Positions 1 through 64,000 of a stretch of 64,000 bases of DNA are shown here, piece after piece (position 1 is the first letter of the stretch; every line of letters begins with the position of its first letter). Position numbers and translations under genes: made by a program. The notes under the pieces were generated by a model. That model was given only the letters and a program-made list of their open reading frames with translations, did no database searches and was not told the DNA's origin. Source of the DNA: Mycobacterium sp. ITM-2016-00316 (lineage in GTDB: Bacteria; Actinomycetota; Actinomycetes; Mycobacteriales; Mycobacteriaceae); NCBI RefSeq assembly GCF_002968335.2, contig NZ_CP134398.1, forward strand, positions 1,550,001 through 1,614,000, read 5' to 3'.

Positions 1-2
1 GA

Positions 3-1397
3 CTCGATGGCAGTGCCGAGATCCCGGTCGAGGTGCGGTGGCTTCCCGTCGTCACCGATGCCGAGCAGATCGCCCGGGTGCTCAGCGACGCCAATGCCGC
101 ACCGGAATGTGTCGGTGTCATCGCCTGGATGCACACCTTCTCACCGGCGAAGATGTGGATCCGCGGACTCAAGTCGCTGCGTAAACCGTTGCTGCATCTG
201 CACACCCAGTTCGGCGTCGAATTACCCTGGCAGACCATCGACATGAACTTCATGAACCTCAACCAGGCCGCGCACGGAGACCGCGAGTTCGGTTACATCC
301 AGTCCCGGTTGTCGACCTCGCGGAAGACCATCGCCGGACACGTCAGCGATCCGCGCACCCAGGTGCGGGTCGGGTCGTGGGTGCGCGCGGCACTGGGCAC
401 CGCCGAACTGTCGACGCTCAAGGTCGCGCGGTTCGGCGACAACATGCGTGGTGTCGCGGTCACCGAGGGCGACAAGGTGGAGGCGGAAGCGCATTTCGGC
501 GCCTCCATCGATGCGTTCGGTGTCAATGACCTTGTCGGCGTCGTTGAACGAGTGCAGGCGGCTGATATCGACAAACTGGTGCGCGAATACGAACACACCT
601 ACCGGGTTGATCCGGACCTGTTGCCCGGCGGAGACCGGCATGTCGCCTTGCGGCACGGCGCGCAGATCGAGCTCGGCCTGCGAAAGTTCCTGACCGACGG
701 CGGGTTCCACGCCTTCACCACCAACTTCGAAGACCTCGGCGGGCTCCGCCAGCTGCCGGGGCTGGCGGTGCAGCGGCTGATGGCCGACGGCTACGGTTTC
801 GGCGGCGAGGGCGACTGGAAGACCGCGATGATGCTGCGCACCGTGAAGGTGATGGCAGAGGGGCTGCCCGGTGGCACCTCGTTCATGGAGGACTACACCT
901 ACGATCTGACGCCAGGCCGCGAGCGCATCCTCGGTGCGCACATGCTTGAGGTGTGTCCCAGCATCGCGGCGTCGACCCCCACCCTGGAGATCCACCCGCT
1001 GGCGATCGGTGATCGCGACGACCCCGTCCGGTTGCGGTTCACCGCCGCACCCGCCGATGCCGTCATCATCGGTATCTGCGATATGGGCAGCCGATTCCGA
1101 CTGGTGGCCAACGAGGTTCGGGTCATCGAACCGGCCGAGGAACTGCCGAACCTGCCGGTGGCGTGCGCGGTGTGGGAACCCTCACCGTCCTGGTCGACCT
1201 CGGCGGAAGCCTGGTTGATGGCCGGTGCACCACACCACACCGTGCTCACCACCGCCGTCGGCACCGAGGTGTTCGAGGACTTCGCGACCATGACCGACAC
1301 CGAACTGCTCGTCATCGACGACACCACCACGGTGCGCACCTTCCAGCACGAACTGCGGTGGAACGACGTCTATCACCACGTCGCCGCCGGACTGTGA
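3..1397 (+). CDS. araA: L-arabinose isomerase, 5' end cut by the window
   Basis: Reading frame open from base 3, so the N-terminus lies outside the window; about 465 of the usual ~500 residues are present. It matches AraA along its whole length, with the family blocks [15 protein letters not shown], [31 protein letters not shown] and AGAPHHTVL. These blocks carry the two glutamates and two histidines that bind the catalytic metal in AraA. The enzyme interconverts L-arabinose and L-ribulose in the cytoplasm. The stop overlaps the GTG start of the next gene by 4 bases, so the two are translationally coupled and belong to a sugar operon that begins upstream of the window. Confidence 0.95.
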
Positions 1398-2404
1398 TCG
1401 CGGCGCGCCTGCACGCCGTCGGTGATCTACGCGTCGGCAGCGAGGACGGTCCCGGTGACGCCCCGCCGGGGTGGTCGCTGCTCGCGGTGACCTCGGTGGG
1501 CATCTGCGGTTCCGATCTGCACTGGTTCACCGATGGCGGTATCGGGGAGAACCGGATCGAGGACCCCGTGGTGCCCGGCCATGAGTTCGCGGCGCGGGCC
1601 GTCACCGGCCCGTACGCCGGCCGCCGCGTGGCCGTTGACCCGGCCATCCCGTGCCGAACCTGCGAGCTCTGCCTCGCCGGTCACCACAACCTCTGTCCCA
1701 CAGTCCAGTTCGCCGGGCACGGCACGCTCGACGGTGCGCTGCAGGAATACCTGGTGTGGCCGGACCACCTGCTGCACCCGCTACCCGACGAGCTCAGCGA
1801 CGACGCGGGGGCACTGCTGGAACCCCTCGGTGTGGCCATCCACGCGGTCGACGTGAGCCACCTGCACCCAGGAGACGACGTGTTGGTGGTCGGTGCCGGC
1901 CCGATCGGTGTCCTCGCGGTCCAGGTGGCCCAACGCGGCGGCGCGTCACGGGTGTTCGTGACCGAACCCCTTGTGCATCGACGAGCCACGGCGCTGCGCC
2001 ACGGTGCCGATGCCGTGTGGTCGCCGGCGGAGGGCGACGCCGAGGTCCTGGACGCCACCGGCGGACGGGGAGTCGATGTGGTGATCGAGTTGGCCGGGAC
2101 CGACGCGGGGATCGCCACCGCGGTGGCTGCCGTGCGGCCGGGCGGACGGGTGGCGCTCGCGGGCATCCCGTCCGAGGATCGGTCGTCGTTTCCGGCCGCG
2201 GCGGCACGGCGCAAGGGCCTGACCTTCGCGATGGTCCGCCGGATGAAAGACACCTACCCGCGGGCCATCGTCCTGGCGGCCGACGGGGTGGATCTCGATG
2301 CGCTGGTCACCGGGCGCCATCGCCTCGATGACGCGGGCGAGGCTTTCCGCGCGGCGGCCCGGCGCGAGGGCGACAAGGTCGTGGTGGCGGTGTCCGCTGG
2401 CTGA
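1394..2404 (+). CDS. Zinc-dependent medium-chain (sorbitol/idonate type) dehydrogenase
   Basis: 336 codons from a GTG that forms a GTGA overlap with araA; the frame stays open further upstream, but that part lies inside araA. The N-terminal catalytic domain has the GICGSDLHW zinc site and the GHEF motif. The structural zinc lobe [15 protein letters not shown] has four cysteines. A Rossmann domain follows with VVGAGPIGV. This is the polyol/idonate/threonine dehydrogenase branch of the MDR superfamily. Coupling to araA suggests it oxidises arabinose-related sugars or polyols; the exact substrate cannot be read from the sequence. Confidence 0.85.
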
Positions 2405-2465
2405 CAGGTTGTCAGGGTAAGTTACCGCTCAGTAGGCTCGATGGGGCCGACGGGTGGGAGCTGCA

Positions 2466-3326
2466 GTGATCGAAACGAAGTTCATCGAGATTCATGGCAT
2501 GCGACAAGCGGTCGTGGACGAGGGCGACGGTGACGAAGTCCTGTTGCTGATCCACGGCATGGCGGGCAGCGCGCAGACCTGGCGCGCGGTGTTGCCCCAG
2601 CTCGCCAAGAAATACCGCGTCATCGCGCCTGACCTGCTCGGACACGGCCAGTCGTCAAAGCCCCGCACCGACTACTCGTTGGGCGCCTTCGCGGTCGGCC
2701 TGCGTGATCTGCTCGATGAACTCGGCGTCGAATCGGCGACCGTTGTCGGCCAATCCCTGGGCGGCGGCGTCGCGATGCAGTTCCTCTATCAACATCCGGA
2801 CTACTGCCGCCGGCTCGTACTCATCAGCAGTGGCGGACTCGGTCCCGATGTGGGATTGATTCTGCGCCTGCTGGCGGCGCCGGGAGCCGAGTTCGTGATG
2901 CCGGTGATCGCGCCGTCACCGGTGCTGCGGGCCGGAAACGCCGTGAAGTCCTGGCTGAGCTCGGCCGGTCTGCGCTCCCCCCGGGGCGCGGAGATGTGGA
3001 GCGCGTACTCGTCGTTCGGGGACGGTGAGACGCGTCAGGCATTCCTGCGGACCCTGCGATCGGTGGTCGATTATCGTGGCCAGGCCGTGAGTGCCCTGAA
3101 CCGGCTGAATCTGCGCGAGGGTTTGCCGATACTCGCGATCTGGGGCGAGCAGGACAACATCATCCCGGTCGACCATGCCTATGCGGCGTTGGAGGCCCGC
3201 CCGGACTGCCGCCTCGAGATCCTGCCTGGCGTCGGGCATTTCGCGCAGGTCGAAGCACCCGAAAAGGTGATCGAGCTACTCGACGAGTTCATCTCCACGA
3301 CAGAGCCCGCCAACCCGAGCCGCTGA
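2466..3326 (+). CDS. Alpha/beta-fold hydrolase
   Basis: 286 residues from the GTG at 2466, which has a GGGAG ribosome site five bases upstream; an in-frame GTG at 2454 is less well placed. The fold is clear: oxyanion region LIHGMAGS (about residue 28), nucleophile elbow GQSLGG with Ser97, an acid in the IWGEQDNIIP strand, and the catalytic histidine in GVGHFAQVE near the C-terminus. It resembles epoxide hydrolase / C-C hydrolase-like esterases of mycobacteria. No signal peptide, so it is cytoplasmic. It stands alone between the sugar genes and the TetR-P450 pair; substrate unknown. Confidence 0.85.
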   Translation: MIETKFIEIHGMRQAVVDEGDGDEVLLLIHGMAGSAQTWRAVLPQLAKKYRVIAPDLLGHGQSSKPRTDYSLGAFAVGLRDLLDELGVESATVVGQSLGGGVAMQFLYQHPDYCRRLVLISSGGLGPDVGLILRLLAAPGAEFVMPVIAPSPVLRAGNAVKSWLSSAGLRSPRGAEMWSAYSSFGDGETRQAFLRTLRSVVDYRGQAVSALNRLNLREGLPILAIWGEQDNIIPVDHAYAALEARPDCRLEILPGVGHFAQVEAPEKVIELLDEFISTTEPANPSR

Positions 3327-3411
3327 TTTTCGCTCTCGCCTCCGATCTGTCCCAGGCGGTCTCTATTACGAGACTCTTGAATTCCGGAACCCAGTAGTCC
3401 AGGATTCAGGT

Positions 3412-4002
3412 GTGACGACGAGCACGCCGATAGCGGCGCCCCGCCGAGGCAGGCCCCGCGACGACCGGCTGGACGCCGCGATCGTGGCGGCGGCGGTCGC
3501 CGAGGTCGGCGCCAAGGGGTGGGGTGGCGCGACCATCGAGGGGATCGCCGCCCGCGCCGGCGTCGGCCGCGCATCCATCTACCGGCGTTGGGGCAGCAAG
3601 TACGAGCTGTTCCAGTACGCCGCGGTCTCGATCACCCAGCCATCCGAGGGTGTGGACACCGGCTCCTTCGTCGACGACCTGTTCGCCGCGCTGCTGCCCA
3701 TCGCGGACATGCTCACCCAACCCGAACTCGCCGCTCTGCTCCCGTCCCTGCTCGCCGAGGCCACCAACGACCAGGCGGTGCGCTCCACGGTGCGCACCTT
3801 CGCCGGGCGGTGCCGGCAGCAGGCGATCGACGCGGTGGAACGGGCCCGCACCCGCGGGGACGTCCCGGCATCGACGGATGCCGATGCGCTTGTCGACATG
3901 CTCGCCGGAGGGCTCGTCTACCGGCGGCTGCTGCTCGGCGAGGCAGCCGATGCCGCGGCTGTCCGCGCACTGATCCGGCAAGCCCTAGGGGAGCAGACAT
4001 GA
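3412..4002 (+). CDS. TetR-family transcriptional regulator
   Basis: 196 residues from GTG. It has a typical N-terminal helix-turn-helix (ATIEGIAARAGVGRASIYRRW, about residues 42-62, slightly longer than the core) after a basic GRPRDDR stretch, then an all-helical ligand/dimer domain. The stop overlaps the start of the P450 gene by ATGA, so the regulator probably controls its own P450 operon. An imperfect inverted repeat (TGAATTCC ... GGATTCA, about 3378-3408) lies just upstream and could be its operator. Confidence 0.88.
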   Translation: MTTSTPIAAPRRGRPRDDRLDAAIVAAAVAEVGAKGWGGATIEGIAARAGVGRASIYRRWGSKYELFQYAAVSITQPSEGVDTGSFVDDLFAALLPIADMLTQPELAALLPSLLAEATNDQAVRSTVRTFAGRCRQQAIDAVERARTRGDVPASTDADALVDMLAGGLVYRRLLLGEAADAAAVRALIRQALGEQT

Positions 4003-5207
4003 CCCATGTCCTGGACGTCGATCTCACCGATCCGGCGCTCTACACGAATGGCTTCCCGCACGAGGTCTTCACCGAATTGCGCAGTCGCGGTGCGATACAC
4101 CGGCACCTGGCCGTCGAGGGCCGGCCGGGGATCCCGTCGATTCCGTTCTGGTCCATCGTCACCCACCCGGAGATCCAGCAGGCCAACCGCGACTGGAAGA
4201 CCTTCGCGGCCATCGGCGGGCCGATGATGGAACCGAACCCGTTGCTATCGGCGGGACGGACACTGGTCTCGATGGATCCGCCCGATCAGGCCGAGATGCG
4301 CCGGATCATCACCTCAGAGTTCACGCCGCGGATGATCGGCAGGCTCGAGCAACTCATTGCCGCCCGCACCGCTCAGATCCTCGAAGCCGCGTCGGGCGCC
4401 ACCTGTGATTTCGTCCGTGACATCGCCTATCAGGTGCCGATGCACCTGATCGCCGACATCGTCGGCATCCCCGAATCGGACCGGCCGTGGGTCTTCGAGC
4501 GCGTCGACCATCTGCTCAAATCGGGCGATCCGTACCGCGGTTACACCGAGGACGATCGGCTGGGATTCCAGGTCGAACTGTTCGAGTATGCGCAGGGGCT
4601 CAGCGCCGAGAAGCGGGCGCACCCGACCGACGACGTGTGGACCAAGCTCGCCGCGCAACTCGACGGCTTCGAGCTGGACATGTTCTTCCTCATCCTGTCC
4701 GTCGCCGGCAGCGAGACCACCCGAAATGCACTGACGCAAGGCCTGATTGCACTGCTCGACCATCCTGATCAATGGGCGCAGTTGCGGTCGGATCAGCAGC
4801 TCGCCCTGACCGCCGCCGATGAGGCGATCCGCTGGGCCAGCCCGGTGCTGTTCTTCGGCCGAACCGCCACCTGCGACGTGACCGTCGGTGGGCAGGACGT
4901 GAAAACCGGTGACCGCGTGCTGTTCTGGTATCCGTCGGGCAACCGCGACGAAAACGTGTTCGCCGATCCCTTCCGGTTCGACATTCGCCGCTCGCCCAAC
5001 CCGCACCTGTCCTTCGGCGGGGGCGGAGTGCACTACTGCCTTGGTGCGAACCTGGCACGCAAGGAGGTCCAGGCGGTGCTCGGGGCCCTCGCGGCCGGCT
5101 ACGACATCCAACTGGCCGGACCTGCGGTGTGGGCGGGCGGCGGGCCTGTGCACAACGTCGGCATCGGGATCGACTCGCTGCCCGTGCGGATGACCGCGCG
5201 CCTCTGA
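3999..5207 (+). CDS. Cytochrome P450
   Basis: 402 residues from the ATG that overlaps the TetR stop; the longer open frame upstream is only the TetR gene read in another frame. P450 landmarks are present: I-helix oxygen-activation motif AGSETTRN, K-helix EAIRW, and the heme loop FGGGGVHYCLG with the cysteine ligand at residue 347. It is a soluble class I bacterial P450 that needs a ferredoxin and a reductase, neither of which is adjacent. Family number not assigned from sequence alone. Co-transcribed with its probable TetR regulator. Confidence 0.93.
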   Translation: MTHVLDVDLTDPALYTNGFPHEVFTELRSRGAIHRHLAVEGRPGIPSIPFWSIVTHPEIQQANRDWKTFAAIGGPMMEPNPLLSAGRTLVSMDPPDQAEMRRIITSEFTPRMIGRLEQLIAARTAQILEAASGATCDFVRDIAYQVPMHLIADIVGIPESDRPWVFERVDHLLKSGDPYRGYTEDDRLGFQVELFEYAQGLSAEKRAHPTDDVWTKLAAQLDGFELDMFFLILSVAGSETTRNALTQGLIALLDHPDQWAQLRSDQQLALTAADEAIRWASPVLFFGRTATCDVTVGGQDVKTGDRVLFWYPSGNRDENVFADPFRFDIRRSPNPHLSFGGGGVHYCLGANLARKEVQAVLGALAAGYDIQLAGPAVWAGGGPVHNVGIGIDSLPVRMTARL

Positions 5208-5237
5208 TATCGCATTGTTCAGGTTCAGGTACTTCCA

Positions 5238-6278
5238 TTGAGCGAAACCGGGGTGGTCGGGAAGCGGAGGCGATGGCTGACGATGCTCGCCGCAGTGATC
5301 GGGGTGGTCGTGGTCGCGCTCGGGGCGGCCACCGCGGCGGTGCAGCACGGTCTGCCGTGGTGGACGGGGGAGCGGGACCACAATCATGTGTTCGACGGGC
5401 CCGCCGGCAGCCTGCGTTACCAGGTTCATCTACCGCCGCAATACGACAGCGGCACTGCGCTCCCGGTGATCATGGCGATCCACGGCTGCGGGATGACCGG
5501 CTATGGATTCAACTCCATGAAGTCGATGACACAATTCAACGCCCTGGCCGACCGCGAAGGTTTCATCGTCGTCTATCCGACTCAACGGATGTTCCAGAAT
5601 CTGCTGAACTGCTGGGAATCCAACGATCCGCGGCAGCAACGCCGCGACACAGGCGAACCCGCGCTACTGGCCGGCGTGGCACGCCGGGTGATCGAGGAGT
5701 ACAACGCCAACGGCGATCAGGTGCACGTGGTGGGCGCGTCATCCGGTGCGGGCACCGCGGTCATTCTTGCTGCGACTCACCCGGACCTCTTTGCCACCGC
5801 CACTTCGGTGGCCGGCGGCGAGTACGGGCTCAACCAGGTGGATCCCGGTAGCCCGGACGCCACGCCGCCAGAACGCACCGCCCGCCAGGCGTGGGCGCAG
5901 ATGGGTGACCGCGTCCGGCACGTCCCGCTGCTCATCGTTCAGGGCAGGCGGGACACAGTGGTGCCCCCCGTCGTGGCCACTCGGCTCTTCGAGCACTGGT
6001 CGGTGGTCAATGACTTGGTCGACGACGGACTGCTCAACGTCAGCCTTGGGTGGGTGGAGGAGGCGACGACGGTGCCGGCTGCGCCCGGCACGCACCCGTT
6101 TACGCGCACTACGCTCAGTGGCTCCGACGGGTTCGCGTACATCGACATGTACCTCGTCGAGAACATGGGTCATGCTTATCCTTCACCGACAGGCGAGGGC
6201 CTTTTTGCGGAGCGGTCCGGACCAGATGCGAGTTCTCTCGCGTGGCAGTTCGCCGAGAAGTACGCCGCGCGGCTCTGA
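5238..6278 (+). CDS. Secreted/anchored esterase of the PHB-depolymerase family
   Basis: 346 residues from a TTG start. A basic N-terminus followed by a hydrophobic stretch (about residues 13-34) is a signal anchor or signal peptide, so the protein acts outside the membrane. The catalytic domain has the oxyanion motif IHGCGMTG, the serine elbow GASSGAG, an Asp in QGRRDTVVPP and a histidine in ENMGHAYP. This is the layout of extracellular polyhydroxybutyrate depolymerase / feruloyl-esterase-like enzymes. Substrate is not predictable. It stands as a single gene between the P450 and FAH genes. Confidence 0.82.
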   Translation: MSETGVVGKRRRWLTMLAAVIGVVVVALGAATAAVQHGLPWWTGERDHNHVFDGPAGSLRYQVHLPPQYDSGTALPVIMAIHGCGMTGYGFNSMKSMTQFNALADREGFIVVYPTQRMFQNLLNCWESNDPRQQRRDTGEPALLAGVARRVIEEYNANGDQVHVVGASSGAGTAVILAATHPDLFATATSVAGGEYGLNQVDPGSPDATPPERTARQAWAQMGDRVRHVPLLIVQGRRDTVVPPVVATRLFEHWSVVNDLVDDGLLNVSLGWVEEATTVPAAPGTHPFTRTTLSGSDGFAYIDMYLVENMGHAYPSPTGEGLFAERSGPDASSLAWQFAEKYAARL

Positions 6279-6329
6279 CCTGGCGCCGTGAATGCCCACC
6301 GATTGAGCGGCGGCCCTAGGCTGGTCTCG

Positions 6330-7025
6330 ATGTTTGCGATCACGCCCACGACGCTCGCCATTGCCGGCTCCGCGGAACGCTTCCCCGTCCGCCGGGTCTA
6401 CTGCGTCGGCCGCAATTACGCCGACCATGCCCGCGAGATGGGTGCCGACCCGGATCGGGAGCCGCCGTTCTACTTCACCAAGCCGGCCGACGCCGTCTTC
6501 ACGGCGTCGGAGGGATACGGCGGCGGTCCGGCGCACCAGGTTCCGTACCCGCCCCAGACACAGAACCTGCACCACGAGATCGAACTCGTCGTGGCCCTGG
6601 CCGCCGGCGGCGCGGATCTCGATGCCGCCTCTGCGCTGCAACATGTTTGGGGATATGGCGTCGGTGTCGATCTGACCCGTCGAGATCTGCAGGACGTGGC
6701 CAAACAGACCCGCCGGCCGTGGGATCTGGCGAAGGGTTTCGATGCGTCCGGCCCGGTGTCGGAACTGGTGCCTGCCGAATCGGTGGACCCCACCCATGGA
6801 CGGATCTGGCTGAGCGTCGATGACGATCTGTGCCAGGAAGGTGACCTCGCCGACCAGATATGGCCGGTCGCCGATGTCATTGCCCACCTGTCGAAATCGG
6901 TCACCTTGGCACCAGGCGACCTGATCATGACCGGCACCCCGGCCGGCGTCGGGGCGATCGCCCGCGGGCAGCAGGTGCGTGGCGGCATCGACGGAGTCGG
7001 CGAACTGGCGTTCGTCGTCATTTGA
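6330..7025 (+). CDS. Fumarylacetoacetate hydrolase (FAH) family protein
   Basis: 231 residues from ATG 6330; an in-frame ATG at 6288 would add 14 residues that do not resemble the family. Conserved FAH features are YCVGRNYADHA at the start, the metal-binding HHEIELVVAL segment, and GDLIMTGTPAGVGAI near the end. This compact subgroup contains acylpyruvases, oxaloacetate decarboxylases and dioate isomerases/decarboxylases of aromatic breakdown. Convergent with the DUF222 gene; no pathway partner is adjacent. Confidence 0.88.
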   Translation: MFAITPTTLAIAGSAERFPVRRVYCVGRNYADHAREMGADPDREPPFYFTKPADAVFTASEGYGGGPAHQVPYPPQTQNLHHEIELVVALAAGGADLDAASALQHVWGYGVGVDLTRRDLQDVAKQTRRPWDLAKGFDASGPVSELVPAESVDPTHGRIWLSVDDDLCQEGDLADQIWPVADVIAHLSKSVTLAPGDLIMTGTPAGVGAIARGQQVRGGIDGVGELAFVVI

Positions 7026-7026
7026 G

Positions 7027-7038
7027 CCCGGCGCCGGG
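7027..7038. terminator. Perfect 12-base GC palindrome between convergent genes
   Basis: CCCGGCGCCGGG lies directly after the FAH stop and just before the stop of the opposing DUF222 gene. It could fold as a small hairpin and act on either strand, but no T-run follows, so a terminator role is only a guess. Confidence 0.25.
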
Positions 7039-7040
7039 AC

Positions 7041-8354
7041 CTAGTTGTCCGACCGTGGCGGTGGTTCGTATGGTGTGTACCACCACCATTGCGCGCGTTC
7101 GCCTTTTGGCCCAGGGCACGGTAGTACATCCGGCGGGGGTGTCGTCGGTGGGCGGGCCAGCGACGCGTCGGTGAGGGTGTCACCGTCGCTGTCAGTGACT
7201 TTGAGGTTCTCGGCGGGCCCGGTCAGGGTGATGACACCCTTGTGGTGCAGGCGGTGGTGAAACGGGCACAACAAGACCAGGTTGGACAGATCGGTGGGGC
7301 CGCCGTCCTCCCAGTGCACCAGGTGATGGGCATGCAGACCGCGGGTGGCCCCGCAACCGGGCACCACGCAGGTCTGGTCGCGGTGCTCCAGGGCGCGGCG
7401 GAGCCGGCGGTTGATGGTGCGGGTGGCCCGGCCGACGCCGATGGGGCGGCCGTGGCGTTCGAACCACACCTCACAGGTGGCATCGCAGAGCAGATATCGG
7501 CGGTCGTCTGCGGTGAGGGCCGGGCCCAGATGCGGGGCCGCGACCCGTTTCTCGAGGTCGAGGTGCATGACCACGGTGGTGTGCTGGCCGTGCGGGCGGC
7601 GCGCCACGTCGGCGTCCCAGCCGGCCTCGATCAGGCTCATGAATGTATCCACGCCGTCCGGGAACGGCGGTGCCTGCTCAGAAATCGTGGATTCCTGGTC
7701 CCAGACGCGGGCACTACCGTCCTCGGGATCAATGCTGTCCTGCGCATCGTGGTCACGTTTCCAGTCCGCCACCAAAGCGTCCCGATGTGATTGCAGGCCT
7801 GCTTCGAATTTCGCGGCCTCCACCTTGGGCAGGGTGATCCGCCACGTCGTGGAATCGTCGTTCTCGATCTTGGTGATCTTGCGTGTCGGTTCGGGCTTGG
7901 ACTCGGGGTCGGGGCGGGGTTCCTGCTTGACCGCGGTGCGCAACTGGACGACGGTGGCGACCTTCACCAACTCCGCGTAATGCTCATCGCAGCCCTGGCC
8001 ACCGCCTTCAGCGATCACCCCGATCTGATCCAAGGACACCCGACCCTCCCGTAAGCCTTGGGTGCAGCGGGGAAGTTCGTCGATGCGATGGGCCACGGCG
8101 ACCATAGTTTCGGCGTTGCGAGGAGAGATACCGGCCTTCCACGCGACCAACGCCTCGATCGACCGGCATCCGGTGGAACCCCACAGGGAGTTGCCGTCAT
8201 CGGTGCCTCTGCCATCGATCTCGGCGACGATCTCCACCAACCGGCCATCGATCGCATTGCGCTGCCCGGTCAACTCCGCCATCTCGTCGAACAACACCTC
8301 CAACCGCGACACCCGAGGTGTGTGTGCGGCGAAAGGTGTTGTCGGCGGCGGCAT
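7041..8354 (-). CDS. 13E12-repeat protein: DUF222 plus HNH endonuclease domain
   Basis: 437 residues. The N-terminal two thirds is the DUF222 domain. The C-terminus is an HNH nuclease with CVVPGCGATRGLHAHHLVHW, then GGPTDLSNLVLLCPFHH, giving the paired Cys zinc site and the His-Asn-His catalytic core. Mycobacterial genomes carry many diverged copies (REP13E12 in M. tuberculosis, where one is a prophage integration target). A second, quite different copy lies at 15586-17037 on the same strand. Role unknown; probably a selfish or DNA-repair-like nuclease family. Confidence 0.9.
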   Translation of the reverse strand: MPPPTTPFAAHTPRVSRLEVLFDEMAELTGQRNAIDGRLVEIVAEIDGRGTDDGNSLWGSTGCRSIEALVAWKAGISPRNAETMVAVAHRIDELPRCTQGLREGRVSLDQIGVIAEGGGQGCDEHYAELVKVATVVQLRTAVKQEPRPDPESKPEPTRKITKIENDDSTTWRITLPKVEAAKFEAGLQSHRDALVADWKRDHDAQDSIDPEDGSARVWDQESTISEQAPPFPDGVDTFMSLIEAGWDADVARRPHGQHTTVVMHLDLEKRVAAPHLGPALTADDRRYLLCDATCEVWFERHGRPIGVGRATRTINRRLRRALEHRDQTCVVPGCGATRGLHAHHLVHWEDGGPTDLSNLVLLCPFHHRLHHKGVITLTGPAENLKVTDSDGDTLTDASLARPPTTPPPDVLPCPGPKGERAQWWWYTPYEPPPRSDN

Positions 8355-8442
8355 ACCACGATTCTAACGAGGTGGTCCGACACCTAGATCGAGCTCTGGA
8401 ACCCTCCGGTGATGACCTCGCCGCTACAGGGAACCGAAAACG

Positions 8443-8556
8443 TCAGGCGACGTCCGCGTCCACTACGTCAGGTCCACCGGGCGACTGCGCGCACGTCGAG
8501 CAGTCGGCCGAATCGATGTCGATGTGTCCGCAGCTCGGGCAGATGAAAGGGATCAT
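8443..8556 (-). CDS. 37-residue zinc-ribbon protein
   Basis: A short frame starting MIPFICPSCGHIDIDSADC, with two Cys-x2-Cys pairs (CPSC and CSTC) separated by about ten residues, which is a minimal zinc ribbon, and an acidic tail. An AAGG stretch lies eight bases before the ATG. Nothing else in the 8355-8718 gap looks coding. Such mini zinc ribbons usually bind nucleic acids or partner proteins; the function is unknown. Confidence rests on the motif and codon use, not on homology that could be checked here. Confidence 0.55.
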   Translation of the reverse strand: MIPFICPSCGHIDIDSADCSTCAQSPGGPDVVDADVA

Positions 8557-8718
8557 GGTCGGCGCCTTCAGGTCGGTGGTACGGCGCCGTATCGCGCCAA
8601 TGCCACGCCTGTACCCCGCAGGTATCCCAGCCCAAACCGGCTCAGGTGAACGAGAGATGAACTTTCGTGCGACACAGGGCCCGCGACCGGGTCCCAGGCT
8701 CGGTGCCGCACGGGTTGC

Positions 8719-9369
8719 TCAGTAGTCCCAGACCGCCGGGATGAAGCGGAATCCGCTGCCCGCGGTCGCCACGTGGCAGACCGACGGGAACGGCAGATGG
8801 GTGGCGACCAGCTGCTCGCTGGTGGCCGCCAGCTCGGTCAACAGCTTGATCCGGACCCGCGCCGACTCGCCCGACTTCACCCCCACCGTGATGCCCGCGC
8901 CCATCCCCGAGATACTGCGGCGGACCGCCGCGCAGTTCCTCGATGTCTACCGCAGTCAACTGTGGACCTTCGAGAACGAATACGAGGTGGCACCCGGCGT
9001 GCTGCTGCGCCGCACCGGAGGCCACACCCCCGGCCACCTCGCAGAACTCGGCCTCGGCGGTGGCGACGTGCACCCGCAGATCCGGGCGCAGCTTGTTGCG
9101 CAGTCCGTCGACGAGCAGCCCGCCGATGTGATCCATGTGCAGGTGGATGAGCACCACATCGGTCACCGAGGACGGCTCGATACCGGCGGCCACCAGACGC
9201 ATGCTCAGCTGCCCGGCCCGCGGGAAGTCCGGGAACTCGGTGCCGAGGCCGGAATCGATGAGGATGGTCTTGCCGCCGCTGCGCACGACGGCCACGTTCA
9301 GCGGCCAGTCCGTGATCTCCGGCGGCAGGTACATGTCCGGCTCAGATGTGCAACGCTGCCCACGCTCAT
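8719..9369 (-). pseudogene. Metallo-beta-lactamase-fold hydrolase, broken by an internal inversion
   Basis: The intact parent would start at the ATG at 9369 with a strong AGGAGA ribosome site. The first residues (MSVGSVAHLS) are in one frame and the rest (DMYLPPEITDWPLNVA) in another, so there is a frameshift near 9343. The N-terminal half then reads normally to the metal motif HLHMDHIGG and on to AEAEFCE near 9040. The C-terminal end (ARVRIKLLTELAATSE to PAVWDY) is again on the minus strand and stops at 8719. The piece that should sit between them is found on the plus strand (8868-9037). About 40 residues after the GGHTPGH motif appear to be missing altogether. No functional product is expected. 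Confidence 0.85.
8868..9037 (+). other. Inverted internal segment of the metallo-beta-lactamase gene
   Basis: Read on the plus strand this segment gives SPDFTPTVMPAPIPEILRRT, then FLDVYRSQLWTFENEYEVAP, and ends in RRTGGHTPGH. GGHTPGH is the third metal-binding motif of the metallo-beta-lactamase fold. It belongs between the two minus-strand halves of the surrounding pseudogene. The borders (roughly 8868 and 9037) were placed where family-like sequence ends on each strand and are accurate to about ten bases. Confidence 0.8.
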
Positions 9370-9471
9370 GGTGTTCTCCTGATCGTCGTGTCGACGAAGG
9401 TGCGGGTTGCCCTTCTACCCGCTCGAACGCACGGTTTTCGCAGAGTTTTCCCGATCAGGCATCCTGGAGGC

Positions 9472-10227
9472 ATGAATTCTTCTCTGGACGCCATGCCTGA
9501 TGCTCTGCTGGAGGAGTTTCAGGTGTTGCGCGAGGAGTTCTCCCGATTCATGTTCGCCTACAAGTTCGGCATGGACGAGGTGACGACCAAGGTCTCCATC
9601 CTGCAGCAGGAGTTCAAGCATCTGCAGAAGTACAACCCGATCGAGCATGTGACCAGCCGGCTCAAGACGCCGGAAAGTGTGCTCGACAAGATCGCCCGCA
9701 AGCAGTGCGAGCCCCGTTTCGAGGAGATTCGCGCCAAGATCACCGATATCGCCGGCGTCCGGGTCACCTGCTCATTCACCTCGGACGTCTACCTGATCTC
9801 CGACGCGCTCACGCGGCAGGACGATCTCACCGTCCTTCAGCTGAAAGACTATGTGGCCGAGCCCAAACCGAACGGCTACCGGAGCCTGCACCTGATCGTC
9901 GAGGTGCCGGTCTTCCTGTCCAGCGGAGTGGTCAATGTTCCGGTCGAGGTGCAGGTGCGCACCGTGGCGATGGATTTCTGGGCCAGCCTCGAACACAAGA
10001 TCTTCTACAAGTACTCCGGTGCGGTCCCTCCCCATATCGCGCGCAGCCTGGAAGAAGCCGCGACCACCGCCGCGCGGTTGGATGACGAGATGGAGAGCCT
10101 GCACCACGACGTGCACGGGGCGCTGCCGCCCGTCCCGGTCGAGATGGCCAGCGGCAGTATCCCGATCCCCGACGCGGTGCTGGCGCGCTTTGCCCAGCAG
10201 CGGCAGGGGTTCGCGCCGCTGCTGTAG
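9472..10227 (+). CDS. Small alarmone synthetase (RelA/SpoT-domain GTP pyrophosphokinase)
   Basis: 251 residues from ATG 9472. A GGAGG lies only one base upstream, so the ATG at 9493 is an alternative start. It holds a single RelA/SpoT synthetase domain: RLKTPESVLDKIARK, the catalytic-site region ITDIAGVRVTCSF, the GYRSLHLIV G-loop region and the EVQVRTVAMDFWASLEHK helix. There is no HD hydrolase domain and no TGS/ACT tail. This fits the short YjbM/YwaC/RelP-type synthetases that make (p)ppGpp during stress. It is transcribed away from the broken hydrolase gene and convergent with the monooxygenase at 10235. Confidence 0.9.
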   Translation: MNSSLDAMPDALLEEFQVLREEFSRFMFAYKFGMDEVTTKVSILQQEFKHLQKYNPIEHVTSRLKTPESVLDKIARKQCEPRFEEIRAKITDIAGVRVTCSFTSDVYLISDALTRQDDLTVLQLKDYVAEPKPNGYRSLHLIVEVPVFLSSGVVNVPVEVQVRTVAMDFWASLEHKIFYKYSGAVPPHIARSLEEAATTAARLDDEMESLHHDVHGALPPVPVEMASGSIPIPDAVLARFAQQRQGFAPLL

Positions 10228-10234
10228 CGGCAGG

Positions 10235-11533
10235 CTAGAACCGTTCCCGCAGTGGCCGATCGTGCGGGCTGCTGCGGTAGATGCCGCGGTCGATCAGCCG
10301 GGGGACCACCTCGTCGATGAACTCGCGGATCGCGGCCGAACCCGCCGAGAACATCAGGTTGAAGCCGCCGACGTTGCCGTCCTCATGCCAGGCCGCGAAG
10401 TCCTCGACGAGTGCATCGTAGGTGCCGACGAACTTACGGTGCGTGGCGCCACCGCGGCCGACGGCCTGCGCGACGACCTCCCACACCGTCACGCCGGGGC
10501 GTTCCTGGATCCAGGTGTAGAGGCCGACGTAGTTGCCGAAGGTGCTCTTGATCGTCTTCTCGACATCCTGGGGGCGGGGGAGTTCGTGGGTGGGGAACGG
10601 GTCGTTGATATCGCCGTAGCGGATGTCGAGTCCGAACTGTCCCAACGCGAATGGCGCGATCGGTTCCCAGTCGACGTAGCTGTCGAGTTCGGCCAGCTTC
10701 TCCTCGGCCTCGGTGGTCGTCCTACCGAGATAGGGGATGAGACCGGGGATGGGTGGCACCGAGCCGGGGGCGCGGCCCTGCTCGACGAGCGCCTTGTCCA
10801 GCGTCTCGCGGTATTCGGCCGCGCTCTCGCGGGTGGAGGAGTTGGTGAACACCATTTCCGCGTGTTTGGCGGCCACCCTGATGCCGGCGCCCGATCCGCC
10901 GGCCTGCGCGATCAGCGGGCGGCCCTGCCGGCTGGGCGCGATGTTCAGCGGGCCGGTGACCTCGAACAGGTTTCCCCGGTGGTTGATCGGTTCGGCGTAG
11001 AACCGGGTGAGTCCGTCCGGGTCGCGACGCAGGGATCGGTTGTCCCACAACGCCCGCATGACGTCGAGGAACTCGTCGGCGCGCGCGTAGCGGGCCTCGC
11101 GATCCAGGTGCTGTTTGAGGCTGTAGTTCAGTGCGAACTGGTCGATGACGGAGGTGACGGCGTTGTACCCGGCGCGCCCGTCCGACGCCTGGTCGAGGGA
11201 GGCCAGCAGCCGGGCCAGGTTGTACGGGTCGTAGAACGTGGTGGACGCGGTGGCGATCAGGCCGACGTGCTTGGTGTGCTGGGAGATGGCGGTCAGCGCG
11301 GTGATGGGTTCGGCGGGCCCGCCGTCGAAGGCCGGGGATCCGTTCAAGCCGGGGATGTCTCCGACGAACAGGGCGGTGAACAGGCCCTCGTCGCCGAACC
11401 TGCCGTACTCGATGAGTCGCTCGAAGGTGCCGCGCTCGGGCACACCGTGCGCCTGTTCGTACTTGTAGGCGCCCTGGTGCAGGTTGATGTCGTTGGCGAC
11501 CAGATTGAGATGCAGATAACGCTTTTCGGCCAT
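10235..11533 (-). CDS. LLM-class flavin monooxygenase (NtaA/SnaA/DszA type)
   Basis: 432 residues with an AGGAG site before the ATG. The sequence fits the flavin-dependent bacterial luciferase-like monooxygenases that act with a separate FMN reductase: LHLNLVANDINLHQGAY at the start, TASTTFYDPYNLARLLAS, SDGRAGYNAVTS and a central LIAQAGGSGAGI phosphate-binding segment. Members open C-N or C-S bonds (nitrilotriacetate, EDTA, dibenzothiophene sulfone) or oxidise ketones. It is the last gene of a BVMO-TetR-monooxygenase operon, so both oxygenases may act on one ketone-containing substrate. No reductase gene is nearby. Confidence 0.9.
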   Translation of the reverse strand: MAEKRYLHLNLVANDINLHQGAYKYEQAHGVPERGTFERLIEYGRFGDEGLFTALFVGDIPGLNGSPAFDGGPAEPITALTAISQHTKHVGLIATASTTFYDPYNLARLLASLDQASDGRAGYNAVTSVIDQFALNYSLKQHLDREARYARADEFLDVMRALWDNRSLRRDPDGLTRFYAEPINHRGNLFEVTGPLNIAPSRQGRPLIAQAGGSGAGIRVAAKHAEMVFTNSSTRESAAEYRETLDKALVEQGRAPGSVPPIPGLIPYLGRTTTEAEEKLAELDSYVDWEPIAPFALGQFGLDIRYGDINDPFPTHELPRPQDVEKTIKSTFGNYVGLYTWIQERPGVTVWEVVAQAVGRGGATHRKFVGTYDALVEDFAAWHEDGNVGGFNLMFSAGSAAIREFIDEVVPRLIDRGIYRSSPHDRPLRERF

Positions 11534-11566
11534 CGGATGGCTCCTGTCGTTGAGTGCGAGGCGCGT

Positions 11567-12154
11567 TCAGCGCATGGTGGAGTACAGCGCGTCGGTCATC
11601 GCCTCGATGGCGGCCTCGCGGTCCAGCGGCCAGCCGTCGACCAGCCACAGATGCATGAAGGAGTCGACCATCGTGTACATCATCGCGATGGCCAGGCGTA
11701 GTTGGGCTTCGGTGGCGCCGGGTATGGCATCCGTTCGGACCCAGTCGTCGACGTTGGCTTCCATGGTCGCGCGGTGCGCCGCGGCGAACTCGGGGTCGGC
11801 GGCGCGCGCCTGGTGCAATGCCGTGTACAGCTCGGGTGCCGAGGTGTAGAAATCGACGACCTTCTCGAAGAAGGAGCGGACCGTGGGGCGCCCGGATTCG
11901 CCGCCGCGTGGATGATCCCGGTCGGTCCATACCGTCATCCGGGTGTTGCGCAGTTCGCGCAGCACCGCCGCCTTGCTGTCGAAATGCAGGTAGAACGTGG
12001 CGCGGCCGATCCCGGCGCGCTGCACGATGTGGTCGATGGTCGTTGTGACGTAACCGCGTTCGGCGAATGCCTCCAGCGCCGAGGTCATGATGTGGTCGCG
12101 CGTCATGATGCGGTGGCGGTCGCGCATGGTGAGTTTCTTGGTGGCAGTCGTCAT
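11567..12154 (-). CDS. TetR-family regulator of the BVMO operon
   Basis: 195 residues from the ATG that overlaps the BVMO stop (ATGA). A helix-turn-helix sits at about residues 38-60 (TTTIDHIVQRAGIGRATFYL), followed by a helical ligand-binding domain. It lies between the two monooxygenase genes on the same strand. It probably represses the operon through the palindrome found 59-84 bases upstream of the BVMO start. Confidence 0.88.
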   Translation of the reverse strand: MTTATKKLTMRDRHRIMTRDHIMTSALEAFAERGYVTTTIDHIVQRAGIGRATFYLHFDSKAAVLRELRNTRMTVWTDRDHPRGGESGRPTVRSFFEKVVDFYTSAPELYTALHQARAADPEFAAAHRATMEANVDDWVRTDAIPGATEAQLRLAIAMMYTMVDSFMHLWLVDGWPLDREAAIEAMTDALYSTMR

Positions 12155-13962
12155 GTGATGGTGACCCCCTCGAGGCGGCCGGTGGCGCGCCAGGCGCCGA
12201 GCATGTCGAAGAAGTCGGTGGGTTTGCCGCCGAAGTTGTTCGCGAGCATGCCGTGCGGATTGTCCTTCTGGCCTTCGGAACTCAGGTAGCTCGGCGTGCA
12301 GTCTTCGTAGAACGCCTTCGGCCTCTCCGAGGCCTCGTTCATCGCCGACAGCCACTCGTCTTCGGCTTCGCGAGTCGCTTCGATGGTGGCCGCGCCGCGT
12401 TGCACCCATGTGCTGACCAGATAGGTGAAGTGCCGGGCGCGTTCCTCGGCAGTGTGGGTGTAGTTGGGGGAGACCCCGGATTGGGTGTAGCCCAGGAAGA
12501 AACAGTTGGGGAAGCCGTGGGATTGCAGGCCGTGGAAGGTGCGCATGCCCTTGGCCCATGTGTCGCTGAGGCGCACGTTGTCGCGGCCGGTGATCTCGAA
12601 GCCGAGGCGACGGGTGAACTCGGTTCCGACGTCGAATCCGGTGGCGAAGATCAAGGCGTCGAGCTCGTAGTGCACGCCGTCGACGACGGCCGTTGTCTCG
12701 GTGAACCGTTCGACACCGCGGCCGTCGGTGTCGACCAGCGTGACGTTGTCCCGGTTGAACGTCGGGAGGTATTCGTCGTGGTAGCCGGGGCGTTTGCAGT
12801 TCAGCTTGAACCAGGGCTTGAGCGCTTCGGCGGTCTGCGGGTCGGTCACCACGGTGCTGATGCGACCGCGCAGACGTTCCATCGCGTCCCAGTCGGCGCG
12901 GTACAGGAATTCGGTGATCTCCTCGGGGGTCATCTCCCGGCCCAGTCCTCGGGTTTCACGGACGACGGCCGGCTCCGTCAAAGCCAGCGCGTTGCGCGTC
13001 CAGCCGTCATCGGTGAGATCGAGATCCATCTCGACCCCGCAGGTGACCCGGGTGAAGTTCTCCATCCGCTCGCGCTGCCAGCCCGGCTTCAGGGTGGCCG
13101 CCCAGGCGGGGTCGGTCGGGCAGTTGTTGCGTTCGGCGACCGTGCTGGGGGTGCGCTGAAAGACGTACAGCTGTTTGGCTGCCCTGCCCAGGTGCGGGAT
13201 GCACTGCAGCCCGGTCGCGCCGGTACCGATGACACCGACCCTTTTGTCGCGCAGATGGGTCAGCCCGCCGGTCTCGTCGCCGCCGGTGTAGCGGTAGTCC
13301 CAGCGGCTGGTGTGGAAGGTATGCCCCCGGAACTCGTTGATGCCGGGGATGCCCGGCAGCTTCGGTCGGGTCAGCGATCCGGGGGAGACGGCGACCAGAT
13401 TCGCGGTGAGACGGTCCTTGCGATCCGTCTCGACGACCCAGTGCTGGGCGTCGTCGTCCCAGGCCATGTTGGTGACGGTGGTCTGCAGCAGGGCGTTTCG
13501 GTACAGCCCGTAGTGGCGGGCGATGGCCTGCAGGTGCTCCCGGATTTCCGGTCCGTGGGCGTAGCGCTCGGTGGGGATGTAGTTCAGCTCTTCCAGGAGC
13601 GGCAGGTAGATGTAGGACTCGATATCGCACTGGGCGCCGGGATAGCGGTTCCAGTACCAGGTGCCGCCGAAGTCGCCGGCGGTGTCCACCACCCGGATAT
13701 CGGTGATGCCGGCCTCCTGTAGCCGCGCCGCGGCGATCAGGCTGCCCAGCCCGCCACCGATGATCAGCACCTGGGTGTGATCGCTGACGGGTTCGCGTTC
13801 GGTGCGCTCGGTGTACGGGTCGTCGGCGTAGTGCGAGAAATCCGCGGTGACCTCGACGAACTGGTCGACGCCGTCGGCGCGCAGGCGCTTGTCGCGTTCG
13901 GCGGCGTACTTGGCGCGCACCCAGTCAGCGTCGTAGACCGCGGGTTGGGGACCCAGTGACAT
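12151..13962 (-). CDS. Baeyer-Villiger flavin monooxygenase
   Basis: 603 residues from ATG 13962, chosen because a GGAG site precedes it by eight bases; a start at 14019 lacks such a site. It has an FAD Rossmann motif VLIIGGGLGS at about residue 65, then FGGTWYWNRYPGAQCDIESY, the Baeyer-Villiger fingerprint FRGHTFHTSRWD, and a second NADPH-binding motif GVIGTGATGLQ. This combination defines type I Baeyer-Villiger monooxygenases, which turn ketones into esters or lactones. First gene of an operon with TetR and an LLM monooxygenase. Confidence 0.93.
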   Translation of the reverse strand: MSLGPQPAVYDADWVRAKYAAERDKRLRADGVDQFVEVTADFSHYADDPYTERTEREPVSDHTQVLIIGGGLGSLIAAARLQEAGITDIRVVDTAGDFGGTWYWNRYPGAQCDIESYIYLPLLEELNYIPTERYAHGPEIREHLQAIARHYGLYRNALLQTTVTNMAWDDDAQHWVVETDRKDRLTANLVAVSPGSLTRPKLPGIPGINEFRGHTFHTSRWDYRYTGGDETGGLTHLRDKRVGVIGTGATGLQCIPHLGRAAKQLYVFQRTPSTVAERNNCPTDPAWAATLKPGWQRERMENFTRVTCGVEMDLDLTDDGWTRNALALTEPAVVRETRGLGREMTPEEITEFLYRADWDAMERLRGRISTVVTDPQTAEALKPWFKLNCKRPGYHDEYLPTFNRDNVTLVDTDGRGVERFTETTAVVDGVHYELDALIFATGFDVGTEFTRRLGFEITGRDNVRLSDTWAKGMRTFHGLQSHGFPNCFFLGYTQSGVSPNYTHTAEERARHFTYLVSTWVQRGAATIEATREAEDEWLSAMNEASERPKAFYEDCTPSYLSSEGQKDNPHGMLANNFGGKPTDFFDMLGAWRATGRLEGVTIT

Positions 13963-14020
13963 GTCGTGGCTCCATCCATCTCGCTGGACGGCATGTCCAG
14001 TGAATGTACTTGGCGACATG

Positions 14021-14046
14021 TTTACAGAGAATGAGTCTTCTGTAAA
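14021..14046. promoter_or_regulatory. Probable TetR operator of the BVMO operon
   Basis: An inverted repeat with perfect 8-base arms, TTTACAGA and TCTGTAAA, separated by 10 bases. It lies between the divergent BVMO operon and the 14152 oxidoreductase gene. The size and position fit a TetR dimer site, most likely for the regulator at 11567-12154. Confidence 0.55.
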
Positions 14047-14151
14047 GGACTATGCGCCGAAGAGGATGTATGTAGGCTCCGTGTGACGTGCCGCCTGCAG
14101 TGGCCATGCCGCCCTACCTGATCGCCTCCGCGCTAGACCCTGGAGTGCTCC

Positions 14152-15537
14152 GTGACAGACGCCCCGATTCGCCTGGTGCAGTGGACCACCGGAAACATCT
14201 CGCGTGAGGCGGTCCGGGGCATTCTCGAACGCCCCGGGCTGGAGCTGGTCGGCGTATTCGCCTACAGCGCTGACAAGGTGGGTAAGGACCTCGGCGAGCT
14301 GTGCGGGCTCGACCGCAGACTTGGTATCTCGGCTACCAATGACATCGGCGAGATCCTCGCGCTGAAGCCAGACTGCGTTGTCTATATGCCGTTGCATCCC
14401 GACATCGACCATCTGGAGACGCTGCTTCGTGCTGGCATCAATGTCGCGACGACTGCACACTTCATGACCGGCCGTGCGTATGGCGAGGAGAGTCGTGCGC
14501 GGATCGAGGCCGCCGCCGTCGAAGGTGGTGTCAGTATGTTCGGCAGTGGCGTGAACCCGGGCTACGTGCAGTATTTGGCGTCGATCGCGACCAACGTGTG
14601 CCGTACCGCCAACTACGTGAGCATTGTGGAGTCTTTCGACATCGGGCCCTGGGCCGGGGACGCGAACCAGGACGAGCTGGGCTGGGGGCGTCCGGCGGGT
14701 GACGCGAACCACGAAGCAGACATCGAGCACGCCACCATCCCGTTCGGCGACACCTGCGAGGCGCTGGCCGACCTGCTTGGCCTCGCCCTCGACGGCATTC
14801 GGTGCGATGTCGAGTTCGCCTACGCAGCAGAAGATCTCGATATCCCCGGACGTGATGTTCGCGCAGGTACCGTTGCCGGCATCTACGCGCGCTGGATCGG
14901 CTCGGTCAGTGGGTTGGACGTTGTCGAGACCGCCGTGAAGTGGACGATCACCCCCCACCTCACCCCGGCTTGGGACATCGCAATGGCCTACGAGATCGAG
15001 ATCCGCGGCCACCCGAACGTCACCCTGCGAGCCGGAGTGCTGCCGGAATTCGGCTCGATGACCATGGACGAGATGGTCGGCATCGGCTCGGTCATCACGG
15101 CCATGCCGGTCGTCAACGCCATTCCGGCCGTCGTGGCTGCGCGGCCAGGCATCGTCGGTTACTCCGACCTTCCCGCCGTGGGAACCCAATTGGTGCCCGC
15201 GCCCCCGCCCGTGCCGGCGGCTGAGGTCCCCCCACCCTCGCATCCGCACTTCACACGTCAGTCAACCCTGCAGGAACTCGCCGCGTCACGAATCGGGCGG
15301 CTGCTCAACCGCGTCGTCGCCCGGCAGGCCAGGAAGACGGCCACCAATGACCGCGAGGTCGCGATGTTCGTCGGCATGGCCGCATACCAGAGTGTTGCGC
15401 AAATGGTCTCGATGAGCGACGGCAAGATGTCCTGGGCGGTCGCGGACTCGATCATCGACCTGGCGAACGGTCAACCCCATCGAATTGCCGTGCGGGCCAT
15501 AGCCGCGGTCCGGAAACGATGGCAAGCACCCGGATAG
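14152..15537 (+). CDS. NAD(P)-binding dihydrodipicolinate-reductase-like oxidoreductase with C-terminal extension
   Basis: 461 residues from a GTG with a TGGAG site upstream. The N-terminus is a Rossmann domain (RLVQWTTGNISREAVRGIL; LVGVFAYSADKVGKDLGEL) of the DapB-like/amine-dehydrogenase-like family common in mycobacteria, whose members are usually about 350 residues. After a proline-rich linker near residue 350 there is an extra ~100-residue tail including FVGMAAYQSVAQMVSM, which is unusual for the family. Divergent from the BVMO operon and sharing its control region. Substrate unknown. Confidence 0.75.
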   Translation: MTDAPIRLVQWTTGNISREAVRGILERPGLELVGVFAYSADKVGKDLGELCGLDRRLGISATNDIGEILALKPDCVVYMPLHPDIDHLETLLRAGINVATTAHFMTGRAYGEESRARIEAAAVEGGVSMFGSGVNPGYVQYLASIATNVCRTANYVSIVESFDIGPWAGDANQDELGWGRPAGDANHEADIEHATIPFGDTCEALADLLGLALDGIRCDVEFAYAAEDLDIPGRDVRAGTVAGIYARWIGSVSGLDVVETAVKWTITPHLTPAWDIAMAYEIEIRGHPNVTLRAGVLPEFGSMTMDEMVGIGSVITAMPVVNAIPAVVAARPGIVGYSDLPAVGTQLVPAPPPVPAAEVPPPSHPHFTRQSTLQELAASRIGRLLNRVVARQARKTATNDREVAMFVGMAAYQSVAQMVSMSDGKMSWAVADSIIDLANGQPHRIAVRAIAAVRKRWQAPG

Positions 15538-15553
15538 ATGATCCGGAGCTGTA

Positions 15554-15570
15554 CCGCGCGCGTTGCGCGG
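15554..15570 (+). terminator. Candidate hairpin terminator between convergent genes
   Basis: CCGCGC-GCGTT-GCGCGG forms a 6-base-pair GC stem with a 5-base loop. It is followed within about 15 bases by a modestly T-rich stretch (CTTTGTTCT). It sits between the 14152 gene and the opposing DUF222 gene. Confidence 0.4.
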
Positions 15571-15585
15571 GTTGGGCGCTTTGTT

Positions 15586-17037
15586 CTAGGGAGGCGGGTC
15601 GTCTTCTCGGGGTGCGAGGAGGCGTTCGGGGTGATGCAGGTTGTTGAGATGGGCTCGGCCAGTGGTGGGGTCGATCCATTCGAAGCGGCCGTCGGGGCGG
15701 CGTCGGGTGCTCCAGCCGGTGTCTTCGATCATCTGGTTTGCGGGGCCGCAGGCCAGTGTGAGGTCGTCGATGTTGGTCTGTCCGCCGTGTTTCCAGTCTT
15801 TGTGGCCGTGGTGGGCCTGGGTGTCGTAGAACGCGGCGTCGCAGCCGGGGCAGGTGCAGCCGCGTTCACGGCCGAACAGTGCGAGTTTCTGGGCTCCGGT
15901 GGCGCAGCGTTGGGCGCGGCCGAGGTGCAGGGCCATGGAGGTGTGGCCGTCGAAGACGGCGAGGTAGTGGTAAGCCCCGGCGGCGGCCATCGCGATCAGA
16001 TCGCGCATGGGGAGCACGGACCCGCCGCCGGTGACGGCGTATCCGGCGCCGGCGTGGAGTTCTTGCAGGGTCGTGGTGATCACCACGGTGGTGGGTAGTC
16101 CGTTGAGTCGGCCCAGGGTCTGGGAGCGCAGCAGCAGGTCGAAGGCGGCTTCGACGGCGTCGTGAAGGTAGTGGGCCTTGCTGCGCCACTGGGCATCCAA
16201 CAGCGGCGGGCGCGGGTCCTCGTGGTGCGGAGGAGACGGATTGTCCTCACTGGCAGGCTGTTCGAGTTCGGGGTGCGGTTCCGGCTCGGGTTCGTCAAAC
16301 AGTGGCGGTTGCGCTTCTGTGGGCCCGGGTTCGGGTGCGGGGTGGCGGCCGCGTTCGGAGAATTTGGCAAGGATGGGTTCGATCATGGCGCGCAATTTCG
16401 GGGTGACCCACCCCGATAGGTAGCTCAGGCCGTCGGGTTGTTGAGAGCCCAGGTGCAGGCCGGCTTTGCGTGCGGCGGCGTCGGCAGGTTCCTCGCCGTC
16501 GGGGTGCAGCAGGGCCAGCAGGTGGATCGCCAGGACGGTCAACGAGTGCGGGTCCAGGTCGGCGGCGGCCGTGACCAGCGACTGCTCGGCGTGGGAGCGG
16601 GTGATCGGGTCGACGGTGGCGGGCAATGCGTTGAAGAACTTGCGGATCACCTCAAGATGTTCCTCGCCGAAAGCGCCGCGCGACAGCGCGGCGGCGGTGT
16701 GTTCCCACTCGGGCGCCATGTCTTGGCCCTGCAGTGTTCGCCGCGGTGCCAGTTGGGCGGCGCGGGTGAGGAGTTTGTGGGCGCGGCCCTTGCTCATCCG
16801 GGTGCGCAGTGTGAGCAGTTTCGTCCAGGAGGTCGCGCCCAACTCGGCGGGAGTGGCTTCGCGTTGCAGACGGGCCAGGATCGCGTACTGGAGCATCGGG
16901 ACTCGTTGCGTGGTGGTCTCGACGTCGGCGAACGCGGTGAGCAGGTCCCGGTGTGAGCAGGCATCGACGTCGGCGGTCAGCAGCGCGTCCACACTCGCGG
17001 TGTAGGCGCTGACCGCAGCGGCCAGGTCCGATGTCAT
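15586..17037 (-). CDS. Second 13E12/DUF222-HNH protein
   Basis: 483 residues. DUF222-type N-terminal region followed by a low-complexity Pro/Glu-rich linker (about residues 245-280) and a C-terminal HNH module: RERGCTCPGCDA, TQAHHGHKDWKHGGQTNIDD and ACGPANQMIED. The HNH region differs clearly from the copy at 7041-8354, so the two are old paralogues rather than a recent duplication. Both lie on the minus strand and bracket about 7 kb of accessory genes. Confidence 0.88.
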   Translation of the reverse strand: MTSDLAAAVSAYTASVDALLTADVDACSHRDLLTAFADVETTTQRVPMLQYAILARLQREATPAELGATSWTKLLTLRTRMSKGRAHKLLTRAAQLAPRRTLQGQDMAPEWEHTAAALSRGAFGEEHLEVIRKFFNALPATVDPITRSHAEQSLVTAAADLDPHSLTVLAIHLLALLHPDGEEPADAAARKAGLHLGSQQPDGLSYLSGWVTPKLRAMIEPILAKFSERGRHPAPEPGPTEAQPPLFDEPEPEPHPELEQPASEDNPSPPHHEDPRPPLLDAQWRSKAHYLHDAVEAAFDLLLRSQTLGRLNGLPTTVVITTTLQELHAGAGYAVTGGGSVLPMRDLIAMAAAGAYHYLAVFDGHTSMALHLGRAQRCATGAQKLALFGRERGCTCPGCDAAFYDTQAHHGHKDWKHGGQTNIDDLTLACGPANQMIEDTGWSTRRRPDGRFEWIDPTTGRAHLNNLHHPERLLAPREDDPPP

Positions 17038-17153
17038 ATATCGAACATACGTGCTACCACCGACAATTCCGGCTGCCGCGTGACTGGTGAAACCAAAGGG
17101 GCAGAATATGTTTCACGTCAACGCCACCGGTGTCGCGCTCCAAGGGCGCCCCC

Positions 17154-17175
17154 TATATAGTGGACATCATGTTCA
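17154..17175. promoter_or_regulatory. Candidate -10 box and TetR operator before the MFS gene
   Basis: TATATA at 17154-17159 is followed at 17161-17175 by an imperfect palindrome TGGACAT-C-ATGTTCA, five bases before the MFS start. The placement, overlapping the promoter and start region, suits autoregulation by the TetR encoded downstream at 18428. Confidence 0.4.
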
Positions 17176-17179
17176 GTAA

Positions 17180-18418
17180 ATGCCGGGCCGTGTGATGACC
17201 GCGCCCGCCAAGGAGACCTCAGCCGACCGTGTCGGCTCAGGCGGCGCCCGGCAGTGGCTGGCCGTCGCGTCGGCGACGTTCGCGATCGCATGGGGCGGTA
17301 ACGAATTCACTCCGCTACTGGTGATGTACCGCGCCCAAGGCGGCTTCTCCGCGGTCACCGTCGATCTACTGCTTTTCGCGTATGTCCTCGGAATCGTGCC
17401 CGGCCTGCTCGTGGGTGGCCCGCTGTCGGATCGCTTCGGGCGTCGCCCGCTGATGCTTCCTGCACCGGTACTCGCCGCGGTGGGTTCGCTGATCTTGGCG
17501 GGCGGTGCGGAATCCGCTGTGGTGCTCGGTGTGGGTCGGGTGTTCAGCGGACTGGCACTTGGTCTTGTGATGGCCGTCGGCGGCAGTTGGATCAAGGAAC
17601 TATCAGGCGCTCCGGGGGAGCATGGAAACGCCGGCGCCCGGCGCGCCGCAATGAGTCTGACAGCGGGTTTCGGCCTCGGCGCCGGTGTTGCGGGCACGCT
17701 CGCCGAATGGGGACCCGCGCCCACAGTGCTGCCGTACGCGATCAACGCGGTGATGGCGCTGGCCGCAGCGGTTGTTCTTCTCGGTGTTCCCGAGTCGCGT
17801 GTCCGCAGCACCTCGGCCCGCCCGTGGTGGACCGACCTTGTTGTGCAGGGGGCCTCGCACCGACGTTTCCTGTTCGTGGTCGTGCCGCTCGCCCCGTGGG
17901 TCTTCGGTGCAGGCGCTTCGGCGTACGCAGTACTTCCTGCGTTGATGTCAGAACGTGCCGCCGCGGCACCCATCGCGTTCTCTGCTCTGCTGTGCGTCGT
18001 CGCTCTGGGTGTGGGATTCACGGCTCAGCACATTGGCCGCAACCTCGTCACGGCCGGCCGCGCCGGCGGTGTGGTCGCTGCGCTGGGCCTGGTCATCGTG
18101 GGTATGGGTCTTGCCGGGTGGGCTGCCACGGTACTGACGATGTGGGCGGCGCTCGTCGCGGCCGCCGTGCTCGGCGCTGGATATGGAATGGCTCTGCTTG
18201 CCGGTCTTCAGGAGATCCAGCGCATCGCGGGACCTGACGACCTGGCGGGCCTGACCGCGGTGTTCTACTGCTTAAGCTATCTCGGGTTTGCGGTCCCCGC
18301 GGCGCTCGCGTTCCTGTCGCGATCACTGAGCTATCCGGTGATGTTCGGGTTCGGGGCAGTCGCCGCCGCGGTATGTCTGGTCATCGCGTTGGCAGGATCC
18401 GAGCGGGCGCTGCAATAG
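17180..18418 (+). CDS. Major facilitator superfamily transporter
   Basis: 412 residues with about 12 predicted membrane spans. The MFS loop signature GGPLSDRFGRRPLM lies between spans 2 and 3. ATG 17180 and ATG 17195 are both possible starts. A TetR gene follows after 9 bases, the usual arrangement for a drug or metabolite efflux pump with a local repressor. Substrate not predictable. Confidence 0.88.
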   Translation: MPGRVMTAPAKETSADRVGSGGARQWLAVASATFAIAWGGNEFTPLLVMYRAQGGFSAVTVDLLLFAYVLGIVPGLLVGGPLSDRFGRRPLMLPAPVLAAVGSLILAGGAESAVVLGVGRVFSGLALGLVMAVGGSWIKELSGAPGEHGNAGARRAAMSLTAGFGLGAGVAGTLAEWGPAPTVLPYAINAVMALAAAVVLLGVPESRVRSTSARPWWTDLVVQGASHRRFLFVVVPLAPWVFGAGASAYAVLPALMSERAAAAPIAFSALLCVVALGVGFTAQHIGRNLVTAGRAGGVVAALGLVIVGMGLAGWAATVLTMWAALVAAAVLGAGYGMALLAGLQEIQRIAGPDDLAGLTAVFYCLSYLGFAVPAALAFLSRSLSYPVMFGFGAVAAAVCLVIALAGSERALQ

Positions 18419-18427
18419 GCTGGGAGA

Positions 18428-19054
18428 ATGGCTTGCGGTCCTGACACGGCGCGTGGCGGCGCTCAACGGGGTCGACCGCGTAGCGAAGCTGCCCGCCACG
18501 CAGTCCTCACAGCCGCCGCGGAGTTGGCATTGGCCGGGGGGCCCGCGGCCGCGACGATCGAGGCCATCGCCAAGCGCGCGGAAGTGAGCCGCACGACGAT
18601 CTACAAGTGGTGGCCGTCGGCGGCGGCAATCGTGTTGGAGGGTCTGCTCGATTCGGTGCGCGAATCCATCACGCGCCCGACAGGCAGCACGTCGGTCGGG
18701 GCGGTCGTCCATCACGTCAGTGCTCTATTCGGCATCCTCGCCGATCCGTCCGTCGGGCCGCTGCTGCGCAACGTCATTGCGGCGTCTGGATTCGATCCCG
18801 CGATCGAGCGGGCACTGCGTGACCAGTGGATCACCCCGCGTCGCGCAGCCGTCGCCGACACCCTGCGCGGTGCCGTCAGCAGCGGGGAGTTACCTGCCGA
18901 CGTTGACATCGAGGTCGCCGTGGACGCTCTTGTGTCCCCGCCCTACTACCGGTTGATGTTCGGGATGCCGCCACTGGACGACGCCGCGGTTCATCGATTG
19001 GTGCAGACCGTCTGGCAGGGCTGTGGGTCCCGTGCGACGCCGGGCCCGCACTGA
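18428..19054 (+). CDS. TetR-family regulator
   Basis: 208 residues. The N-terminal helix-turn-helix reads AATIEAIAKRAEVSRTTIYK (about residues 40-60), after the basic GRPRSEAARHAVL stretch. The C-terminal domain contains RALRDQWITPRR and the DALVSPPYYRLMFG block of the TetR_C subgroup seen in RutR-like or mycobacterial regulators. It is nine bases downstream of the MFS gene and probably regulates it. Confidence 0.87.
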   Translation: MACGPDTARGGAQRGRPRSEAARHAVLTAAAELALAGGPAAATIEAIAKRAEVSRTTIYKWWPSAAAIVLEGLLDSVRESITRPTGSTSVGAVVHHVSALFGILADPSVGPLLRNVIAASGFDPAIERALRDQWITPRRAAVADTLRGAVSSGELPADVDIEVAVDALVSPPYYRLMFGMPPLDDAAVHRLVQTVWQGCGSRATPGPH

Positions 19055-19072
19055 TCCAGCGACGGCGTCGAC

Positions 19073-19165
19073 TTAGGCCTGGCTGTACGCCAGTTCCTCG
19101 ACGCGCTGTCCGTAGGCGCGTATGGCACCGAGTTCGTTCTGCTGGTAGGTGACTCCGACGCGCAT
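19073..19165 (-). pseudogene. N-terminal remnant of an LLM-class oxidoreductase
   Basis: A 30-codon frame beginning MRVGVTYQQNELGAIRAYGQ and ending in RVEELAYSQA. This is the first beta-strand and helix of a luciferase-like F420-dependent enzyme, which then stops. Its start overlaps the stop of the full-length LLM gene that precedes it (TGATG-like junction). It therefore looks like the decayed second gene of a two-gene LLM operon, deleted from residue ~30 onward. Confidence 0.55.
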
Positions 19166-20064
19166 CACAAGCCCAATGCGGTCGCGAGTGCCCGCAGATT
19201 GGGCAGTGGGTCGTCGGTTGGTGCGTCGACGGCAACCTGCACGACGACGTGGTCGGCGCCGGCGTCCAGATGTGCGGTGACCGAGGTGGCCGCGTCCTCG
19301 GCTGTTCCTATACCGACGAGGGCACGCGCCAGCCGATCGGACCCGCCGACCACCAGGTCGGTCTCGTCGAAACCCTGTCGCAGCCAGGAGTTCCGGTAGT
19401 TGTCCAGCCGCGAGTAAAGATCGAGGTGGTTATGGGCGCGCCGCAGCTGGTCTTCGGCGCTGCCACCGATGGCGATGGCTTGTTCTGTGACAATCCAACG
19501 GTCGGCACCGAGGATGGCGCGAGTGGTTCGGGTCTGTTCGGGCAGCACGAGATAGGGGTGTGCGCCGTCGGCGCGCTCACCGGAGAGTTCGATCATCTTG
19601 GGCCCCAACGCCGCCAGCAGTCGTGTCGGTCGCGCGCCGGGCTCGAGTTCAGCCGGCACCGAGTTCATGCCGTCCAGATACGCGCGCATCATCGCCAGCG
19701 GCTTGCGGTAGGCACCGCCGAGCGAGCCTTCGACGAGGGGGGCGTGGCTGACGCCGAGGCCGAGGACGAACCGTCCCGGGTATAGGGCGGTGAGGATCCG
19801 GGCGCCACTCTCTGCCATCATGGGCAACCGGACGTGGATGTTGGCGATGCCGGTCCCGACCACCAGGCGCTCGGTGGCACCGAGGAAGGCTGCGGATTCG
19901 ACCAGGGCGTCCTTGCCGCCACCCTCGGGCATGAACAACGACCCGAATCCGAGTGCCTCGATCTCGCGGGCCATATTCTGCGCATCGCGGATCGGCCAGG
20001 GCTCGCTGTTCCAGAACACGCCGACCTTGGACGGAAAGTCAATGCTGCCAGGTTTATTCGTCAT
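19165..20064 (-). CDS. LLM-class (F420-dependent type) oxidoreductase
   Basis: 299 residues from ATG 20064 with GAAGG upstream; a longer in-frame start at 20103 lacks a ribosome site. TIM-barrel luciferase-like features are VGVFWNSEPWPIRDAQNMAR, VVGTGIANIHVRLPMM and LYPGRFVLGLGVSHAP. Length and motifs fit the mycobacterial TIGR03620-type F420 family. It lies downstream of the F420-reductase-like gene on the same strand, which supports use of F420 but does not prove it. Confidence 0.88.
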   Translation of the reverse strand: MTNKPGSIDFPSKVGVFWNSEPWPIRDAQNMAREIEALGFGSLFMPEGGGKDALVESAAFLGATERLVVGTGIANIHVRLPMMAESGARILTALYPGRFVLGLGVSHAPLVEGSLGGAYRKPLAMMRAYLDGMNSVPAELEPGARPTRLLAALGPKMIELSGERADGAHPYLVLPEQTRTTRAILGADRWIVTEQAIAIGGSAEDQLRRAHNHLDLYSRLDNYRNSWLRQGFDETDLVVGGSDRLARALVGIGTAEDAATSVTAHLDAGADHVVVQVAVDAPTDDPLPNLRALATALGL

Positions 20065-20099
20065 AGTCTGTACCTTCGCTTCGTGTATTGGACGCACAC

Positions 20100-20270
20100 T
20101 CACATGAAGATCGCGCGCGTCAGTCGGACGGCGTAGTCCGAATCAGGGTTGGTCGTGCCGTCACCGACGCGTTCGGCGATGGCGGCAATGGAGATGTCGC
20201 GGCGCTTGGGCAGCCGATCCTTCTCGGCGGTGACCAGGGCGTCACCCATTTCTTCGCTGGTGAGATCCGT
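20100..20270 (-). other. In-frame continuation of the F420-reductase-like gene beyond its TGA
   Basis: Directly after the TGA at 20271-20273 the same frame stays open for 56 codons. It starts TDLTSEEMGDALVTAEKDRL, continues PKRRDISIAAIAERVGDG and ends TRAIFM followed by TGA. As I recall the family, its members continue past ...WRQQPGTPxY with C-T-D-L and a charged helix, so this looks like the genuine C-terminus cut off by a nonsense codon at a Cys position. It may instead be translated from its internal ATG, or by read-through. Confidence 0.55.
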
Positions 20271-20846
20271 TCAGTAGCACGGGGCGCCGGGTTGCTGTCG
20301 CCAAGACTCCGACAGCGGGCCGGCGTCGAAGCCGTCGAATCCGGTCTGGTCGACCAACGTCATTCCCAGCGTGCGTGCGGCAGCGTCATCGGCGGCGACC
20401 GGGATGGCGATGCGACCGGGAGTTCCCGCGGGAACACCTTGATCAGCCAGGGATGCTGACCCGATGGCGTTCCACGCCTTGACGATCGGTCGTCCGATCT
20501 GCTCGGTCAACCACACGCTCTCGACTTCGCCGTTATCCAGGGCCTCGATGTGTCCGTCCCGCAGCGGGTAGTAGTTCGAGGTGTCGATGATCACCGCATC
20601 GGTCGGCGCTGCAGAAAGTACGGACGCAAAGGCCGGCATGCGACTCAGCGGTATCGACAAGATGACGACATCGACATCGCGCACCGCATCGGCCGCCTCG
20701 ACCGCGCGGGCGCCGGTCGACAACGCCTCGGGGTCGATCGTCTGCGGACCACGGGAGTTCGCGATCTTGACATCGTGCTTTGCTGCACTCAGCTTCTGAC
20801 TCAGCGTCTTGCCGATGTTGCCGGCGCCAACAATACCGATTTTCAT
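20271..20846 (-). CDS. NADPH:F420 reductase-like (FNO-type) Rossmann protein, probably truncated
   Basis: 191 residues from ATG 20846 with a GGAG ribosome site. The N-terminal dinucleotide motif is MKIGIVGAGNIGKTLSQKL, followed by NSRGPQT, which fits NADP preference, VVILSIPLS and a C-terminal AGPLSESWRQQPGAPCY. This is the F420-dependent NADP oxidoreductase / NAD(P)-binding family. The frame ends at TGA, but related sequence continues beyond it (20100-20270). It shares a short intergenic region with the MarR gene, which lies upstream on the same strand. Confidence 0.8.
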   Translation of the reverse strand: MKIGIVGAGNIGKTLSQKLSAAKHDVKIANSRGPQTIDPEALSTGARAVEAADAVRDVDVVILSIPLSRMPAFASVLSAAPTDAVIIDTSNYYPLRDGHIEALDNGEVESVWLTEQIGRPIVKAWNAIGSASLADQGVPAGTPGRIAIPVAADDAAARTLGMTLVDQTGFDGFDAGPLSESWRQQPGAPCY

Positions 20847-20871
20847 TCTCGCTCCTCGATTTTGGTGTTCG

Positions 20872-21339
20872 TCAGTCGACAGCCGGGTGGGCCAGGTCTT
20901 CGAGCGTGCGTCGAAGGTCATCGACGCCGCGGGTGTCGAGTTGGCACGCTGACTTGATCTGGTCGGTGACACCGCGGACCTTCGATTCGAGCCGTCGACC
21001 CGCGGCGGTCAGGTCGACCAGTACCCGCCGCTCGTCGCTGCGATCACGCACGCGCGAGACCATCCCGGCGGCTTCCAGGCGCTTGACCAGCGGCGTGATC
21101 GTGCCCGTGTCCATATCCAAGCGGGCGCCCAACGCACCCACGGTCTGGGGTGCACCGTCGAGCAACGCCAGCATCACAAGGTACTGCGGGAAGGTCAGAC
21201 CCAACGGCTCCAGGAACGGCTTGTGCAGCCGAATCATTCGGTTGGCCGCGCCGTAGAGCGCGAACGACAGTTGCTCGCCCAGCGTGTTGTTCGAGCCTGC
21301 CGGTGCGGCCGCAGAGTGTTTTCCAGCGCGCGATTCCAT
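20872..21339 (-). CDS. MarR-family transcriptional regulator
   Basis: 155 residues. The winged-helix core is FPQYLVMLALLDGAPQTVGALG, then LDMDTGTITPLVKRLEAAGM and the wing VRDRSDERRVLVDLTAAG. The layout resembles OhrR/MgrA-type regulators, but no N-terminal sensor cysteine of the OhrR kind is visible. It is 25 bases upstream of the F420-reductase-like gene on the same strand and is likely its regulator. Confidence 0.88.
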   Translation of the reverse strand: MESRAGKHSAAAPAGSNNTLGEQLSFALYGAANRMIRLHKPFLEPLGLTFPQYLVMLALLDGAPQTVGALGARLDMDTGTITPLVKRLEAAGMVSRVRDRSDERRVLVDLTAAGRRLESKVRGVTDQIKSACQLDTRGVDDLRRTLEDLAHPAVD

Positions 21340-21340
21340 A

Positions 21341-21359
21341 GTGCACTAGATACTAGCAC
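21341..21359. promoter_or_regulatory. Candidate MarR operator
   Basis: GTGCACTAGATACTAGCAC, a near-palindrome (GTGC-CTAG ... CTAG-CAC) starting two bases upstream of the MarR start codon. This is the usual place for an autoregulatory MarR dimer site. Confidence 0.45.
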
Positions 21360-21536
21360 GGCAGGCGAATTACCTGTCGAGGCCAAAATGGGGGTAACGG
21401 GCAGCTCATCCCCGTGAGCTGCGGCGGCCGCTTAGCCCGGCGTCATAGTGGCGCGAGCGGTGTCACCTCGATGGCCGAGTCAGCGGGCGGTCGTGGCCCA
21501 CGTCCTCGACAAATGACATCCACGCCGGCCGCTGAA

Positions 21537-21863
21537 CTAGAGCCCCATGTCCTCGGGCCGGATCTGGTTGCCGGCCGATTCGACCGCGACCGCTGCGTCC
21601 TCGTCGGCAGCGACATAGGCCGTGGCGCCGCTGCGCAGGCCGGTGCTGCCGCCGATCATCCGGTCGATCATTGCGGTGCTGTCGGCCTGCCACTTCGCGA
21701 CGGCTGCACCGAGTGCAGCTGCAGACCCGGCGGGTAGACCCTTCTGCGCGCCATCGAACCGAGCGTCGGCAGCTGCGTACCGCGCGCGGACGTTGTCCGC
21801 GTGCGCATCGACTGTCGCTGCGGATACCTGAAGGTCCTCGGCAACAACCCGTACCTCAGACAT
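21537..21863 (-). CDS. EspC-like type VII secretion substrate (DUF2580)
   Basis: 108 residues with a strong GAGGGGG ribosome site. The protein is all helical and Ala-rich: SEVRVVAEDLQVSAATVDAH at the start, a long central helix and a C-terminal YVAADEDAAVAVES segment. Size and pattern match EspC-like ESX-associated proteins, which pair with a partner and leave the cell through type VII secretion. No PE/PPE, Esx or Ecc gene is next to it, so it is an orphan here. The tail YVAADED resembles the YxxxD/E secretion signal. Confidence 0.7.
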   Translation of the reverse strand: MSEVRVVAEDLQVSAATVDAHADNVRARYAAADARFDGAQKGLPAGSAAALGAAVAKWQADSTAMIDRMIGGSTGLRSGATAYVAADEDAAVAVESAGNQIRPEDMGL

Positions 21864-22038
21864 CTGGCCCCCTCGCCGTCCGTAAAACTGACCCCGCAGT
21901 CAGCCTACTGCGCGTCGATCACCGGGCAGCGCACCAATTTCGGCGTGTGAATGCGCTTCTCCGAGGTGCTGAACGGTTCCTGGTTCCCGACGCCACCGAG
22001 CGTGCCGATGCCATGACACTATTCGGCCGACGCACTGG

Positions 22039-22473
22039 CTAGGCGCCCAGCTGCGCGATCATCTGCGCGACATCCCAGAAGTCCCGATGGCTGGTCAGCT
22101 TGCCGTGGGGTGTGACGTGGCAGGCGGCAATCCCGGGAACACTGAATCTCTCACCATTGGAGGGGATTTCGGATCCGTCCGCCAACCGCAACTGGCCCTG
22201 GAACGACCCCGACCACAGCCATTCGAGATAGAGCACGCCGTGGCGAGCCGCGGGTGAGTGAAACTCGATGACGGAGTCGGGTGCGAACTTCAGCATCCAA
22301 CGGTGAAAACGCAGGATGTTGTCGTGGCCCGTATAGGTGGTGCCCATGGCCATATCGGAGTAGGTGCCCGCCGGATCGAAGAAATCAAGCAGGCCCGTAG
22401 GGTCTTTCGTCCATGCGCTCCCGTAGGAGGACGCATAGGCGTCGAGATCGTCTGTCGGTCGAGGTGTGGTCAT
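22039..22473 (-). CDS. NTF2-like (SnoaL-type) protein
   Basis: 144 residues with GAAGG eight bases before ATG. A single cone-shaped NTF2 domain is recognisable: an N-terminal helix (DLDAYASSYGSAW), GLLDFFDPAGTYSD, RFHRWMLKFAPDSVIEFHS and FSVPGIAACHVTPHGKLTSHRD. SnoaL-like proteins act as cyclases, dehydratases, ketosteroid-isomerase-like enzymes or epoxide hydrolases. Its promoter region contains a striking AT-rich palindrome and is shared with the divergent hydratase gene at 22782. Confidence 0.82.
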   Translation of the reverse strand: MTTPRPTDDLDAYASSYGSAWTKDPTGLLDFFDPAGTYSDMAMGTTYTGHDNILRFHRWMLKFAPDSVIEFHSPAARHGVLYLEWLWSGSFQGQLRLADGSEIPSNGERFSVPGIAACHVTPHGKLTSHRDFWDVAQMIAQLGA

Positions 22474-22781
22474 GGTGACGGGCCTTCGGTCGCTGAATAT
22501 TATTTCTACTCTATATTAGAAATAAGCCGGACGGCAGAGATAGTCGATATCGGTGAAGCGGAGCCGAGCACACGCAGGAGAGTGACCCGGCGGAGTTGGA
22601 GCCGGCCCTGGCGGTCTACTGGTCAGCGGCCGGCCTGTCGCAAGGGCGGGCAGCCGGCGAGCACTTTATAGTCTAGATTCAAAATCCCTCGCCGGGCGCC
22701 ACCCGTGCGACTCTCAAATAGGGCCGCTGCCAACTGGTCCAGTGCCGTGGCGAACAGCTATGTAGTCCCGAGGAGTCTGCA
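22474..22781. other. Divergent control region between the NTF2-like and MaoC-like genes
   Basis: No gene seen in these 308 bases. Besides the palindrome at 22500-22525 it holds TAGTCTAGATTCAAAAT at about 22669-22685. That is one of the recurring AT-rich motifs of this locus and contains the possible -10 box TAGATT. Confidence 0.6.
22500..22525. promoter_or_regulatory. AT-rich palindromic operator candidate
   Basis: TTATTTCTA-CTCTATAT-TAGAAATAA: perfect 9-base arms with an 8-base spacer, 27 bases upstream of the NTF2-like start. The right arm shares TTAGAAA with motifs at 23861 and 35658, which points to a common regulator. Confidence 0.6.
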
Positions 22782-23789
22782 TTGAGCATCTTTGACGCAG
22801 AGCAGGTTGCAGGTGGCCCATACTTCGATGATGTGGAGGTCGGCCACGTTTTCGACTGCGCGCCGACGATGACCCTCACGACCGGGGCGGCGGCGTTGCA
22901 TCAAGCCATCCTGGGTGACCGTTTGAGGCTGGCGCTCGATGCCACACTGGCTGCCGCGGTCACGGGAAGCTCGGCACCACTGGCGCATCCGGCGTTGGTG
23001 TCCGACATTGTCATCGGACAGAGCACGTTGGCGACCCAGCGGGTCAAGGCCAATCTGTTCTATCGGGGGCTGGCTTTCCATCGTTTCGTCGAGGTGGGCG
23101 ACACGCTCGGCACCCGCACCGAAGTCGTCGGCATGAAACAGAACGCCCTTCGTGACGGCCGCGCGCCGACCGGCCTGGTCGCATTGCGTGTGACAACGAC
23201 CGACCAGCTAGGTCGCCTCGTGCTCGATTTTCACCGGTGCGCAATGCTCCCGCTGTCGCCGGGAACCACCGCGACGGACCATCGCGACGATCTGACGTCG
23301 ATCGGTGCTGGTGCGACTGCGACCGATCCGACACGTGATTGGGACGCGGATGCTTTCCGCTCACGGGTACCCGGGCCCCACTTCGCGCCGGAGCTGCAGG
23401 GCCGCCGCTATCGAAGCACTGGTGATGTCGTGAGCAGTGCCCCCGAACTGGCCAGGTTGAGTCTCAATATTGCCGCGACGCATCACGACCATCGCAGCGG
23501 CTACGAACGATTGGTGTACGGGGGCCACACCATCGGTATCGCGTTTGCGCAGGCGACACGGCTGCTCCCGAACCTGGCTACCATCCTGAACTGGGCCTCC
23601 TGTGATCACACCGGCCCGGTCCGCGAGGGGGATACGCTCTACAGCGACGTGGAGGTTGAACAGGCGTCAACTCTGCCCGGTGGTCGTGGCGGCATCCTGC
23701 ACGTGCGATCGCTGGTGTACGCCGTCGGCATCGGAGGCGAGGGCGACCGCCAAGTGCTGGATTGGCGCTTCGCTGCGCTGCTGTTCTGA
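22782..23789 (+). CDS. Double-hotdog MaoC-like hydratase (2-methylfumaryl-CoA hydratase-like)
   Basis: 335 residues from a TTG preceded by AGGAG. It has two hotdog-like halves. The first is short and lacks an obvious catalytic dyad. The second contains SLNIAATHHDHRSGYERLVYGGH, slightly beyond the core, with the His/Asp hydratase residues and the GGHTIGIAFAQA helix. The pattern fits the Mch/MaoC-dehydratase family that acts on branched enoyl-CoA thioesters. It sits just upstream of the mce operon and could work on intermediates from the imported substrate. Confidence 0.75.
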   Translation: MSIFDAEQVAGGPYFDDVEVGHVFDCAPTMTLTTGAAALHQAILGDRLRLALDATLAAAVTGSSAPLAHPALVSDIVIGQSTLATQRVKANLFYRGLAFHRFVEVGDTLGTRTEVVGMKQNALRDGRAPTGLVALRVTTTDQLGRLVLDFHRCAMLPLSPGTTATDHRDDLTSIGAGATATDPTRDWDADAFRSRVPGPHFAPELQGRRYRSTGDVVSSAPELARLSLNIAATHHDHRSGYERLVYGGHTIGIAFAQATRLLPNLATILNWASCDHTGPVREGDTLYSDVEVEQASTLPGGRGGILHVRSLVYAVGIGGEGDRQVLDWRFAALLF

Positions 23790-23990
23790 CTGGCCGACTC
23801 GTCCCGTGCCGAGTCGCTGTGGCGGCAGGGGATGCGGGAAGTAGCCCAACATTTAGCCCAGATTAGAAAGTCTGACGGCCGATCGCAGCGCACTTGGTGC
23901 CCGTCCGGTGGCGGCGTGGGCATCGCTGCGGCCAGACCCCGATCGCGGTGTTCTGTCGACGGCTGTCAACTCAATCGGCGTTTCCAAGTC

Positions 23991-24004
23991 TGACGTTCAC
24001 GTCA
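23991..24004. promoter_or_regulatory. Short perfect palindrome upstream of the mce operon
   Basis: TGACGT-TC-ACGTCA has perfect 6-base arms and lies about 130 bases before the first YrbE start. It is a candidate regulator site; no specific regulator can be assigned. Confidence 0.35.
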
Positions 24005-24082
24005 ATCGGGGACTGCCAGCGTAGATGCCGGGAGCGATGCCCGCGGACGAGGCGATTTGCGCCGAACAGGTTGAGTTTTTAG

Positions 24083-24100
24083 TTTAATGTTGATTAGATT
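24083..24100 (+). promoter_or_regulatory. Shared promoter-like motif of the mce operon
   Basis: TTTAATGTTGATTAGATT. The first 14 bases are repeated exactly at 56458-56471. TAGATT at its end could be a -10 box for the mce transcript, about 30 bases before the likely YrbE start. Confidence 0.4.
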
Positions 24101-24130
24101 CGTGAGCCGAGTCACTCGTCTGTGGGTGGT

Positions 24131-25021
24131 GTGACCGAACCGAAGCCGGAAAAAGGATGCACCAGTGAGTCGATCAGCGTGTACGCGAGTTCTCTCGGCG
24201 GGTCCTCCGGATGCTTCGTCAATGCACCCCGACCGGAAGTGGTGACGAACGTGGTTCTCACATCGCTGAGTGTGTCGAAGCCGCTGCGAGGTATCGGTGG
24301 CTTCTTCGGATTCTCGCTCGACACGGCGGTCGCCATATTCGCCCCGCCGTTCGCCTGGCGCGAGTTCGTGCTGCAGTCATGGTTCGTCGCAAGGGTTTCG
24401 CTCCTACCGACCCTCATGTTGTCGATTCCGTTCACGGTGCTCACCGTGTTCACCTTCAACGTGCTGCTCGCCGAGTTCGGTGCGGCTGATTTCTCAGGGA
24501 CCGGCGCGGCTCTGGGAGCAGTCACTCAGATCGGGCCGATCGTTACCGTGCTGGTGGTCGCCGGTGCCGGCGCCACAGCGATGTGCGCCGACCTCGGCGC
24601 GCGAACCATCCGCGAAGAGCTCGATGCGCAGCGCGTCATGGGGATCAACCCGATCCAGGCCCTCGTGGTGCCCCGTGTGCTGGCTGCCACCCTCGTGGCG
24701 CTGCTTCTTGCGTCGCTGGTGATCCTGGTGGGATTGGCGGGCGGCTTCGTGTTCTCGGTGTTCTTCCAGAATGTGACACCAGGAGCGTTCGTCGCCGGTC
24801 TGACGCTCGTCACGGGCGTCGGCGACGTCGTCGTGTCGTTGATCAAGGCAACACTTTTCGGGATGACGGCGGGGCTGATTGCTTGCTACATGGGCACCAC
24901 CGTCAGCGGTGGTCCCGCCGGTGTGGGTAACGCGGTCAACGAGACCGTGGTCTTCTCCTTCCTTGCGTTGTTCGTCATCAACATCTTCATGACCGCCGTG
25001 GGAATCAAGGTGAACCTTTGA
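24131..25021 (+). CDS. yrbEA: YrbE/MlaE-type ABC permease, first of the mce operon
   Basis: 296 residues from GTG 24131; the start is uncertain (24122 and 24239 are alternatives) because the family normally begins close to SKPLRGIGGFFG. The protein has about five to six membrane spans. The MlaE permease signature IREELDAQRVMGINPIQALV couples the permease to the Mkl-type ATPase encoded elsewhere. With YrbEB it forms the membrane channel of the Mce lipid importer. It overlaps the next gene by 4 bases (TTGA). Confidence 0.9.
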   Translation: MTEPKPEKGCTSESISVYASSLGGSSGCFVNAPRPEVVTNVVLTSLSVSKPLRGIGGFFGFSLDTAVAIFAPPFAWREFVLQSWFVARVSLLPTLMLSIPFTVLTVFTFNVLLAEFGAADFSGTGAALGAVTQIGPIVTVLVVAGAGATAMCADLGARTIREELDAQRVMGINPIQALVVPRVLAATLVALLLASLVILVGLAGGFVFSVFFQNVTPGAFVAGLTLVTGVGDVVVSLIKATLFGMTAGLIACYMGTTVSGGPAGVGNAVNETVVFSFLALFVINIFMTAVGIKVNL

Positions 25022-25875
25022 GCGTCAAGACGTCGATCAATCAACAGTTTCCCCGGCTGTCGCGAAAGACCCGCGACTGGCATTCCGGCTGGACGCGGGT
25101 CGGCGAACAGACGCAGTTCTACGGGCGGACCCTGATGTCCGTGGCGGATGTCTTCGTCCACTACAAGACCGAACTCGTTCGGCTGGTCGCGCAGATGAGC
25201 TTGGGCACAGGCGCTCTCGCGGTCATCGGCGGAACTGTGGTGATTGTCGGGTTCCTGACCATCTCGACGGGCGCGCTCGTCGCCGTTCAGGGATACAACC
25301 AGTTCGCGCAGGTCGGTGTCGAAGCGCTGACGGGATTCGCATCCGCCTACTTCAATGTGCGTCTGATCGCACCGTTGACGGCCGCGATCGCCATGGCGGC
25401 GACGATCGGTGCCGGATCGACCGCCCAACTCGGCGCGATGCGCATCAACGAGGAGATCGATGCGCTGGAGGTCATGGGGGTGCGATCCATGGCCTACCTC
25501 GCGTCCACCCGTGTCCTGGCCGGCGTGATCGTCGTCATTCCGCTGTACTGCGTGGCCGTCATCATGTCCTTTCTGGCAGCGCGTTTCGGTACGACCGTGA
25601 TCTACGGCCAGTCCACCGGTGTGTACGACCACTATTTCCGCACCTTCCTCATCCCGACGGATCTCATCTGGTCCTTCGTCCAGGCGGTGGTGACGGCGGT
25701 GGTGATCATGCTGGTTCACACCTATTACGGTTTCACCGCGGCCGGCGGCCCGGCAGGCGTCGGTGAAGCGGTGGGCCGCGCTACGCGAACCTCTCTGGTG
25801 GTGGCCGTCTTCGTCACGCTCCTGGTCACGCTGTCCATCTACGGGCAGTCCGGCAACTTCAACCTGGCGGGCTGA
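25018..25875 (+). CDS. yrbEB: YrbE/MlaE-type ABC permease, second
   Basis: 285 residues from a TTG overlapping the yrbEA stop. The cytoplasmic N-terminus is followed by about five hydrophobic spans. The coupling loop INEEIDALEVMGVRSMAYL is fully conserved. C-terminal VVAVFVTLLVTLSIYG is the last span. It pairs with YrbEA in the inner-membrane permease of the Mce complex. Confidence 0.92.
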   Translation: MSVKTSINQQFPRLSRKTRDWHSGWTRVGEQTQFYGRTLMSVADVFVHYKTELVRLVAQMSLGTGALAVIGGTVVIVGFLTISTGALVAVQGYNQFAQVGVEALTGFASAYFNVRLIAPLTAAIAMAATIGAGSTAQLGAMRINEEIDALEVMGVRSMAYLASTRVLAGVIVVIPLYCVAVIMSFLAARFGTTVIYGQSTGVYDHYFRTFLIPTDLIWSFVQAVVTAVVIMLVHTYYGFTAAGGPAGVGEAVGRATRTSLVVAVFVTLLVTLSIYGQSGNFNLAG

Positions 25876-25878
25876 GCG

Positions 25879-27288
25879 ATGGCACGCCGGGTAGCCGGGC
25901 AATCCCGAATCCACGCCGATTGGTGGACCGCGATTCTGATCGCGTTCGTGGTCGGCTCTATCGCCCTGACCGGGGCCCTCTTCACCGGGTCGTTCAACAG
26001 GTACATCCCGGTGACGCTGGCCTCCGATCGCGCCGGTCTGGTGATGGAGGTCGGTGCGAAGGTCAAGATGCGTGGCGTGCAGGTCGGCCATGTCGGTGGG
26101 ATCGCCGGTGGGCGTGATCCGGTGAGCCTCCGGCTCGAACTCGATCCGGACAAGGTGCGCTATCTGCCCGCCAACGTTCAGGCGAGGATCGCTTCGACAA
26201 CGGTCTTCGGTGCGAAATACGTGGACCTGATCTACCCCGAGGATCCTTCGCCGAAGGTATTGGCCGCAGGCGACGTTCTCGAGTCACAGAATGTCAGCAC
26301 CGAGGTCAACACGGTGTTCCAGAACCTTGTCGGCGTCATCGAGAAGATCGATCCGGCCAAATTGAACTCGGTCTTCTCCGCCATCGCAGAAGGCGTGCGC
26401 GGCCAGGGCCCCCGCATCGGGGAGGCAACCAGTGCGGCCAATGAGGTGCTGCTGGCGCTGAACGCCAGGTCGGACGCCATCGGAGCGGACTGGCGTTCGT
26501 TCAAGGATTTCAATGATGCCTACGACGCAGCCGCCCCCGATATCATCCGGATTCTCGATGCGGCCAGTACCACGAGTGCCACCGTAGTCGGCAACGCTGC
26601 TGAGTTGGATACGTTGCTGCTCAACGTCATCGGCTTCTCGCAGAGCGGCACGCAGCTGCTGGGGCCGAACAAGGACAACCTCGTCCGCGCGATCAACACC
26701 CTGCAACCGACGACCGGCCTGTTGTACAAGTACAACCCGGAATACACCTGCCTCATCATGGGCGGCAAGAACGCGATCGACTTCGGGCAGGCGGAGTACA
26801 CCGGTGGGGCCAACGGCAAATCGCTGATCGTCGATGCCGCACTGTTGCTCGGAGACGACCCCTACCGCTACCCGGGCAACCTGCCCAAGAACGGCGCCAG
26901 GGGCGGTCCGGGAGGCAAACCGGGCTGTGGATCGCTGCCCGACGTGGCCAAGAATTGGCCGGTGCGGACGTTGATCGCCGACACCGGCTGGGGCGCGGGC
27001 CTGGACAATCGCCCGAATCCAGGTATCGGATTCCCCGGTTGGGCCAATTTCTTCCCGGTGACCCGTGCGGTGCCAGAACCACCGAGCATCCGCTACCCCG
27101 GTGGCCCGGCACCCGGACCGATCCCATACCCCGGCGCCCCGCCCTACGGCGCGCCCCAGTACGGCCCGGATGGTGCGCCGCTGTATCCGGGGGTGCCGCC
27201 TGCCGCTCCCGCTGCTGTGGAGGCCCCGATTCCACCGGGAATCAACGGCCTTGCGCCGGATCTCGCGGCCGCACCGCCGGGGCCATGA
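25879..27288 (+). CDS. mceA: Mce-family protein MceA
   Basis: 469 residues, three bases after yrbEB. One N-terminal membrane anchor (ILIAFVVGSIALTGALF, about residues 18-35) is followed by the MCE domain (residues ~38-120: RAGLVMEVGAKVKMRGVQVG, TTVFGAKYVDL) and a long helical region that builds the Mce needle. The final ~90 residues are rich in Pro, Gly and Tyr (PGGPAPGPIPYPGAPPYG). The protein belongs to the periplasm-spanning tube that carries hydrophobic molecules to the permease. Confidence 0.93.
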   Translation: MARRVAGQSRIHADWWTAILIAFVVGSIALTGALFTGSFNRYIPVTLASDRAGLVMEVGAKVKMRGVQVGHVGGIAGGRDPVSLRLELDPDKVRYLPANVQARIASTTVFGAKYVDLIYPEDPSPKVLAAGDVLESQNVSTEVNTVFQNLVGVIEKIDPAKLNSVFSAIAEGVRGQGPRIGEATSAANEVLLALNARSDAIGADWRSFKDFNDAYDAAAPDIIRILDAASTTSATVVGNAAELDTLLLNVIGFSQSGTQLLGPNKDNLVRAINTLQPTTGLLYKYNPEYTCLIMGGKNAIDFGQAEYTGGANGKSLIVDAALLLGDDPYRYPGNLPKNGARGGPGGKPGCGSLPDVAKNWPVRTLIADTGWGAGLDNRPNPGIGFPGWANFFPVTRAVPEPPSIRYPGGPAPGPIPYPGAPPYGAPQYGPDGAPLYPGVPPAAPAAVEAPIPPGINGLAPDLAAAPPGP

Positions 27289-27325
27289 GCAACACCGAAT
27301 CCAGAATTTCTGAGAGGCCAACGAT

Positions 27326-28354
27326 ATGAGGGATAACCTGTCGGGCGCCGCCTGGCGGCTCACCGCATTCGTGATCGTCGCCGCCCTGGGAATGTTTGCG
27401 CTGCTCACCGTCTTCGCGCAGTTCAGATTCGACGGCGCTCAGACGTTTCGGGCCATCTTCACCAATGTCACCGGTCTGGAGAACGGGAACTTCGTCCGGA
27501 TTGCCGGAGTCGAGGTCGGCAAGGTGAGCAAGATCGAGCTGAACCGGGACAGCACCGTCACCGTCGAGTTCAGCACGGAGGACTCGGTGATCCTCACCGA
27601 GGGCAGCCGGGCGGTGATCCGCTACGACAACGTCATCGGAGGCCGTTACCTCGCACTGGAAGAGGGCACGGGTTCGACCCAGCAGCTGAAATCCGGTGCG
27701 ACCATTCCTGCCGACCGGACATCACCCGCGCTGGATCTCGATGCCCTGATCGGCGGCTTCCGGCCGCTCTTTCGTGCGCTGGACCCCGACCAGGTGAATG
27801 CGCTGAGCGGGCAACTGCTTTCCGCTCTCCAGGGTCAGGGGGCGACGGTCGGTTCGTTCCTCTCGCAGACCGCGGCGCTGACCAATACCTTGGCCGACCG
27901 CGACGAGCTGGTCGGGCAGGTCGTCACCAACCTCAACACCGTGCTGGGTTCCTTGAGCGATCAGAAGGACAAATTCGGAGCGGCGGTCGACTCGTTGTCG
28001 GAGATCGTGCACACGCTCGAGGCCAGGAAGGGCGATCTCAGTAATGCCGTCGCGTACACCAATGAGTCGGCTGCCAGCATTGCGGATCTGATGGCACGTG
28101 CCCGGCCCCCGCTGGCCAACACCGTCGAGGAGCTCGACCGCACGGCAGGCATTGTCGTTGCCGACCACGACTATGTGGACAACCTGCTCGCGACATTGCC
28201 GGAGTCCTACCGGATTCTGGGCAGGCAGGGACTCAACGGCGACTACTTCTCCTTCTACATCTGCGATCTGGTCTTGAAGCTGAACGGCAAAGGCGGCCAA
28301 CCGGTCTACGTGAAGCTGGCCGGCCAGGATTCGGGTAGGTGCACACCGCGATGA
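27326..28354 (+). CDS. mceB: Mce-family protein MceB
   Basis: 342 residues with a GAGAGG site before ATG. Membrane anchor LTAFVIVAALGMFALLTVF, then the MCE domain (VTGLENGNFVRIAGVEVGKV; YDNVIGGRYLAL) and a helical tail ending near FYICDLVLKLNG, typical of MceB. Ends in an ATGA overlap with mceC. Confidence 0.93.
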   Translation: MRDNLSGAAWRLTAFVIVAALGMFALLTVFAQFRFDGAQTFRAIFTNVTGLENGNFVRIAGVEVGKVSKIELNRDSTVTVEFSTEDSVILTEGSRAVIRYDNVIGGRYLALEEGTGSTQQLKSGATIPADRTSPALDLDALIGGFRPLFRALDPDQVNALSGQLLSALQGQGATVGSFLSQTAALTNTLADRDELVGQVVTNLNTVLGSLSDQKDKFGAAVDSLSEIVHTLEARKGDLSNAVAYTNESAASIADLMARARPPLANTVEELDRTAGIVVADHDYVDNLLATLPESYRILGRQGLNGDYFSFYICDLVLKLNGKGGQPVYVKLAGQDSGRCTPR

Positions 28355-29718
28355 AGGCATTTCAGGAACGCAACCCGGTGATCATCGGCGCCATCGGTGT
28401 CGTCGCGATTGGCGCCGTCGGTTTCGGCGTCCTCAACTACGACAAGCTGCCGCTGGTGTCATCGCAGAAGTCCTACTCGGCGTACTTCGCGGAGGCCGGC
28501 GGTCTGACATCCGGTGCGGCGGTGCAGGTATCCGGTTTCCAGATCGGCAAGGTCCAGAGCATCTCGCTGGACGGGCCGCGGGTTCTGGTGCGGTTCAACG
28601 TCGACAGCGATGTGTCTCTCGGTGATCGCACCGAGGCCGCGGTCAAGACCAAGAGCCTTCTCGGCACGAAGGTCCTCGACATCACTCCACGCGGTGACGG
28701 TCAGCAGGACGGGGTGATACCGCTGGAACGTACGACGTCGGCGTATCAGCTTCCCGATGCCATCGGCGACATCACGGCGCAGATCAGTGGCCTGAACACC
28801 GACCAGCTGTCGGACTCCCTGTCGACATTGGCCGACACCTTCCGGGACACCCCTGAGGATCTTCGTGTCGCGGTCGACGGTGTCGCGCGGTTCTCCGAGG
28901 CGCTGAACCGGCGCGATGACCAACTGCGTCAACTGCTGGCGAATGCGAACAAGGCCACGACCGTACTCGGCGAGCGCAGCGACAAGATCGTCCAGCTCAT
29001 TCGGGACACCAACGCACTGTTGGTCGCCCTGCAGGCGCAGAGCGCCGCGCTCGATCAGATCTCCGACAACATCACCGCGCTCGCAACGCAGATCAAAGGG
29101 TTCATCGCCGACAATCGCGGCACCCTGAAACCCGCGTTGGACAAGCTCAACGGCGCACTGACGATCGTGGACAACCGTAAGGCGGAGGTTCAGCAGTCGA
29201 TCAAGGGTTTCACCAGCTATGTCTTCTCGCTCGGCGAATCGGTGTCGTCGGGGCCGTTCTTCAAGGCCTACCTATCAAACCTGCTGCCAGGGCAGTACAT
29301 TCAGCCGTTCGTAGATGCCGCGTTCTCCGATCTCGGGCTGGACCCCAATGTGCTGGCGCCCTCGGAGCGGACCGACCCGCAGACCGGTCAACCCGGTACC
29401 CCGGCGCTCCCCGTGCCGTTCCCGAGGACCGGACAGGGCGGCGAGCCCAGACTCACGATCCCGGACGCCATCACCGGCAACCCGGGGGACCAGCAGTGTG
29501 GGCCGCCGGGTCTGGCGTTGCCGGGGCCCGGTTGCTATCCGTATCGAGACCCGGGGCCGCAGCCGGCCCCCGGTGGTCCGCCGCCGGGTCCGCCCGCGGC
29601 CGCGGCGCCCGGCCAGCAGTCGACTCCGGAGCCCACCCCCGGGCCCGTGTACCAGCCGGCACCCGGCGAGATCGGGCCCGACGGTAATCCCGTCGCCTCA
29701 GGAGGCACGCAACCGTGA
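28351..29718 (+). CDS. mceC: Mce-family protein MceC
   Basis: 455 residues from the ATG overlapping the mceB stop; an in-frame GTG at 28339 would add four residues. Anchor VIIGAIGVVAIGAVGFGVL, MCE domain with AGGLTSGAAVQVSGFQIGKV and TKSLLGTKVLDI, a long helical rod, the block SSGPFFKAYLSNLLPGQYIQ, and a Pro/Ala-rich tail of about 90 residues. Overlaps mceD by 4 bases. Confidence 0.93.
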   Translation: MKAFQERNPVIIGAIGVVAIGAVGFGVLNYDKLPLVSSQKSYSAYFAEAGGLTSGAAVQVSGFQIGKVQSISLDGPRVLVRFNVDSDVSLGDRTEAAVKTKSLLGTKVLDITPRGDGQQDGVIPLERTTSAYQLPDAIGDITAQISGLNTDQLSDSLSTLADTFRDTPEDLRVAVDGVARFSEALNRRDDQLRQLLANANKATTVLGERSDKIVQLIRDTNALLVALQAQSAALDQISDNITALATQIKGFIADNRGTLKPALDKLNGALTIVDNRKAEVQQSIKGFTSYVFSLGESVSSGPFFKAYLSNLLPGQYIQPFVDAAFSDLGLDPNVLAPSERTDPQTGQPGTPALPVPFPRTGQGGEPRLTIPDAITGNPGDQQCGPPGLALPGPGCYPYRDPGPQPAPGGPPPGPPAAAAPGQQSTPEPTPGPVYQPAPGEIGPDGNPVASGGTQP

Positions 29719-30997
29719 CCACACCACGCATCCGAATCGGGCTGGTGCTCGTCCTGGTGGTGATCGTGGTGGCGGGATTCGCCGCCGCCATCACTGTCAC
29801 CACGGATATCTCGCGCACCAGGTTCACCGCGTACTTCGACAACACCAACGGACTGTTCGTCGGCGATGAGATCCGCATCCTGGGCGTGCCGGTGGGCGAG
29901 ATCGACCGCATAGACGTCGAGCCGCAGCAGGTACGGGTCAGCTTCTGGATCGACGATGCGAACACGGTTCCCGCCGATGCGAAGGCAGTGATCTTGGCGC
30001 CGTCTCTGGTGACGGCGCGCGCCATCCAGCTCACGCCGGCCTACACGGGTGGCCCGGTGCTGAGGACAACGCGGCCATCCCGCGGGAGCGCACGGCCGTG
30101 CCGGTGGAGTGGGACGACGTCCGGGTCCAGTTGCAGCGGTTCACCGAGATGCTGCAGCCGACCGAGCCCGGCGGCGTGAGCACTCTCGGATCAGTGGTCA
30201 ACACCGCGGCGGACAACCTGCGCGGACGGGGTGCCAGCATCCGCGACACGTTGATCAAGTTGTCGCAGGCGACCTCCGCGCTGGGCGACCACAGCTCCGA
30301 TCTGTTCAGCACGCTGCGGAATCTGTCGCTGCTCGTGACGGCGCTGCAGGGCAGCTCGGATCTGATGGCACAGCTCAACCGCAACCTGGCTTCGGTCACC
30401 TGGGCGCTGACCGACGATCCCGACGAGATCGGCGCTGCCGTGCGAAGTGTCGGCGATGTCTCCCGCGACGTCGCGAGCTTTGTCGCCGACAACCGGGAAT
30501 CCCTCGGTACCACCACCGACAAACTGGGTTCGGTGTCGCAGGCATTGACCGACAGCCTCGATGATGTCAAACAGCTGCTGCACATCTCGCCCACGGTGCT
30601 GCAGAACTTCATCAACATCTATCAGCCTGCCCAGGGCACGCTGAGCGGCGCGCTGTCGACCAACAACTTCAGCGACCCGATCAGCTTCTTGTGCGGTGCC
30701 ATCCAGGCCGCCTCACGGCTGGGAGCCGAGCAGTCCGCCAAACTCTGCGTGCAGTACCTCGCGCCGATCGTGAAGAACCGCCAGATGAACTTCTTCCCGC
30801 TGGGGATGAACCCCATCGTCGGTGCCGTGGCGCGCCCCAACGAAGTGACCTACAGCGAAGACTGGATGCGGCCGAATTACGTTCCGCCGCAACCGCCTAC
30901 CGCTGCACCCGCACCGCCTCCGCTGCCGGCCGAAGCGCAGACGGATCCGTCGGCAGGGCTGACCGGCATGATGGTGCCCGCCGGAGGGGGATCATGA
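29715..30997 (+). pseudogene. mceD: mceD interrupted by an apparent one-base deletion
   Basis: The 5' part (to about 30062) encodes an anchor LVLVLVVIVVAGFAAAI and the MCE domain (NTNGLFVGDEIRILGVPVGE, LVTARAIQLTPAYTGGPVL). The frame then runs into junk. The sense sequence resumes at 30062 one frame over, as EDNAAIPRERTAVPVEWDDV, and continues normally to 30997 through NFFPLGMNPIVG. Inserting one G between 30062 and 30063 restores a ~428-codon protein of normal MceD length. Start and stop overlaps with mceC and mceE are intact, so this is either a recent mutation or a base-call error. Confidence 0.85.
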
Positions 30998-32136
30998 CCG
31001 GGCACCGGCGCCACGTCGCGACCTTGGCCGTGGCGGTGACCGCACTGATCTTCGTGCTCAGCGGCTGCAGTGGGTGGCGCGGCCTGAACTCGCTGCCAAT
31101 GCCCGGCACCGAGGGCAAAGGTCCGGGCGCGTTCACCGTTCAGGCGCAGTTGCCCGACGTGAACAACGTCCAGCAGAACTCCCGGGTGCGGGTCGGCGAT
31201 GTCAACGTCGGAACGGTCACCAAGATCGAACGGCAAGGCTGGCACGCCGTGCTGACGATGAGACTCAACGGCGATGTCAACCTGCCGGCGAACGCGACGG
31301 CGACCATCGGTCAGACCAGCCTGCTCGGCTCACTGCACATCGAACTCGCCCCGCCGACCGCCGAAGCGCCCCAGGGGCGACTCGAAGAGGGATCGCTCAT
31401 CGGTTTGGCATCGGGAGGTGCCTACCCGTCGACCGAGCAGGCCCTGGCCGCGGTGTCCCTGTTGCTCAACGGTGGTGGCATCGGACAGATCCAGGACATC
31501 ACCACGGCACTGAGTTCGGCCTTCGCGGGACGCGAAAGCGATCTGCGGAGTTTGATCACTCAGCTGGACACCTTCATCGGCAACACCAACCGGCAGACCG
31601 ACGAGATCATCGCGGCGACCGACAGCCTCAACAATCTGGTATCCGATTTCGCGGACCAGCGGCCGGTGGTGGACAAGGCGTTGACCACGATTCCCGACGC
31701 GTTGCAAGTGCTGAAGGACGAGCGTGACACGCTGGCCGACGCGCTCGATCAACTCGGCAAGTTCAGCGCGCTCGCGGCCGACTCGAGCAACCTCACCAAG
31801 GAAGCTCTTATCCAGGAGCTGAAGGACATCGGGCCGGTGCTCAAATCGCTCGCCGACTCCGGTCCGGCGTTGACCCGATCGTTGAGTTTCTTCTCGGTCT
31901 ATCCCTTTGCGCACGAGACATTGAGTAAATGGTTCCGCGGTGACTACGCGAACTTGACCGCCGTCATCGACCTGACCCTGAGCCGGATCGACTCGTCCTT
32001 CTTCACCGGCACCCGGTTCGAAGGGGAGCTCACCGAGCTCGAGATGCAGTGGGGGAGAACGATCGGTCAGCTTCCGAGCCCATACACCGCGGTCAACCCG
32101 TTGGTCATCCCGTACCACCTGAACCAGGGGCCGTAA
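30994..32136 (+). CDS. mceE: Mce-family lipoprotein MceE
   Basis: 380 residues. A signal peptide ends in the lipobox VLSGC, with the lipidated cysteine at residue 24, which marks this as the lipoprotein (LprK-type) Mce subunit. MCE domain NSRVRVGDVNVGTVTKIE, then IGQTSLLGSLHIEL and GLASGGAYPSTEQALAAVS, which is characteristic of MceE. ATGA overlap with mceD. Confidence 0.93.
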   Translation: MTGHRRHVATLAVAVTALIFVLSGCSGWRGLNSLPMPGTEGKGPGAFTVQAQLPDVNNVQQNSRVRVGDVNVGTVTKIERQGWHAVLTMRLNGDVNLPANATATIGQTSLLGSLHIELAPPTAEAPQGRLEEGSLIGLASGGAYPSTEQALAAVSLLLNGGGIGQIQDITTALSSAFAGRESDLRSLITQLDTFIGNTNRQTDEIIAATDSLNNLVSDFADQRPVVDKALTTIPDALQVLKDERDTLADALDQLGKFSALAADSSNLTKEALIQELKDIGPVLKSLADSGPALTRSLSFFSVYPFAHETLSKWFRGDYANLTAVIDLTLSRIDSSFFTGTRFEGELTELEMQWGRTIGQLPSPYTAVNPLVIPYHLNQGP

Positions 32137-33585
32137 ATGGTACTCAGCAGACGAATCCTCATCCAGCTGGCCTTCTTCTCCGTGCTCACCCTCGCCGGCG
32201 GCGCGATCATGATCTTCAACTACATGGGGTTGCCCAATCTGTTGTTCGGCGTCGGGCACTACAAGGTGACCGTGGAGTTGCCCGCCGCCGCAGGCCTCTA
32301 CAAGAACGCCAATGTCACCTATCGCGGGACCGAGGTCGGCCGGGTCGATGAGGTGAACCTCGACAGCACCGGCGTTGTCGCGGTGCTGTCGCTCAAGTCC
32401 GGCATCGACATCCCCGAGGACCTGACCGCCGAAGTGCACAGCGCGTCGTCGATCGGTGAGCAGTACGTCGCCTTGCTCCCGAACGGCGGCGGCCGCCCGC
32501 TCAAGGACGGCGACGTCATTCCCAGGAATCAGACGACCGTCCCGCCCGACATCAGCATGCTGCTGGACGCCGCGAACCGGGGTCTGGAAGTCATCCCGCG
32601 GGACAACCTGCAGACCGCGGTCAGCGAGGCCGCCACCGCTGTGGGTGGCCTCGGCCCTGACTTGGCGCGCCTGGTGAAGGGCTCGACCACGCTGGCGATC
32701 GACGCCCGTGCGAATCTGGATGCACTGACGAATCTGATCGACCATTCCGCACCGATCCTCGACTCGCAGTCGGCGACCGCCGGCTCGATCGAGGCATGGG
32801 CGTCGAATGTGGCAACGGCGACCGAGCAGCTCAAGAACGAGGACACGTCGGTCCGAGCCATCCTCACCGACGGATCGCAGGCGGCCGGTGAAGTAGCGCA
32901 ACTGTTCGACCGGCTCCAGCCGACTTTGCCGGTGGTGCTGGCGAATCTGGTGACGCTCGGCGATGTCGCGGTGACCTACCAGCCCCATATCGAGCAGCTG
33001 CTGGTGCTGGCCCCCTCCGCCGTGGAGGTGGTGCAGGGCGCCGGGGTGACCAACCGCAACACAAAGCAGGACTACAAGGGCGCATTCCTGAGCTTCAACT
33101 TGAACATCAACCTGCCCCCACCGTGCCTGACCGGCTATCTTCCGCCGCAGCAGGCCCGGCCGACGAGCCTGACCGACTACCCGGATCGCCCCGAGGGTGA
33201 TTTCTATTGCCGGGTCCCGCAAGATTCGATGTTCAACGTGCGCGGAGCCCGCAACCTGCCGTGTGCGACCCGACCCGGCAAGCGCGCGCCGACGGTGAAA
33301 ATGTGTGAGAGCGACGAGAACTACGTACCGCTCAACGACGGCTACAACTGGAAGGGCGACCCGAACGCCACGCTGTCGGGGCAGCCCGTACCCGCGCCGC
33401 GGACGGCAACCGTCCCGCCCGCCCCGGCCCCGCCGCCCGGGCCGCCGATCGCCGTTGCCGAGTACGACCCCGCGACAGGGACCTACATCGGGCCGGACGG
33501 ACACGTCTACACCCAAGCGAATCTGGCCAACAACGCCCAGGAGCAGACATGGCAGACGATGATCATGCCGCCGACACCGAAATAG
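32137..33585 (+). CDS. mceF: Mce-family protein MceF
   Basis: 482 residues beginning right after the mceE TAA. Anchor LIQLAFFSVLTLAGGAIMIF, MCE domain (GLYKNANVTYRGTEVGRV; SSIGEQYVALLP), helical rod, then the MceF C-terminal block QDYKGAFLSFNLNINLPPPC and LTGYLPPQQARPTS and a proline-rich end. It closes the six-gene mce set and overlaps the next gene by 37 bases. Confidence 0.93.
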   Translation: MVLSRRILIQLAFFSVLTLAGGAIMIFNYMGLPNLLFGVGHYKVTVELPAAAGLYKNANVTYRGTEVGRVDEVNLDSTGVVAVLSLKSGIDIPEDLTAEVHSASSIGEQYVALLPNGGGRPLKDGDVIPRNQTTVPPDISMLLDAANRGLEVIPRDNLQTAVSEAATAVGGLGPDLARLVKGSTTLAIDARANLDALTNLIDHSAPILDSQSATAGSIEAWASNVATATEQLKNEDTSVRAILTDGSQAAGEVAQLFDRLQPTLPVVLANLVTLGDVAVTYQPHIEQLLVLAPSAVEVVQGAGVTNRNTKQDYKGAFLSFNLNINLPPPCLTGYLPPQQARPTSLTDYPDRPEGDFYCRVPQDSMFNVRGARNLPCATRPGKRAPTVKMCESDENYVPLNDGYNWKGDPNATLSGQPVPAPRTATVPPAPAPPPGPPIAVAEYDPATGTYIGPDGHVYTQANLANNAQEQTWQTMIMPPTPK

Positions 33586-34106
33586 CCGTTGCCGCACAAC
33601 AGAAATCCGATTCCGGCGTTGGCCGGAGTCCGCGCAGCATCGCGCTGATCGCGGGACTGATGGCGACAGTGGCGGTCGCATCCCTGTGCGGCTGGCTGGG
33701 CACCCGGGCCTATCACTCTGCGCAGATCAACGATGACAACGCGGTCTTCGTGCAGGTGGCCAGGCAGGGCGCGATCAACCTGACATCGGTCGATCACGCC
33801 GAGGTCGAACACGACGTCGAACGCATTCTCGACTCTGCGACGGGGACGTTCTACGACGACTTCAGCTCTCGTGCACAACCATTCATCGAGGTGGTCAAGA
33901 AAGCGCAGTCCACGTCGGAGGGCACGGTGCTCGATGCCGGCCTGGAATCCGTGTCGGACAACGAAGCGCAGGTTCTGGTTGCCGTCCGTGTCACGACGGC
34001 CATGGCCGACGGCACCGAGCAACAGCCGAAGTCTTGGCGGATGCGGATCTCCGTGCAACGGATGGGCGAGGACGTCAAGGTATCCAATGTCGCCTTCGTG
34101 CCCTGA
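33549..34106 (+). CDS. Mce-associated membrane protein (Mas)
   Basis: 185 residues starting inside the end of mceF, with CAGGAG upstream. A charged cytoplasmic N-terminus, one membrane span at about residues 30-51 (SIALIAGLMATVAVASLCGW), and an NTF2-like extracytoplasmic domain (HDVERILDSATGTFYDDF). Mas proteins stabilise the Mce complex and are encoded directly after mceF. Confidence 0.85.
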   Translation: MADDDHAADTEIAVAAQQKSDSGVGRSPRSIALIAGLMATVAVASLCGWLGTRAYHSAQINDDNAVFVQVARQGAINLTSVDHAEVEHDVERILDSATGTFYDDFSSRAQPFIEVVKKAQSTSEGTVLDAGLESVSDNEAQVLVAVRVTTAMADGTEQQPKSWRMRISVQRMGEDVKVSNVAFVP

Positions 34107-34157
34107 CCGGCATCGAGGACGGACGGAAAATGCAGTCACACAACATAAAGGGTTGAT

Positions 34158-34778
34158 ATGCCTACCGATCTCGACAGCACCGCGGCCTCGCCGGAGGTCA
34201 CTGCCGCCGATGATGAAACGACCGCAGACGCCCACGACAACGGCCTCGAGTCAAGCGGTGATCAGCGCAGGGCCGCCGGGACCGGACGGCGCACCACCTC
34301 ACTGGTGGGGGCGCTCGCCTTCGTCGCGTTACCCGTGGTCATCATCGGTCTCGGGGGTATGGCGGGTTGGCTGAAATGGGTCGACGGGTCCTCCCGCGAG
34401 GCGCGCTCGGCCGCCGGTGAGTCGGTGCAGGCCGCCCGTGACACCACGGTCGCCCTGCTGTCCTACCAGCCGGGCTCGGTCAAGGAGAGCCTCGAAGCCG
34501 CGCAGTCGCGACTGACCGGGTCATTCCGCGATTCCTATGGACAGCTGATCCAGGAGGTGGTGATACCCGGCGCGGAGGCACAGAAAATCTCTGCTGTCGC
34601 GAATGTCGCTGCGGCAGCGTCGGTATCGGCGAGTTCCCGGCACGCCGTGGCACTGCTGTTCGTCAATCAGACCTCGACCATCGGTGCCGGTGCTCCGACG
34701 GATACCGCATCCACCGTCCGGGTCAGCCTCGAGAAAGTCGACGGGCGGTGGCTGGTTTCCGAGTTCACGCCGATCTGA
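34158..34778 (+). CDS. Second Mce-associated membrane protein
   Basis: 206 residues, AAAGGG site before ATG. Acidic N-terminal ~45 residues, a span at about 47-70 (LVGALAFVALPVVIIGLGGM), then an extracytoplasmic domain with SLEAAQSRLTGSFRDSYGQL and a beta-rich end VRVSLEKVDGRWLVSEF. Same architecture as the preceding Mas protein; last gene of the mce operon. Confidence 0.83.
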   Translation: MPTDLDSTAASPEVTAADDETTADAHDNGLESSGDQRRAAGTGRRTTSLVGALAFVALPVVIIGLGGMAGWLKWVDGSSREARSAAGESVQAARDTTVALLSYQPGSVKESLEAAQSRLTGSFRDSYGQLIQEVVIPGAEAQKISAVANVAAAASVSASSRHAVALLFVNQTSTIGAGAPTDTASTVRVSLEKVDGRWLVSEFTPI

Positions 34779-34799
34779 CCGCAGCCCGGCCACCGGTGG

Positions 34800-35597
34800 T
34801 CACGGCATCGTGTAACCGCCGCTGACCGAGATCATCTGTCCGGTGACCTGACGCGCCGCTGTCGCCGACGAGAACCACAGCACGGCCCTGGCGACGTCTT
34901 GGGCGGTGGTCAGGCTGCGCGTCGGGGTGTCCTTGAGCATGAAATCGATCTGCTTCGGGTTGAACACCGCATCCTCGCCTACCGCCCAAAGGCTGGATGC
35001 GCCAACCGCATCGGGGCTCTCCGGCATGACCAAGCCTGGACACACGATGTTGGATCGAATGCCGTGACGTCCGTGTTCGCGGGCCGTGGTGCGGGCAAAG
35101 GCGACCATGGCGGCCTTGGACGCCCCGTAGATGCCTTGCCGGATTTGGCCCAATGCCGCGTCGCTGGCGATGAAGACCAGCGCTCCGCTGCCGCTGTCCT
35201 TCATCGGGCCGATGGCGGCCTGCGTCGCGGCCACCGCGCTGAAGAAGTTCACCTCGATCGTGCGCTGCCACTTGTCACGGTCGGTGTCGGTTGCCACGAA
35301 GCCGGGCACGCTCCATCCCGCATTGTTTACCAGAACATCAATTCCGTCCCACTGGCTGACCGCGCGCCCGATGGTGCGCTCGGCACCGCCGGGCACGGTC
35401 AAGTCCTCGACCGCCAGCTCGACAGCGGTCGCGCCCAGGTCGAGGGCCTCGTCGCGGACCTTCTTGGCCTGCGCTTCATCGATGTCGTTCAGGACGATTC
35501 GCGCGCCCTCGGTGGCGAACTCGTGCACGATGCCGCGGCCGATATTGGACGCGCCGCCCGTCACGACGACCCGCGCGCCCGTCAGTCCCAGATCCAT
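34800..35597 (-). CDS. Short-chain dehydrogenase/reductase
   Basis: 265 residues with GGAAGG upstream. Cofactor motif TGGASNIGRG, NNAGWSVPG, and the catalytic Tyr-x3-Lys in IYGASK, with the paired serine in FIASDA. The SLTTAQDVARAVLWFSS block and C-terminal TGQMISVSGGYTMP are typical of classical SDRs that oxidise hydroxyacyl or alicyclic alcohols. Divergent from the operon beginning at 35712 and sharing its motif-rich control region. Confidence 0.9.
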   Translation of the reverse strand: MDLGLTGARVVVTGGASNIGRGIVHEFATEGARIVLNDIDEAQAKKVRDEALDLGATAVELAVEDLTVPGGAERTIGRAVSQWDGIDVLVNNAGWSVPGFVATDTDRDKWQRTIEVNFFSAVAATQAAIGPMKDSGSGALVFIASDAALGQIRQGIYGASKAAMVAFARTTAREHGRHGIRSNIVCPGLVMPESPDAVGASSLWAVGEDAVFNPKQIDFMLKDTPTRSLTTAQDVARAVLWFSSATAARQVTGQMISVSGGYTMP

Positions 35598-35646
35598 GAT
35601 GATCCTTCCCGGCCGGAAGGCTGGTTGAAACCGCCCGACCCATTGA

Positions 35647-35677
35647 TTTAACCTAGATTAGAAATTTCGGCTAGATT
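35647..35677. promoter_or_regulatory. Shared AT-rich motif in the divergent SDR control region
   Basis: TTTAACCTAGATTAGAAATTT followed by CGGCTAGATTT, i.e. two CTAGATT copies 18 bases apart. TAACCTAGATT recurs exactly at 44682-44692. It contains a possible -10 box TAGATT and probably serves both divergent units. Confidence 0.55.
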
Positions 35678-35711
35678 TGTCCATGACCGCATGGACCGAT
35701 GGGAGAACCCG

Positions 35712-36458
35712 GTGGAGAAACTGCTCCAGGACAAGATCGCGGTGGTCACCGGCGCGGCACAGGGCATCGGGTTGGAGATCGCGCGAACGCTCCACCACCA
35801 CGGCGCCCGCGTGGTCCTCGCCGACCTGGACGACACGGCCGCGCGGCGCGCGGCCGAAGATGTCGCCGGCGGAAGCGTCGAGTGCAGCGGCGCGGCCTGT
35901 GACGTCACTTCCGAGGATGACGTGCGGACATTGGTGTCCGAGACGGTCGACAAGCACGGGCGTCTGGACATCTTTGTCAACAACGCCGGTATCACTCGCG
36001 ATGCGTCGCTGAAGAAGATGCAGGTCAGCGACTTCGATTCCGTGATCACCGTCCATCTGCGGGGCACCTGGCTCGGGATCCGGGAAGCCTCGGCGGTGAT
36101 GCGAGAGCAGAAGTCGGGCAGCATCGTCAACATTTCCTCGCTCTCCGGCAAGTCGGGCAACCCTGGCCAGACCAACTACAGCGCGGCCAAGGCCGGAATC
36201 GTCGGCCTCACCAAGGCCGCGGCGAAAGAGGTCGCTCATCACAATGTGCGGATCAACGCGATCCAGCCGGGTTTGATTCGTACCCCGATGACGGCGGCGA
36301 TGCCGCCGGATGTCTTCGCTCAGCGTGAAGCCGACGTCCCGATGAAACGGGCCGGGGAGCCCGGCGAGGTTGCGGGCGCGGTGGTGTTCCTGGGATCCGG
36401 TCTGTCCAGCTACATCACCGGCACCGTCATCGAAGTCGGCGGCGGGAGGTACATGTGA
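35712..36458 (+). CDS. FabG-like short-chain dehydrogenase
   Basis: 248 residues from GTG 35712 with GGGAG upstream; ATG 35691 is a possible earlier start. TGAAQGIGLEIA cofactor loop, NNAGITRDASLKKMQ, SSLSGKSGNPGQTNYSAAK with the catalytic Ser-Tyr-Lys, and FLGSGLSSYITGTVIEVGGG at the end. It resembles beta-ketoacyl-ACP/CoA reductases and acts as a hydroxyacyl-CoA dehydrogenase in such clusters. Overlaps the first crotonase gene by GTGA; first gene of a long operon. Confidence 0.9.
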   Translation: MEKLLQDKIAVVTGAAQGIGLEIARTLHHHGARVVLADLDDTAARRAAEDVAGGSVECSGAACDVTSEDDVRTLVSETVDKHGRLDIFVNNAGITRDASLKKMQVSDFDSVITVHLRGTWLGIREASAVMREQKSGSIVNISSLSGKSGNPGQTNYSAAKAGIVGLTKAAAKEVAHHNVRINAIQPGLIRTPMTAAMPPDVFAQREADVPMKRAGEPGEVAGAVVFLGSGLSSYITGTVIEVGGGRYM

Positions 36459-37225
36459 AAACTGTCCTCAGCGAGATCGACGGCACGATCGGGCGGATCA
36501 CGCTCAACCGGCCCGACCGCATGAATGCCATCAGCGTCCAACTCGCCGGTGAGCTCGACGCGGCGCTCACCAGCCTCGGTCAGCGCCAGGACATCAACGT
36601 TATCGTGATCCGGGGGGCAGGCGGCAACTTCTGCGCCGGTGGGGACTTCGAGGAGGTGCAGCGACTGCGCGCGGAGGGCTCGGCGGAACTGCGCGAGCTG
36701 TTCACGTCCTTCAAGGCCGCCTGCGATGCCATTGCACGTGCCCAGGTGCCGGTGGTCGCCGCCGTCGACGGGGTGGCCATGGCGGGTGGATTCGAGCTCA
36801 TGCAAGCCGCCGACATCGTCGTGGTCAGTGACGCCGCGCGAATCGCGGACAACCACGTCAACTTCGGGATGATTCCGGGCGGGGGGAGCACGGCGCGCTT
36901 GCCACGCATTCTGGGCCGTCAGCAGGCACTGGCGCTGTTGCTGTCCGGTGACAAGTTCAGCGGTACCAGGGCGGTCGAGCTCGGGCTGGCCTACGAGGCG
37001 TATCCGGCCGATGAGTTCGACGAGTCGGTCGAGAGATTTCTTGACCGACTCTCGCGGCGGGACCGGTCCGCGATCACCTCCATCAAGCGTCTGGTGACCG
37101 AGGGCCTGGACCAGGACTTCGATTCGGCCAACGCCGCCGAGACCGACGCTGTCGTCTGGCGCATCGGAGGCCCAGCCGGCCAGGCCGGCGTTGATGCCTT
37201 CAAGGAAAGGGAAATCCAAGCGTGA
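36455..37225 (+). CDS. Enoyl-CoA hydratase/isomerase family protein (crotonase 1)
   Basis: 256 residues. Crotonase fold: NRPDRMNAIS, the oxyanion-hole GGNFCAGGDFEE, and GVAMAGGFELMQAADIVV with a glutamate in the first catalytic position. The second catalytic position (VNFGMIPGGGSTARLPRILG) has no Glu or Asp. It is therefore not a textbook hydratase and may be an isomerase or lyase of the family. Coupled by overlaps on both sides. Confidence 0.88.
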   Translation: MKTVLSEIDGTIGRITLNRPDRMNAISVQLAGELDAALTSLGQRQDINVIVIRGAGGNFCAGGDFEEVQRLRAEGSAELRELFTSFKAACDAIARAQVPVVAAVDGVAMAGGFELMQAADIVVVSDAARIADNHVNFGMIPGGGSTARLPRILGRQQALALLLSGDKFSGTRAVELGLAYEAYPADEFDESVERFLDRLSRRDRSAITSIKRLVTEGLDQDFDSANAAETDAVVWRIGGPAGQAGVDAFKEREIQA

Positions 37226-38025
37226 CCGAGACGATCTACACCCCCGTACTGCGTGAGGTGACTCCCAGTGGAGTTGCCAAGATCCGCCTGAACAGTCCGC
37301 ACATCTCCAACGGGCTGAATGTCGAGACCCTCAAGGCGTTGCACGAAGCGGTGCTGGGCTGTCACGCCGACCCCGACGTGAAGGTGGTGTTGCTCTCGGG
37401 CGCCGGTCGCAACTTCTGCGCAGGCGGCGACGTGCACACCTTCGAGTCCAAGGGTGAACAGCTGCCCGATTATCTGCGCGAGGCGACCGCTTGGTTGCAG
37501 CTGGCCACGGCCGCGATCATCCAGCTGCGCGTTCCTGTCATCACTGCCGTCCAGGGTTTTGCCGCCGGCGGAGGGGGATTGGGCCTCGTCTGTGCCTCCG
37601 ATATCGTGATCGCCGCTGCGTCAGCCAAGTTCTTCTCCGGTGCGGTACGGGTCGGAATGGCGCCCGACGGCGGGTCGTCGGTCACCCTCACCCAGTTGGT
37701 CGGCCTGCGGCAAGCCCTGCGGATACTGCTGACGAACCCGACCCTGACCGCCGACGAGGCCGCTGCCATCGGCCTGATCACCGAGGTCGTCCCCGACGAC
37801 ACTCTGGAAGCTCGGGCCGAAAGCCTCGCCGCAGAGCTCGCCGCGATGCCCACCTTGGCGTTGTCCGCGACAAAGCGGCTGGTGTGGTCGGGCGTCGGTG
37901 CCTCCATCGAGGAGCGGCTGCCCGAGGAGTCCCGCACGGTATCCGAACTGTCCGGTACCGCTGACGCGCTCGAAGGTCTTCGCGCGGTCATCGAACGTCG
38001 CTCGCCGAAGTTCATCGGCCGATGA
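37222..38025 (+). CDS. Enoyl-CoA hydratase/isomerase family protein (crotonase 2)
   Basis: 267 residues from GTG. Oxyanion motif GRNFCAGGDVHT and QGFAAGGGGLGLVCASDIVI, without the first catalytic Glu. VRVGMAPDGGSSVTLTQLVG carries an Asp at the second position, as in PaaG/enoyl-CoA isomerase-type crotonases. This suggests double-bond migration rather than hydration. Second of three consecutive crotonase genes. Confidence 0.87.
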   Translation: MTETIYTPVLREVTPSGVAKIRLNSPHISNGLNVETLKALHEAVLGCHADPDVKVVLLSGAGRNFCAGGDVHTFESKGEQLPDYLREATAWLQLATAAIIQLRVPVITAVQGFAAGGGGLGLVCASDIVIAAASAKFFSGAVRVGMAPDGGSSVTLTQLVGLRQALRILLTNPTLTADEAAAIGLITEVVPDDTLEARAESLAAELAAMPTLALSATKRLVWSGVGASIEERLPEESRTVSELSGTADALEGLRAVIERRSPKFIGR

Positions 38026-38807
38026 ACGTCCTGGTGCACGACGACGGAGCTGTCCGGGTGATCACCCTCAACCGGCCAGATGTCCGCAATGCCATCGACA
38101 TTCCACTACGGCTGGAACTTGCCGATGCGCTCGAGGCCGCCGACGCCGACTCCCAGGTGCGTGTCATCATCCTGACCGGGGCGGGCAGCACATTCTGCTC
38201 CGGCGGCGACATCTCCACCATGAAGGTCATGTCCGAGGTCGAGGCAGGCGAACGCGCCCAGCTGGCGCAACGGGTGATCCGGGCGATCTGGAACACCCCG
38301 AAACCGGTCATCGCCGCGGTCGAAGGTGCCGCCTTCGGCGCCGGGGCCGCACTCGCCGCGGCGTGTGACCGCGTCGTCGCGGCCCGAAACGCGCGCTTCG
38401 CCACGACATTCACCAACGTCGGGCTCGCAGGCGATATGGGCTCGTTCGCGTCGCTGCCGCGCCGTGTCGGGGTCGCCAAGGCCCGTCAGATGTTCCTGCT
38501 GCCCGAACCTTTCACCGCCGACACCGGCCAGGCCTGGGGACTGGTGGACCAGACCACCGAACCGGGCGAAGCGTTGGCCGTCGCGCACGCCGACGCGGCC
38601 CGGCTCGCGGCCGGGCCTGCGGCGGCCTACGGCGCCATCAAGACACTGCTGGCCGTCGCGCCCACCCTGGCGCCTCTGGAGGTGCTCGACCTGGAGGCGG
38701 CCCACCAGGCGCGGCTCTTCGGAAGCGACGATTTCGCCGAGGGTATCGCCGCGTTCCGCGAGAAGCGGCGCCCCTCGTTCGGCACACGACAAGGAGTTCA
38801 CCCATGA
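38022..38807 (+). CDS. Enoyl-CoA hydratase/isomerase family protein (crotonase 3)
   Basis: 261 residues. NRPDVRNAID, GSTFCSGGDISTMK, GAAFGAGAALAAACDRVV (no first Glu) and FTNVGLAGDMGSFASLPRRVG (Asp at the second position). Again a PaaG/isomerase-like active site. Overlaps the dioxygenase gene by ATGA, tying it to ring-oxidation products. Confidence 0.87.
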   Translation: MNVLVHDDGAVRVITLNRPDVRNAIDIPLRLELADALEAADADSQVRVIILTGAGSTFCSGGDISTMKVMSEVEAGERAQLAQRVIRAIWNTPKPVIAAVEGAAFGAGAALAAACDRVVAARNARFATTFTNVGLAGDMGSFASLPRRVGVAKARQMFLLPEPFTADTGQAWGLVDQTTEPGEALAVAHADAARLAAGPAAAYGAIKTLLAVAPTLAPLEVLDLEAAHQARLFGSDDFAEGIAAFREKRRPSFGTRQGVHP

Positions 38808-40072
38808 CCTCTGTCATTGATCCCGGCGCACAGACCGGCAGCCGCTACGAGCGGCTGATCCGGCCGGACAAGGTGCACGGCACCATGTATACCGACGAGT
38901 CGATCTTCGCCGAAGAACTCGAGAAGATCTGGTACCGCACGTGGGTTTTCGTCGGCCACGAGAGCGAAGTCGCGCACCCCAACGACTACGTCCGCAAGAA
39001 GCTCGGTCCCCAGGACGTCATCATGACCCGTGACCGCGACGGCGAGATCCACCTGCTGCTCAATCGCTGTGCGCACCGGGGCAATCAGGTATGTGACGAC
39101 GCCAAGGGCAACTCAAGCACGTTCCGGTGCCCCTACCATGGTTGGACGTTCCGTAATGACGGCGACCTCATCGGATTTCCGTTCTTCAAGGGCTACGGCG
39201 GACGCAAGTTGGACCTCGCCATGGGGCGGGTGCCCCGGGTCGAGTCCTACGGCGGGTTCGTCTTCGGCAGCTTTGCCCCCGACGGCCCGTCGCTGATCGA
39301 GCACCTCGGTGCCGCCGCGGGCGAGATCGACCGACTGGTCCGGCTGTCACCGGAGGGCCGGGTCGAGCTGACTGCCGGCTGGCTCCAGCACAGTGCACGC
39401 GCAAATTGGAAACTGCTCGCGGAGAACGAAACCGACGGCTACCACCCGCAGTTCGTGCACGGTTCCATCTTCGGGGTCACCGGAAGCACCATCGGCCCCC
39501 TGTACAGCGATTCGTCGATCGCGGTGACCAGGGACCTCGGCAATGGTCACAGCGAAAACGACCTGCGCCCGGAGTTCCGCAAGCACGCTCAGCCGATGCG
39601 CTGGTTCGGGACCACCGAGTCGCGGGTCCCCGACTATGTGGCGGCGATGCGGGCCAAGCACGGGGAGCGGGCCGAGGAGATCCTGATCGAGGGTGCCCCC
39701 CACGTGATGATCTTCCCGAACCTGTTCATCGCCGAGATCCAGGTCTTCAACATCCAGCCCGTCTCGGTCGATCAGTGCGTGCAGTATGCGACGGCGGTGC
39801 AGCTCGCCGGTGCACCCGAGCTGAATCGTCGGATGGTGTCCCAGTGCGTCGGTTCGGTGGGGCCGGCCGGAATGCTGCTGGCCGATGACACCGAGATGTA
39901 CGAGCGAAATCAGGAGGGCATCAAGGCCTTGAGCCCGGAATGGCTGGACGTGCGACGAGGACTGAACCGCGAATCCGTGGACGAGAACGGCTTCACCATC
40001 GGTACGAACACCGACGAAACCGGTATGCGCGGCTTCTGGACCCAGTACAAAGCGCTGATGGAAAGGGACTGA
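38804..40072 (+). CDS. Rieske aromatic-ring-hydroxylating dioxygenase, alpha subunit
   Basis: 422 residues. Rieske [2Fe-2S] ligands Cys89/His91 (CAHRG) and Cys109/His112 (CPYHGW). The mononuclear iron site NETDGYHPQFVH supplies His214 and His219, with an aspartate in the later DDTEMYERNQEG helix. Together with the beta subunit encoded next it forms an alpha/beta-type oxygenase, unlike the single-subunit KshA of steroid degradation. It would insert O2 into a ring of the substrate. Its reductase and ferredoxin are not adjacent; the ferredoxin/FprB pair at 63 kb is a candidate. Confidence 0.93.
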   Translation: MTSVIDPGAQTGSRYERLIRPDKVHGTMYTDESIFAEELEKIWYRTWVFVGHESEVAHPNDYVRKKLGPQDVIMTRDRDGEIHLLLNRCAHRGNQVCDDAKGNSSTFRCPYHGWTFRNDGDLIGFPFFKGYGGRKLDLAMGRVPRVESYGGFVFGSFAPDGPSLIEHLGAAAGEIDRLVRLSPEGRVELTAGWLQHSARANWKLLAENETDGYHPQFVHGSIFGVTGSTIGPLYSDSSIAVTRDLGNGHSENDLRPEFRKHAQPMRWFGTTESRVPDYVAAMRAKHGERAEEILIEGAPHVMIFPNLFIAEIQVFNIQPVSVDQCVQYATAVQLAGAPELNRRMVSQCVGSVGPAGMLLADDTEMYERNQEGIKALSPEWLDVRRGLNRESVDENGFTIGTNTDETGMRGFWTQYKALMERD

Positions 40073-40077
40073 GCACC

Positions 40078-40611
40078 GTGACGATGTCGCTGAACAAGTC
40101 CGACGAACTCCCATCGGCACCCGATGGCTTCGATCGCCATGAGGTGGAGCAATTTCTCTACCGGGAGGCCCGTTACGCCGATGAGAACGACTATGACGCA
40201 TGGGAGTCCCTCTGGACCGACGATGCGTTGTACTGGGTGCCTGCCGATTCCGCGCCGTCGGACCCGGCTCGGCAGATGTCGATCATCTACGACAACCGCA
40301 GCCGGATCTCCACCCGGCTCAAGCAGGTTCGGACCGGGCGTCGTTACGCACAAGCACCGCCATCCCATCTGCGCCGACTGATCTCCAATATCGAGTTCCT
40401 CGGTGGACGGCCGAGCCGGGACGGCACCATCGACCTGGAGGTCGGGGCGAACTTCCTTGTCGTGGAGGCACGTCCACGCGGCAACCACACCTGGGGTGGT
40501 CGCACCACGTACCGGCTGCGCCGTGTCGATGGGCAATTGCGCCTGGCCTACAAGAAGGTCCAGCTCGTGGACGCCGACAAACCGATTCCGACACTGAGCT
40601 TCCTCATCTAA
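40078..40611 (+). CDS. Ring-hydroxylating dioxygenase, beta subunit
   Basis: 177 residues from GTG 40078 (ATG 40084 also possible). NTF2-like beta-subunit fold: VEQFLYREARYADENDYDAW, WTDDALYWVPA, TRLKQVRTGRRYAQAPPSHL and a C-terminal RRVDGQLRLAYKKVQLVD. It has no catalytic metal and stabilises the alpha3beta3 assembly. Follows the alpha-subunit gene after 5 bases. Confidence 0.92.
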   Translation: MTMSLNKSDELPSAPDGFDRHEVEQFLYREARYADENDYDAWESLWTDDALYWVPADSAPSDPARQMSIIYDNRSRISTRLKQVRTGRRYAQAPPSHLRRLISNIEFLGGRPSRDGTIDLEVGANFLVVEARPRGNHTWGGRTTYRLRRVDGQLRLAYKKVQLVDADKPIPTLSFLI

Positions 40612-40619
40612 GGAGCATT

Positions 40620-40874
40620 ATGGGCATTCACTTCGACGAATCCTCACCCACGGCCATACCGGGTGTGGGCGCGGTCATCGGCAGCGAGTTCGCCGACGTG
40701 GCGGTCAGCATCGACGTCGAGGCCAACTCGCCCCGGCTCAAGGTGGCCGACCTGCGTACCGGACGGGTGCGCTTTCTGGATGCACTCGAACTGGAGACCA
40801 TCGTGTGGCTGCCCGATGAGAAGCTCAACAGTCTGCTCGATCCGTCCGCCGACCGCTGGCGGGGTGAGGAATGA
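40620..40874 (+). CDS. 84-residue protein of unknown function in the dioxygenase operon
   Basis: An AAGGAG site sits right before the ATG, and the gene ends in an ATGA overlap with the thiolase, so translation is well supported. The small acidic protein (MGIHFDESSPTAIPGVG...) has a middle section VSIDVEANSPRLKVADLRTG that looks beta-rich and a C-terminal helix LPDEKLNSLLDPSADRW. No cysteine, no membrane segment and no known motif. Its place between the oxygenase subunits and the thiolase suggests an accessory or assembly factor. Confidence 0.75.
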   Translation: MGIHFDESSPTAIPGVGAVIGSEFADVAVSIDVEANSPRLKVADLRTGRVRFLDALELETIVWLPDEKLNSLLDPSADRWRGEE

Positions 40875-42079
40875 GGCGCGCGGCGATTGTCGCACCGCGG
40901 CGCACACCGGTCGGCACATTCGGTGGCGGTCTGCGGCCCCTGCGCGCCGAAGACCTTGCCGCGCAGGTGATCAAGTCCGTGGTCACGGACAGCGGTATCG
41001 ACCCGGAGTTCATCGAGGATGTGGTGTTCGCCCAGTCCTACGCCAACTCGGAGGCGCCGTGCATCGGCCGGTGGGCGGCGCTGCACGCGGGTCTGCCGAT
41101 CAGTGTGTCCGGCCTGCAGATCGATCGTCGCTGTGGAGGTGGCCTGCAGGCCGTCATCACCGCGGCGATGACGGTGCAGACCGGGGCCGCCGATGTCGTC
41201 ATCGCCGGCGGTGTGGAATCGATGAGCAATATCGAGCACTACACCACGACGGCACGCTGGGGTGCGCGCTCGGGCAACCAGGTCCTCTATGACCGGCTCG
41301 ACCGGGGACGCGAGATGTCGCAACCGGCCTGGCGTTTCGGTGCGATCAGCGGAATGATCGAGACCGCGGAGAACCTCGCGTCCGACTACGGCATCGACCG
41401 TGCCGCCGCCGACGAGTTCGCCGTGCGCAGCCATCAGCGCGCCGCCGCCGCGCAGGGTCGCGGGGCCTTCGACGACGAGATCGTCGCCGTGGACGTTCCC
41501 CAGCGCCGGGGCGACCCGATTGTTTTCGGCCGCGACGAGGGCGTCCGGCCCGACACGACCATGGAATCGCTGGCACGGCTGCGCACGCTGCAGACCGGTG
41601 GCACCGTGACGGCAGGCAACTCCAGTCAGCAGAACGATGCGTCCGCGGCCTGCCTGGTCGTCGCCGAGGATCGCCTGGAGGCGCTCGGCCTGGAACCGAT
41701 CGGATTCCTGGAGGGGTGGGCCGCGGTGGGCTGCGAACCCTCCCGGATGGGCATCGGCCCCGTCGGCGCCGTCGAGAAGCTGCTCGCCAAGACCGGGCTC
41801 ACGCTCGACGAGTTCGCCTTGATGGAGGTCAACGAGGCGTTCGCGGTTCAGGTGCTGGCGGTGCTGTCGGGCTGGGGAGTCACACTGGCCGACGTCGAGG
41901 ACCGCCTCAACGTCAACGGCTCCGGGATCTCGCTGGGCCATCCGATCGCGGCGACGGGAGTGCGCATCCTCGCGACGATGCTGCATGAGTTGCAGCGCCG
42001 CGGCGGCGGTCTGGCGCTGGAGACCATGTGTATCGGTGGTGGCCAGGGACTCGCGGCGGCATTCCGGAGCGCCTCGTGA
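40871..42079 (+). CDS. Acetyl-CoA acetyltransferase (thiolase)
   Basis: 402 residues. Full thiolase active site: nucleophile Cys88 in QIDRRCGGGLQ, NEAF near residue 320, His357 in LGHPIAATG and Cys387 in TMCIGGGQG. It cleaves a 3-ketoacyl-CoA to release acetyl- or propionyl-CoA. Coupled by 4-base overlaps to the genes on both sides. Confidence 0.93.
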   Translation: MRRAAIVAPRRTPVGTFGGGLRPLRAEDLAAQVIKSVVTDSGIDPEFIEDVVFAQSYANSEAPCIGRWAALHAGLPISVSGLQIDRRCGGGLQAVITAAMTVQTGAADVVIAGGVESMSNIEHYTTTARWGARSGNQVLYDRLDRGREMSQPAWRFGAISGMIETAENLASDYGIDRAAADEFAVRSHQRAAAAQGRGAFDDEIVAVDVPQRRGDPIVFGRDEGVRPDTTMESLARLRTLQTGGTVTAGNSSQQNDASAACLVVAEDRLEALGLEPIGFLEGWAAVGCEPSRMGIGPVGAVEKLLAKTGLTLDEFALMEVNEAFAVQVLAVLSGWGVTLADVEDRLNVNGSGISLGHPIAATGVRILATMLHELQRRGGGLALETMCIGGGQGLAAAFRSAS

Positions 42080-43431
42080 CCTACGGTCTGCTCGGATATG
42101 CGAGCTATCTGCCCCAACACCGGTTGCCCGGTGCGGCGATCGGTCTGCGCAAGGGTGACCGTGTGGTCGCGTCCTACGACGAGGACTCGACCACCATGGC
42201 GGTGGCGGCCGCGAGCCGAGCCCTGCGCGCGGGTGATGTTCCCGCGGCGATCTACCTGGCCACCAGCACGCCCGCCTATGCGGACAAGACGAACGCGTCG
42301 GCGGTTCATGCCGCGCTAGGGTTGCCCGCCGAGGTGCTGGCTGCAGACCTGTGCGGCACGGCGCGCAGCACTATCGCCGGACTGTTCACGTCAGCACGTG
42401 GTGGTGGTCTCGTGGTGGCCGCCGATGTGCGGGTGGGAAAGCCGGGGTCGACCGACGAGAAAGCCGGTGGCGACGGGGCCGCGGCGGTGTGGTTCGGTGA
42501 AGGTGCCCCGATCGCGGAAATGCTTGCCGCACAGTCATGCACCGCCGAGTTCCTGGACCGTTGGCGTGAACCCACCTCGACGACCGGCCACCAATGGGAG
42601 GAGCGCTTCGGGGCGGAACGCTACGGTTCCCTGATCCGGTCCACTGCGTGCGCCGCGCTGGATGCCGCCCAGCTCGCCGATGCCGACCATGTCGTGATCG
42701 CCTGCCCGAACACCGCCGTGGTCAAACGCGCATCGACCCTGGTGAAGGGGCAGAAAACGGTCACCACCTCGCCGGTCGGCCACAGCGGTGCCGCGGATCC
42801 GCTGATCGCGCTGGCCGGCGTACTCGATATCGCCGAGCCCGGCGACTCGATCCTGCTTCTCTCGGCGGTCGAAGGCTGTGACGCCGTCGTGCTGCGTGCC
42901 ACCGCGGAACTGCCCGCCAAGCGGCAGGCGCGCCCATTGGCCGGCCAACGGTCCGAAGGCATTCCGGTACCGCACCTGACCTATCTGGCGTGGCGTGGCC
43001 TGGTGGAACTGGAGTCGCCGCGGCGGCCCGAACCGGAGCGCGCTGCCGCGCCGCCGGCGTCCCGCTCACAGCGGTGGAAGTTCGGATTCAACGGATCACG
43101 TTGTATCGAATGTGGTTTCACGCACCTACCGCCACTACGGGTATGCCGTTCCTGTCACTCGGTGGATGCCATGACCGAGGTCCCGATCGCTGCGATGGCA
43201 GGGACGGTGGTGACCTACACGGTGGATCGCCTGGCGTTTTCGCCGTCACCGCCGATGGTCCAGGCGGTCATCGACATCGACGGCGGGGGACGCTGCACGC
43301 TCGAGGTCGCCGACGCCCGGCCGGAGCAGTTGACGGTGGGCACCCGGGTGCGATTCGCCTTCCGGCGGCTGTTCACCGCCGGCGGCGTCCACGACTACTT
43401 CTGGAAGGCGGTGCAGGACAGTGGCGAGTAA
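42076..43431 (+). CDS. HMG-CoA-synthase-like condensing enzyme fused to a DUF35 zinc-ribbon/OB domain
   Basis: 451 residues from GTG. Residues 1-~310 have the HMG-CoA synthase fold with nucleophile Cys93 in DLCGTARSTIAG. The position of the synthase Glu (ATES in family members) is Ser64 (YLATSTPAYA). The usual FHVPF histidine is replaced in VIACPNTAV (Cys210). SPVGHSGAADPL supplies a different histidine. Residues ~335-451 are DUF35: Cys343/346 and Cys357/360 zinc ribbon, then an OB fold (GTVVTYTVDRLAFSPSPPMV). It overlaps the SCP2-type thiolase gene by 11 bases. Canonical HMG-CoA synthesis is unlikely; a retro-aldol or retro-Claisen role is my inference. Confidence 0.82.
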   Translation: MTYGLLGYASYLPQHRLPGAAIGLRKGDRVVASYDEDSTTMAVAAASRALRAGDVPAAIYLATSTPAYADKTNASAVHAALGLPAEVLAADLCGTARSTIAGLFTSARGGGLVVAADVRVGKPGSTDEKAGGDGAAAVWFGEGAPIAEMLAAQSCTAEFLDRWREPTSTTGHQWEERFGAERYGSLIRSTACAALDAAQLADADHVVIACPNTAVVKRASTLVKGQKTVTTSPVGHSGAADPLIALAGVLDIAEPGDSILLLSAVEGCDAVVLRATAELPAKRQARPLAGQRSEGIPVPHLTYLAWRGLVELESPRRPEPERAAAPPASRSQRWKFGFNGSRCIECGFTHLPPLRVCRSCHSVDAMTEVPIAAMAGTVVTYTVDRLAFSPSPPMVQAVIDIDGGGRCTLEVADARPEQLTVGTRVRFAFRRLFTAGGVHDYFWKAVQDSGE

Positions 43432-44623
43432 CGGAATTGCCGGCAAGGTTGCCGTGGTGGCGATGGGGTGCAGCACGTTCGGGGAGCGCTGGGACGCCTC
43501 CACCGACGATCTCATCCTCGAGGCATACCAGGAGTGTCTGTCCTCGCTGCCCGGTGTCGGCCGCGACGACGTGGACGCCTACTGGCTGGGGACCCTCAGT
43601 TCGGGACTTGGTGGTCTGACCCTCAGCCGTGCGATCGGCAGCGACGACAAACCGGTGACCCGGGTGGAGAACTTTTGTGCGACCGGCTCGGAGGCCTTTC
43701 GCAATGCCTCCTACGCCGTCGCGGCCGGCGCGTACGACATCGTGATGGCGGTCGGAGTCGAGAAACTGAAGGATTCCGGTTACTCGGGTCTGCTCCGTCA
43801 GGATCCTCCCGGCGACGGCACCGCACCGGAAATCTCGATGACCGCCCCCGCGGCCTTCTCGTTGCTGGACCCCGCCTACTGTGATCGTTACGCGGTGCAC
43901 CCCGACGAGATGCGCGCCGCGATGACCCATGTGGCACGCAAAAACCACGATAACGGCGCCCGAAACCCGAAGGCGCAGTTTCGCTCTCCGGTGTCTGCCG
44001 AGACCGTCGAGAGGGCTCCGAAGGTGGCGGGCAGGCTGGGCGTGTTCGACTGCTCGGGTGTGTCCGATGGGGCCGCCTGCGCACTGATCGTGCCGGCCGA
44101 GCGGGCCTACGCGTTCACCGATCGCCCCATGTTCGTGGAAGGGCTCTCGCTGGTCGCGGGTTCGACGAGGGGGGCGATGGATTCCGCGTTCGATTACACG
44201 AGCTTTCCGGAAGTGGTGAAGGCGGCCAAGGACGCCTATGCCCAGGCCGGGATCGACCGTCCGGCGCAGCAGTTCTCCCTTGCCGAGGTCCACGACTGCT
44301 TCACCCCGACTGAGATCATCCTGATGGAAGACCTGGGTTTCTCCGAGACCGGACATGCTTGGAAAGATGTGCTCGGAGGGGACTTCGATGCCGATGGCCG
44401 GCTGCCGGTCAACCCGGACGGCGGCCTCAAGTCGTTCGGTCACCCCGTCGGTGCCAGCGGCTTGCGGATGCTCTACGAGGCGTGGTTGCAGTTCCGTGGC
44501 GAGGCCGGGGAGCGGCAGCTCGCCGACCCGCACACGGCGTTGACACACAACCTCGGCGGACGGCCGGGCGGTTGTGTGTCATTCGTGTCCGTTGTCTCGA
44601 ATCAGTTGCGCCGCAGAGACTAG
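43421..44623 (+). CDS. SCP2-type thiolase / lipid-transfer-like acetyltransferase
   Basis: 400 residues from GTG. Nucleophile Cys86 in VENFCATGSEAF, SCP2-thiolase motif LAEVHDCFTPTEI, SFGHPVGASGLRM and HNLGGRPGGCVSF. In archaea and in steroid side-chain cleavage, proteins of this group work with a DUF35 partner. Here the DUF35 domain is fused to the product of the preceding overlapping gene, so a complex is likely. Last gene of the first overlapping block. Confidence 0.9.
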   Translation: MASNGIAGKVAVVAMGCSTFGERWDASTDDLILEAYQECLSSLPGVGRDDVDAYWLGTLSSGLGGLTLSRAIGSDDKPVTRVENFCATGSEAFRNASYAVAAGAYDIVMAVGVEKLKDSGYSGLLRQDPPGDGTAPEISMTAPAAFSLLDPAYCDRYAVHPDEMRAAMTHVARKNHDNGARNPKAQFRSPVSAETVERAPKVAGRLGVFDCSGVSDGAACALIVPAERAYAFTDRPMFVEGLSLVAGSTRGAMDSAFDYTSFPEVVKAAKDAYAQAGIDRPAQQFSLAEVHDCFTPTEIILMEDLGFSETGHAWKDVLGGDFDADGRLPVNPDGGLKSFGHPVGASGLRMLYEAWLQFRGEAGERQLADPHTALTHNLGGRPGGCVSFVSVVSNQLRRRD

Positions 44624-44662
44624 GTCGAAGGGCCCGGTGTCGGCCCTGCACGTGAGCCACCC

Positions 44663-44698
44663 TTGACGTAGCGGAATTTTTTAACCTAGATTCAATCT
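44663..44698 (+). promoter_or_regulatory. Candidate sigma-70-type promoter with the shared motif
   Basis: TTGACG at 44663-44668, an 18-base spacer, then TAGATT at 44687-44692 as -10. The -10 lies inside TTAACCTAGATTCAATCT, which shares TTTAACCTAGATT with 35648-35660. It would drive the SDR-ligase-ligase unit starting at 44727. Confidence 0.55.
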
Positions 44699-44726
44699 CA
44701 AAGTATCGTGGAACAGAGGAGCTCAG

Positions 44727-45587
44727 GTGTCGGGTGTTGAAGACAAGGTCGTCGTCGTCACGGGTGCGGGAGGGGGACTCGGTCGCTCGTACGCGCGATT
44801 CCTGGCCGCCAACGGAGCGCTGGTGGTCGTCAACGACCTCGGCGGCGCTCGCGATGGTTCGGGTGCGGGAACTCAGGCCGCCGACACGGTGGTCGAAGAG
44901 ATTCGCAGCGCCGGCGGAAAGGCGGTCGCCAGCTACGATTCCGTGTCCGACGAAGCCGGTGCCGCGGCGATCATCGACACGGTGCTCAACGAGTTCGGCG
45001 CGGTGCACGGGGTGATCAGCAACGCCGGCATCCTGCGTGACGGCGCGTTCCACAAGATGGAGGCAGCGAGCTGGGACGCGGTGCAGAAGGTGCATCTCTA
45101 CGGTGGCTACCACGTCATTCGTGCCGCATGGCCGCACTTCCGGGAGCAGAAGTTCGGCCGGATCGTGGTGGCGACATCCACGAGCGGTCTCTACGGCAAC
45201 TTCGGCCAGGCCAACTACTCCGCGGCCAAGGCCGGACTGGTCGGTCTGATCAACACCTTGGCCATCGAGGGCGGCAAGTACTCGATCACCGCGAATGCGG
45301 TTGCGCCACTGGCTGCCACCCGGATGACCGAGGACATCGCGCCGCAGGAGCTGCTGGACAAGCTGAATCCCGAACTGGTCGCGCCGGCGGTGGGCTACCT
45401 GGTATCCGAAGAGAACCAGGACACCGCGTCGGTGTTCGTGGTCGGTGGTGGACTGGTGCAGCGGGTTGCGCAGTTCCAGAACAACGGTGTCACCTTCACC
45501 GCGCCGCCGAGCCTGGCCGAGATCGGTGCGCAGTGGTCACAGATCAGCGATATGTCGGATGCCCGCCTCGGCCGCAACCCTGTGTGA
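44727..45587 (+). CDS. MFE-2-like (3R)-hydroxyacyl-CoA dehydrogenase (SDR)
   Basis: 286 residues from GTG with AGAGGA upstream. VVTGAGGGLGRSYARFLA, NDLGGARDGSG, SNAGILRDGAFHKM, TSGLYGNFGQANYSAAKAGL and NAVAPLAATRMTED match the dehydrogenase domain of peroxisomal multifunctional enzyme 2 (17-beta-HSD type 4). It would oxidise a 3R-hydroxyacyl-CoA to the 3-keto form, fitting a MaoC hydratase partner such as the one at 51197. Confidence 0.9.
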   Translation: MSGVEDKVVVVTGAGGGLGRSYARFLAANGALVVVNDLGGARDGSGAGTQAADTVVEEIRSAGGKAVASYDSVSDEAGAAAIIDTVLNEFGAVHGVISNAGILRDGAFHKMEAASWDAVQKVHLYGGYHVIRAAWPHFREQKFGRIVVATSTSGLYGNFGQANYSAAKAGLVGLINTLAIEGGKYSITANAVAPLAATRMTEDIAPQELLDKLNPELVAPAVGYLVSEENQDTASVFVVGGGLVQRVAQFQNNGVTFTAPPSLAEIGAQWSQISDMSDARLGRNPV

Positions 45588-45600
45588 GTGAGTGCGGCCC

Positions 45601-47253
45601 ATGGCGACACCGAACGACACAGCTGATCCCGGGCCGGGCCGATCCGTGCCCGCGTTCGTGGCCGCTGACCGTTCGGTGCCACTGGTCGATGACACCGTCG
45701 GTGGCCTGCTGGCCGAGCGCGCGTCGCAGCATCCCGATCGCGATGCGCTTGTCGGTGCTCGCCACGGGTCGGACGCAACGCACCGGCTCACCTACGCGCA
45801 GCTGGTGGAGGAGGCGTCCAGGGTCGCGGCGGGCTTGATGGCGGTGGCCGATCCCGGTGACCTGGTGGCCCTTTGGGCTCCCAACGTCATCGAGTGGACG
45901 GTGATCCAATACGGGGCGGCGCTGGCCGGTGTCGTGTTGGTGGCGCTCAACCCGGTGCTTCGGGATGAAGAACTTGACTACGCGCTACGGCACAGTCGCG
46001 CCCGGGTGCTGCTGCACGCCGACGTCAGTCGCGGGTACGCCATGGCAGAAGTCGCCGAGCGCGTCTGTCAGGGTATTCCTGGCATCCACAGGATCTCGTT
46101 GTCGCAGTACGACACCTGGTTGGCTTCCGCGTCGGCCGGCGGGCCCGGATCCGGTGCGGGCGCACCCGGGGATGCGGACGCCCCGGTCATGCTGCAGTAC
46201 ACCTCGGGCACCACGGGGCGCCCCAAGGGCGTGCTGCTCACCCACCGTGCGTTGATCAATGTGGCGAAACTGACCATGGAAGCCGTCGGGATCGGCGAGG
46301 CGCAGACCTGTTTCAACCCGCTACCGCTGTTCCACACAGCCGGGTGCGTCATCGCCACCCTTGGTCCACTGTGGGTCGGGGGCACCGCCGTCCTGTGCGA
46401 ACGCTTCGAACCGGGCGCCGCGCTGGAGGCAATGCGGCGGGAGCGTGTCGATGTGCTCTTCTACGTCCCGGCGGTGTTGCATGCCCTGCTCCAACGCCAG
46501 CGGGAGAGCATGTCGAGCGCGCCCCGCCTGCGCGTCATCATGGGCGGCGCGGCCAATGTCTCCAGTGAGCTGATCGACGGCGCCGCAACAGTGTTCGGGG
46601 CCGGCGTGTACAACCTTTACGGCCAGACCGAGCTCGCGCCGGTGCTCACCATGACCCGCCCCGAGGACAGCAGAGAAGATCTGCTGAACACGGTGGGTCG
46701 TCCCCTTCCGCAAGTCGACTGCAAGATCACCGATCCGGACACCGGCCGGGTGGTGGGTGTCGGCGAAGTGGGCGAAATCTGCGCCCGTGGGTACCAGCAG
46801 TTCGTCGAGTACCTGCACGACCCGGCCGCCACCGAACGCGCTCTCGACGCCGAAGGCTATGTCCGCACCGGCGACTTGGGCACCATGGACAGCCGCGGAT
46901 TCGTGACGGTGACCGGCAGACTCAAAGAACTCATCATCCGTGGTGGCGAGAACATCTCGCCGGTCGAGGTCGAGAACATGATCGCCCGGCACGATCACAT
47001 CACCGACGTGGTGGCGATCGGACTCCCCGACGAACGACTGGGAGAGATCGTCGCGGTGGCGTGTCGAGTCGCGGCTGATCCTCCTGCTGGCCTGCGGGAA
47101 AGCCTGCTCGCTCATGCCGCGGCACGGATGCCTGCCTACCAGGTTCCGGCGCGGTGGTTCCTCGTCGACGAGTTTCCGGTGACCCCCACGGGAAAGGTCC
47201 GGCGCTTCGAGCTGCGGAACGCGGCGCTGTCGGGGGAGTTGGACGAACTGTGA
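45601..47253 (+). CDS. Acyl-CoA ligase (AMP-forming), FadD-type
   Basis: 550 residues from ATG 45601; an in-frame GTG at 45592 is an alternative. Adenylation motifs [39 protein letters not shown] and the C-terminal catalytic lysine in TPTGKVRRFELR. It activates a carboxylic acid with ATP and CoA. Overlaps the second ligase gene by GTGA, an uncommon tandem of two ligases. Confidence 0.92.
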   Translation: MATPNDTADPGPGRSVPAFVAADRSVPLVDDTVGGLLAERASQHPDRDALVGARHGSDATHRLTYAQLVEEASRVAAGLMAVADPGDLVALWAPNVIEWTVIQYGAALAGVVLVALNPVLRDEELDYALRHSRARVLLHADVSRGYAMAEVAERVCQGIPGIHRISLSQYDTWLASASAGGPGSGAGAPGDADAPVMLQYTSGTTGRPKGVLLTHRALINVAKLTMEAVGIGEAQTCFNPLPLFHTAGCVIATLGPLWVGGTAVLCERFEPGAALEAMRRERVDVLFYVPAVLHALLQRQRESMSSAPRLRVIMGGAANVSSELIDGAATVFGAGVYNLYGQTELAPVLTMTRPEDSREDLLNTVGRPLPQVDCKITDPDTGRVVGVGEVGEICARGYQQFVEYLHDPAATERALDAEGYVRTGDLGTMDSRGFVTVTGRLKELIIRGGENISPVEVENMIARHDHITDVVAIGLPDERLGEIVAVACRVAADPPAGLRESLLAHAAARMPAYQVPARWFLVDEFPVTPTGKVRRFELRNAALSGELDEL

Positions 47254-48977
47254 CCGCAACACCGTCGATCGCCCTCCGCCGCCGAGCGCTGCGGGACAGT
47301 CTGCCCGCCTGGCGTGCCACGACTCTGGCCGACTGGCTGGATCGCTGCGCCGCCCGATATCCGACGCGGTCGTTCGTGCTCTCGGATTCCGCATCCCTGA
47401 CCTACGGTGACGTCGCGGCGGAGTCGCGACGCCTGGCGGCCGGCTTGCTGGCGCTGGGTGTGCGCCCCGCTGACCGGGTCGCGATGCTGGTGGCGAACTA
47501 TCCGGAGTTCGTGACGGTGAAGTTCGCCATTGCACGGGTGGGCGCCATCGCGGTGCCGTTGAACTATCTGTACCGCGAGAGCGAATTGGGCTTCGTCCTG
47601 GCAGATTCCGGGTGCCGCGTGCTCGTGACCATGACAGAGTTCGCGACGCTGGACTACCAGAGCATGCTCGACGGCATTGCCCCCGGTTGGGATCGACCCG
47701 GGTTCGCCGATCGCACGGCCGGGGCGGACGGTGTACCCGAGCTCAGACACGTGGTGGTGCTGGATACGGGTGGTCGGCCGCGTGCGGGTGCGATGTCGGT
47801 GCCCGGTCTGGCGCAACCGGCCGCCACTACCGAGGGCGGTGAACCCGAAGTGGTGGTCGATCCGCTCGGCCCCGGTGACATGCTCTACACCTCGGGCACC
47901 ACCGGATCTCCGAAAGGTGTTGTCGTATCGCACGATGCCGTCTTGCGTACCGCCTATGCCTCCGCGTTGACCAGGGCCTACCCAGACGGTCGCCGTGTCC
48001 TGTTCTCGCTGCCGTGCTACCACATGTTCGGCTATATCGAGGGCCTGCTCTCGGTGATGTATGTCGGCGGCGCGGTGGTGCTGCAACCGTCGTTCAGCGC
48101 CGAAGGCTATTTTCGCGGTATCGAGCGCTATCGCGCCACCGATATTCTCTGTGTGCCGACCATGGCGGTCGCAATGGTCGAGAGTCCGGCAGCGAGCGGT
48201 TACGACCTGTCCTCCCTGCGCGCCATCCTCTGCGGATCGGCGCCGGCGCCGATCTGGCTGTGGCAGCGGGTCGCCCGGGAGTTCGACGTCACCGAGATCG
48301 TCACCGGTTACGGCATGACCGAATGCGGGGGCGCCATGACGCTCACGCTTCCCGAAGACCCATTGGAGATGATCTCCGAGACAGTGGGCAGGCCGAAGAT
48401 GGCGGGTGCCGCGGGGATACCCGGCACCGATGATCTTGTGCGCTACCGCGCGGTCGATCCGGATACGGGTACCGACGTCGAGGTCGGCGCCGAAGGGGAA
48501 CTCGTATCGTGTGGTCCCACCACGATGCTCGAGTACTGGAACAAGCACGATGAGACGCGCGCGGCGCTGCGCGGTGGGTGGCTGCACTCCGGTGATCTGG
48601 GTCGCGTCCGTGCGGATGGTTACCTCCGGGTGACCGGGCGAAGCAAGGAGCTCTACAAGAGCGGTGGCGAACTCGTCATGCCCAAGGAGATCGAGGATGT
48701 GCTGGCTGCCCACCCGGGTATCAGCCAGGTCTTCGCGATCGGTCTCAGTGACGAGCGGTGGGGTGAGATCGGCTGTGTTGTCGTCATTCCGGCACCCGAC
48801 CACGTTGTCACCGAGCACGATGTGCTGGCGCTGTGCCGGGACAAGCTGGCACGCTTCAAGGTCCCCAAGCGTGTGGTGTTCTACCGCCCCGAGGACCTGC
48901 CGACGACGCCCACCGGCAAGATCCAGAAGTTCCGCCTGGTCGAACAGGTCAGCGCGATGGGCTCAACGGTGGCCTGA
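47250..48977 (+). CDS. Second acyl-CoA ligase (AMP-forming)
   Basis: 575 residues from the GTG overlapping the previous stop; upstream in-frame sequence lies inside the first ligase gene. LYTSGTTGSPKGVVVSHDA, YGMTECGGAMT, LHSGDLGRVRADGYLRVTGR and TPTGKIQKFRL are intact. It diverges from its neighbour in the substrate-binding region (SLPCYHMFGYIEGLLSVMYV), so the two probably activate different acids of one pathway. Ends one base before the stop of the convergent hydrolase gene. Confidence 0.92.
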   Translation: MTATPSIALRRRALRDSLPAWRATTLADWLDRCAARYPTRSFVLSDSASLTYGDVAAESRRLAAGLLALGVRPADRVAMLVANYPEFVTVKFAIARVGAIAVPLNYLYRESELGFVLADSGCRVLVTMTEFATLDYQSMLDGIAPGWDRPGFADRTAGADGVPELRHVVVLDTGGRPRAGAMSVPGLAQPAATTEGGEPEVVVDPLGPGDMLYTSGTTGSPKGVVVSHDAVLRTAYASALTRAYPDGRRVLFSLPCYHMFGYIEGLLSVMYVGGAVVLQPSFSAEGYFRGIERYRATDILCVPTMAVAMVESPAASGYDLSSLRAILCGSAPAPIWLWQRVAREFDVTEIVTGYGMTECGGAMTLTLPEDPLEMISETVGRPKMAGAAGIPGTDDLVRYRAVDPDTGTDVEVGAEGELVSCGPTTMLEYWNKHDETRAALRGGWLHSGDLGRVRADGYLRVTGRSKELYKSGGELVMPKEIEDVLAAHPGISQVFAIGLSDERWGEIGCVVVIPAPDHVVTEHDVLALCRDKLARFKVPKRVVFYRPEDLPTTPTGKIQKFRLVEQVSAMGSTVA

Positions 48978-50000
48978 TCAGGCGAGGGCGAACTCACGCA
49001 CACCGTCGATCGTCGTGCCCGTCAGAACGCCCTGTGTCTCCAAGAGATCCAGATGGGATTTCACTTCCAGGATCGCCGTCATGCGGTGGACGATGTCGAG
49101 TTCGTCGATGGTTCGTCCGTGCCGGGTCCAGCGCATCTTGCTGCTGACCTCGAAGGAAGTCGAGTTGCCTGCGGCGACAAGGCCGGTGACCACGTCGAGC
49201 CGGTCGCGGTGATGTGCGACGAGTTCGGCGGCCCGGTGATGGGTGGTGTGTTCGGTGCTGCCGTGGGCGGGAAGCATCCGCGAATCCGGAATATCGAGCA
49301 GCACGCTCAGGGAGTCGAGATACGAGCGCAGCGGCAACGCTTCGGGTCGCCGCTCGAAGGCGATCGACGGCGTGATGCGGGGCAGCAGATGGTCGCCGGT
49401 GAACACGAGTCCGCGAGCCGCATCTTGGAAGACGATATGGCCGCGAGTGTGCCCCGGGGTGGCGCGAACGACGATCGACGAGGTGCCACAGTCGAGGACG
49501 TCCCCGTCGTCAAGCCAACGGTCAGGGGGTGCGAATGCCACCCCGCGCTCGTAGGACTGCCAGTCCAGTTCATCGATCTGGGCGGCCAGTGCTTCGGCGC
49601 CGGCCTCGATCAGCATGCCGACCTGAACCGGGTGTACGCCGTCCATGGAAGTGAAGGCCTCGATGCTGTGCCGCTCCTCGCGGCCGAGCATCAGCTCGAT
49701 GCCGTGCTCGTCACGCCACTTCACGCCGAGGGAGTAGTGATCCCAGTGTTGATGCGTGACCAGGATTCTGCGTACGTCGCCAGGTCCGGCCCCGAGTGTT
49801 GCGAGCGCTTCGACAAGTACCGACTCGGATGCCTCCGAAGCCCAGCCGGGATCGATGAGGGTGATGCCGTCACCGGCGACGATGGCGTAGGCATTGACGA
49901 TCTTCAGGTCGGGGAGGGGAAGCGGCAGGGAGACTCGCGCGATGTTGGCGGTGAGGTGCTCCAGGCCCTGGCCGACCCCGGCCGTCGAGCTGTACGTCAT
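48978..50000 (-). CDS. Metallo-beta-lactamase-fold hydrolase
   Basis: 340 residues from ATG 50000 with a near-perfect AGGAGG site. Metal motif THQHWDHYSLG, then ATPGHTRGH and FTGDHLLP, and a late histidine in PAHGSTEHTTHH. It belongs to the glyoxalase-II/lactonase/CoA-thioesterase-like group, so it could hydrolyse a lactone or thioester intermediate. Divergent from the 50.1-56.2 kb operon across a palindromic control region. Confidence 0.88.
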   Translation of the reverse strand: MTYSSTAGVGQGLEHLTANIARVSLPLPLPDLKIVNAYAIVAGDGITLIDPGWASEASESVLVEALATLGAGPGDVRRILVTHQHWDHYSLGVKWRDEHGIELMLGREERHSIEAFTSMDGVHPVQVGMLIEAGAEALAAQIDELDWQSYERGVAFAPPDRWLDDGDVLDCGTSSIVVRATPGHTRGHIVFQDAARGLVFTGDHLLPRITPSIAFERRPEALPLRSYLDSLSVLLDIPDSRMLPAHGSTEHTTHHRAAELVAHHRDRLDVVTGLVAAGNSTSFEVSSKMRWTRHGRTIDELDIVHRMTAILEVKSHLDLLETQGVLTGTTIDGVREFALA

Positions 50001-50030
50001 GACGTGAGTCCTCCTATCGAGAAGAGAATT

Positions 50031-50055
50031 TAACACAGACTAGAAAACTGTGTTA
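50031..50055. promoter_or_regulatory. Palindromic operator between divergent catabolic units
   Basis: TAACACAG-ACTAGAAAA-CTGTGTTA: perfect 8-base arms around a 9-base spacer. The spacer contains CTAGAAA, related to the recurring CTAGATTAGAAA motif. It lies 31 bases upstream of the hydrolase start and is positioned to control both directions. Confidence 0.6.
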
Positions 50056-50137
50056 GCGTCGAGCCGTGGCCGTGAAAGCGGCCCTGAAATGCGCTCGAAT
50101 CAATATTCAAAGAGATCGTTGAGTGGAGGAAGTCGGC

Positions 50138-50215
50138 ATGATCCGCAGCGTGGCCGGCCTCGACCCTGTTGGTGGAATCGAGGCCGAGCGGTTCCAGCTG
50201 AGGGGCCGTCGGTGA
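50138..50215 (+). CDS. 25-codon leader ORF
   Basis: ATG with a GGAGGAAG ribosome site five bases upstream; encodes MIRSVAGLDPVGGIEAERFQ plus LRGRR and stops in a GTGA overlap with the next gene. The strong ribosome site here, with only a weak one before the following GTG, suggests translational coupling. It could be a leader peptide or a true micro-protein. No motif recognised. Confidence 0.5.
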   Translation: MIRSVAGLDPVGGIEAERFQLRGRR

Positions 50216-51177
50216 TCACAGCTCTCGACGACTACACCCATGAAGTGGGTGTCGAAGCCAACTTCAACGAGTCGATGTACTTCGAATTCCACGATGCCAC
50301 GTCAGGGGTCGGCGGCTTCCTGCGACTGGCGAATCGGCCCAACGAGGGCATCGGCGAGCGCACGGTCTGCCTGTATCTTCCAGATGGCACTGTCGGCTTC
50401 GGATTCGAACGGCCACGCATCGAGGGCAACGCGACCCTGCAGGCCGCCGGACTGAGCGTCGAGGTCGTGCGGCCGATGCAGGACGTTCGAGTGCGGTTCG
50501 ACGGGGGCGTGAATCTGCTGGCCGATCCGCTGGCGATGCTCGATCCCAAGACCGCACTGGCCGAGAGCCCGGTCGTGGAGGCGCGCATCGTGTTGCAGTA
50601 CTTTGCGATCGCACCCGCGCATGAGCAGACGTTCGATGCCGACGGACAATCGTTCGCGCCGAACCACTACGAACAACTGACCGAGGTCACCGGACGGCTG
50701 GAGATCGGCGGCAACCACGTCACCGTTCGCGGACACGGCCTGCGGGATCATTCGTGGGGCCCGCGGTCGTGGCAGGCGCCGTGGTTCTACCGCTGGCTGC
50801 ACGCCACCTCTGGCGATTTCGGTTTCATGGCGGCGTACTTCGGCGAGCCCGACGGCACCAGCCGACGCGGCGGATTCGTCTTCGACAACGGCACGGTGCA
50901 TGCGTGCGATGACGTCGAGATCGTGACCTCGCGCGACACCACCGGTTTCCCACGGCAGATCGAGTTGTCGGTGCGTGCCGGAGACCGGCACTGGCAGATG
51001 TCAGGGGAGGCGCTGTCCTCGGTGCCGCTGAGACATCGAAGTACCGACGGCAGGCCGGACACCCGCATCGTCGAATCGGCGATGCGCTGGAGACTGGCCG
51101 ACGGACGCGAAATACATGGTATGGCCGAATATCTGGATCAAATTGAACACGGTGAACCCGTCGGATCTCGGGTTTAA
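50212..51177 (+). CDS. Lipocalin/CrtC-AttH-like protein of unknown function
   Basis: 321 residues from the GTG overlapping the leader ORF. Two beta-rich halves: the first with FNESMYFEFHDATSGVGGFL, the second beginning near VRGHGLRDHSWGPRSW, followed by a run of aromatic residues (WQAPWFYRWLHA). This RDHSWG-x-RxW block resembles uncharacterised DUF7064/7065 or hydroxyneurosporene-synthase-like proteins that bind hydrophobic ligands. Ends with IHGMAEYLDQIEHGE. Hydration or isomerisation of an isoprenoid-like compound is possible but unproven. Confidence 0.7.
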   Translation: MITALDDYTHEVGVEANFNESMYFEFHDATSGVGGFLRLANRPNEGIGERTVCLYLPDGTVGFGFERPRIEGNATLQAAGLSVEVVRPMQDVRVRFDGGVNLLADPLAMLDPKTALAESPVVEARIVLQYFAIAPAHEQTFDADGQSFAPNHYEQLTEVTGRLEIGGNHVTVRGHGLRDHSWGPRSWQAPWFYRWLHATSGDFGFMAAYFGEPDGTSRRGGFVFDNGTVHACDDVEIVTSRDTTGFPRQIELSVRAGDRHWQMSGEALSSVPLRHRSTDGRPDTRIVESAMRWRLADGREIHGMAEYLDQIEHGEPVGSRV

Positions 51178-51196
51178 GTGAAGGGAGCAACACATC

Positions 51197-51649
51197 ATGA
51201 AAGTGTTCGAGAATTTGGCTGAGTTCGAGTCGGCCGCGGGTATCGAACTGGGGCCCACCGATTGGCTGGAGATCGACCAGCAGCGGGTCGATCAGTTCGC
51301 CGACGCGACCGACGATCACCAGTGGATTCACGTCGACCCGGAGCGCGCGGCCAACGGCCCGTTCGGTGCCACCATCGCCCATGGTCTGCTCACGCTGTCG
51401 CTACTGCCGAAATTCATGCACGATCTCTACCGCGTCGACAACGTCGCGATGGCGATCAACTACGGGTTGAACAAGGTTCGCTTCATCACGCCGGTACCGG
51501 TGGGGTCCAAGCTGCGCGCCTCCTCGTGTATCGAGCAGGTCGACAAGCTCGACACCGGACTGCAGGCGACGATGGTGACCACCATCGAGGTCGAAGGGGC
51601 TGTCAAGCCGGCCGCCGTGGTCGAATCGATCATTCGCTATGTCGGTTGA
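51197..51649 (+). CDS. MaoC-type (R)-enoyl-CoA hydratase
   Basis: 150 residues, AGGGAG upstream. Single hotdog domain with the hydratase-2 motif FADATDDHQWIHVDPERA (Asp and His catalytic pair) followed by GPFGATIAHGLLTLSLLP. Hydrates an enoyl-CoA to the 3R-hydroxy product, a fit for the MFE-2-like dehydrogenase at 44727. Overlaps the next gene by 11 bases. Confidence 0.92.
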   Translation: MKVFENLAEFESAAGIELGPTDWLEIDQQRVDQFADATDDHQWIHVDPERAANGPFGATIAHGLLTLSLLPKFMHDLYRVDNVAMAINYGLNKVRFITPVPVGSKLRASSCIEQVDKLDTGLQATMVTTIEVEGAVKPAAVVESIIRYVG

Positions 51650-52850
51650 ACTGACCCGCGACGTCCGCGTCGCCACGGCTGAAAATCTCTATCGGGCGTT
51701 GGCCGAGGGTGATCGTGATGCCCTCGACCGTCTTCTCGCACCGGACTTCATCGGGCACGCCGCACACGGTTTGCCGCTCGGCATGGGCGGCACGCACGTC
51801 GGTCCGGACGCCATGCGTACGCAGTTGTGGTGGCGCATAGGTGAGCATTTCACGGCGCGCGCCGTCGCCGAGGACTTCCAGGCACTCGAAGATGGCCGTC
51901 TTGTCGTCATCGGCACCTACCGCGGCAGTGCGCGCCGCTCAGGTGCCGTCCTCGACGCAGCCTTCGTACACGTGCTGTCTTTCGGCGCAGACGGACGCAT
52001 CACAGCGCTGGACCAGTTGACCGACACGGCCGCCTGGCACGCGGCGCTCGACGGGGACGGCCGCCTGCAGACCATCGAGCACCAGGTGTCCGATGGAGTG
52101 GCGACGATCTGCCTGAACCGGCCGGACCAGCGCAACGCCATCAACCTGCGGATGGCCCAGGAGTTCTTGGAAGTGGCTCGCCGGATAGCAGCTGATCGCT
52201 CCGTACGCGCAGTCCTGATCAGTGCCAACGGTCCGGCGTTCACCGTCGGCGGCGACATCTCGTACTTCCTCGACGGCGCGGGTGAAGGCTACGACAAGCT
52301 GTTCGAGCGGATGATCTGGCCCTTCCACGAGGCGTTCGACATCCTGAGCCGCATCGAGGCCCCCATCGTGGCGGCCGCGCACGGCGCGGTGGCCGGCGGC
52401 GGGATGGGATTCGTCTATGCCGCGGATCTGGTTCTTGCCGCGGAGGGCACCCGGTTCGTTCCCGCCTTTGCCGCCATCGGGCTGTCCGGGGACGGGGGCG
52501 GTACCTATCACCTCCCACGACTGATCGGACCGCGGCGCGCGGCGCAGGCGTACCTGCGTAATACGCCGATCAGCGCCGAAGAGGCGTTGGCCTGGGGCCT
52601 GATCAACGAGATCGTGCCGGCTGGCGAACTCTCGGTTCGTGCAACGGCATTGGCCCGCGAACTGGCCGAAGGGCCCACTGTCGCGTTCGGGACGATGCGA
52701 GCACTGTTGCGGGAGAGCTGGGGCAACGACCTCCCCGGGCAACTCGCTGCGGAGCTGCGCGGGACCAAGAAGACAGGACTCACCCGCGATGCGGCCGGCG
52801 CGTTCTCCGCGTTCGCCGAGAAGCGGGCACCAACATTCGAAGGAAGATAG
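51639..52850 (+). CDS. NTF2/SnoaL domain fused to a crotonase
   Basis: 403 residues. Residues ~8-130 form a SnoaL/NTF2-like domain (TAENLYRALAEGDRDALDRL, RLVVIGTYRGSARRSGAV). Residues ~145-403 are a complete crotonase (LNRPDQRNAIN, GPAFTVGGDIS, GAVAGGGMGFVYAADLV, IGLSGDGGGTYHLPRLIG with an Asp at the second catalytic position). No internal start or ribosome site was evident at the joint, so it is a real fusion. A bifunctional isomerase/cyclase-hydratase role is plausible. Confidence 0.88.
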   Translation: MSVELTRDVRVATAENLYRALAEGDRDALDRLLAPDFIGHAAHGLPLGMGGTHVGPDAMRTQLWWRIGEHFTARAVAEDFQALEDGRLVVIGTYRGSARRSGAVLDAAFVHVLSFGADGRITALDQLTDTAAWHAALDGDGRLQTIEHQVSDGVATICLNRPDQRNAINLRMAQEFLEVARRIAADRSVRAVLISANGPAFTVGGDISYFLDGAGEGYDKLFERMIWPFHEAFDILSRIEAPIVAAAHGAVAGGGMGFVYAADLVLAAEGTRFVPAFAAIGLSGDGGGTYHLPRLIGPRRAAQAYLRNTPISAEEALAWGLINEIVPAGELSVRATALARELAEGPTVAFGTMRALLRESWGNDLPGQLAAELRGTKKTGLTRDAAGAFSAFAEKRAPTFEGR

Positions 52851-52852
52851 CC

Positions 52853-54013
52853 ATGGCGGGACTGATCCACGACACCGACGAACACAGGGCGATCCGCGAG
52901 AGCGTGGCCGGTATCGCGGGCCGCTATGGCCAGCAGTACTTCCTGGAGCGAGGCCGTGCGGGCGAAGGTATCGAAGAACTCTGGAAGGACCTCGGCGCCG
53001 CCGGCCTGCTCGGCGTTCACCTGCCCGAAGCCTACGGTGGCGGCGGTGGTGGCATGGCCGAGGCCGTCGTGGTGGTCGAAGAGCTTGCCGCGCATGGGAT
53101 GCCGATGCTCATCTGGGTGATCTCGCCGGCCATCTGCGGCAGCATCATTGCCATCCACGGCTCCGAAGAGATGAAGCAGCGGTGGATACCGGGGATTGCC
53201 GATGGCAGCCAGAAGGTGGCGTTCGGTCTCACCGAACCCGATGCCGGGTCCAACAGCCACAATGTGAAGACGACAGCGCGAAAGACCGATACCGGTTGGG
53301 TGCTGTCGGGTTCGAAGTACTACATCTCCGCCATCGACCAGTGCGACGCGCTGCTGGTGGTGGCGCGCGACGGCGATCTGTCCACACCGGAGAAGTCCAA
53401 GCTGTCCTTGTTCGTGGTGCCGACCGATGCGAAGGGCCTGACCTACCAGCAGATCGATACCTCGATCGTCTCGCCGGACAAGCAGTTCACCGTCTTCCTC
53501 GACGAGGTCGAGATCGGCGAAGACGCGTTGATCGGCCAGGCCGGCCATGGGCTGCGGCAGGTGTTCGACGGATTGAACCCCGAACGAATTCTGGTGGGTG
53601 CCATCTGCGGTGGTGTCGGACGGTTCGCCATCGAGAAGGCCGTCGCCTACGCCAACGAGCGCACGGTATGGTCCACCCCGATCGGCGCGCACCAGGGCAT
53701 CGCCCATCCGCTGGCCGAGAGCCATATTGCCGTGGAGCTGAGCCGGTTGGCCACCGCGCTGTCCGCCCAGCAGTTCGACGCGGGCGAGTCCGCCGGCGAA
53801 GCGGCGAACATCGCCAAGTTCTCGGCATCCGAAGCCGCGCTGAAGGCGCTGGATCAGGCCATCCAAACCCACGGTGGAAACGGGCTCTCGCACGAGTACG
53901 GGCTCTCGGAACTGTGGTTCGTGACCAGGCTGATGCGCACCGCTCCGGTGAGCCGGGAAATGGTGCTCAACTTCGTCGCCCAGACCTCGCTCGGCCTGCC
54001 CCGTTCCTACTGA
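52853..54013 (+). CDS. Acyl-CoA dehydrogenase
   Basis: 386 residues. ACAD fold: LGVHLPEAYGGGGGG, VAFGLTEPDAGSNSH, NPERILVGAICGGVGRFAIE and QTHGGNGLSHEYGLSELW. It introduces an alpha-beta double bond into an acyl-CoA using FAD and passes electrons to ETF. Two bases downstream of the fusion gene; part of a beta-oxidation set with the MaoC and crotonase proteins. Confidence 0.92.
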   Translation: MAGLIHDTDEHRAIRESVAGIAGRYGQQYFLERGRAGEGIEELWKDLGAAGLLGVHLPEAYGGGGGGMAEAVVVVEELAAHGMPMLIWVISPAICGSIIAIHGSEEMKQRWIPGIADGSQKVAFGLTEPDAGSNSHNVKTTARKTDTGWVLSGSKYYISAIDQCDALLVVARDGDLSTPEKSKLSLFVVPTDAKGLTYQQIDTSIVSPDKQFTVFLDEVEIGEDALIGQAGHGLRQVFDGLNPERILVGAICGGVGRFAIEKAVAYANERTVWSTPIGAHQGIAHPLAESHIAVELSRLATALSAQQFDAGESAGEAANIAKFSASEAALKALDQAIQTHGGNGLSHEYGLSELWFVTRLMRTAPVSREMVLNFVAQTSLGLPRSY

Positions 54014-54043
54014 CCCCCGACACTGCATCGAAGGAGAACGACA

Positions 54044-55366
54044 ATGACGTCAGCGGAGAACACATTCGACGCCGTGGTGATCGGCGCGGGCGCGGGTGGC
54101 CTTTTCACGGCCGCTCGACTGACCAAGCTCGGCTACCGCACGCTGGTGGTCGAGACGCTGGACAAGGTCGGAGGTCGGGCCTCCACCGACGATATCGACG
54201 GCTTCAAGGTCAACAACGGCGCCATCGTCATCGAGGTCGGCGGCATCACCGAAGAGACGTGCAACGAAGTGGGAGCCCGCTTCGACATCCGTGAGCCCCA
54301 ACCGCCGATCCTGTACCGCATCGCGGGCAAGGACGTCGACGTCACCGGGGGCGGCTGGGGTTTCCTGCTCGGCAAGCTGACCCGTCAGGGTGCCAAGCTC
54401 GTCAAGGGAATCGGGGCCGCCCGCAACGATTCCGGCTTGCCCGAGGACGAGTTGTCCACCGCTGACTGGGTTTCCAAGTACACCAAGAACGAGGGCGTGC
54501 ACGGAATCTTCCGGAACATGTGTGCCTCGGTGTTCGCGGTGGGTTCAGAAGACCTGCCGGCCCGCGTGTTCCTCACCTACTTCACCCGCAAGAGTGCGTT
54601 CAAACGCTTCGGTTTCCACCCCGAAGGCACCATCGGCATCTGGCGCGCGCTGGCCGACGCGGTGGTGGCCAACGGTGGCGAGATCTGGCTGTCGACGCCG
54701 GTGACGAAGATCCACAAGGGCGACGGTGACGTCGTGACCGGGGTCGACGTCACCCGCAACGGCGAGACGGTGCGCATCGATGCACCCGTGGTGGTCAGTG
54801 ACATCGGTCCCGCCTGCACCGTCCGGCTGATCGGCGAGGAGAACGTGCCGCCGGATTACCAGGACCTGGTGAAGAGGGCAGACCGTCCGACGTCGATGAT
54901 CACCGTGAACTTCGCCAGCCAGGAACGCCTCATCGACGTGCCCGGCATGCTCAGCTTCGCGAAGTCCCGCCGGCTGGCCTACATCTCGAACTTCACCGAT
55001 ACCTGTCCCGAGATGGCGCCGGAGGGTTGGAATCTCTACGCGGGCACATCCGTGCCAGACAATCCGACCGGTGACTTCGACGAAGCGGCCGAAACCGAGT
55101 TTCTGCTGCAGGATCTTCGGGACAACATCGAGGATTTCGACAGCCGGGCCCGCATCCTCAATATCGCCGTCACGCGCGATGGCTGGCCGCCGCAGCGTGC
55201 CGTTGCCGGCTACGACCTGACCCACGACACACCGTTCCGGAACCTGTGGAACGTCGGCGACGGGGTCAAGGAGTACGCCAACGGCGGGACCACGGCATGT
55301 GCCGAGACGGCAAAGCTGGTGGTGGACAAGATCGTCGCCGCCCACAAGCCGGCGGTGCTGCGCTGA
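54044..55366 (+). CDS. Phytoene-desaturase-like FAD-dependent oxidoreductase
   Basis: 440 residues with an AAGGAG site. N-terminal FAD motif AVVIGAGAGGLFTAARLTKL then VVETLDKVGGRAST; C-terminal FAD block RNLWNVGDGVKEYANGGTTA. This is the phytoene dehydrogenase/amine-oxidase-like family that desaturates, isomerises or oxidises bulky hydrophobic molecules. Its presence in a CoA-based catabolic operon is unusual and suggests dehydrogenation of a terpenoid-like ring or chain. Confidence 0.88.
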   Translation: MTSAENTFDAVVIGAGAGGLFTAARLTKLGYRTLVVETLDKVGGRASTDDIDGFKVNNGAIVIEVGGITEETCNEVGARFDIREPQPPILYRIAGKDVDVTGGGWGFLLGKLTRQGAKLVKGIGAARNDSGLPEDELSTADWVSKYTKNEGVHGIFRNMCASVFAVGSEDLPARVFLTYFTRKSAFKRFGFHPEGTIGIWRALADAVVANGGEIWLSTPVTKIHKGDGDVVTGVDVTRNGETVRIDAPVVVSDIGPACTVRLIGEENVPPDYQDLVKRADRPTSMITVNFASQERLIDVPGMLSFAKSRRLAYISNFTDTCPEMAPEGWNLYAGTSVPDNPTGDFDEAAETEFLLQDLRDNIEDFDSRARILNIAVTRDGWPPQRAVAGYDLTHDTPFRNLWNVGDGVKEYANGGTTACAETAKLVVDKIVAAHKPAVLR

Positions 55367-56208
55367 GCGACCTGGCCGAGCGCATCGCCGCGGCGCGCAG
55401 CGTCTTGTTCGTCCCCGGCGACAGACCCGACCGGTTCGCCAGGGCTCTCGGCAGCGGTGCCGATATGGTCGTGCTGGACCTCAAGGACGCCGTCGCCGCG
55501 ACGGACAAGGACGCTGCGCGCGCCGCGGTGAACGAGTTCCTGGCCACCGGCGCAGAGGTGGTTGTCCGCGTCAACGGGACCGACAGCGAGTGGTTCGCCG
55601 ACGACGTGGCGGCGTTGGCGGGCGCTCGCTGTGCGGTCATGCTCCCCAAGGCGCACAACGTGGCCCAGCTACAGGCCGTGGCCGCCGGCCTCGCGCCGGG
55701 AACTCCGCTGATACCCCTCATCGAAACGGCGGCGGGGATCACGGCGGCGCCGGAGATCTGCGCGGCGGGCTCAGTGGTCCGCGCCGCGTTCGGGAGTATC
55801 GACCTGGGCGCCGAACTCGGGGTTGACCCGGAGGTTCACGAGGCACTGTTGCACGCGCGTAGCTCCGTGGTGCTCGGATCGGCGGCGGCAGGCTGCGCGG
55901 CGCCGCTGGACGGCGTGACCACCGACCTACGTGCGGACGGCCGGCTCGCCGAGGACGTGGCGCACGCAAGCCGGCTGGGATTCGGTGGAAAGCTGTGTAT
56001 TCACCCGAGCCAGGTCGCGCTGGTGAACGAGCGGTTCTCCCCGTCGGCCGCCGAGCTCCAGTGGGCCCGCCGGGTGGTGGCCGCGGCAACGGATGGCCGG
56101 GCGTGTGTCATCGACGGCAAGATGGTGGACAGGCCGGTGGTCGCCAGAGCCCTCCGGATGTTGGCGCGCGCCAACGGACCCGGGATCACCGGTGCGCACT
56201 CACGGTAG
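55363..56208 (+). CDS. CitE-like CoA-ester lyase with a probable CTG start
   Basis: 281 residues if started at CTG 55363, which overlaps the preceding stop as CTGA. No ATG, GTG or TTG lies in the right place, and the family needs a start about ten residues before SVLFVPGDRPDRF. Conserved CitE features: FVPGDRP, GADMVVLDLKDAV, PLIETAAGI, AAFGSIDLGAELG and GKLCIHPSQV. Members cleave malyl-, citramalyl- or similar hydroxyacyl-CoA esters. It could release acetyl- or propionyl-CoA from a branched intermediate. Confidence 0.85.
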   Translation: MSDLAERIAAARSVLFVPGDRPDRFARALGSGADMVVLDLKDAVAATDKDAARAAVNEFLATGAEVVVRVNGTDSEWFADDVAALAGARCAVMLPKAHNVAQLQAVAAGLAPGTPLIPLIETAAGITAAPEICAAGSVVRAAFGSIDLGAELGVDPEVHEALLHARSSVVLGSAAAGCAAPLDGVTTDLRADGRLAEDVAHASRLGFGGKLCIHPSQVALVNERFSPSAAELQWARRVVAAATDGRACVIDGKMVDRPVVARALRMLARANGPGITGAHSR

Positions 56209-56487
56209 GCCGAACTCCTGACGCAAGTCAGCAGTAGGGCACAGTATTTATTCCACAATTGGGAACGCTCAGTCTGCCTTGGCGGCGCGCTAGGGGCACT
56301 CCTTGCACCCGCGGCCAGTCGAGGATCCAATGCACAGCGGTCCATATAACGCCTGGAAGGCGCCTTTTCCAGTTCGGATCCCCGCGACGCGCGCCGGCGG
56401 TGTGCTTCCGGTGCTGCGGTTTGTCCCTTGCCATGGACAAGTCCACAGCTCTACTATTTTAATGTTGATTAAGTCACTTCGACCAGG
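56209..56487. other. Intergenic control region before the membrane-protein gene
   Basis: No gene seen. Contains a hairpin-like CTGGAAGGCGCCTTTTCCAG (56353-56372), which might end the preceding operon, and a TGGAC-AA-GTCCA palindrome (56434-56445). The motif TTTAATGTTGATTA (56458-56471) is identical over 14 bases to the one before the mce operon. Confidence 0.5.
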
Positions 56488-56499
56488 ATGGTGTCGAAT

Positions 56500-57234
56500 A
56501 TGTCACGTCGTATTCAGCTGATCTGTGCGTGGTGTGGACCGGGAACGGTCCTCATCACGCTGTGTGGCTGGCTGATCGCCGGCATCCTGCCGATGCCGCT
56601 GGGCTCCTCGAGCACCACCGAAGAGGTTGTCGGTTTCTACGCCAATGACACTCGGGTGCTGTTCGGCCTGGTGATCGCACAGGTCGGTATCTGTCTGGTG
56701 TTCCCGCTCATTGCCCTCATCGGATACCACCTGCTCCGTATCGAGGGCCGACATCCGATCCTCACCTTCGTGCAGCTGGTTACCGGCGCTGCCACCGGGG
56801 TGCTGCTCCTGCTGCCGATGCTGCTGATGGCCGTGATCGCGTTCCGGCCGGACCGCAATCCCGAACTGACCGTCACTCTCAATGACATGGCCTGGCTGTT
56901 CTTCATCACCCCGATCGCCCCGTTCATCATCCAGAACATCGCCATCGGTACGGCAATCCTTCGGGACCGAAGTGGACTCCTCCCGAGGTGGGTGGGATAC
57001 ACGAATTTCTGGGTGGCCGCCCTGTTCCTGCCGGACCCGCTCGCCTTCTTCTTCCACGGCGGGCCGTTCTCGTGGCGTGGCATCTTCGTCTTCTGGCTCG
57101 CGCTCACGGCCTACGCCGTGTTCCTGGTCGTGATGGGTCTGGTGTTGCGTTCGGCTGCCCTGAAGCTGCACGGCGATGAGCACGACCACGGGCGGGGAGC
57201 CGGGATGCGGGCGGAGCCGGGGCTGATCGCCTAG
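56500..57234 (+). CDS. Multi-spanning membrane protein of unknown function
   Basis: 244 residues from ATG 56500 (ATG 56488 is also possible). Six likely membrane spans, including LITLCGWLIAGILPMPLG, LVIAQVGICLVFPLIALIG, TGVLLLLPMLLMAVIAF and IFVFWLALTAYAVFLVVMG. Two charged loops, a cytoplasmic His-rich tail (HGDEHDHGRG). No transporter motif. Its promoter region shares the mce 14-base motif, so it may be a membrane component expressed with the Mce importer. Confidence 0.75.
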   Translation: MSRRIQLICAWCGPGTVLITLCGWLIAGILPMPLGSSSTTEEVVGFYANDTRVLFGLVIAQVGICLVFPLIALIGYHLLRIEGRHPILTFVQLVTGAATGVLLLLPMLLMAVIAFRPDRNPELTVTLNDMAWLFFITPIAPFIIQNIAIGTAILRDRSGLLPRWVGYTNFWVAALFLPDPLAFFFHGGPFSWRGIFVFWLALTAYAVFLVVMGLVLRSAALKLHGDEHDHGRGAGMRAEPGLIA

Positions 57235-57500
57235 CAGGTGGCAGGTCCGTGTCGGCCCTTCTGAATACCGAATCGAATCCCCGGAGCGGGTTGCATTCTG
57301 CGTTCTGGCTGCCGCCCTTGCGGGAATCGGCTCGACAGCCGAATGCATCCCGAATCCGCGAAAGCCGCAGTTGCACAGGCGACCAGGGGCGACTTCAGTA
57401 AAACCATAGGTTGACTTACGGTGGCCAGGGTGTGACGATGGCCTCACATCCAGCCACCTGCCGATGGCCGTTTTGAATCAAAGATAAATTAAGGAGAACG

Positions 57501-57905
57501 ATGGGGTTCACCAATTCCGCCGAGGTCGCCAAGTACATCGGTGGCATCTTCGAGACCGCGTTCCAGGATCCCGAGATCGGCCCGAAACTTGTGGCCACCG
57601 AACTCGTGGTCGCATTCGACTTCACCGAACCCGAGGCCGTGGTCGTGATCGACATGGCGAACCAAGCCGTGCGTAGCGGACTGGAAGGCGGCCAGCAGCC
57701 GATGGCCACGATGTCGATGACGGCAGACACCGGCAACGCGTACTGGCAGGGAAAGGTCAACCTTCCGCTCGCGATGGCCAAGAAGAAGATCAAGGTCGAC
57801 GGAAACGTTGCAAGCCTGCTCAAGCTCGCACCATTGGGCAAGAAGCTCTACGGGCCTTATGTCGAACGGTTGAAGGCCGACGGCCGCGAAGACCTGCTGG
57901 CCTGA
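57501..57905 (+). CDS. SCP2-like sterol-carrier domain protein
   Basis: 134 residues with AAGGAG six bases before ATG. A single SCP2 fold: YIGGIFETAFQDPEIGPKLV, beta strands AVVVIDMANQAVRSGL and MATMSMTADTGNAYWQGK, and a hydrophobic C-terminal helix. SCP2 proteins bind fatty acyl-CoA or sterols in a hydrophobic tunnel. It opens the ligase-P450 operon and may present the substrate to these enzymes. Confidence 0.83.
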   Translation: MGFTNSAEVAKYIGGIFETAFQDPEIGPKLVATELVVAFDFTEPEAVVVIDMANQAVRSGLEGGQQPMATMSMTADTGNAYWQGKVNLPLAMAKKKIKVDGNVASLLKLAPLGKKLYGPYVERLKADGREDLLA

Positions 57906-57908
57906 GCA

Positions 57909-59447
57909 ATGTTCCCTGGAACTCACGCAAAGTCAGATCCGGACCGGCCCGCCGTGATCCTGGCCGAGACCGGCCGGACGGTGACCTATGGCGAGCTGGA
58001 GCAGCGCTCGGCATCGATTGCCTCGGCCCTGCACGGTCTGGGACTTGGCCGCGGCGACGTCATCGCGTTGTTGTCCGACAATGCGGTGGAAGTATTCGAG
58101 GTGTACTGGGCGGCCATTCGTTCCGGCCTGTACATCACGGCCGTGAACTGGCATCTCGCCGCCGATGAAGCGGCCTACATCGTCAACGACTGTGGCGCGC
58201 GGGTGCTGTTCGCCTCTGCGGGAATACGGGTGCTCGCCGAAGAGATCGTTGCGCTGACCCCGGACGTCAGCCACCGGTACGCCTTCGGCGGGGCCGTCGC
58301 AGACCACCGGCCCTATGAAGAGATCGCCACCGACCACATCGGCGAGCTTCCCGATCAGCCGCGCGGAACCGAGATGCTCTACTCGTCGGGCACCACCGGC
58401 AGGCCGAAGGGCATCAAGCCCGTCCTGCCCGATATTCAGGTCGACGAGCCCGGCGAGCCACTGGTAGGCATTATGGCCCACGCTTTTAGGATCAACCCCG
58501 CCGACCGCTACCTGTCTCCGGCTCCTGTGTACCACGGCGCACCATTGAAATGGTGTGGCGGTGTCCATGCGCTGGGCGGCACCGTGGTCCTCATGGAGAA
58601 GTTCGATGCCACCAAGGCGTTGGCGGCCATCCAGGACTATCGGGTCACCGTGACACAGATGGTCCCCACCATGTTGATCCGCATGCTGCAACTGAGCGAC
58701 GATGAGCGTGCGCAGTACGACGTCTCGTCGCTTCGGCTCGCCGTGCATGCCGCGGCACCATGCCCGCCGGACGTCAAGCAGGCGATGATCGACTGGTGGG
58801 GCCCCATCCTCGTCGAGTACTACGGCGCCACCGAGGGCCATGGCCTCACTGCGGTGACCACTGACGAGTGGCTCGCCAAGCGTGGCACTGTCGGGCGTGC
58901 GGTTCTGGGTTCGTTGCACATCTGTGATGACGAGGGCGTCGAGGTCGACGCCGGTCAGGTGGGCACCGTCTACTTCGAACGCGAGTTTGCTCCGTTCGAG
59001 TACCACAATGACCCGGCAAAGACCTCGGATGCACGGCACCACAGACACCCGAATTGGTCCACGGTCGGCGATGTGGGTTACGTGGACGAGGACGGCTACC
59101 TGTTCTTGACCGACCGCAAGGCCTTCATGATCATCTCGGGTGGAGTCAACATCTATCCCCAGGAGATCGAGAACGTTCTCGCGGTGCACCCCGCGATCGC
59201 GGATGTGGCGGTCATCGGTGTTCCGCACCCCGAGATGGGCGAACAGGTCAAGGCCGTCGTCCAGCTGCGTGATGGTGGGCAGGGCTCAGCGGAACTGGCC
59301 GGTGAGCTGATCACCTACGTGCGCGATCGCATCGCGCACTACAAGGCCCCGCGATCGGTCGACTTCGTCGAGGAACTCCCGCGGCTGGCGACCGGCAAGC
59401 TGGCGAAAAGAAAGCTTGTGCAGAGCTACACAGGAGCCAATCGATGA
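57909..59447 (+). CDS. Acyl-CoA ligase (AMP-forming)
   Basis: 512 residues. [62 protein letters not shown] and [12 protein letters not shown] cover the full adenylation core and the catalytic lysine. The N-terminus is short ([13 protein letters not shown] by about residue 25), as in the FadD17/FadD19-like steroid side-chain ligases. Overlaps the P450 gene by ATGA, so it probably activates the acid made by the P450, SDR and aldehyde dehydrogenase. Confidence 0.92.
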
Positions 59448-60703
59448 GTATCCACACACCGCCCAGGACAAGGGACTTCGATCCGGTCAGCATCTCTTCT
59501 CTGGACTTCTGGGCCACCACGGCCGAGGAACGGGACAAGTCGTTCGCGATTTTGCGCGACGAACGGCCGTTGAGTTGGCACGCGCCGATCGAGGGCGCGT
59601 TGATGGAGGCCGAGATCGACGGCCTGTGGGCGGTCACCCGCAACGAGGACATCGCCTACGTCAGCAAGAACCCCCAGCTGTTCTGCTCTGGACAGGGGGT
59701 GATGATCGAGGCTGTCCCCGAGGACATTCTCGATGCCGCACAGTCCTTCCTGGCGATGGACTCGGCCAAGCATTCCACCCTGCGCCGCCTGATCAGTTCG
59801 GTGTTCACCCCGCGCCAGGTCGCCAAGATCTCCGATCAGGTCAAGCGCCAGGCGGAGGCGATCGTCACCGATCTGCTGACGACGGCCGGCGGCGATTTCG
59901 TCGAGCAGGTGTCCAAGCGGCTCCCCATGTGGACGATCTACGAAATGATCGGTCTGCCTGAGGAATACCGTGATGAAGCAGCACACCATGCCGACGGGAT
60001 GGTGTCGTGGGCCGATCCCGATGTCGCTGCGGGACGCGAGCCGGGCGAGGTTCTCAACGAATCGCTCGTGGCGCTGCTCACCATGGGTCTCGAGCTCGCC
60101 GAACGCCGGCGCGCGGAGCCCACATCCGATCTGATGTCGCTGCTGGTCGAGGCGGAGATCGACGGGCGTCGGCTGACCGACGAGGAACTCGGCGCGTTCT
60201 TCGTCTTGTTGTCGGTCGCGGGCAATGACACGACACGCAACACCCTGACACTCACGACAATTGCCCTGCAACAGTTTCCGGATCAACGGGCGCTGCTGGC
60301 GAGCGATTTCGACCATCACATCAAACGTGGCATGGAAGAGTTCGTGCGCTGGGCCAGTCCTGTGATGACCTTCCGTCGCACCGCCACCCAGGACACCGAG
60401 TTGTGCGGTCAGCTGGTCAGGGAGGGGGAGTGGGTTCTGCTCATGTACTCCTCGGGTAACCGAGACCACCGGGCATTTCCCGACCCGCACCGGTTCGACA
60501 TCACCAGGGAGCCGAATGGGCATGTCGGCTTCGGCGGCGGTGGACCACATTTCTGCATGGGCGCGTTCTTGGCCAAGATGCAGCTCGAGTCGATCTTCAA
60601 GGAGCTGATCTTCCGCGCACCGAACCTACGTGTCGGTGAACCGGAGTTCCTCACCGGGAACTTCGTCCATGCCGTCAAATCTCTTCCCTACACCCTTGAC
60701 TGA
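59444..60703 (+). CDS. Cytochrome P450
   Basis: 419 residues. I-helix [11 protein letters not shown]-helix EFVRWASPV, heme loop [11 protein letters not shown] with Cys371. The sequence style ([41 protein letters not shown]) is close to the CYP125/CYP142/CYP124-like group that hydroxylates methyl-branched chains; the exact family is not claimed. It sits with an SDR, an aldehyde dehydrogenase, a ferredoxin and a reductase, forming a complete terminal-oxidation set. Confidence 0.93.
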
Positions 60704-60716
60704 CCGGAGGAACACC

Positions 60717-61508
60717 ATGTCTGAATTCGCGGGCAAGCACTACGTAGTGACCGGCGCAGCATCCGGGATCGGCCACTCGGTGGCCGAACAGCTGCTCGTC
60801 GCGGGTGCCTCCGTCACCAGCCTCGATCGCCACCAGCCGCGGGCCGGCGTCACCCGTCATATCGAGGTCGACCTGTCCAACCCGCGCAGCATCGATGCCG
60901 CTCTCGAGTCACTCGATGGTCCCTACGACGGCCTGATGAACATCGCGGGTGTGCCGGGCACCGCCCCGGGCGATGTGGTGGTCGCCGTCAACAGCTTGGC
61001 GGTGCGGCAGCTCAGCGAGGCATTCTTCGAACGACTGGTGCCCGGTGGTTCGATCACCATCGTGTCCTCGACCGCCGGATTCGGCTGGCCGGAGCGGCTC
61101 GAGACCATTCGCGACCTGCTTGCCACCGATACCTTCGAGGAAGGCGCCGCCTGGTTCAAGGCCAACCCACAGCAGGGCAACGCCTACAACTTCTCCAAAG
61201 AGGTGACCACGGTCTACACCCAGTCGATGGGACTCGCAGTGGCGCAGATGGGTTTGCGGATCAACGCAGTCCTGCCGGGGCCGGTCGAGACACCTATCCT
61301 CGTCGACTTCGAAGAGTCGATGGGCAAGGACGCGCTGGACGGTGTCAAGGATCTGCTGGGGCGTCACGCAGAGCCGGCGGACATCGCGTCGGTGGTGCTC
61401 TTCCTCGCCTCCGATGCAGCACGGTGGGTCAACGGACAGGCGCTGGCCGTCGACGGCGGGATCACCGGCGCCGTCGTCACCGGTGTCGTCCCCAAGCCAG
61501 AGATCTGA
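60717..61508 (+). CDS. Short-chain alcohol dehydrogenase (3-alpha-HSD/coniferyl-alcohol-dehydrogenase-like)
   Basis: 263 residues from ATG 60717 with GGAGG eight bases upstream. TGAASGIGHSVAEQL cofactor loop, the short central region DGLMNIAGVPGTAP typical of the 3-alpha-hydroxysteroid dehydrogenase subgroup, and catalytic NAYNFSKE. The C-terminal FLASDAARWVNGQALAVDGG is standard. Between a P450 and an aldehyde dehydrogenase, it most likely oxidises the alcohol produced by the P450. Confidence 0.88.
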   Translation: MSEFAGKHYVVTGAASGIGHSVAEQLLVAGASVTSLDRHQPRAGVTRHIEVDLSNPRSIDAALESLDGPYDGLMNIAGVPGTAPGDVVVAVNSLAVRQLSEAFFERLVPGGSITIVSSTAGFGWPERLETIRDLLATDTFEEGAAWFKANPQQGNAYNFSKEVTTVYTQSMGLAVAQMGLRINAVLPGPVETPILVDFEESMGKDALDGVKDLLGRHAEPADIASVVLFLASDAARWVNGQALAVDGGITGAVVTGVVPKPEI

Positions 61509-61516
61509 GCGCCGCC

Positions 61517-62917
61517 ATGACCCCACGAGCAACCACGGATCATCCGGGGAGCCTCGGTTTGGATCTGGACCTCGACGACGTACGACAGGTCTTCGCCACC
61601 GGCCGCACCCGGCCGCTGCGGTGGCGACTCGATCAACTGGCCGCCATCGAATCGATGTGCGATAACGAGGAATCGGCCATCGCACGGGCTCTGGCGCAGG
61701 ATCTGGGGCGCCCACCGGTGGAGGCGTGGCTCGGTGACATCGCGTCGACGAAGGGTGAGGCCACCTACGCCCGCAAGCACCTCAAGAAGTGGATGCGCCG
61801 GCGGCGTCAGCCACTACCGCTCGCGCAGTTGCCCGGCCGTGGCTGGGTCCAGTACGACCCGCTGGGTGCCGTACTCGTCATCGGTCCGTGGAACTATCCG
61901 TTCTACCTCAGCATGGGGCCGATCGTGGCGGCAGTCGCCGCCGGCAACTGCGTGGTGCTCAAGCCTTCGGAGCTCGCGCCGGCGACGTCGGCGCTGCTGG
62001 CCGAGTTGGTCCCGAAGTACCTCGACTCCAGCGCAATTCGCGTGGTCGAGGGTGATGGGAGCACCACCCAGGGTTTGATTGCCCAAGGTTTCGACCACAT
62101 CCTGTTCACCGGGGGCACCGAGATCGGTCGCAAGATCATGGCGGCGGCCGCGCCGACCCTGACCCCGGTGACCCTGGAACTCGGCGGCAAGAGCCCGGTG
62201 ATCGTCACCGCCGACGCCGATCTGGACGTCGCCGCGCGACGAGTCGCGTGGGTGAAGCTGATGAACTCGGGACAGACGTGTATCGCACCGGACTACGTGC
62301 TGGCCGATCACACCGTTGTCGAGGCCTTCACCGCGAAGGTCGTCGAGGCGATGGCCGAGTTCAGGTCCCAGGATGGGGTCCGCGGACAGCGCATCGTCAA
62401 CCGTCGTCAGTATGACCGGCTGTGCGGCCTCATCGAGTCGACCAGCGGAGCGATCGTCACCGGCGGCGGCCGTGATGTGTCGGCATTGACGATCCAGCCC
62501 ACCGTCATCCGGGATCCAGCACCGTCCGATCTGGTGATGTCGGACGAGATCTTCGGCCCGATCCTGCCCATTCTGACGGTCGGAAGTAACGACGCAGCAG
62601 TGGAATTCATCAACTCCCGCCCGAAACCGCTGGCCCTGTACATTTTCACGAACTCCCAGCGCCTCGGCAGCGAACTCATCGACGCGATCCCTGCCGGTGG
62701 CGCGGTGATCAATCACGTCGCCATGCACTGTCTGGTTCCGCAGCTGCCGTTCGGCGGGGTCGGCGCCAGTGGAATCGGTCAGTACCACGGCCGCTGGGGC
62801 TTCGAGACCCTCAGTCACCGGCGTGCGGTACTGGCGAAGCCGGCCAAACCGGATCTGAAGTTGACCTACCCGCCCTACACCGATGGGGCAATCAAGATCA
62901 TGAGGAAGTTGTTCTGA
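61517..62917 (+). CDS. Aldehyde dehydrogenase
   Basis: 466 residues. GPWNYPFYLSMGPIVAAVAA, the NAD loop FTGGTEIGRKIM, LELGGKSPVIV with the catalytic Glu, and nucleophile Cys in NSGQTCIAPDYVL. The GPWNYP type and the C-terminal PFGGVGASGIGQYHG place it with class 3 fatty-aldehyde dehydrogenases, often membrane-associated. It oxidises the aldehyde to the acid that the ligase at 57909 would activate. Overlaps the ferredoxin start by one base. Confidence 0.92.
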   Translation: MTPRATTDHPGSLGLDLDLDDVRQVFATGRTRPLRWRLDQLAAIESMCDNEESAIARALAQDLGRPPVEAWLGDIASTKGEATYARKHLKKWMRRRRQPLPLAQLPGRGWVQYDPLGAVLVIGPWNYPFYLSMGPIVAAVAAGNCVVLKPSELAPATSALLAELVPKYLDSSAIRVVEGDGSTTQGLIAQGFDHILFTGGTEIGRKIMAAAAPTLTPVTLELGGKSPVIVTADADLDVAARRVAWVKLMNSGQTCIAPDYVLADHTVVEAFTAKVVEAMAEFRSQDGVRGQRIVNRRQYDRLCGLIESTSGAIVTGGGRDVSALTIQPTVIRDPAPSDLVMSDEIFGPILPILTVGSNDAAVEFINSRPKPLALYIFTNSQRLGSELIDAIPAGGAVINHVAMHCLVPQLPFGGVGASGIGQYHGRWGFETLSHRRAVLAKPAKPDLKLTYPPYTDGAIKIMRKLF

Positions 62918-63102
62918 TGGCAGTTCGCGTTGATGGCACCAAGTGTTCCGGCATCGGGCTCTGCGAGATGACCGCTCCGGATATTTTCGAGATCGGCGAT
63001 GACGGACAGGCGCACGTGATCGGCGACGCCGAGAGCCACCGTGAGGCCGCTTCGGAGGCGGTCTCCAACTGCCCCACGAGCGCGATCTCTTTCGACAACT
63101 GA
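62917..63102 (+). CDS. P450-associated 3Fe-4S ferredoxin
   Basis: 61 residues. Three cluster cysteines, Cys10, Cys16 (CSGIGLC) and Cys52 (NCPTSAI). The position of a fourth ligand is Ile13, so it should carry a 3Fe-4S cluster. Such small ferredoxins feed electrons to neighbouring P450s in mycobacteria. It is one base downstream of the aldehyde dehydrogenase and is the natural donor for the P450 at 59444, possibly also for the Rieske oxygenase. Confidence 0.93.
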   Translation: MAVRVDGTKCSGIGLCEMTAPDIFEIGDDGQAHVIGDAESHREAASEAVSNCPTSAISFDN

Positions 63103-63166
63103 CGTTCAGCGCACGCGCTCCTGGCGCTCCGCGAGTACCGATCCCTGGAAGCCCATAGGAGAGACG

Positions 63167-64000
63167 ATGGCCTTCGTCATCACGCAGAATTGTTGTACAG
63201 ACGCCAGTTGTGTTCCGGTGTGCCCGGTCGACTGCATACGCCCCGTTCCGGGCGGCAACGCAGGCGCCGCGCCAATGCTGTACATCGATCCCGCCTCGTG
63301 CGTCGATTGCGGTGCCTGCGTTGCGGTGTGCCCTGTCGGGGCGATCTACCACGAGGATGAGCTTCCGGAGTCCCAGGAGCGGTTCAAGACGATCAACGCC
63401 GACTACTTTGCCGGCACGCCGCTCGACATCCGCGCTATCCCGGCGGCCTGGACACCGGCCTCGGTCGGACGCGATGCACTGCGGGTGGCCGTCGTGGGAG
63501 CGGGACCGGCGGCCTGCTATGCCGTGGCGGATCTGGCGCGTTCCCATGATGTTCGGGTGGACGTGTTCGATCGGTTGCCGACGCCCTACGGGCTGGTGCG
63601 CTTCGGCGTCGCACCCGACCACCAGCACACCAAGGACGTCACCCAGGTCTTCGCGTCGGCACTCACCAATCCCAATGTGAACTGCTATTTCAATGTCACT
63701 GTCGGCGAGGACATCTCACACGACCAGCTGATGGCCTCCTACGACGCCGTCATCTATGCGGTGGGCGCGTCCCGGTCGCGCGATCTCGGTATCCCCGGAG
63801 AAGGACTGGTGGGCAGCGTCGCCGCCGCCGACTTCGTGAGTTGGTACAACGGGCATCCCGATCACGCGGGGGCGCAGTTCGCGCTCGACACCGGACGGGC
63901 CACGATCGTCGGCAACGGCAACGTGGCGCTCGATGTGGCCCGAATGCTGGTTCTGGACCCCGCCGAACTGATGGCCACCGATATCGCCGAGCACGCACTC
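63167..64000 (+). CDS. fprB: FprB-type ferredoxin/ferredoxin-NADP reductase, 3' end cut by the window
   Basis: Open from ATG 63167 (AGGAGAGACG upstream) to the window end, 278 codons. The N-terminal 7Fe-type ferredoxin domain has Cys9, Cys15, Cys19 and a second set CVDCGACVAVCPVGAI. The adrenodoxin-reductase-like domain follows: FAD motif VAVVGAGPAACYAVADL at about residue 108, RLPTPYGLVRFGVAPDHQ, and NADP motif IVGNGNVALDVARML. The layout matches mycobacterial FprB. It supplies reducing power from NADPH to the adjacent ferredoxin and P450. Confidence 0.92.
   Translation, partial: MAFVITQNCCTDASCVPVCPVDCIRPVPGGNAGAAPMLYIDPASCVDCGACVAVCPVGAIYHEDELPESQERFKTINADYFAGTPLDIRAIPAAWTPASVGRDALRVAVVGAGPAACYAVADLARSHDVRVDVFDRLPTPYGLVRFGVAPDHQHTKDVTQVFASALTNPNVNCYFNVTVGEDISHDQLMASYDAVIYAVGASRSRDLGIPGEGLVGSVAAADFVSWYNGHPDHAGAQFALDTGRATIVGNGNVALDVARMLVLDPAELMATDIAEHAL

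Follow-up and report, generated by a model that had tools for sequence, protein, structure and literature searches.

How did a hydrolase gene of Mycobacterium sp. ITM-2016-00316 come to lie on both strands at once, and is the result a dead gene, a new gene, a reversible switch or an error of assembly? The locus (positions 8719–9369) sits in a window of 64,000 nucleotides that corresponds to bases 1,550,001–1,614,000 of a single-contig genome (5,986,944 bases, 99.99% complete). A preliminary description of this DNA had proposed that the gene carries an internal inversion of ~170 bases plus a deletion, with its ends on the minus strand and its middle, including the metal motif GGHTPGH, on the plus strand at 8868–9037. 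We compared the locus by pairwise blastn with its intact counterpart in Mycolicibacterium frederiksbergense LB 501T (locus L033 of genome G120, NZ_CP038799.1), the closest relative found at ~95% identity. The comparison confirmed the proposal: relative to L033, 170 bp are flipped and 114 bp are lost, and the coordinates given for the gene and for its middle proved exact. An intact frame of 304 amino acids occupies 1322–2236 in L033, and the same gene is present in the window as four pieces.

The outer parts of the locus match L033 on the opposite strand, with window 8411–8868 corresponding to L033 2543–2087 at 93.9% identity and window 9031–9338 to L033 1808–1501 at 95.5%; beyond these, window 9334–10300 corresponds to L033 1357–390 at 94.6%. 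The stretch at 8868–9037 matches L033 1803–1972 on the same strand over 170 gapless bp at 93.5% identity and is therefore inverted relative to its flanks, and the E value of this inverted match (2.5e-71) rules out chance. Since the N-terminal part, the middle, the C-terminal part with its downstream flank and the upstream flank show similar identity to L033, the pieces and their flanks look like one ancestral locus.

Read in the direction of the ancestral gene, the locus begins on the minus strand with the start codon and the few codons after it, which keep the original start frame (9335–9369, aligned to L033 1322–1356). These run into the joint of a deletion (9334–9338, minus strand) at a 5-bp direct repeat, the same five bases being present on both flanks in L033, where the frame shifts. 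The N-terminal part follows on the minus strand (9038–9334), with 99 codons and the first metal-binding motif, HLHMDH, as identified by tblastn and blastn to intact relatives. Comparison with L033 places the first inversion joint, between the N-terminal part and the inverted middle, at 9037–9041; 1 bp is shared there, and up to four bases represent either one substitution or filler. Next come the inverted middle with GGHTPGH (8868–9037, plus strand), the second inversion joint, between the middle and the C-terminal part (8867–8869, again with 1 bp shared), and the C-terminal part with the stop codon (8719–8868, minus strand, matching L033 2087–2236). At the second joint the window has no counterpart of L033 1973–2086, which adjoins the inverted piece; these 114 bp, or 38 codons, agree well with the roughly 40 codons that had been thought missing after GGHTPGH. 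The first ten codons had also been described as out of frame with the rest. They are, but the lesion is more than a frameshift, as 148 bp between the two 5-bp direct repeats, now merged at 9334–9338, are missing near the start, so the N-terminal part is incomplete as well.

Searched at the DNA level, 253 of 396 genomes in the genus gave a match at E ≤ 0.001, many of these matches being weak, and we surveyed orientation by placing the three protein pieces with tblastn on 141 fetched loci. The N-terminal, middle and C-terminal pieces lay on one strand with identical spacing in 121 loci, and the gap between the matched middle and C-terminal pieces was 117 bp in all of these. The middle was on the opposite strand in two loci, both from the ITM-2016-00316 genome, and its match was absent from the other 18 (13 with the N-terminal piece alone, one with the N- and C-terminal pieces, and four with nothing matched). 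The 123 loci with all three parts comprise 100 distinct sequences of the joined N- and C-terminal parts, the ITM-2016-00316 copy included. The preliminary description had named the same arrangement in orthologues, with an expressed protein, as an observation that would speak against a broken gene; we found the relatives intact, with the flipped arrangement in none of the 121 other loci carrying all three parts. As expected for a pseudogene, M. frederiksbergense LB 501T has an intact, colinear orthologue beside the same RelA/SpoT neighbour. We conclude that the rearrangement, known from one assembly, is derived and, as far as seen among the relatives examined, lineage-specific.

The protein encoded by L033 matches the metallo-beta-lactamase superfamily (PF00753) at 89.2 bits, against a curated cut-off of 22.7, and the same family scores 46.7 bits on the window's unaltered 230-amino-acid frame that holds the N-terminal part. 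The best match of the intact orthologue among solved structures is methyl parathion hydrolase (8zu4_A, E 1.5e-37), followed by related organophosphorus hydrolases and lactonases. It also matches the NCBIfam model for AidB-family AHL lactonases (NF047979); the likeness to methyl parathion hydrolase and AidB-type lactonases thus lies in these two matches, while the NF047979 score of 118.5 bits is far below the 360-bit equivalog cut-off and does not assign the protein to that class. In the metallo-beta-lactamase family, the GDA motif carries a bridging metal ligand. No product of the window holds a complete metal site, because HLHMDH and GGHTPGH are on opposite strands and the 38 deleted codons included the GDA motif, and a working enzyme is consequently not expected. 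In the plasmid collection, 147 records matched the query and none covered 80% of it, each of the 20 records listed covering 42%. DNA-level relatives of the hydrolase gene were present on rhizobial megaplasmids of Sinorhizobium and Rhizobium at 73–77% identity among the records listed (e.g., NZ_CP013054.1, 327359–328097), which suggests that the intact family is widely distributed or has been transferred.

Simple decay was one of the two origins that had been put forward for the broken gene, and the substitution pattern supports it. We counted changes in each piece relative to L033, using other relatives as outgroups and taking the ITM-2016-00316 lineage as the own branch and M. frederiksbergense as the sister. 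With three distinct outgroups (L063, L034 and L036; three sites set aside), changes on the own branch were mostly replacing (4 silent, 6 replacing; 6/10) and those on the sister branch mostly silent (12 silent, 3 replacing; 12/15), with a Fisher p of 0.087. Five outgroups, with seven sites set aside, gave 3 silent and 7 replacing changes on the own branch versus 11 and 0 on the sister branch (p = 0.001). A first outgroup set, in which two of the three loci were from the same species (L063 and L035, with identical N- plus C-terminal sequences), gave 2 and 6 versus 12 and 1 (p = 0.003). Dropping a replacing change at the edge of a joint moved these values to 0.099 (three distinct outgroups), 0.002 (five) and 0.007 (first set). 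Neutrality fits the counts on the own branch (p = 0.31 and 0.73) and does not fit those on the sister branch (p = 2e-5 and 4e-7). As a selection control we used the intact RelA/SpoT-domain neighbour (9472–10227, plus strand; PF04607, 111.4 bits), which is common to close relatives and is 96% identical to its counterpart at L033 and 94% to that at L003; dN/dS between the two genomes was 0.09 for this RelA/SpoT-like gene and 0.19 for the broken gene. These counts argue with moderate strength, their significance varying with the outgroups, for relaxed constraint on the own lineage, as for a dead gene.

A rearranged locus could in principle code for a new functional protein, and two frames are indeed open across it, one of 213 amino acids on the plus strand (8741–9382) and one of 230 amino acids on the minus strand (8642–9334). 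Openness means little here, however, since the intact relative also has long antisense frames (one of 572 amino acids). The plus frame matches no Pfam and no NCBIfam family at E ≤ 0.001, and substitutions on the own branch fit an absence of constraint in the former frame. The protein database yielded no chimeric product, either among the 120 hits listed of 426 for the plus frame or among the 120 of 4624 listed for the minus frame, for which scoring covered the 8000 candidates with the most words in common; this result does not prove absence, because a chimeric frame may go unpredicted. We consider a new protein extremely improbable. Three plus-frame hits that extend past the middle piece at first resembled other flipped copies and were rejected: P0006 and P0027 align with the query's antisense stretch, not with the intact hydrolase, in keeping with antisense reading of intact genes, and P0019 has the same look by reading. 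Two apparently long matches to the minus frame, P0137 and P0122, read as unflipped proteins that are apparently frameshifted further on.

The surroundings of the locus contain other lineage-variable DNA. A DUF222-HNH endonuclease-like gene lies at 7041–8354 on the minus strand (PF02720, 152.4 bits; PF01844, 30.4 bits) and is absent at the corresponding site in M. frederiksbergense LB 501T. It belongs to a dispersed family, being one of five full-length copies in the genome (the other four at 89–93% identity), with one more copy broken by a stop. We considered this nuclease gene as a cause of the damage and set it aside: Mycolicibacterium sp. P9-22 has a full-length copy (82%) ~1.2 kb beyond an intact hydrolase gene, and in genome G034 the first 116 residues of such a gene are present in the fetched stretch, near an intact hydrolase gene. 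In these few genomes, with DUF222-HNH genes near intact copies, the damage does not follow the presence of the nuclease gene. Farther along, a 59-kb lineage-specific island extends from window position ~21955 beyond the window end (genome 1,571,954–1,630,976). At the corresponding place M. frederiksbergense LB 501T lacks it, with the flanks ~58 bp apart. Neither the window nor the 20 kb surrounding the far edge of the island contains a tRNA gene, and the longest direct repeat between the island edges is 10 bp.

A comparison of 1.2 Mb of the genome (1,060,001–2,260,000) with 1.2 Mb of M. frederiksbergense (20,001–1,220,000) gave 887,503 aligned own bases in 77 alignments (at least 800 bp and at least 88% identity; mean 95.0%). 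Besides the 170-bp inversion, one of 167 low-identity stretches inside these alignments fits as a reverse complement. This second inversion, of 20 bp (genome ~1,137,177–1,137,196; L279 ~1778–1797), has a neighbouring deletion relative to M. frederiksbergense LB 501T, and open frames overlap it in both genomes. A third relative, G145, seems to share the M. frederiksbergense orientation at this site, to the extent that it aligns there, so the 20-bp inversion apparently also occurred on the own branch. Two such scars, one of 170 bp and one of 20 bp, thus fall on the same branch within 0.89 Mb of alignment, a comparison in which very short inversions would escape detection. Because the compared stretch was chosen for holding the finding, two events give no unbiased rate.

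The close identity to L033 places the breaks, in L033 coordinates, at 1802|1803, 1972|1973 and 2086|2087. The piece from 1803 to 1972 was flipped and that from 1973 to 2086 was lost. At the first break there was neither loss nor duplication, L033 1802 and 1803 being the abutting bases, as expected of a cut, a flip and a rejoining. Each of the two inversion joints shares ~1 bp, and 44–48% of random joints would overlap by 1 bp or more, so there is no sign of annealing. The 148-bp deletion has a 5-bp overlap, expected in 0.5–0.8% of random joints, and the rarity of such an overlap by chance indicates that this deletion is probably a different sort of event. One study of M. smegmatis (PMC3519483) reports that deletions between direct repeats exceed background ~1,000-fold and do not depend on end joining, although the repeat lengths used there may not match 5 bp. 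On the side of end joining, the genome encodes Ku (185.1 bits) next to a 789-amino-acid frame with a LigD polymerase domain (303.4 bits; genome 4,845,266–4,846,643), and three further LigD-type polymerase-domain matches lie at 430,956, 1,764,852 and 5,495,880, one over the cut-off and two just under. Judged by these matches, end-joining parts are well represented in the genome.

The explanation that we consider quite probable is that this is a lineage-specific hydrolase pseudogene with two kinds of lesion, misrejoined breaks that account for the inversion and the 114-bp loss, and the separate 148-bp deletion. DNA breaks within the gene would have been misrejoined, with a 170-bp fragment reinserted in flipped orientation and the adjoining 114-bp fragment lost. 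We infer Ku/LigD-type illegitimate end joining for the inversion and the 114-bp loss, given joints with ~1 bp in common and free of inverted repeats, and a genome that encodes both Ku and LigD; the 148-bp deletion between 5-bp repeats would then reflect repeat-mediated slippage or annealing. The joints fit replication template switching as well as end joining, with end joining favored. In a template switch, the complementary strand would have been copied 170 bases backwards before a return jump 114 bases further on, producing the inversion and the deletion in one step and without double-strand breaks. The arrangement is consistent with the order that the four switch points would have, and the second inversion with deletion on this branch, of 20 bp, would be in keeping with an error of replication. 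A 12-bp perfect inverted repeat encloses the flipped piece (8819–8830 and 9185–9196; 11/12 in L033) and could have brought the strands together, favoring a hairpin or a template switch; of 195 stretches of 651 bases in the window, 6 contain a perfect 12-bp inverted repeat. Mutation clusters from short-range template switching are described for great apes (PMC7954356), and a review of bacterial template switching is among the works cited in PMC8755829. Such a switch, however, requires the copied piece to end exactly where the first jump began (L033 1802|1803), for which cutting is simpler. Only ~1 bp is shared per jump, inverted matches within 20 bp do not exceed chance, and the folding energies predicted for the breaks with RNA parameters lie inside the range of the whole gene. 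Template switching is accordingly a possible but doubtful source of the inversion.

The other origin that had been suggested, recombination through short inverted repeats such as TCGCC/GGCGA near the borders, possibly as a reversible intragenic switch, is largely contradicted. TCGCC (8867–8871) straddles the new joint between the C-terminal part and the middle at 8868 and was therefore made by the event and is not its cause, and GGCGA (9062–9066) is ~25 bp from the other border. Chanin et al. reportedly described inversions inside bacterial coding sequences in 2024, and the enclosing 12-bp repeat is perfect. Exchange at that repeat, however, would flip everything between its arms, whereas the flipped piece ends 38 and 148 bp short of them, so the repeat was not the crossover site. 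For the three L033 break pairs, the longest exact match in inverted orientation no farther than 20 bp away is 4, 6 and 6 bp, a length attained at 100%, 58% and 68% of random places (n = 400, same spacing, same gene). None of the 121 other loci is flipped, and with two deletions a simple flip could not restore a working gene. We regard this origin as highly unlikely. An assembly or sequencing artefact, raised by the fact that the arrangement comes from one assembly, is also unlikely, if slightly less so: the genome is a single contig of 99.99% completeness, the locus has no long inverted repeats to mislead an assembler, the excess of replacing substitutions in the pieces is not expected from misassembly, and the same gene carries the independent 148-bp deletion.

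Among known systems, the locus resembles bacterial pseudogenes produced by rearrangement and deletion in having a broken frame, orthologues that are intact at the corresponding site and signs of relaxed constraint; it differs in its flipped internal segment. Such a segment is rarer in bacterial pseudogenes than a frameshift, a stop, a deletion or an interruption by an insertion sequence. Intragenic invertons and other phase-variable inversions likewise lie within coding sequence, but the borders here lack the inverted repeats of an inverton, the flip cannot restore the gene and no such inversion was seen in the relatives examined. The likeness to Ku/LigD end-joining scars, to go by the genes predicted and the joints, would be in the little shared sequence at the joints, the loss of a fragment and the presence of Ku and LigD genes, while the 148-bp deletion with its 5-bp repeat better fits a repeat-mediated deletion. 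Human-chimpanzee microinversions also replace a local stretch of otherwise colinear sequence by its reverse complement. In the study of these (Potapova et al. 2022, PMC8755829), all 59 are 17–33 nt long and flanked by inverted repeats, in contrast to the 170 bp, the chance-level inverted matches at the borders and the 114-bp deletion of the ITM-2016-00316 inversion. Another report (PMC2483231) suggests that microinversions could be used as microbial markers. Among the titles listed in literature searches on intragenic inversions and microinversions, none concerned a comparable bacterial inversion-plus-deletion scar, though one may be in print.

The locus is a well-resolved short inversion in a bacterial gene, and relatives at ~95% identity let its joints be read almost base by base. 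In contrast to the human-chimpanzee microinversions, it shows that a scar of this kind can form where the borders carry no inverted repeats, and the detection of a 170-bp and a 20-bp inversion in 887,503 aligned own bases at ~95% identity provides a first yardstick. We suggest, tentatively and with more doubt than confidence, that an inversion with an adjoining deletion may be a recurrent, end-joining-type class of mutation in Ku/LigD-bearing actinobacteria, independent of inverted repeats at the borders. If so, such scars would have been missed because annotation sees the broken frames alone, and frame-based annotation is likely to report unrelated short frames at such loci. The gene itself is a lineage-specific pseudogene of a known kind, a fairly ordinary dead gene with an instructive scar, and for the organism it means that one lactonase-like hydrolase has been lost.
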